Shown: positions 1 to 24,550 of the stretch, in pieces | Layout: every line of letters starts with the position of its first letter | Numbering within the stretch: the stretch's first letter is position 1 | From: Anaeromyces robustus | Lineage: Eukaryota > Neocallimastigomycota > Neocallimastigomycetes > Neocallimastigales > Neocallimastigaceae | Length of the DNA: 24,550 bases | Direction: 5' to 3' | Assembly: GCA_002104895.1 (NCBI GenBank) | Contig: MCFG01000601.1 | Location: forward strand, 1 to 24,550 | Notes under the pieces: model-generated | Told to the model about the DNA's origin: nothing | What the model saw: only the letters and a program-made list of their open reading frames with translations | Databases searched by the model: none | Made by a program: the position numbers and the translations under genes

Positions 1-493
1 TTTTTTTTTAATTTTAAATTTCTTCATTTTCGGTCCGTTTACGTCCTTTGTTAAGATATCCGCTAACATTTCATTTGTCCTTTTGTATTCTAATTTTATT
101 CTTTTATTTTTAATATTGTCTTTATTAAAGTAGAATTTTATTGCAATATGTTTTAATTTGGTGTTTAATTCTCCGTTTTCCATGGCTATTTTGCTTGCCA
201 TGTTATCCGTAAATATTTTGATGGTGAATTTTTGGTTGAATAATTCATAAAAAATGTTTCTGAACCATAGAGCCTTTTTGGCGCATTCTGAGGTACTAAT
301 GTATTCCGCCTCAGCGGTAGATGTGGCGACGATACTTTGCTTTTTAGACATCCAGGAAATTGGTGAATTTCCAATAAGAAAAATATTTCCGGATGTTGAT
401 TTTCGGTCTCTAATGTCCCCCCCAAAATCAGCATCTGAATAAGCATGAAACTGGCCGTGGCTGCTATATTTGATTTTAAAATGTTTAGTCACA
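1..493 (-). pseudogene. Element E: copia RNase H and 3' end of pol (partial)
   Basis: Read on the minus strand, this stretch encodes a Ty1/copia RNase H domain. Recognisable motifs are HAYSDADFGGD with the first catalytic Asp, the STAEAEYI block with the catalytic Glu, the TDNMASK block with a further Asp, and the LADILTK block near the end. The frame is open to position 1, so the piece is cut by the window edge. Other open frames on either strand here are shadows of this one. It belongs with the copia gag-integrase frame at 15931-18949, now far away because of the insertions between them. The right boundary with the gypsy B fragment is uncertain by about 10 bases. Confidence 0.85.
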
Positions 494-598
494 TTTCTCA
501 AGTTTCACATAAAGATGATGTTCACGAAGACGTTCTAAAATTAAACGGACGTGGTTATGGTGTTCTTCGAGAGAATTAGAGAATATTAAGATGTCATC
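494..598 (-). pseudogene. Element B: small Ty3/gypsy RT piece
   Basis: The minus strand encodes the gypsy RT stretch that follows the catalytic Asp-Asp box, with [14 protein letters not shown] and then LYVKLEK. This is the usual palm-thumb segment (compare the DLDTHFVHLSEVL and LFAKLEKCEF stretch in element D). It lies next to the left end of D and belongs to element B, whose main RT piece lies on the other side of D. Only about 35 codons are left. The border with copia E at about 490-502 cannot be fixed to the base. Confidence 0.75.
594..598. repeat. Target site duplication of element D (left copy)
   Basis: TCATC at 594-598 directly precedes the left terminus of D and is repeated as TCATC at 13241-13245 directly after the right LTR. 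Five base pairs is the usual size for Ty3/gypsy integration. The duplication confirms that the extra 50 bp at 599-648 is inside the inserted element. Confidence 0.85.
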
Positions 599-648
599 TG
601 TAATAAATTGTAAAAAATAAGTAAATTATTTTACACAATTATTTTGAT
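599..648 (-). repeat. 50-bp tandem duplication at the outer end of D's 3' LTR
   Basis: Bases 599-648 repeat 649-698 (TGTAATAAATTG through ATTTTGAT) exactly by eye. The right LTR (12677) has a single copy. The outer copy abuts the TCATC target duplication, so it was present at integration or arose afterwards by tandem duplication of the LTR end. The unit contains a near-palindrome (AATTGT..., ...ACAATT). Confidence 0.85.
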
Positions 649-880
649 TGTAATAAATTGTAAAAAATAAGTAAATTATTTTACACAATTATTTTGATAG
701 ACCCAACAGGTCTACACAGAAAGTAAATCAGAAAAGAAGATTGGTTTTATAAGAACTTGTTTTATTAGATTTATTAAAAGTAAAAATTTATTTATTTATT
801 AATTAATTTTGTAATATTCTGAATTACTTATAATTAATTAATAAAATCGCGAAGAATTAATCATTTAAAAATTTTACACC

Positions 881-888
881 TATTTATA
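881..888 (-). promoter_or_regulatory. TATA box in D 3' LTR
   Basis: TATAAATA on the minus strand, followed by GGTGTAAAAT. The same context occurs in the other D LTR and in both C LTRs. In the 3' LTR it would drive transcription out of the element rather than of the element. Confidence 0.6.
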
Positions 889-1114
889 CTTTTTACGGAA
901 AAATAGTTTTCTTCGTAAAAAGTTGTTTAAAATTTCTAGAAACTTTTGATTAAAATCTTATGGAAAAATTTAGAAAAATTTAATATAAAAGTTGTCTTAA
1001 AATTTTTGATTGTATTCTATTAATTTCTACGTAAAATACAGAAATAAAAATACAGAAATAAAATACAGAAATTCATAATAAAAATTTAAAAAATAAAATT
1101 TTTATAAAGTTTGT

Positions 1115-1186
1115 AACAAGTGTGAGTCGAACCCAGAGTGTTCGCCCAGATGGTCATAGTGACTAACCACTAGACCATGGTTACTA
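1115..1186 (-). other. tRNA-like module in D 3' LTR
   Basis: In element sense this segment has an A-box-like TCTAGTGGTTAGT and a B-box GGTTCGACTC. It is spaced like a tRNA: the inferred acceptor halves GTAACCA and TTGTTAC pair 6 of 7, and 41 bases lie between acceptor and T arm. The anticodon arm does not fold, so it is not a working tRNA. The closest resemblance by memory is tRNA-Glu, whose A box reads GGTCTAGYGGTTAG. Confidence 0.6.
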
Positions 1187-1212
1187 TTTTATTAATTGTG
1201 AGATTCGTTACA

Positions 1213-1602
1213 TGGTCCTCCTTCAGGATTCGGATACCAGACGAATCTTAAAGCTAGGCTAAACTATACTAAGAAAATTTTTAAATTTTAAACTATACTA
1301 TATAGGTGTAAAAATAAGATAATTTGATATTAATAAAGATACATGAATATTAATAAGGTTTACATGATATTAATAAAAATTTTTTATTTCATAAGAATAT
1401 TAATAAGTTTTAATTTTATAAGTTTGATATTAATAAAGTAATTATTTGACTAAGTAATATTAATAAATTTTAATTTTATAACTAATATAGGTTTGATATT
1501 AATAAGTATTGATAAATTTTAGTTTTTTAACTAAGTAATAAATTTAGTTTGATATTAATAAAGTATTAGATAAATTCGTTCAGAATCTAAGTTCTTTAAT
1601 TT
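1213..1602 (-). other. Element D: 3' non-coding region with ATTAATAT repeats and polypurine tract
   Basis: This lies between the end of D's gag-pol (split off by C at 1603) and its 3' LTR. On the minus strand it ends in GAAGGAGGACCA just before the LTR's TGTAACG: the polypurine tract that primes plus-strand DNA. Across about 1325-1562 there are about eight copies of a motif read as TTATTAATAT on the minus strand. Element C has the same tract and a similar set of repeats at 5860-6010. No gene is seen here. Confidence 0.75.
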
Positions 1603-1607
1603 GTTTT
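1603..1607. repeat. Target site duplication of element C (left copy)
   Basis: GTTTT at 1603-1607 before the left C LTR is repeated at 6847-6851 after the right C LTR. Five bases, as for D. The duplicated bases are the last coding bases of D's gag-pol. Confidence 0.85.
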
Positions 1608-1634
1608 TGTAACGAATCTCTCAATTAGTAAAAT

Positions 1635-1707
1635 AGTAACCATGGTCTAGTGGTTAGTAACTATGACCATCTGGGCGAACACTCTGGGTTCGACTCACAC
1701 CTTGTTC
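1635..1707 (+). other. tRNA-like module in C 5' LTR
   Basis: This is the same module as in the D LTRs: A-box-like TCTAGTGGTTAGT (about 1646-1658) and B-box GGTTCGACTC (about 1687-1696), starting about 30 bases into the LTR. The spacing fits a tRNA body, but the anticodon stem does not form. The module is one of the best conserved parts between the C and D LTRs. Confidence 0.6.
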
Positions 1708-1961
1708 CAAATTTTATAAAAATTTTATTTTAAATTTATTTATTATAAATTTCTGTATTTTATTCTGTATTTGTTTCTGTATTTTATTTCTGTATTTCTT
1801 TATAGAATTACATGGAATAAAATTAGAAACTTTAAGAAAAAATTATATAATATTTCTTTATTTTTCTATGAGATTCATTTTATATCAAAATATCTTAGTT
1901 TCTAGTAATTTTTATTATTTTTTATGAACTTTTATTTTTAAAACTATTTTTCCGCAAAAAG

Positions 1962-1969
1962 TATAAATA
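1962..1969 (+). promoter_or_regulatory. TATA box in C 5' LTR
   Basis: TATAAATA within GTATAAATAGGTGTAAAAT, conserved in both C and both D LTRs. It is the likely Pol II promoter of the C transcript, with transcription expected to start a few tens of bases downstream. Confidence 0.65.
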
Positions 1970-3135
1970 GGTGTAAAATCTTTAGTTAAAATATTTTTCT
2001 TTGTGCTTTTATTCTTTATAACTTTATATATATTAGTAATAATTAATTCATAAGTAGTTTGAAATACTACAAAGATTAGTTATTATTAATTTTTAATAAT
2101 TAATAAAACTAAATTCTAATAAAACATATTTTAAATAAAAATAAAATAAAACTTAAAACTAAATCTTACTAATATATATATCTCGACACCGACCTTTCAG
2201 GTTAACAAAGGAAAGGTGTTCTGATATTGCAATAAGTATCTTTTATTTTAAATTTTATTTTGTTTGTGTTTACTTCAGATTTTGGTGTCAATTGTAATAT
2301 TGGAACTACCGTTCCGTTACAATAAAAGCACCCAACAAAAGAAACACCGCCTGGAACCTTAGTGTCGAAAATTTTGGAATCTGCTACCAATTTTTAGTTT
2401 CTACCTTTTATTGGATTCTACCGCCTTTTAGGTCTACCTTTGGATACTACCTCCTTTAATTTTAATCTTAGAATACTACTTTTCTTAGCTTCTGGATACT
2501 ACCTGTTCTAGTAATAATCTCCTAATCCCTTGAATACTTCTATCCTAGTTTTTGATTACCAGTTATCTACCTTGTATAATCCTTAGTTTTTAGTCTTGTC
2601 TTAGTCTTGTCTACTTCTTGTTTACCCTTTGTCTACTTTTCTTGAATAATTCTAGTATCCATCCTATCAAGTATCTTTCTCGAATAAAAATTTTTCTTGA
2701 TAAAGTAAAAAAATAAAGCACCCAGATTCCACCCGTCCTTAGTTTAACCAAGTTCTTAGAACTACCGCTTAGTTTCTCTCCTTAGTCCTAGCTACTTTAC
2801 TTTGAATTGCCTTTGAACTACTTAGAAACCTTAGTTATTGGAAATTTTGTACCACCCTAGAATAGTTAAAAAATTTTCCTTGTGTAACATTTTGAAAAAT
2901 TTTCCTTGTACTACCCAAAGATAAAAATAGTGTACCCCATAGCATTTGGAAAAGATTTTGTACTACCTTGCCAGTGATATTTTCGGAAAATTAATAAAAT
3001 TAAATTAAAAAATTAAATAAATTAAATTAAGTGAATGAATATTAATAAATTAAATAAATTAATATAAAAAAATAAGTGAATGAATAAATTATAGAATAGA
3101 TAAATTAAATGATTTTTCAAAAAAATTTTTCTAGT

Positions 3136-3170
<35 letters not shown>

Positions 3171-3183
3171 ATTTTTGTTATAT

Positions 3184-3219
<36 letters not shown>

Positions 3220-3308
3220 TATAAATTTAATAAATTTTTAATAAGGAGAATCATTCTGAGGATCCTTATTTTTATACTGTCTTTTTTCTTTTATAATTAA
3301 ATTTCGAG

Positions 3309-3397
3309 TTTCACATTGGCCCTCGCTGGTAGGCTCAGACGTAAGTCCTACATTCAGCTCGAGTAAGTTGATAAACTGAAAGAACAGCAGTGTGAAA
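3309..3397 (+). ncRNA. Stem-closed RNA domain in C leader
   Basis: TTTCACATTG (3309-3318) pairs with CAGTGTGAAA (3388-3397) over ten positions with one G-U pair, closing an 89-base domain. The surrounding 100 bases are the same in D (11649-11737) by eye. A role in RNA packaging, dimerisation or translation is possible; which one is inference. Confidence 0.5.
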
Positions 3398-3528
3398 TAG
3401 AAAAAATTATTAAAAGAAAAACATCTTTGTAAAATTCTGTGTAATTAAATACTTATTAAATTCTTAAGGTAAATTAATTATAAAATATACTAGGAGCGTT
3501 TAGAGCTCATATACAGAGTGTTTGGCGT

Positions 3529-3577
3529 AAGTAACTAGTTTCTAGTAGGTTAAGAAACTATAGTCAATTAGTTACTT
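3529..3577 (+). ncRNA. Two-part hairpin in C leader
   Basis: AAGTAACTA (3529-3537) pairs with TAGTTACTT (3569-3577), and inside it GTTTCT (3538-3543) pairs with AGAAAC (3553-3558), leaving a one-sided bulge. The same stems are present in D (about 11474-11522). Confidence 0.5.
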
Positions 3578-3924
3578 AGGTATTGATAAAAGTGGGTAGT
3601 GTGAAAAGCACGCTTTCTTGGGGGAAGGAATTGTTGTGTGATAAAAAGACTGCAATATCGGACGTTCAAGTTCAATACCTTCGTAAGCTCTGGCAAATAA
3701 GGAACTTCAGTCACCGAAGGCTGGAGGTTGGTCGTGAAGGTGAAGCGACTTTAATTATATAGTTTTAATATTTATTTCGAGGTCTAGTATATACCTCTAG
3801 TTAGTAGCTTTTGCCGGTTTATTTTTGAGTTGTAAGGCATAAAAAGCGAAATTAAAATTTAAATTTACCTTAATAAACAATTTGAATCCCTAGTCGAGAC
3901 CAATAATAAATTAATCAAATAAAA

Positions 3925-5802
3925 ATGAACGATGATAACTTTCTCAATCTAAACGTTATGTACAAAGATGGATTCGCTGGAGACCGTCGTTTCTTTAAAG
4001 GCTTTCTTGCAAAAATGAACCTTGTCTTTATGTTGCAACCAGAAAAGTTTTCTGAAGATCCAATCAAGGTTGCATACATCATTTCCAGACTTTACGGTTC
4101 TGCTATGAATTGGGCCGCAACTTTAATTGAAAATGTGGACCCATGTTTAGATGACTATGAAGCGTTTATATCCAAGTTTAAAGCTACCTTTGGAAATTAT
4201 GATTCAACCTTCATAGCAAACCAAAAGCTCAGAACCATTAAACAGAGACGTCTTGGAGATGTAAGAAGCTACATCCTGGAGTTCAATAAATACGCAGATG
4301 ACTCTTCTTGGAATGAAGCTGCTAAAATGGATGCTTTTCTCGCAGGATTAAACGACAATATTGCAACTAGAATCTTAGAAATGTTTCCTGGACCACAATC
4401 CTTATTCTCTCTTCAAACCATAGCTTCTCGTATAGATTTAAGACTTTCTACTCATAATCAATACTTTAAATCGAATAATTCAAGTAATCATTCTTTTGGT
4501 CGTCATGCTAACTCTTTTCAATTTGCTTCGAATAAATCTAATGAAACAATAACTCGTGAAGAAAAAGAAAGAAGAAGAAAAGAACATCTTTGTTTCTACT
4601 GTGGATCAAAAAATCATCAAGTTAATAATTGCCCTTTAAAGAATAAAGTGAATGAAGATGACAATAAACCCTCTTCCAGCAATGCTTTTATTTCCAATCC
4701 AGAATCCAAACCAAAACCAAGACCTAGACTTTCTGATGATCCATCTTTGAATGCTCCAGTTGCCGAATTCAATCTACAAACTTTAAACTCTTCTTGCAAT
4801 GCTAAACTACTCATCGATTCAGGTTCTCAATTAAATCTTATGGATATACACTTTGCTAAAGAAAACAATATTCCTTTTGATTCTGATTCTACTTTTCCTG
4901 CCGTTTCTGGAGTAGCCGGAAATCAAACAATTTTTGGTAAAACGTTTCCCATCTCGTTGAAATATAAAAATCACCTTTGTAAAACAGAATTCTATATTGT
5001 GGATCTACCTTCGTATTGTGGTATTCTTGGAATAGATTGGCTCGTAACTCACAATCCCACTATCAATTTTACAACTAAAGAAATAACTTTCAATTCAAAT
5101 TACTGTCTTTCAAATTGTTTAATACTCCCAAATTCATTCGTGACGAATTCTCAAAATACAAAATCTGATAAATCTTGTAAACCTCATTCTAAAAATAATA
5201 ATAATCTTGATAATCACTCTGGCAATAAATCTTTCTGTAATACTTCTTGTTTCCACTCAGAACGTACAAAATCAAGTAATTCTCAACCTTTGAAAAATAA
5301 TAATAAACCAATTCATGTTTCTAACTCTTGTGTACTTCCTAGTAAAAATTCTTGTAATCCTGTTAACCTTGGTACAAATTCTTGTAATACTGTTAATCTT
5401 AGTAATAATTCCTGTAATCCTAGTAATCAATCTTTTTCCTCTGATAATCCTAATTCTTGTTTGAAATCCTATACTCAAAATCAACCTATTCAAAATATTA
5501 ATCTTTCAAAACCCAATAATCCAATCTTTTCGAAGGAGAGTGTGAATGATAAAAATAAATCAAATTCAAATTTTTATTCAAAATCAAATAAATATTCTAC
5601 ATGTCAAAATTTTTTCTTAGCAAATTCAAAAGAAATTATTAACAACTCTTCATACTTTGTAATCTGTAATTCAAAATCAATTAAATACAAAAGAAAACAA
5701 AACAACAAATTTAAAGAATTTAAAGTTGATGCATACCTCCCTTATGAAGATAAACCACCTGAAAATTTACTTTGTTACTTTGTTAAAAATAAATCAAAAT
5801 GA
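3925..5802 (+). CDS. Element C: Gag-protease protein with novel low-complexity tail, 625 aa
   Basis: Residues 1-175 are a Ty3/gypsy Gag (capsid), very close to the Gag of D; about six in seven of the first 150 residues match by eye. A CCHC zinc knuckle, CFYCGSKNHQVNNC, lies at 223-236 (nucleic-acid binding). An aspartic protease follows at about 277-390 with LLIDSGS (active-site Asp 298) and the GILGIDWL block. After about residue 407, where D continues into RT, C has some 218 residues rich in Asn, Ser, Lys and Cys, with a repeated NSCNPVNL-type unit at about 471-500. I do not recognise this tail. The protein ends at TGA 5800-5802 with no pol gene after it. The start is the first ATG after the conserved leader and matches D's start. 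It looks whole. Confidence 0.9.
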   Translation: MNDDNFLNLNVMYKDGFAGDRRFFKGFLAKMNLVFMLQPEKFSEDPIKVAYIISRLYGSAMNWAATLIENVDPCLDDYEAFISKFKATFGNYDSTFIANQKLRTIKQRRLGDVRSYILEFNKYADDSSWNEAAKMDAFLAGLNDNIATRILEMFPGPQSLFSLQTIASRIDLRLSTHNQYFKSNNSSNHSFGRHANSFQFASNKSNETITREEKERRRKEHLCFYCGSKNHQVNNCPLKNKVNEDDNKPSSSNAFISNPESKPKPRPRLSDDPSLNAPVAEFNLQTLNSSCNAKLLIDSGSQLNLMDIHFAKENNIPFDSDSTFPAVSGVAGNQTIFGKTFPISLKYKNHLCKTEFYIVDLPSYCGILGIDWLVTHNPTINFTTKEITFNSNYCLSNCLILPNSFVTNSQNTKSDKSCKPHSKNNNNLDNHSGNKSFCNTSCFHSERTKSSNSQPLKNNNKPIHVSNSCVLPSKNSCNPVNLGTNSCNTVNLSNNSCNPSNQSFSSDNPNSCLKSYTQNQPIQNINLSKPNNPIFSKESVNDKNKSNSNFYSKSNKYSTCQNFFLANSKEIINNSSYFVICNSKSIKYKRKQNNKFKEFKVDAYLPYEDKPPENLLCYFVKNKSK

Positions 5803-6132
5803 AAAGAAAAACTTAAATAATGAATCTCAATTATTAAATATATTTTATCAATATTTTATTCTTTATTAATATCAAACTTATTGTTATTATTATTAGTTTA
5901 AAATCTTAGCTTAGTTTAGTTTAGTCATAATATTATCAATATCATGTAAACTTTATTAATATTCATGTATTTTAATTAATATTCATGTATTTTTATTAAT
6001 ATCAAATTATATTATTTTTACACCTATATAGTATAGTTTTAGTATAGTTTAAAAATTTAGTTAAAATTTTTCTTAGTATAGTTTAGCCTAGTTTTAAGAT
6101 TCGTCTGGTATCCGAATCCTGAAGGAGGACCA
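5803..6132 (+). other. Element C: 3' non-coding region and polypurine tract
   Basis: About five ATTAATAT-type repeats lie at 5860-6010, as in D. From about 6010 (TACACCTATATAGTATAG) to the LTR the sequence closely follows D's 3' region. The polypurine tract GAAGGAGGA at 6121-6129 lies three bases before the 3' LTR. No gene is seen. Confidence 0.75.
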
Positions 6133-6846
6133 TGTAACGAATCTCTCAATTAGTAAAATAGTAACCATGGTCTAGTGGTTAGTAACTATGACCATCTGGG
6201 CGAACACTCTGGGTTCGACTCACACCTTGTTCCAAATTTTATAAAAATTTTATTTTAAATTTATTTATTATAAATTTCTGTATTTTATTCTGTATTTGTT
6301 TCTGTATTTTATTTCTGTATTTCTTTATAGAATTACATGGAATAAAATTAGAAACTTTAAGAAAAAATTATATAATATTTCTTTATTTTTCTATGAGATT
6401 CATTTTATATCAAAATATCTTAGTTTCTAGTAATTTTTATTATTTTTTATGAACTTTTATTTTTAAAACTATTTTTCCGCAAAAAGTATAAATAGGTGTA
6501 AAATCTTTAGTTAAAATATTTTTCTTTGTGCTTTTATTCTTTATAACTTTATATATATTAGTAATAATTAATTCATAAGTAGTTTGAAATACTACAAAGA
6601 TTAGTTATTATTAATTTTTAATAATTAATAAAACTAAATTCTAATAAAACATATTTTAAATAAAAATAAAATAAAACTTAAAACTAAATCTTACTAATAT
6701 ATATATCTCGACACCGACCTTTCAGGTTAACAAAGGAAAGGTGTTCTGATATTGCAATAAGTATCTTTTATTTTAAATTTTATTTTGTTTGTGTTTACTT
6801 CAGATTTTGGTGTCAATTGTAATATTGGAACTACCGTTCCGTTACA
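6133..6846 (+). repeat. Element C: 3' LTR (714 bp)
   Basis: Same length and same sequence by eye as 1608-2321, from TGTAACGAATCTC to CCGTTACA, followed by the GTTTT target duplication (6847-6851). It contains a second tRNA-like module (about 6160-6232) and TATAAATA (6487-6494). Its final bases lie at the end of D's open frame. Confidence 0.92.
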
Positions 6847-9800
6847 GTTTTATTGAAATTTTTAAGTAATTCTGGACAATTCAAATTTGTTTCTGGCTCC
6901 CAAGAAGCTTCTGATAAAGGATAACCTTTCCATTTTATTAAGTATTGTATTTTTCCGTAATGCTTTCTTTTGTCCAGAATTTCTTCGACTTCATATTCCT
7001 CTTCTTCATTCACAATTATTGGTGGTGGGGGTGCTTGCTTCCTTTTGAATTTGTCTTCGAAGTAAGGTTCAAGTTCAGATACATGAATAATTGGATGAAT
7101 TCTAAGGGTTTTTGGTAGTTCAATTTTATAAGAAACTGGGGATACTTTTTCAATAATCCTAAACGGTCCCAATTTTCTTGGTTTAAGCTTTTTATTTTTG
7201 TTTCGAATTATTAATGAACTATTAATCCAAACTTTGTCATTAATTTTATATTCTGGAGCCTTTATACGATGTTTATTCGCAAAAATTTCTTGTTTTTTAA
7301 CTGCTTGTTTTAGATTTTCTTTTAATTTCTTGAATAATTCAGACAAATCTTTTGTAAATTGGTCTGCACGCGGAACATCTGAAGTACTGGGGATTGCTGG
7401 AGAAAATCTTGGGTTATATCCATAATTGGCATAGAATGGGGATTCTTTTAAGGATTCTTGTATTGTGTTGTTATAACAAAATTCTGCGAGATATAAATAG
7501 TTACTCCAATCGGTTCCTTTGAAATTTGAATAGCATCTAAGGTACTGTTCGATAACGGAGTTCACCCTCTCCGTTAGGCCATTAGTCTGGTGGTGAAATG
7601 GTGAAGAGAGTTTCATCGAAATGTTAAGGGAGTTGCAAACTGAAGTCCAAAATTTTGAAGTAAACTGGGCACCTCTGTCAGAAAGGATATCAATTGGAAG
7701 ACCATGAAGTCGAAAAACAGTGTTCATAAAAGCATTTGCAGTGTCTTCAGCGGAGGGAACATTGGGAAAGGGAATAAAGTGACCCATTTTTGAAAATCTA
7801 TCCAAAATAACAAAAATGCAAGTGAAGTTGTTTGAAGAAGGAAGGTCAGTAATGAAGTCCATTGAGAGGGAAGTCCAAGGGCGATCAGGAATTTCGAGAG
7901 GGTTTAAAAATCCGTAAGGTTTATGTCTAAGATCTTTAGCTCGGCAACAAACTTCGCAGGAGCGTACGTATTCTTTTATATCAGTGTTCATGGAAGGCCA
8001 CCAGAAATCACGATTGGTTAAAGAGAGAGTTTTCTTGATGCCAAAGTGTCCAGCAGAGGGAGAATCGTGGCAAATATTAAGAACAAGGGAACGGCAACTA
8101 GTTGGCACGTATATTTTACCTTTGAATAGTAAAAAGTTATTTATTAACGAGAAGTCATTTTGTCCAGAAGAATTATTTGAGATAAGTTTATTATAGGTTT
8201 CTTGATAAAATTTATCTTTGGAGTATTCTTTGATAATTTTTTCGTTCAAGGATGAAACTATGGAAGCTACTGCACAAAAGTTTTCGGGTCTAAGTACCGA
8301 AAAAGGAGTGTCAATGGAAGAAAGTTCTTCATCGTTGGTAGCATAATCAGGTCTACGAGAAAGTGCATCAGCTTTGCCATTAGCGGAACCAGCACGATAA
8401 ACAATTTTGAAGTTAAATTCAGAGAGAAATAAAGCCCAACGTACTAATCTTTGTGACATCTTTTCGGGTTTCTTTTGATATAAAAGATTACGGTGGTCAG
8501 AAAAAATGGTAAATGGGATCGATGTGCCTTTTAATAAGTGTCTCCAATGTTCCAGAGATTCAACAATAGCTAGAAGTTCTTTGTCGTATATCGGGTAGTT
8601 CTTTTCTGCAGAGGTAAGAGATCTAGAAAAGAAAGCAACTGGATGAATTTTGTTATCCTTTAAAGAGTTTTGCGAGAGAATAGCCCCGATGGCAAAATTG
8701 CTGCTATCAGTTTCCACTAAGAAGGGTAGATCACGATTAGGATAAGCAAGAACTGGAGCAGAAGAGAACTTGTACTTTATTTCTTCAAAGGCATCTTGAG
8801 TTTTCGAGGTCCAACTGAATTTTATATGTTTCTTTAATAGAGAATTAAGAGGATGAGTGATTGCTGCAAATCCAGGAATAAAGCGTCGGTAGTAGTTTGC
8901 CAAACCCAAGAATGATTGTAATTGTTTAACGTTTGCAGGGATAGGCCATTCTAAAATCGAGGAAACCTTTTTTGGGTCCATGAGAATACCATCAGAAGAT
9001 ATTCTGTGACCAAGAAAATCCAAGAAGGGAACACAAAATTCGCATTTTTCAAGTTTTGCGAATAGATGGGCTTTTCTTAATCTGTTAAGTACTTCAGATA
9101 AATGAACAAAGTGAGTGTCTAAGTCAGGAGAGAAGATTATTATGTCATCAATATAACAGAAGGCGAATTTACCCAAGACATCTTCTAAAATGTCATTTAT
9201 AAAGTGTTGAAAAACGGCAGGAGCATTCTTGAGACCGAAAGGCATTACTAGATATTCAAAGTGTCCGTATTTACAAGTAAATGCCGTCTTGAATTCGTCA
9301 CCTTCTTTGATCCTAACTAGGTTGTATGCCGAACGAAGATCTAATTTTGAGAAGACTCTTCCTTTGGATAAATGTTCTAACATGTCGTTAATCAAAGGTA
9401 AAGGATAAGAGTCACGGATCGTAATATCGTTCAAATGTCGGTAGTCTACTACCATTCTTAGTTCACCATTCTTTTTTAACACAAAAAATACAGGAGCGCC
9501 AGCGGGGGATTTAGATTTTCGGATAAATCCTTTTGCTAAGTTTTCCTCGATGTATTCCTTAAGTGTGGCCGATTCCTTTTCTGTTAAAGGGTAGATTGGC
9601 CCATAATATAGCTGAGTGCCAGGAAGAAGGTTTATCTCACAATCGTAGGGTCTATGAGGAGGTAGCTCGTTGGCATATATTTCACTGAATACATCTTTAA
9701 AAGGCCGAAGTTTAGCAGGTAATAAAGTTTGTATTTTGGATTCATTTTCCTTTTTTGTTTCCTTTGGAGGAATGAAGGCAGCAAAAGAACTGGGGAGCAT

Positions 9801-11003
9801 TAGGCAATTTGAAACGCAATGATTTGATTTGAATGAAAGTTCTTTGGTTCCAAAATTAATAGTAGGATTATGTATTGAAAGCCAGTCAGTTCCTAATATG
9901 GCGCAATAGGAGGGTAAGTCAAGAACGTAAAATTTCACTTTGCAATTATGATTTTTATAAGTCATTGAAATGGGAAAGGTTTCACCAAGTATAGTTTGAT
10001 TTCCTCCAATTCCAGATATCTTGGGAAGATCTGTTTTAGTCGAGAAGGGTATATTATGTTGTTTAGCATAATATACATCCATAAGGCTAAGTTGAGAGCC
10101 GGAATCTAAAAGAATTTTTGTGTTGATGGAGGTATTTGAGACTTTGAGAATGAATTCGAAAATTGGTAACTTTAAGTCTGGTTGATCAGAAATTCTTGGC
10201 CTTGAACTAAAGTTTGCTTCGGGATTGGTGATATGGGAGGTAGTAGAAGCTTTATTCTTTTTTCTAAGTGGACATTTTTCCCACGAATGTTCAGAGGAAG
10301 CACAGTATGGGCAAAGATTTTCTCTTCTTCTTCTTTCCTTTTCTTCGTTCGATAATGGTCCGCGAGGTTTTTGATTTTGTGTTTTCTTGGAAAAACTTGA
10401 TTTTCTATTGTTGTTGTTTTTGTTGTGATTATTATTGTTATTTGATTTATTTTGTGAGGTGAAAAATTGTCTCTGGGTTGAAATTCTGGAGTCAATTCTA
10501 GAAGCAATGGTTTGCATGGAGAGAAGTGTTCTAGGTCCTGGGAACATCTCAAGGATTCTGGTTGCAATTTGATCATTTAATCCAGCGAGAAAGGCATCCA
10601 TTTTTGCCTCTTCATTCCACGAAGATTCGTCAGAATACTTATTAAATTCTATAATATAATTTCGGACATCCCCAAGACGTTTTTGCCTTATGGTTCTTAA
10701 TTTTTGGTTGGCGATAAATGTTGAATCGTAATCGCCAAAAGTAGCCTTGAATCTTGAAATAAAGGCTTCGTAATCGTTTAAACATGGGTCCACATTTTCT
10801 ATTAAGGTTGCGGCCCAGTTCATAGCAGAACCATATAATCTGGAGATAATGTATGCGACTTTAATGGGATCTTCGGCGAATCTTTCGGGTTGCAACATAA
10901 ATATGAGATTCATCTTGGCGAGGAATCCTTTGAAGTAGCGGCGGTCTCCAGCAAAACCATCTTTGTTGTTGACACTAGCATTAAAAAATGAATCTTCTTC
11001 CAT
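6831..11003 (-). CDS. Element D: Gag-Pol polyprotein with chromodomain, 1390 aa
   Basis: One uninterrupted frame encodes a whole Ty3/gypsy polyprotein. Order by residue: Gag 1-180; Asn-rich linker; zinc knuckle CPYCASSEHSWEKC at 231-244; protease with LLDSGS about 298-303; RT about 480-665 with [14 protein letters not shown] and YIDD (617-620); RNase H about 760-880 with VETDSS, the KELLAIVE Glu and FSDHRN; integrase with an HHCC finger (about 979-1020) and D-D-E residues near 1049, 1109 and 1145; a GPF motif near 1278; and a C-terminal chromodomain about 1336-1386 (YEVEEILDKR, IKWKGY, SWEP). Chromodomains steer integration towards marked chromatin. Gag and Pol are fused without a frame change, unlike element B. 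C lies at the extreme 3' end, past the chromodomain, and its LTR supplies the last few codons. RT, RNase H and integrase motifs all look present. Confidence 0.93.
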   Translation of the reverse strand: MEEDSFFNASVNNKDGFAGDRRYFKGFLAKMNLIFMLQPERFAEDPIKVAYIISRLYGSAMNWAATLIENVDPCLNDYEAFISRFKATFGDYDSTFIANQKLRTIRQKRLGDVRNYIIEFNKYSDESSWNEEAKMDAFLAGLNDQIATRILEMFPGPRTLLSMQTIASRIDSRISTQRQFFTSQNKSNNNNNHNKNNNNRKSSFSKKTQNQKPRGPLSNEEKERRRRENLCPYCASSEHSWEKCPLRKKNKASTTSHITNPEANFSSRPRISDQPDLKLPIFEFILKVSNTSINTKILLDSGSQLSLMDVYYAKQHNIPFSTKTDLPKISGIGGNQTILGETFPISMTYKNHNCKVKFYVLDLPSYCAILGTDWLSIHNPTINFGTKELSFKSNHCVSNCLMLPSSFAAFIPPKETKKENESKIQTLLPAKLRPFKDVFSEIYANELPPHRPYDCEINLLPGTQLYYGPIYPLTEKESATLKEYIEENLAKGFIRKSKSPAGAPVFFVLKKNGELRMVVDYRHLNDITIRDSYPLPLINDMLEHLSKGRVFSKLDLRSAYNLVRIKEGDEFKTAFTCKYGHFEYLVMPFGLKNAPAVFQHFINDILEDVLGKFAFCYIDDIIIFSPDLDTHFVHLSEVLNRLRKAHLFAKLEKCEFCVPFLDFLGHRISSDGILMDPKKVSSILEWPIPANVKQLQSFLGLANYYRRFIPGFAAITHPLNSLLKKHIKFSWTSKTQDAFEEIKYKFSSAPVLAYPNRDLPFLVETDSSNFAIGAILSQNSLKDNKIHPVAFFSRSLTSAEKNYPIYDKELLAIVESLEHWRHLLKGTSIPFTIFSDHRNLLYQKKPEKMSQRLVRWALFLSEFNFKIVYRAGSANGKADALSRRPDYATNDEELSSIDTPFSVLRPENFCAVASIVSSLNEKIIKEYSKDKFYQETYNKLISNNSSGQNDFSLINNFLLFKGKIYVPTSCRSLVLNICHDSPSAGHFGIKKTLSLTNRDFWWPSMNTDIKEYVRSCEVCCRAKDLRHKPYGFLNPLEIPDRPWTSLSMDFITDLPSSNNFTCIFVILDRFSKMGHFIPFPNVPSAEDTANAFMNTVFRLHGLPIDILSDRGAQFTSKFWTSVCNSLNISMKLSSPFHHQTNGLTERVNSVIEQYLRCYSNFKGTDWSNYLYLAEFCYNNTIQESLKESPFYANYGYNPRFSPAIPSTSDVPRADQFTKDLSELFKKLKENLKQAVKKQEIFANKHRIKAPEYKINDKVWINSSLIIRNKNKKLKPRKLGPFRIIEKVSPVSYKIELPKTLRIHPIIHVSELEPYFEDKFKRKQAPPPPIIVNEEEEYEVEEILDKRKHYGKIQYLIKWKGYPLSEASWEPETNLNCPELLKNFNKTVTER
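6847..6851. repeat. Target site duplication of element C (right copy)
   Basis: GTTTT, matching 1603-1607 at the other end of C. Confidence 0.85.
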
Positions 11004-11648
11004 CTTCTAATTTTCGTTCTTATTGTTAAAGTTGTTTATTGTTCTAAGTGCTTTGAGTAAAATTGCCACAGTGAGTAGTTCTATTTCTAAGATTATTAAT
11101 TTTATGATTACGAGTAGAATGTTGAAGTTCATAAGACAGAATAAAATTTAAATTTTTGGAAATTTTAAGTAGGACAAATTTATTTAAGGTAATTTGGAAT
11201 TTCGCTTTTATGCCTTACAACAAAAAAATAACCGGCAAAAGCTACTAACTAGAGGTATATACTAGACCTCGAAGTAAAATATTAAAACTATATAATTAAA
11301 GTCGCTTCACCTTCACGACCAACCTCCAGCCTTCGGTGACTGAAGTTCCTTGTTTGCCAGAGCTTACGAAGGTATTGAACTTGAACGTCCGATATTGCAG
11401 TGCTTTTTATCACACAACAATTCCTTCCCCCAAGAAAGCGTGCTTCTCACACTACCCACTTTTATCAATACCTAAGTAACTAATTGACTATAGTTTCTTA
11501 ACCTACTAGAAACTAGTTACTTACGCCAAACACTCTGTATATGAGCTCTAAACGCTCCTAGTATATTAAAAAAAAAAATTACCTTAAAATTTAAACAACA
11601 GAAAAAGTTTTATGGACTTATTTAACCTTTTAGTAATTTTTTTTTCTA

Positions 11649-11737
11649 TTTCACACTGCTGTTCTTTCAGTTTATCAACTTACTCGAGCTGAATGTAGGA
11701 CTTACGTCTGAGCCTACCAGCGAGGGCCAATGTGAAA
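11649..11737 (-). ncRNA. Stem-closed RNA domain in D leader
   Basis: This is the counterpart of C 3309-3397. TTTCACATTG (minus strand, from 11737) pairs with CAGTGTGAAA (to 11649). The domain and its flanks look the same as in C over about 100 bases. Confidence 0.5.
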
Positions 11738-12011
11738 CTCGAAAAATTAATTAGAAAAAGGAAGAATATTTTATAAGGATCCTCTATAACGATTCTCCTT
11801 ATGACAAAATTAAAAAAAAAAAAAAAAAAACACAAAAATTTTATTACAACACGTTATTTTCTTACCACTATTTCAGGTAAGTAATTTATTATAAATAAAA
11901 AATAATTAATTTTTTTTTTTTTTTTTTTTTTTTCCGTAGGGTAGTCTATTGTACGTAGGGTAGTCTTTTACTATTTTTAAGGCAGTTCAGTAGTGGTTTA
12001 GGAGTAAAAAA

Positions 12012-12055
<44 letters not shown>

Positions 12056-12359
12056 ACAGTATTTTCCGTAGGGTAGTTTTCAACAATATTATATTCCGTA
12101 GGGTAGTCTAACACTATATTTAAAATAGTTCAGGTGTAATTTAAAGGTAATTTATGATTTCGATTAGGGACAATATTTTCCGTAGGGTAGTCTTCGATAA
12201 TATAATTTATTCCGTAGGGTAGTCTTGTGCTAAGTAAGAAATTACGGAGGTTATAAAAAGAATTATTACAGAGGGTAGTTTGTAGTGGTCCGGAAGATAG
12301 TCTAAAAAGAAATTACGGAGGGTAGTCTAAATGATTTACGTAGGATGGCTAGAAATAAT

Positions 12360-12510
12360 CCGGAGGGTAGTCTAAAGAAATTTATAAAGGATAGTTTATA
12401 ATTGTCCGGAGGGTAGTCTAAAGAAATTTATAAAGGATAGTTTATAATTGTCCGGAGGGTAGTCTAAAGAAATTTATAAAGGATAGTTTATAATTGTCCG
12501 GAGGGTAGTC
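12360..12510. repeat. 46-bp tandem repeat in D leader
   Basis: Three full head-to-tail copies of a 46-bp unit (plus strand CCGGAGGGTAGTCTAAAG through TTTATAATTGT) start at 12360, 12406 and 12452. A partial copy starts at 12498. Each unit carries one GGGTAGTC motif and one weaker GGATAGTT motif, so the array is a local expansion of the leader's motif series. Confidence 0.85.
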
Positions 12511-12908
12511 CCAAATATAAGTAGAGTAGTCTAAGATTTAATGTAGGATAGTCTAAGATAGTCCGTAGGGTGGTCCCAGAAAGTAGGGTAGTTTCTATGT
12601 ATTCCGGAGGGTAGTTTGGAAAATTTTTTCTGTGTAAAGGTATTGGGTTTGATTACTAACTTTAGGGCGATTTTATTGTAATAAATTGTAAAAAATAAGT
12701 AAATTATTTTACACAATTATTTTGATAGACCCAACAGGTCTACACAGAAAGTAAATCAGAAAAGAAGATTGGTTTTATAAGAACTTGTTTTATTAGATTT
12801 ATTAAAAGTAAAAATTTATTTATTTATTAATTAATTTTGTAATATTCTGAATTACTTATAATTAATTAATAAAATCGCGAAGAATTAATCATTTAAAAAT
12901 TTTACACC

Positions 12909-12916
12909 TATTTATA
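12909..12916 (-). promoter_or_regulatory. TATA box of the D promoter
   Basis: TATAAATA on the minus strand in the 5' LTR, about 230 bases before the LTR end. It would drive the genomic RNA of D. The context AAAAAGTATAAATAGGTG is shared with C. Confidence 0.65.
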
Positions 12917-13142
12917 CTTTTTACGGAAAAATAGTTTTCTTCGTAAAAAGTTGTTTAAAATTTCTAGAAACTTTTGATTAAAATCTTATGGAAAAATTTA
13001 GAAAAATTTAATATAAAAGTTGTCTTAAAATTTTTGATTGTATTCTATTAATTTCTACGTAAAATACAGAAATAAAAATACAGAAATAAAATACAGAAAT
13101 TCATAATAAAAATTTAAAAAATAAAATTTTTATAAAGTTTGT

Positions 13143-13214
13143 AACAAGTGTGAGTCGAACCCAGAGTGTTCGCCCAGATGGTCATAGTGACTAACCACTA
13201 GACCATGGTTACTA
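13143..13214 (-). other. tRNA-like module in D 5' LTR
   Basis: Same sequence as the module in D's 3' LTR. The A-box-like and B-box motifs are in the element's sense orientation, so a Pol III transcript from here would run into the element. Confidence 0.6.
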
Positions 13215-13240
13215 TTTTATTAATTGTGAGATTCGTTACA

Positions 13241-13245
13241 TCATC
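13241..13245. repeat. Target site duplication of element D (right copy)
   Basis: TCATC, matching 594-598. It lies in the Asp-Asp box of B's RT, so D landed in the RT active-site codons. Confidence 0.85.
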
Positions 13246-14630
13246 GATATAAGCGAAGGCGAATACATCAAGATAATCGCTAAGAACATCATTAATAAAG
13301 TGTTGGAAAGTGGCGGGGGCGTTCTTCAAACCAAAAGGCATAACGAGGTATTCAAAATGACCGAATCTAGTATTAAAAGCTGTTTTAAATTCATCGCCTT
13401 CCCTGATGCGAACAAGATTATATGCGGACCGCAGATCGAGTTTGGTAAAGTACTTAGCACCTCTAACTTTTTCTAAAAGGTCGTTGATGAGAGGGAGAGG
13501 GTAGGAATTCCGAATAGTGATATCGTTAAGCTTTCTGTAATCAATACATAATCGAAGTGTGCCATCTTTTTTTCGAACAAAGAGAATAGAAGCACCGGCA
13601 GGGGAAATTGATTTACGAATGAAATTCTTTTCTAGGTTTTCTCTAATGTAGTCACGGAGTGCTTGAGTTTCCTCAACTGTTAAAGGATATATAGGACCAT
13701 AAGGTAGAGAAGAGTCGGGTTTTAAGTCGATTCTACAATCGTAAGGCCGATGAGGAGGAAGTTCATTAGCACCATTTTCGGAGAATACATCAAGTAGATC
13801 CAAATAAACATCAGGAAGGGATTGATTTGCTTTAGGTTCATTGACAGAAGGACAAGATACATAAATAGCGAATTTCATGGTGAAGTTTCTAGGAGGAACA
13901 TTACGGGGTGGGGAATTAGTCGATGTATCATCATTATTTTCATGAGTTTCATTAAAATTTTGAGGATTAATATTTGAAGAAATAGACGAAGATGATTGAT
14001 CAATGTGAGATGATGTAGATACTGTAGCATTACTTGGGATTTCAATATTAGACGAAACACAGGAATTAGAACACGAATTACTATACTTTTTATTTTCATT
14101 TTTATTATTAACTTTATTATCTTTATTAAAATCATGTTGTACTACATTTATTACATCCTTTTGTTTAAAATACAAAGTTTCACAGTCGAAATCAATGACA
14201 GCTCCGTTTGATTTGAGCCAAGGAGTACCAATAATAGGGGGAAGAGAGTCGTCATCTGTTACTATAAATTGTATAGAGAACGAGTCATCCTTGTAAAGAA
14301 TCTGGAGAGGTTTAGTAATACCTATGATATTGGAAGTTTTTCCACCACAATCAACTGTTCCAGAGACTTCAGAACTAGACAGAGGGATAGAATATTTATT
14401 AACAAAGGAATTAGAAATAGTATTTTCTATAGCCCCTGAATCGACCAAAATGGATGTGGAAACTAAGTCATCATTATCAAAAGAAAGAGTGAAAGGAAAA
14501 ACTAGGTAGTTACTATTTGGGTAGAAGGGGTTGTTTACAAAGGATTTAGGACTATTATTGGTAGAAGTCTTAGCTTCAAAAGGGTGTATACTAGAGTGAG
14601 ATTTAGGCTCAGAATCTACTCTAGAAGTTA
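13241..14630 (-). pseudogene. Element B: protease and RT part of pol
   Basis: The minus strand encodes a Ty3/gypsy protease with [11 protein letters not shown] and a PIIGTPWL block, then a Ser/Asn-rich linker. An RT follows with [50 protein letters not shown] and the catalytic YIDD box, where element D interrupts it. The frame is open upstream of the first ATG (14448) to the gag overlap near 14630, so it is expressed from gag by frameshift rather than from its own start. The remaining RT piece is at 494-598, and RNase H and integrase are absent. Compared with D's pol the motifs are the same family, but the sequence is clearly diverged. Confidence 0.82.
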
Positions 14631-15440
14631 GTTTTTTGGAACTTTTGGGCAGGTAGCAACCATATGGCCTTCAACACCACAATACATGCAAAGTCCTTTA
14701 GCACGTCTTTGTTGTTTTTCTTCTGGAGTTAAAGGTCCACGTTTTTTGCGTTCGTTCGAGGTCTTACGGGAAAAAGGATTGGTATCTTCTTCTCTCATCT
14801 TTCGCACAAATGGATTATATAAGGAAGCACCCTGATAACCTTTGGAAACTTGATACTTTTTAAGTAAGTTTGAATCAATTATCATAGCCCTATGGAAAGC
14901 AGAAAGAAGAGTAGGAATACTATCTCCACGCATTAGTAATTCGCATTTGACTTCTTCGTGAAGCCCATCTATAAACTTAGCTACTAATGCAGATTGATTC
15001 CATCCAAGGTGTACAGCGGCTTGTTCAAAGTCCTTAATATATTGGCTGACTTCACCGATACGTTCTTGCTTGAGGGCCATAATGATTTGAGTACTATTGA
15101 AAACGATGTCTATATTCCCAAACACTCTCCTCATTAACGAAACAAAGGCATCGTAGTTGTTTAGAACAGGATTACCAGCTTGGATCAGGTGTGCTACAAA
15201 GAGTTTAGCATCACCTTCCATGAAGGAGAACATATAGGCAACCTTGTACAAGTCGTTTCGGAATAACAAGCTTTTCATGCGAAAATTGATTTCGCAATGC
15301 TGGATAAAACCTTCGAGGTCTAAACTGTTTCCAGAAAACTTGGGCGGCTTTCCAAGGGGGAACATGAAATCTAACATGGCAGCATCGGCGGCAGATTGCT
15401 GAGAGGAGGCGGCGGCAGCGTGAAAAGGGTTGTATGACAT
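14628..15440 (-). pseudogene. Element B: Gag, 270 aa
   Basis: The frame looks whole, but the element around it is broken. An Ala-rich start (residues 10-21) is followed by a gypsy capsid region (about 25-200: PPKFSGNSLDLEGFI, YKVAYMFSFMEGDA). Next come a basic linker (230-245) and one CCHC zinc knuckle, [14 protein letters not shown] (252-265). It ends at a TAA directly after a canonical slippery heptamer leading to pol. It is much more distant from the Gag proteins of C and D than those are from each other. The start ATG at 15438-15440 is the first in this frame after the leader. Confidence 0.85.
14631..14637 (-). promoter_or_regulatory. Candidate -1 ribosomal frameshift site between B gag and pol
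   Basis: The minus strand reads A AAA AAC in the gag frame, followed directly by the gag stop. This is the canonical X XXY YYZ heptamer, and the -1 frame after it is the frame of the protease. Many Ty3/gypsy elements use a gag-pol frameshift of this kind. I did not find an obvious stable downstream stem by eye. Confidence 0.7.
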
Positions 15441-15536
15441 ATTAAAAATGTTTTATTAGAAAATAGTTTTATTAATCAGAAAAAATTAAAAAAAAATTGT
15501 GTTAAGGTAAGTCTATTTTTCAATGAGAATTAGTAT
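15441..15536 (-). other. Element B: short leader
   Basis: About 96 bases lie between the presumed LTR end (15537) and the gag ATG, mostly A/T. This is far shorter than the 1.6-kb leaders of C and D. The primer-binding site should lie near 15520-15536; I cannot assign its tRNA. ATTAGTATTGT and ACAATACTAAT form an inverted repeat at 15530-15573 across the presumed LTR end. Confidence 0.5.
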
Positions 15537-15728
15537 TGTAACAACGCTAACGACTTAGGTTAACACAATACTAATTATACTTTTTATGTTATAAGATTAA
15601 TGAGTTTTAATAACAATTTTATTTATTATTAATATTTATTTTAACCTTAATACTAATTCTAGAGATTAATTTTACATGAAATTACAAGAATATATATTTA
15701 TAAGTTAGAAATATACATAAACAATACT

Positions 15729-15751
15729 TTATGAGTGAAATTCACTCATAA
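15729..15751. repeat. 10-bp perfect inverted repeat in B LTR
   Basis: TTATGAGTGA (15729-15738) and TCACTCATAA (15742-15751) are separated by three bases. It lies upstream of the TATA box in element sense and could be a protein-binding palindrome. Confidence 0.6.
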
Positions 15752-15794
15752 CGATTGGTTGATTTCATGGTTTGTGAAGAAAAAGAGTGGAAGA

Positions 15795-15843
15795 GTTATG
15801 GATCAAAATATAACTATTTATTAGTTATATTTTGATCCATAAC
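15795..15843. repeat. 21-bp perfect inverted repeat in B LTR
   Basis: GTTATGGATCAAAATATAACT (written here as its two halves, GTTATGGATC and AAAATATAACT) at 15795-15815 pairs with 15823-15843, leaving a 7-base loop ATTTATT. It is perfect over 21 pairs. It directly follows the tRNA-like module in element sense. Confidence 0.8.
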
Positions 15844-15844
15844 T

Positions 15845-15928
15845 GAGGGTGATACCCGGAGTCGAACTCATGACAGGTAGGTCAGAGTCCAACAACCTGA
15901 CGACTACGTCAGTCGGGGAACCCCCGGT
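15845..15928 (-). other. tRNA-like module in B LTR
   Basis: Minus strand: GACGTAGTCGTCAGG (A-box-like), then TTGGACTCTGACC resembling a tRNA-Gln(CUG) anticodon arm, then a perfect B-box GAGTTCGACTC. The anticodon stem pairs about 4 of 5, but the base before the anticodon is not T in the best fold. It is probably a tRNA-derived segment, not a working tRNA. It differs in sequence from the C/D module. Confidence 0.5.
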
Positions 15929-15930
15929 AG

Positions 15931-18900
15931 GAATAACTCTTTCAATGTATTTAGCTAATAGTAATACATTGTTACAGTCAGAATTAAGGGTAGGTGAATA
16001 GGTTAGGTCAAAGTCGATTCCGAATTCTTGTGTAAATCCCCTAGCAACGAGTCTAGCCTTGAACTTAACGATTTGGTTATTTTCATCTCTTTTAATGGAA
16101 AATACCCATTTTGTTGAAATAATTTTCCTTCCCTTTGGAATTTTTCTGACAAAAGTCACTACATTGTTGTTGTATAAATTATCTAATTCGTCTGATATGG
16201 ATTTGATCCATTTTTCGCTATTTTCGCTGTTAATAGCCTGTTTAAAGCTGAATGGGATATCAGATGAGATTGAGTTAATATAGTGAAAAGAAGAATTTTG
16301 AATAATTGAATAAATTTTATTATTATCAGTTTGATTATCTAAATTATTATCTTTATTTGGGATTTCTTTGTTGTTTGTTTGATTTCTTGGTTCAGTGTTG
16401 ATTGGATTTGAATCGAAACAGTTATTTTTAATTATATTTGAATCAATATTGTGATGGTCATTTTCGTATTTAAATGAGTATTCTCCGGGAGTATTTTCAA
16501 GAAATTTTGCCTCTCTAACTAGGTGAAGATTTTGGTTATTGATATCCATAATAATATAGCAATCTGTATTGAATTGAATACCCAAGAAAATCCCTTCTGC
16601 AGAATTGATATCGAATTTTGATTTTTTATTTTGGATGTTATTATAAAATGATTTACAACCGAAAACTTTGATTTTAGATAGATCGACTTTTTTGTTATAA
16701 AATATCTCGTTCGGAATTAGGTTTGATATGCTACTTCTGGGAGTAATATTGTATAGATGGTTGGCATAGATAATAGCGAAAGACCAGAAGTCTAAACTGA
16801 GTTTTGCCCAATATAACAGTGTCTTGACGGAGTTGACTATTGTCTGGTTGAATCTTTCGGCTATCCCATTATTTTCTGGATTGTAGGGTGGAGAGAATAT
16901 TTTCTTGATCCCATTTCTCCTACAATACTTCTTGATTTTTGAGTTGTTGAACTCTCTACCATTGTCGCTTTTGAAAAATTTCACTTTATTGTTGTAGTGG
17001 TTATCTAAGTACTTGAGAAAATATAAAATAGTATTAGTGGCTTCTGATTTTTCCTTTAATAAAAAGACCCATGATTTTCTGCTAAACTCATCAATAAATG
17101 TAATGATATATTTCATTCCATCTATTGAGGCTGGTTTAATTGGTCCCATGATATCTGAGTGAATGGTTTCTAGGACTCTAGATGCCTTCGGGGTGGTTTT
17201 GTTATGTGGATGTCTCTTCATTTTGGAAATATCACATTCCTTGCAATTTGTTTCTTTATCTTCATGTAATTCTAGGTAATTATTGATATCCTTAAAATAG
17301 AAATGTCCTAATCGGTTGTGCCAGATCTTTAGGTTGTCACCGGTCTCTGTAGAATTAATGTTGGAGTTTGAACTAGTGAGTTTTATTCTGGCTATATTGT
17401 AATTGTCTGGTACAATTTGGGCAATGATGGTGTTATTTTCATTGGTTAAATTTAGGTAAGTCTTATTGTTGACACTTTTAATATTTGAAAATATGCCCAT
17501 TTTTGCCAGTTTAATACCGCTGATTAAGTTTTTATTAATGTCCTTTGAGTAGAGGACTTTATCCAGGACTATCTCGTAACCGTTAATTTTCCCACGAAAT
17601 GTACCATAACCTTCAAAGACGCAGGTAGAATTGTTGGCACAACTCATAGTGATTTTTTTTTCCTTAAAATTTTCTAAAAGGCCCCTCTCGTTGGTGATAT
17701 GTTCACTTGCACCAGTATCGAAGGTCCAGGTTGACTCATTTTGGTCACGTGATATTTTAGAAAATAAATTTGACAAAACTTCTTCGTTTTGATCGGGAGA
17801 CACGTTTTCTACTGGTTTGGAACCATCTTCAAAATTCACGTGATAATTTTTTGATTGGTTATCGTTAATGTCTACAGTACATAAATCTATGTTGTGTTCA
17901 TCTTCTTTATTTTGGTCATGTGATCCATACTCAATATTTCCAATGGGTTCTCCAAACATTTCTTTTATTTCTTCATAACAAGGCGTGAATTCTCTTCTGT
18001 TGCTTGGTTCAATGTTGTATGTTCCACGTTTGTAGTGGTTTGTTTCCTTCTTATTGTCGTTTTTATGTTTCTTGTAGTGGTTGCTAAATTTTGAACGGTG
18101 ATTAGGTCTGTTGGTTCCGCGTGGATTAAAGTAACAATCCTTTGCAATATGGCCTTTATTAAAACAGATAATGCAGTATTTGTCGTTTTTATTTAAATTC
18201 CTATCATTTGTTTGTTTTTTGTTTTTACCGGTTTCCACGTTGTCTATGTCCATTGGGTCATAGCAATCCTTGAAATCCGGAGTGTTTGTATTTTGGCTAT
18301 AATTTGAAGAGGAAGGTCTTCTGCTTCGGATTTGGTTAGTTCCTCTGTCAAACTTGTACATATAAATCATGTATTTATTTTTAATTTCTTTATAAAAATC
18401 TTCCACAGTTAATTCTGAGCTGAAATTAACCCTTTGTTGTAATGATGCTGGTAAAGCATCATACATGATACTTAATTTCTCCATATCGGAAGGGTTCATC
18501 AAGGAATTGCTCAGAAGTCGAAAAAGTTCTTTGATTTCATTGATCACATCCATTGTTTCTTGGATGTGTTTTGCGCGGATGCTATATAATCTGTTCATCC
18601 ACATACCATGAAAGGCAGATTCGTCTCTTTGGTAAAGAGCCTTAAGTTTATCCATTTTACTTTTAGCACATGGGCAGTCTTTAATGTACATCTTTACCAT
18701 GTCAGAGACATTTGAGAATATGACAGTACATGCGGCGGCGTCGTTTGCGATAGTATCTTGGTTTCTTGCAACTTCTTCCTTGGTTAGTTTACTACCCCTT
18801 TCCGGAGTGATCATTAGCTCATTTAATTCATATTTAATATACTTATGAAGTTTTTTGGACTTAAGATAGTCTTCAATAGTAGCAAACCATATTGGAAAGT

Positions 18901-18949
18901 TGGTGGCTCCTTGTAACTTTTCTTTTTCAGAAAGACGAAATTCGAACAT
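15931..18949 (-). pseudogene. Element E: copia Gag, protease, integrase and start of RT
   Basis: One long minus-strand frame starts at ATG 18949. Domains by residue: copia-type Gag 1-235; zinc knuckle CIICFNKGHIAKDC 259-272; protease WTFDTGASEH (Asp 411); integrase HHCC finger with H545, H549, C569 and C572; catalytic D599 (HSDIMGP), D662 (KSDNGREF) and E698 (NNGIAERF), the last two 35 residues apart as expected; a VFGC block near 763; an Asn-rich linker 840-890; and the RT opening (WVFSIKRD, KARLVARGF, TYSPTLNSD) near 948-992. Past about residue 1003 the frame runs into B's LTR and is no longer copia. The RT core is absent from the window. The element is broken. Confidence 0.85.
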
Positions 18950-18994
18950 GTCAATTGTTTTAAAGTGATTACTAGTAATTTGAAAATGCTCAGA

Positions 18995-19010
18995 ATGAGA
19001 CTCTTAATCT
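18995..19010 (-). promoter_or_regulatory. Element E: primer-binding site, internal tRNA-Lys(CUU) type
   Basis: The plus strand reads ATGAGACTCTTAATCT, which is the anticodon arm of eukaryotic tRNA-Lys(CUU) as I remember it. The minus-strand RNA would therefore pair with the 5' half of that tRNA. It touches the LTR end (19010). Drosophila copia is known to prime with a half tRNA paired the same way, but with initiator tRNA-Met. Confidence 0.7.
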
Positions 19011-19207
19011 GTTATGTTTTATTAAAAGTTTATTTATTAAAAATAATAAAAAGGTAATTACAATGAATAAAATGTATCAAGCCATAAAGTATTTATACAA
19101 AAATTTGTGGCTAATATGTATTATTAATATACATTTACATGAATATTCTTAGAATGTAAATTACTAATGTATTACTAATTAAAAATAAACTATTACTAAT
19201 GTTAACA
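19010..19207 (-). repeat. Element E: 5' LTR (198 bp)
   Basis: The minus strand starts TGTTAACATT (19207) and ends ACATAACA (19010), giving the TGTTA...TAACA ends usual for Ty1/copia. TATAAATA lies at 19090-19097. The primer-binding site abuts its end, which supports the limit. The partner LTR lies off the left edge. The target duplication cannot be checked. Confidence 0.75.
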
Positions 19208-19208
19208 A

Positions 19209-19209
19209 T

Positions 19210-19256
<47 letters not shown>

Positions 19257-19277
19257 TATATTTATTTATTTATTTTT
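19209..19277. repeat. (TTTA)n microsatellite
   Basis: About 17 near-perfect TTTA units lie directly beside the end of copia E's LTR. Confidence 0.9.
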
Positions 19278-19478
19278 TAATGGAAACAAAAAAAAAAATT
19301 AAGAATAATTGTTTTACGATTAATAAAAAAAAAAAAAGAAAGAAAAAGAAAGAGAAAAAGAAAAAAATTTATTTTAAAAAAAATAATATTAAGATATTTA
19401 TATATATATTATTTTTGTCTTTTTCTTTTTTTATTTTGTTATTTTTTATTTGTAATGTTAAAATGAATGCATATTTTG

Positions 19479-19513
<35 letters not shown>

Positions 19514-19822
19514 AAGAAAGAAAGGATGCCTATTTTAAAATAATTTTTTTAAAAAAAAAAAAAAAACCAATAAAGTTTATATTATCGTTTATAATTTGTT
19601 GATGAAAGATATTTAATACAATACATAAAAAAAAAGAAAAAATGATAATTATAATTATATATAATTATAAATTAATATAAATAATATAAATATAAATATA
19701 AATATAATAAATATAGATAAAAAAAATACTTTGAATAGTAAAAAAATATATATATTATCATTATTTTTTTTTATTTATTTTTATTTATGGTTAAATAAAG
19801 TGATTTTTTTTATACTATACAT

Positions 19823-19844
19823 GTATATATATATATATATATAT
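19823..19844. repeat. (TA)n microsatellite
   Basis: An uninterrupted TA run. A similar one lies at about 21258-21279 and a shorter one at about 19897-19914. Confidence 0.85.
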
Positions 19845-20287
19845 TCATTATAATAATAAATATAAAAAGAAAATTTAAAAAAGAAAAAAAAATTAAATAT
19901 ATATATATATATATAGAATATTTTAATATACACTTTTATACCATTTTATAAAAAAACAATTGAATGAAAAAAAATAAAAATAAGAATAAGAATAAAATGA
20001 AAACTATTTTTATTTTTATTATTATTATTTATTATTAAATAATATTAATATTTTCTAAAATTTTGTCATAATTATATATATATATATTATTATTATTATT
20101 ATTACTATTATTATAGGTAATTTTTTTTTTTTTTTACTTTTTAAAAAAGTTCAAGTCTATTATATTTCGTTAATTAAATAAAAATAAATTATAAAAAAAA
20201 AAAGATAAATAGTCTCTCAATATAACATATATAATTGTTTATATTGTTAAATAAAAAAAAAAAGATAAAATATAAAAATCCTATTTT

Positions 20288-20311
20288 GAAGAAGAAGAAG
20301 AAGAAGAAGAA
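20288..20311. repeat. (GAA)n microsatellite
   Basis: Eight GAA units in A-rich DNA. Confidence 0.85.
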
Positions 20312-20829
20312 AGAAAATTAAAAAATTTTAAAAGTTCTATAAATAATTTTTAAATATAATTTTTTCTTTTATTATTATTCTTTACTTTTTGTTTTTTTTT
20401 TTTTTTTTCATTTTTTCATTTTTTTTATTTGAAGAAAAATGTTTAAAAAAAATTTTATAAATATTATTTTTTGATAGATATAATTTTTTCTTTATTTTTC
20501 TTTTATTATTATTTTTTTTATTTTTTTTATTTCGTTTTTTTTTTTTATTTATTTATTTTAATTCTAAATTTATGAATGAGTTTTCCTATATTTATAGAAT
20601 ATATATATTTTCCAACAACAATATAATAATTAACTTTTTTGTTATCTATCATTAAATATATATATGAAGGCAAGGGTTAGAAAGAGAAAATAAAAAATAA
20701 TAAAAAAAAAATTTTTTTTTTTTTATATTGATTACTTTAACAGATATTATTTATTGAATAATTTTTTTTTATGTTATTTTATACTATTATGTTGATTAAA
20801 AAAAAAATAATACTAATAATACTAATACT

Positions 20830-20878
20830 AATAATAATAAATACTAATAATTATTATTATTATTAGTATTTATTATTA
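20830..20878. repeat. Inverted repeat of TAA/TTA units
   Basis: AATAATAAATACTAATAA is followed within a few bases by its reverse complement, TTATTAGTATTTATTATT. Confidence 0.7.
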
Positions 20879-21856
20879 ATTGATTTGCTTTTCCATGATA
20901 ATACTACTGAAATAAAGGATTTCATATATACATATATATACGTTTTTCATATGAAATAATTTTAATTATTTTGTAATATAGTTTATTTTTTTATTTGATT
21001 TTTTATATTTTTTTTTTTTTTTGGTTATTTTTAATTAATATTATTAAATGAATTATATTATAACCATTAAATATTCAAAAAATTAGTTATATATTAATAT
21101 TAATCTTTTATCAATATATAAAAAAAAATAGTTTATATTGATTCTTTACGATGTATATATATAATATAAAAGAATTGTATTATTTTTTTTCTTTTTAACT
21201 TTGTATTTTATAAAGGTAGTTTTAAAATTATATTATAGTATAAATTAATAATTATATTTATATATATATATATATATATTTTTTTTTCTATTTTTTTTTT
21301 TTTAATTTTAAATAATTTTTATCGAATCCCATTTATGTATGTATGGATTTTTATTTTTAATTAAATAAATAAATATAAAAAAAAATTACAGGATAAACAT
21401 TGCATTAATTAATAATAATAAAAGTTAAAATAATTACATAAAAAAAAAAAAAAGATAGAAAGATAGAGAGAGAAAAAGAAAAAGATAGAGAGAGATAATA
21501 AAATTTAAATTATAATGATTTTTTTAAAACATTCTTAACCTATTTTTTTTTTTATTTTTCTTTTTAATTTAAAAAAAAAAAAAAAATATTTTTATCTTGA
21601 TATTTTAATATTTTATTTATATTTATTATTTATTTATTTTTTTTTCATTCTCAAAGAAAATTTTTTTAAACCCATATTAATTTCTGCAGCAACAGTATAA
21701 TAAAAAAAATTTGAAATATAAAAAATTAAAAAAATTAAAAAAATTGAATATGAATGTTAGTTGAGAAAAAGAAAATTAATAAATTAATTAATGAATTAAT
21801 GAATTATTTAATGAATGAATAATGTTAAGTAAATAAAAATAATATTTGGAATATTG

Positions 21857-21930
21857 GAGAAAAAATGAAAAAAAGAGAAAAAATGAAAAAAAGAGAAAAA
21901 ATGAAAAAAAAAGAGAAAAAATGAAAAAAT
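21857..21930. repeat. Short tandem repeat, GAGAAAAAATGAAAAAA type
   Basis: Four copies of a 17-19 base purine-rich unit, differing in the length of the A runs. Confidence 0.75.
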
Positions 21931-22804
21931 GACAATGAAAAATAAAAAATAATTATAAAAAATTAAATTATTAATAAAATAAATAAATAAAAAATTCTGT
22001 AATTAACGGAATAAATAAATAATTAAATAAATAATTAAATAAATAATATATTATAATACATTATAATATATAAATATTATATTTTATATCTAATAAACTT
22101 TATATATATTTTATATATATTTTATATATAATTTATAATATAATTTAAATATAATTATAATAAATAAAAATTATTCCGGATAATTTATTCTCATTTAATT
22201 TGATTTAAATTTATGATTTATTCCGGGAATAAAAAATTTTTAAATTTTAATAATTATTATTAATAATTATTAATTATTATATAAAAAAAATATTTTGATT
22301 TATTTTAGATGAGATTAAACTATTAATAAAAATTATAATTTATTATAATATATTGTAATATATGGATAAAGTATTAAAAAATAAAAAATAAAATTTTTGA
22401 TATAAAAAAAAAAATAATAAAAAATAATTCAAAATTCAAAATTTAAAATGGGTAAAAAATAAAAAATAAAAATAAAAGTAATTTTTAATAAACTTTTTTT
22501 TTTTTTTTTAAAAAAAATATTAAAAGAGAAAGAGAGAAAAGAAAAAGAAAAGAAAAAGTTCTTATATATACTTACATATAAAATTATAATGATAATCTTT
22601 TTTTTTTATATTTATTATTTATTTATATATTTATATTTATAATATTTATATTTTATCATTTCTTATTAAATATCTTTTTATTTATTTTTATTTTTTTTTT
22701 ATTTTATATTGTAATTTTTTTTTTTAAAATTTAAAAGAAAGTAATTAATTATTTAATAATGAAAAATAATTAATAAAAATAAAAGTCTTTTTATGTTAGT
22801 TTTA

Positions 22805-22847
22805 TTTTTCATTTTAATTATTATTTAAAAATAATTAAAATGAAAAA
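22805..22847. repeat. 17-bp inverted repeat
   Basis: TTTTTCATTTTAATTAT (22805-22821) pairs with 22831-22847 around a nine-base centre. Weaker pairing continues outwards to about 22787-22863. Confidence 0.7.
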
Positions 22848-23131
22848 GAAGAATAACAAAAAGTTTTTTTATTTTAATACTTTTAATATTACTTTTCTCA
22901 TTCCACATTTGAAAATAATAAAATTAAATTAAATTCAACTTTTTTTTTTATCATTCAATATTATTCAATATTATTAATTAACTATTATTTATTATTATTA
23001 TTATAATTATCAATGTTGTTATTATCAATGTTATTTATTTATTATTATATAAATCCTTTTCTTTTTTTACCTTTTTATTATTTATTTATTATTATTTATT
23101 CATTAATTATTATTTATTATTTATTATTAAG

Positions 23132-23178
<47 letters not shown>

Positions 23179-23180
23179 AT
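23132..23180. repeat. (AAAT)n microsatellite
   Basis: About 12 AAAT units. Confidence 0.9.
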
Positions 23181-23449
23181 TATTAATTATTTTCTCCCTT
23201 TTTTTATTGGGATAAATTAATGAAAAAAATGAAAAATAAAAAAAAAATGGATAATTTTTATTTTCATTATCATTATCATTCTATTAATAATAATATTAAT
23301 AATAATAAAAAATTAATAATAATAATCATAATATTGATAATAATAATAATATTAATATTATTATTACTATTAATGTTGATATTAATAATAACAATAACAA
23401 TAGACGGACAAAGAAATTAACAAACACCCTAAGTAATTTTATTTTTTTT

Positions 23450-23489
<40 letters not shown>

Positions 23490-23491
23490 TT
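23450..23491. repeat. (TTTA)n microsatellite
   Basis: About 10 TTTA units. Confidence 0.9.
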
Positions 23492-23544
23492 CATTCCTTC
23501 ATGGATTTAAAAATACCTAACCCTTATAGACATCATCATAAAAA

Positions 23545-23673
23545 GAAAAAAAAATTTTTTTTTTTAAGAAAAAGTGATAAAAACGAAAAAAAAAAAAAAA
23601 AAAAAAAAAAAACCCAAAAGCATGTGGTTTTTTTTTTCGTTTTTATCACTTTTTTTTTTTTTAAAAAAAAAAA
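23545..23673. repeat. Long foldback (about 130 bp)
   Basis: A perfect 25-bp core pairs AAAGTGATAAAAACG plus ten A (23571-23595) with 23628-23652. Weaker pairing of A and T runs extends outwards on both sides. The centre contains ACCCAAAAGCATGTGG. It may be a small foldback or MITE-like element. Confidence 0.6.
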
Positions 23674-23674
23674 T

Positions 23675-23702
23675 TTAAATTAAATTAAATTAAATTAAAT
23701 TA
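23675..23702. repeat. (AAATT)n microsatellite
   Basis: Five AAATT-type units just after the foldback. Confidence 0.85.
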
Positions 23703-24451
23703 ACAAATAATAATTAAGAATTACAAAAAAATAATTAAAAATTACAAATTACAAAATAATAATTACAAATTAAATTAAAAAAAGAAAAAACAAAGGCATA
23801 AAAATTTTATTACTTTTTTTGAAAGTGAAAAACAAAAAAATTCATTCATTAATTAATTAATTTATTCATTAATTAATCAATTCATTTAGAATAGAATAAT
23901 TTATAATAAAATAAATAAATAAATAAATAGAACAAATAGAATTAAAAGAATTAAATAGTTAATTATATTATGTATATATTAGGAATATATTATTTATATA
24001 TTATAACTTTTTTAATTATTTAATTATTTTAATTTTTATAAAAAAGAAAAATTCTTTTGACTTACTTAGACATATATTACAATATTACAAGTGTAATAAT
24101 ACAACAACAACATACCCAAAATATATTTCATATTTAATATTTCTTTTCTATATTTAAATATAAAGAGGTTCATACAATGTTTTTAAATAAACATATTTAA
24201 TAACACTTTTGATTGCCACAGTAAACTAAACTAAACTATTTTATTAATGATATATGATACTGTTATTTATTTATTTATTTATTTAAATACATTCCTATTC
24301 TTTCTCTTTTCTATTTTCTCTCTTTTTTTAATACATATTATTAAAAATATTAAAAATAGAATATGAAATAAAATAATTAAATAAAATAATATCAATTTAT
24401 TCATTTTTTCTTTTTTCTTTTTTTGTTTTTTGTTTAAATTTAAACATTTTA

Positions 24452-24489
24452 ATAATTAAATAATTAAATAATTAAATAATTAAATAATT
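24452..24489. repeat. (AATTAAAT)n microsatellite
   Basis: Nearly five units of an 8-base repeat near the right edge. Confidence 0.8.
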
Positions 24490-24550
24490 AATAATTAATT
24501 TAATATTTTTAATATTATGAATTGTATTCTTTTTCCCTTTTTTTTCTTTC

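Follow-up and report, generated by a model that had tools for sequence, protein, structure and literature searches.

A conserved, covarying leader RNA shared by pol-bearing and pol-less families of Ty3-type retrotransposons in Anaeromyces robustus

The leaders of C and D, two nested Ty3-type LTR retrotransposons of Anaeromyces robustus, carry two blocks of RNA that are under strong purifying selection and nearly identical between the elements, whose gag genes are saturated at synonymous sites. As shown by comparison of aligned leaders, the helices of the larger block are maintained by compensatory change. Both elements lie in the window, by which the whole analysed stretch of 24,550 nt (contig MCFG01000601.1, assembly GCA_002104895.1) is meant. 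The leader RNA may be a genome-recognition tag by which element RNA is picked for copying, a reading to which an even chance is given here. The result is a covariation-supported RNA family with about 100 element copies in a single genome and with natural swaps of leader type; because these swaps join pol-bearing and pol-less partners, helper parasitism could be tested with isolated RNA modules.

Results

Nested elements and related families

The features of C and D are listed in Table 1. C is nested in D, and D in turn interrupts an older Ty3-type element, whose ORF, with its end at 13198, extends into the D LTR. The D ORF has the composition of a Ty3 chromovirus (RT, RNase H, integrase and a C-terminal chromodomain); its protease match falls narrowly short of the Pfam cut-off. 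In C, nothing beyond gag and a protease-like match is present. Complementarity of 11 nt to the primer-binding site, as in Tf1-like self-priming, was found in both elements checked. It was equalled by 36/5000 shuffled sites for C and by 1/5000 shuffles for D, where its letters differ from those of C. The segment in C likely marks the 5' end of the RNA, as placed from the TATA box; that of D likewise lies about 40 nt past TATA.

Relatives were searched for in the genome (70.2 Mb in 769 contigs); families are designated by letters and individual loci by L numbers. The genome has at least 150 domains of the CBM_10/dockerin type, compared with 0/14 control genomes, as befits an anaerobic gut fungus. 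Intact pol-bearing rows of 1385-1433 aa were obtained for families D (4/8), H (3/5), F (3/3) and Ga (2/3). Gag-region frames reached at most 692 aa in the C-type rows (39 in number) and 675 aa in the 8 Gb-type rows (at 71%). Family H is represented by L064 (L079 is alike), and the leader type of Gb was taken from its two copies L065 and L080. No relatives were found in plasmid records or viral contigs.

Table 1. Coordinates of the features of C and D in the window.
Feature	Positions	Strand	Remarks
3' LTR of D	649..1212	-	outer ends matched, 300 nt identical; C insertion parts LTR from D body
5' LTR of C (non-autonomous)	1608..2321	+	714/714 identical to 6133-6846; TSD GTTTT on both sides
11 nt complementary to C primer-binding site (2321-2331)	2003..2013	+	about 40 nt past TATA box
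Hairpin 0 of C leader (AATAAGGA...TCCTTATT)	3240..3270	+	common to D and H; pairing judged by eye
Block 1 of C	3304..3402	+	identical in D
Block 1 RNA fold	3304..3402	+	outer helix 3310-3318/3388-3396, inner stem-loop, GAUA hairpin
Block 2 RNA domain, about 415 nt	3459..3878	+	closed by helix P1, 3464-3475 with 3862-3873
Core hairpin a of block 2, 8 bp, loop ACCGAA	3705..3726	+	
C gag ORF with protease-like match (below cut-off), without pol	3925..5802	+	
3' LTR of C	6133..6846	+	inside 3' end of D pol ORF
D gag-pol ORF	6831..11003	-	RT, RNase H, integrase, chromodomain (Pfam); last codons enter C LTR
41-codon upstream ORF of D, hydrophobic peptide	11007..11132	-	stop ends 3 nt before gag AUG
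Block 2 of D	11179..11592	-	
Block 1 of D	11644..11742	-	
Hairpin -1 of D, CTTACC-TGAAATAGT-GGTAAG	11861..11881	-	kept in F and K by compensatory changes
5' LTR of D	12677..13240	-	12878-12868 complementary to D's own primer-binding site

Leaders compared with gag

The original prediction, that the leaders of C and D are far more alike than their gag genes and match over about 100 bases without a difference, was borne out when leader and synonymous divergence were compared. Block 1 is identical over 99 nt (C 3304-3402, D 11742-11644 on the minus strand). In block 2 (C 3487-3840), C and D differ at 6/353 aligned sites and in 3 gap columns, as against 38/66 fourfold sites in gag (282 codons), where pS is 0.77 and thus saturated. 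The values for C and H are 7/351 in block 2 and 38/63 at fourfold sites, and those for D and H 5/352 and 46/63. The stretches that had been singled out as conserved are so but had been drawn too small: hairpin 0, the whole of block 1 and the P1-closed block 2 are conserved as well.

Between and around these islands the sequence has changed. The spacer between the blocks (84-93 nt) and the stretch after block 2 are diverged among C, D and H; upstream of hairpin 0, C and D are diverged, with C and H more alike. In alignments scored against the best of 200 shuffles, the spacers reached 25.0 vs 24.5 for C-D, 39.0 vs 24.0 for C-H and 33.0 vs 17.5 for D-H. The upstream stretch that holds hairpin 0 also aligned above 200 shuffles among the three families; for the stretch after block 2, C did not exceed shuffles with D or H, and D aligned with H.

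Genome-wide, 106 sites matched block 1 and 101 matched the block-2 core at up to 3 mismatches; reversed patterns gave 0. Among the block-2 sites listed, 92/100 were followed by a gag match on the same strand that started no more than 1,500 nt downstream. Ga and Gb each have two copies of block 1; none was found in the F leader, where a 14-bp hairpin is read in its place. Neither block was found in L067-L071, families whose gag shares about 60% identity with that of D. The block-2 core is kept in the leaders of K and M. Downstream ORFs of M encode an RT domain (RVT_1, E 1.1e-38). For the ORF in its gag position, the sole domain match was to PNMA, below threshold (E 0.002), and tblastn at E 10 linked it to neither D nor C gag. 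A single gag-like match (30-32%) lies near a K fragment (L101), on the opposite strand. A further conserved leader stretch, block 3, occurs in K (L091:790-1010) and upstream of gag in L067, L068 and L070. In L066, an apparent solo LTR with GTATT repeats on either side lies inside the second copy of block 1.

Selection within family C

Polymorphism was counted in 36 of 42 distinct C leaders, 6 with a broken or poorly aligned gag being omitted. Nucleotide diversity was 0.0023 in block 1 and 0.0048 in block 2, compared with 0.065 at fourfold sites of gag and 0.042-0.073 in neighbouring non-coding stretches (spacer 0.043, post-block stretch 0.073). Shared polymorphisms occupied 6/471 block sites and 20/106 fourfold sites (Fisher p 3.5e-11); neighbouring sites, with 30/210, showed no difference from fourfold sites (p 0.33). 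Selection therefore acts on the blocks. Across all 42 leaders, diversity was 0.0029 and 0.0058 in the two blocks. As most copies were picked by block similarity (the best 40 of 107 and of 110 block-search candidates, plus L081), these values are biased towards identity. Four of the 39 C-type rows selected by gag were in neither block list; L081, L082 and L083 have both blocks at about 99%, and the fourth begins at a contig end.

Folding and covariation

Polymorphism within C and covariation across families, the latter weaker for block 1, lend strong support to the proposal that the RNA is constrained and folded. Hairpin a reads CUUCAGUC-ACCGAA-GGCUGGAG in C and CUUGGUAU-ACCGAA-AUACCAAG in K. 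In 10 rows, 95% of cells were paired and 7/8 pairs had changed on both sides, values reached in 0/500 shuffles each. The covariation score was 0.606, compared with 0.208 +/- 0.055 for shuffled alignments (0/500) and at most 0.15 for slid versions of the hairpin; the observed number of pair types was reached in 38/500 shuffles. Shuffle tests were applied to hairpin a and block 1 only; for P1, P2, hairpin b and hairpin -1, the arms were chosen visually, after which their positions were checked. P1 forms 12/12 pairs in C, D, H, F and Ga and 11/12 in M, where the letters are largely different; P2 forms 6/6 pairs in all 8 rows, and hairpin b 5/5 in six rows and 4/5 in three. A pairing of a block 2 loop with the 5' strand (CTAGTATAT/ATATACTAG), drawn by eye, is invariant in C, D, F and Ga, has one change in H and is unsupported in K and M.

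Of the two stems proposed for a covariation test, that at 3309-3397 proved to covary in its outer helix; that at 3529-3577, which folds in C but not in this form in F and lies in a region partly gapped in Ga and Gb, is a candidate only. For block 1 as a whole (11 distinct rows), 96.2% of cells were paired and covariation was 0.206 vs 0.145 in shuffles (0/500), while the 3 doubly changed pairs were not above shuffles (228/500), nor were the pair types (433/500). The compensatory substitutions expected of a structured cis-acting RNA are thus found in block 2 and less clearly in block 1. A GAC-GUAA-GUC hairpin considered in block 1 was rejected, as by eye it is not retained in the G2 copy. Single sequences folded only slightly more stably than shuffles (z -2.25 and -1.6), with -90 kcal/mol for 3486-3860 (z -1.6). 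When the window and seven relatives were searched against Rfam at loose thresholds, no family reached its gathering score; the best sub-threshold match in the relatives was U6atac in L063 (22.8 of 33 bits, E 0.038). The hairpin -1 form CTTRCC-TGAAATANT-GGYAAG (or CTTGCT..AGCAAG), with compensated arms, was also seen in D, F, Ga and K leaders (L063, L099, L105).

Upstream AUGs and translation

In D, the 1,543 nt of leader that run from near the LTR end to the first coding AUG contain 0 AUG, against an expectation of 11.0. The C leader has 3 vs 8.7 expected in 2332-3239 and 0 vs 8.3 in 3240-3924; over the final 840-890 nt ahead of the first coding AUG, the counts are 0 vs 9.2 in H, 2 vs 11.5 in F and 2 vs 8.0 in Ga. 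The triplets CAT, GTA, TAG and TGA are not clearly reduced there, the lowest being CAT in Ga (6 vs 9.5, P 0.08). Within the LTR segment of the RNA, AUG counts are 0 vs 4.0 in C and 0 vs 2.4 in D, where CAT is low as well (0 vs 2.5, P 0.04). From these counts, ribosomes seem to scan the D leader.

The leader might instead control translation, as an IRES or as a shunt or landing structure by which ribosomes reach the first ORF. The fold lies upstream of the first coding AUG, C is free of other AUGs from 3240 to that of gag, and a long folded leader would hinder plain scanning, so that a shunt is possible. However, the upstream AUGs that an IRES-bearing leader would tolerate are depleted, even in rapidly evolving sequence 5' of the fold, a depletion that an IRES would not require. 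Both internal ribosome entry and removal of the leader as an intron are therefore rejected as unlikely, which disfavours the translation-entry signal that had been one of the functions originally proposed. No Rfam IRES was found at threshold, the sole match (L064:1355-1484; score 16, cut-off 100, E 0.97) lying in gag. Control of translation is thus considered unlikely, and AUG depletion makes genome recognition likelier than internal ribosome entry.

Exchange of leaders

Recent exchange, the other cause envisaged at the outset, is evident between Ga and Gb and probably contributes among C, D and H, but does not alone explain their islands. The leaders of Ga (L076) and Gb (L080) agree at 779/780 sites from -990 to -210, spacers included, and then break off; block 2 has 0/314 differences at a gag dS of 0.369. 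Gb (L080, L107) appears as a mosaic: leader and 5' gag are of Ga type (93% over 713 nt) and are set on a C-type pol-less 3' part, to which similarity is 87% over 600 nt and then 73% over 1,475. To judge from Gb, leader types can be swapped by recombination.

Could C, D and H owe their common leader mostly to template switching, with constraint in a minor role? The block rate within C is about 0.08 of the fourfold rate, and the blocks of C, D and H are more alike than this ratio predicts at saturated synonymous distance, which suggests exchange or homogenisation in addition to constraint. Constraint alone is also insufficient because block-2 divergence from D amounts to 20% in F and 29% in Ga at a gag dN no larger than that of C-D; between D and L061 (dS 0.085), 5/354 block-2 sites already differ. 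Further points in favour of recombination are the spacers, which align better than shuffles (C-D only just), and the upstream sequence common to C and H but not to C and D. The islands, on the other hand, are parted by diverged spacers, unlike the Ga/Gb leaders, and this makes a single recent exchange between C and D unlikely; a sharp breakpoint as sole cause, which would have undone the prediction, leaves them unexplained. Constraint is seen within family C alone and in covariation, and the gag tree (a near-polytomy, with Gb cut to 235 aa) does not reject C, D and H as one clade (p-AU 0.294). Recombination as the main cause is accordingly held to be quite improbable, and the similarity among C, D and H probably reflects constraint plus exchange or homogenisation.

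Discussion

A role of the leader in nuclear export, RNA stability or evasion of silencing instead of packaging, which a long, apparently unspliced genomic RNA with a large conserved fold would fit equally well, is judged very improbable, as nothing points specifically to any of these. Under genome recognition, the leader would carry a modular folded RNA composed of hairpins, block 1 and the closed block 2 of about 415 nt, and this RNA would act in cis as a signal for packaging, dimerisation or replication of the genomic RNA. C and Gb would have to keep a leader recognised by a family that has pol, D/H in the case of C and Ga in that of Gb, while gag, the LTR body and the spacers drift. Both pol-less families do bear the leader type of a pol-bearing one, C that of D/H and Gb that of Ga, and so resemble BARE2 in lacking replication genes while sharing the leader of an autonomous family. 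We infer that the shared leader would be the cis signal of the non-autonomous partners; a cis-acting tag that helpers read would be expected to leave just such a shared leader type. Since C and Gb retain a gag of their own, recognition by a helper is putative. The helper-type leader of both pol-less families would fit the original suggestion that C RNA enters D-type particles.

An upstream ORF of 35-42 codons for a hydrophobic peptide lies between block 2 and gag in D, H, F, Ga and L066 (L063, L064, L066, L076, L077; for example, MNFNILLVIIKLIILEIELLTVAILLKALRTINNFNNKNEN) and is absent from C (window copy and L081) and Gb (L065, L080). In L068 and L070, gag is joined in frame to a hydrophobic stretch. 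pS exceeded pN in 7/7 comparisons of the micro-ORF (0.40-0.72 vs 0.11-0.25), which are short and non-independent, and the peptide had no Pfam match at E 0.05. Its presence in pol-bearing families and absence from C and Gb suggests a trans-acting function supplied by helpers.

By extension, modular RNA genome tags might set compatibility groups of pol-bearing and pol-less families, each with an AUG-free, scanned leader and with a trans-acting hydrophobic micro-ORF confined to helpers; this broader proposal is tentative and, in our view, rather doubtful. Its interchangeable folded modules would be a block 1 that is single, doubled or absent and a block 2 of several types, a scheme put forward with the same reserve.

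In barley, the Copia element BARE2 is packaged in BARE1 particles without Gag expression of its own, which has been called consistent with conserved dimerisation and packaging signals (PMC3735527). As far as that account of packaging goes, C and Gb are alike in being defective families that share a leader type with a partner, and unlike BARE2 in being Ty3-type, in lacking pol and keeping their own gag, in their diverged LTR bodies and in their large covarying fold.

The structured leader upstream of gag also resembles the Psi and dimer signals that retroviruses carry in this position on genomic RNA; no Rfam relation of the C/D leader was found. Tf1/sushi chromoviruses are characterised by a chromodomain integrase, an 11-nt self-complementarity between RNA 5' end and primer-binding site and a 5-bp target duplication. 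D shares the first, C and D the second, and a 5-bp target duplication is likewise seen here; we know of no such leader RNA in Tf1. LARD, TRIM and Cassandra elements are non-autonomous LTR elements maintained in trans without gag, unlike C and Gb, which keep it. In the literature on LTR-retrotransposon leaders, gut-fungus retrotransposons and hydrophobic uORFs, covered through titles and the beginnings of abstracts and thinly for subscription journals, neither the RNA nor the peptide is described.

Additional observations

The LTR starts of C and D (1608-1757; 13240-13090, minus strand) are about 96% identical (141/147 aligned), the remaining LTR being diverged. Their first 150 nt include a tRNA-like stretch with pol III motifs of A-box-like (TGGTCTAGTGG) and B-box-like (GGTTCGACTC) form; no tRNA was called there by ARAGORN. 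Upstream in the D leader, 46-nt tandem repeats at 12334-12510 belong to a longer run of ACTACCCTNCGGA-like motifs. A Copia-type gag-integrase ORF (15821-18949, minus strand) adjoins the nested Ty3 elements.
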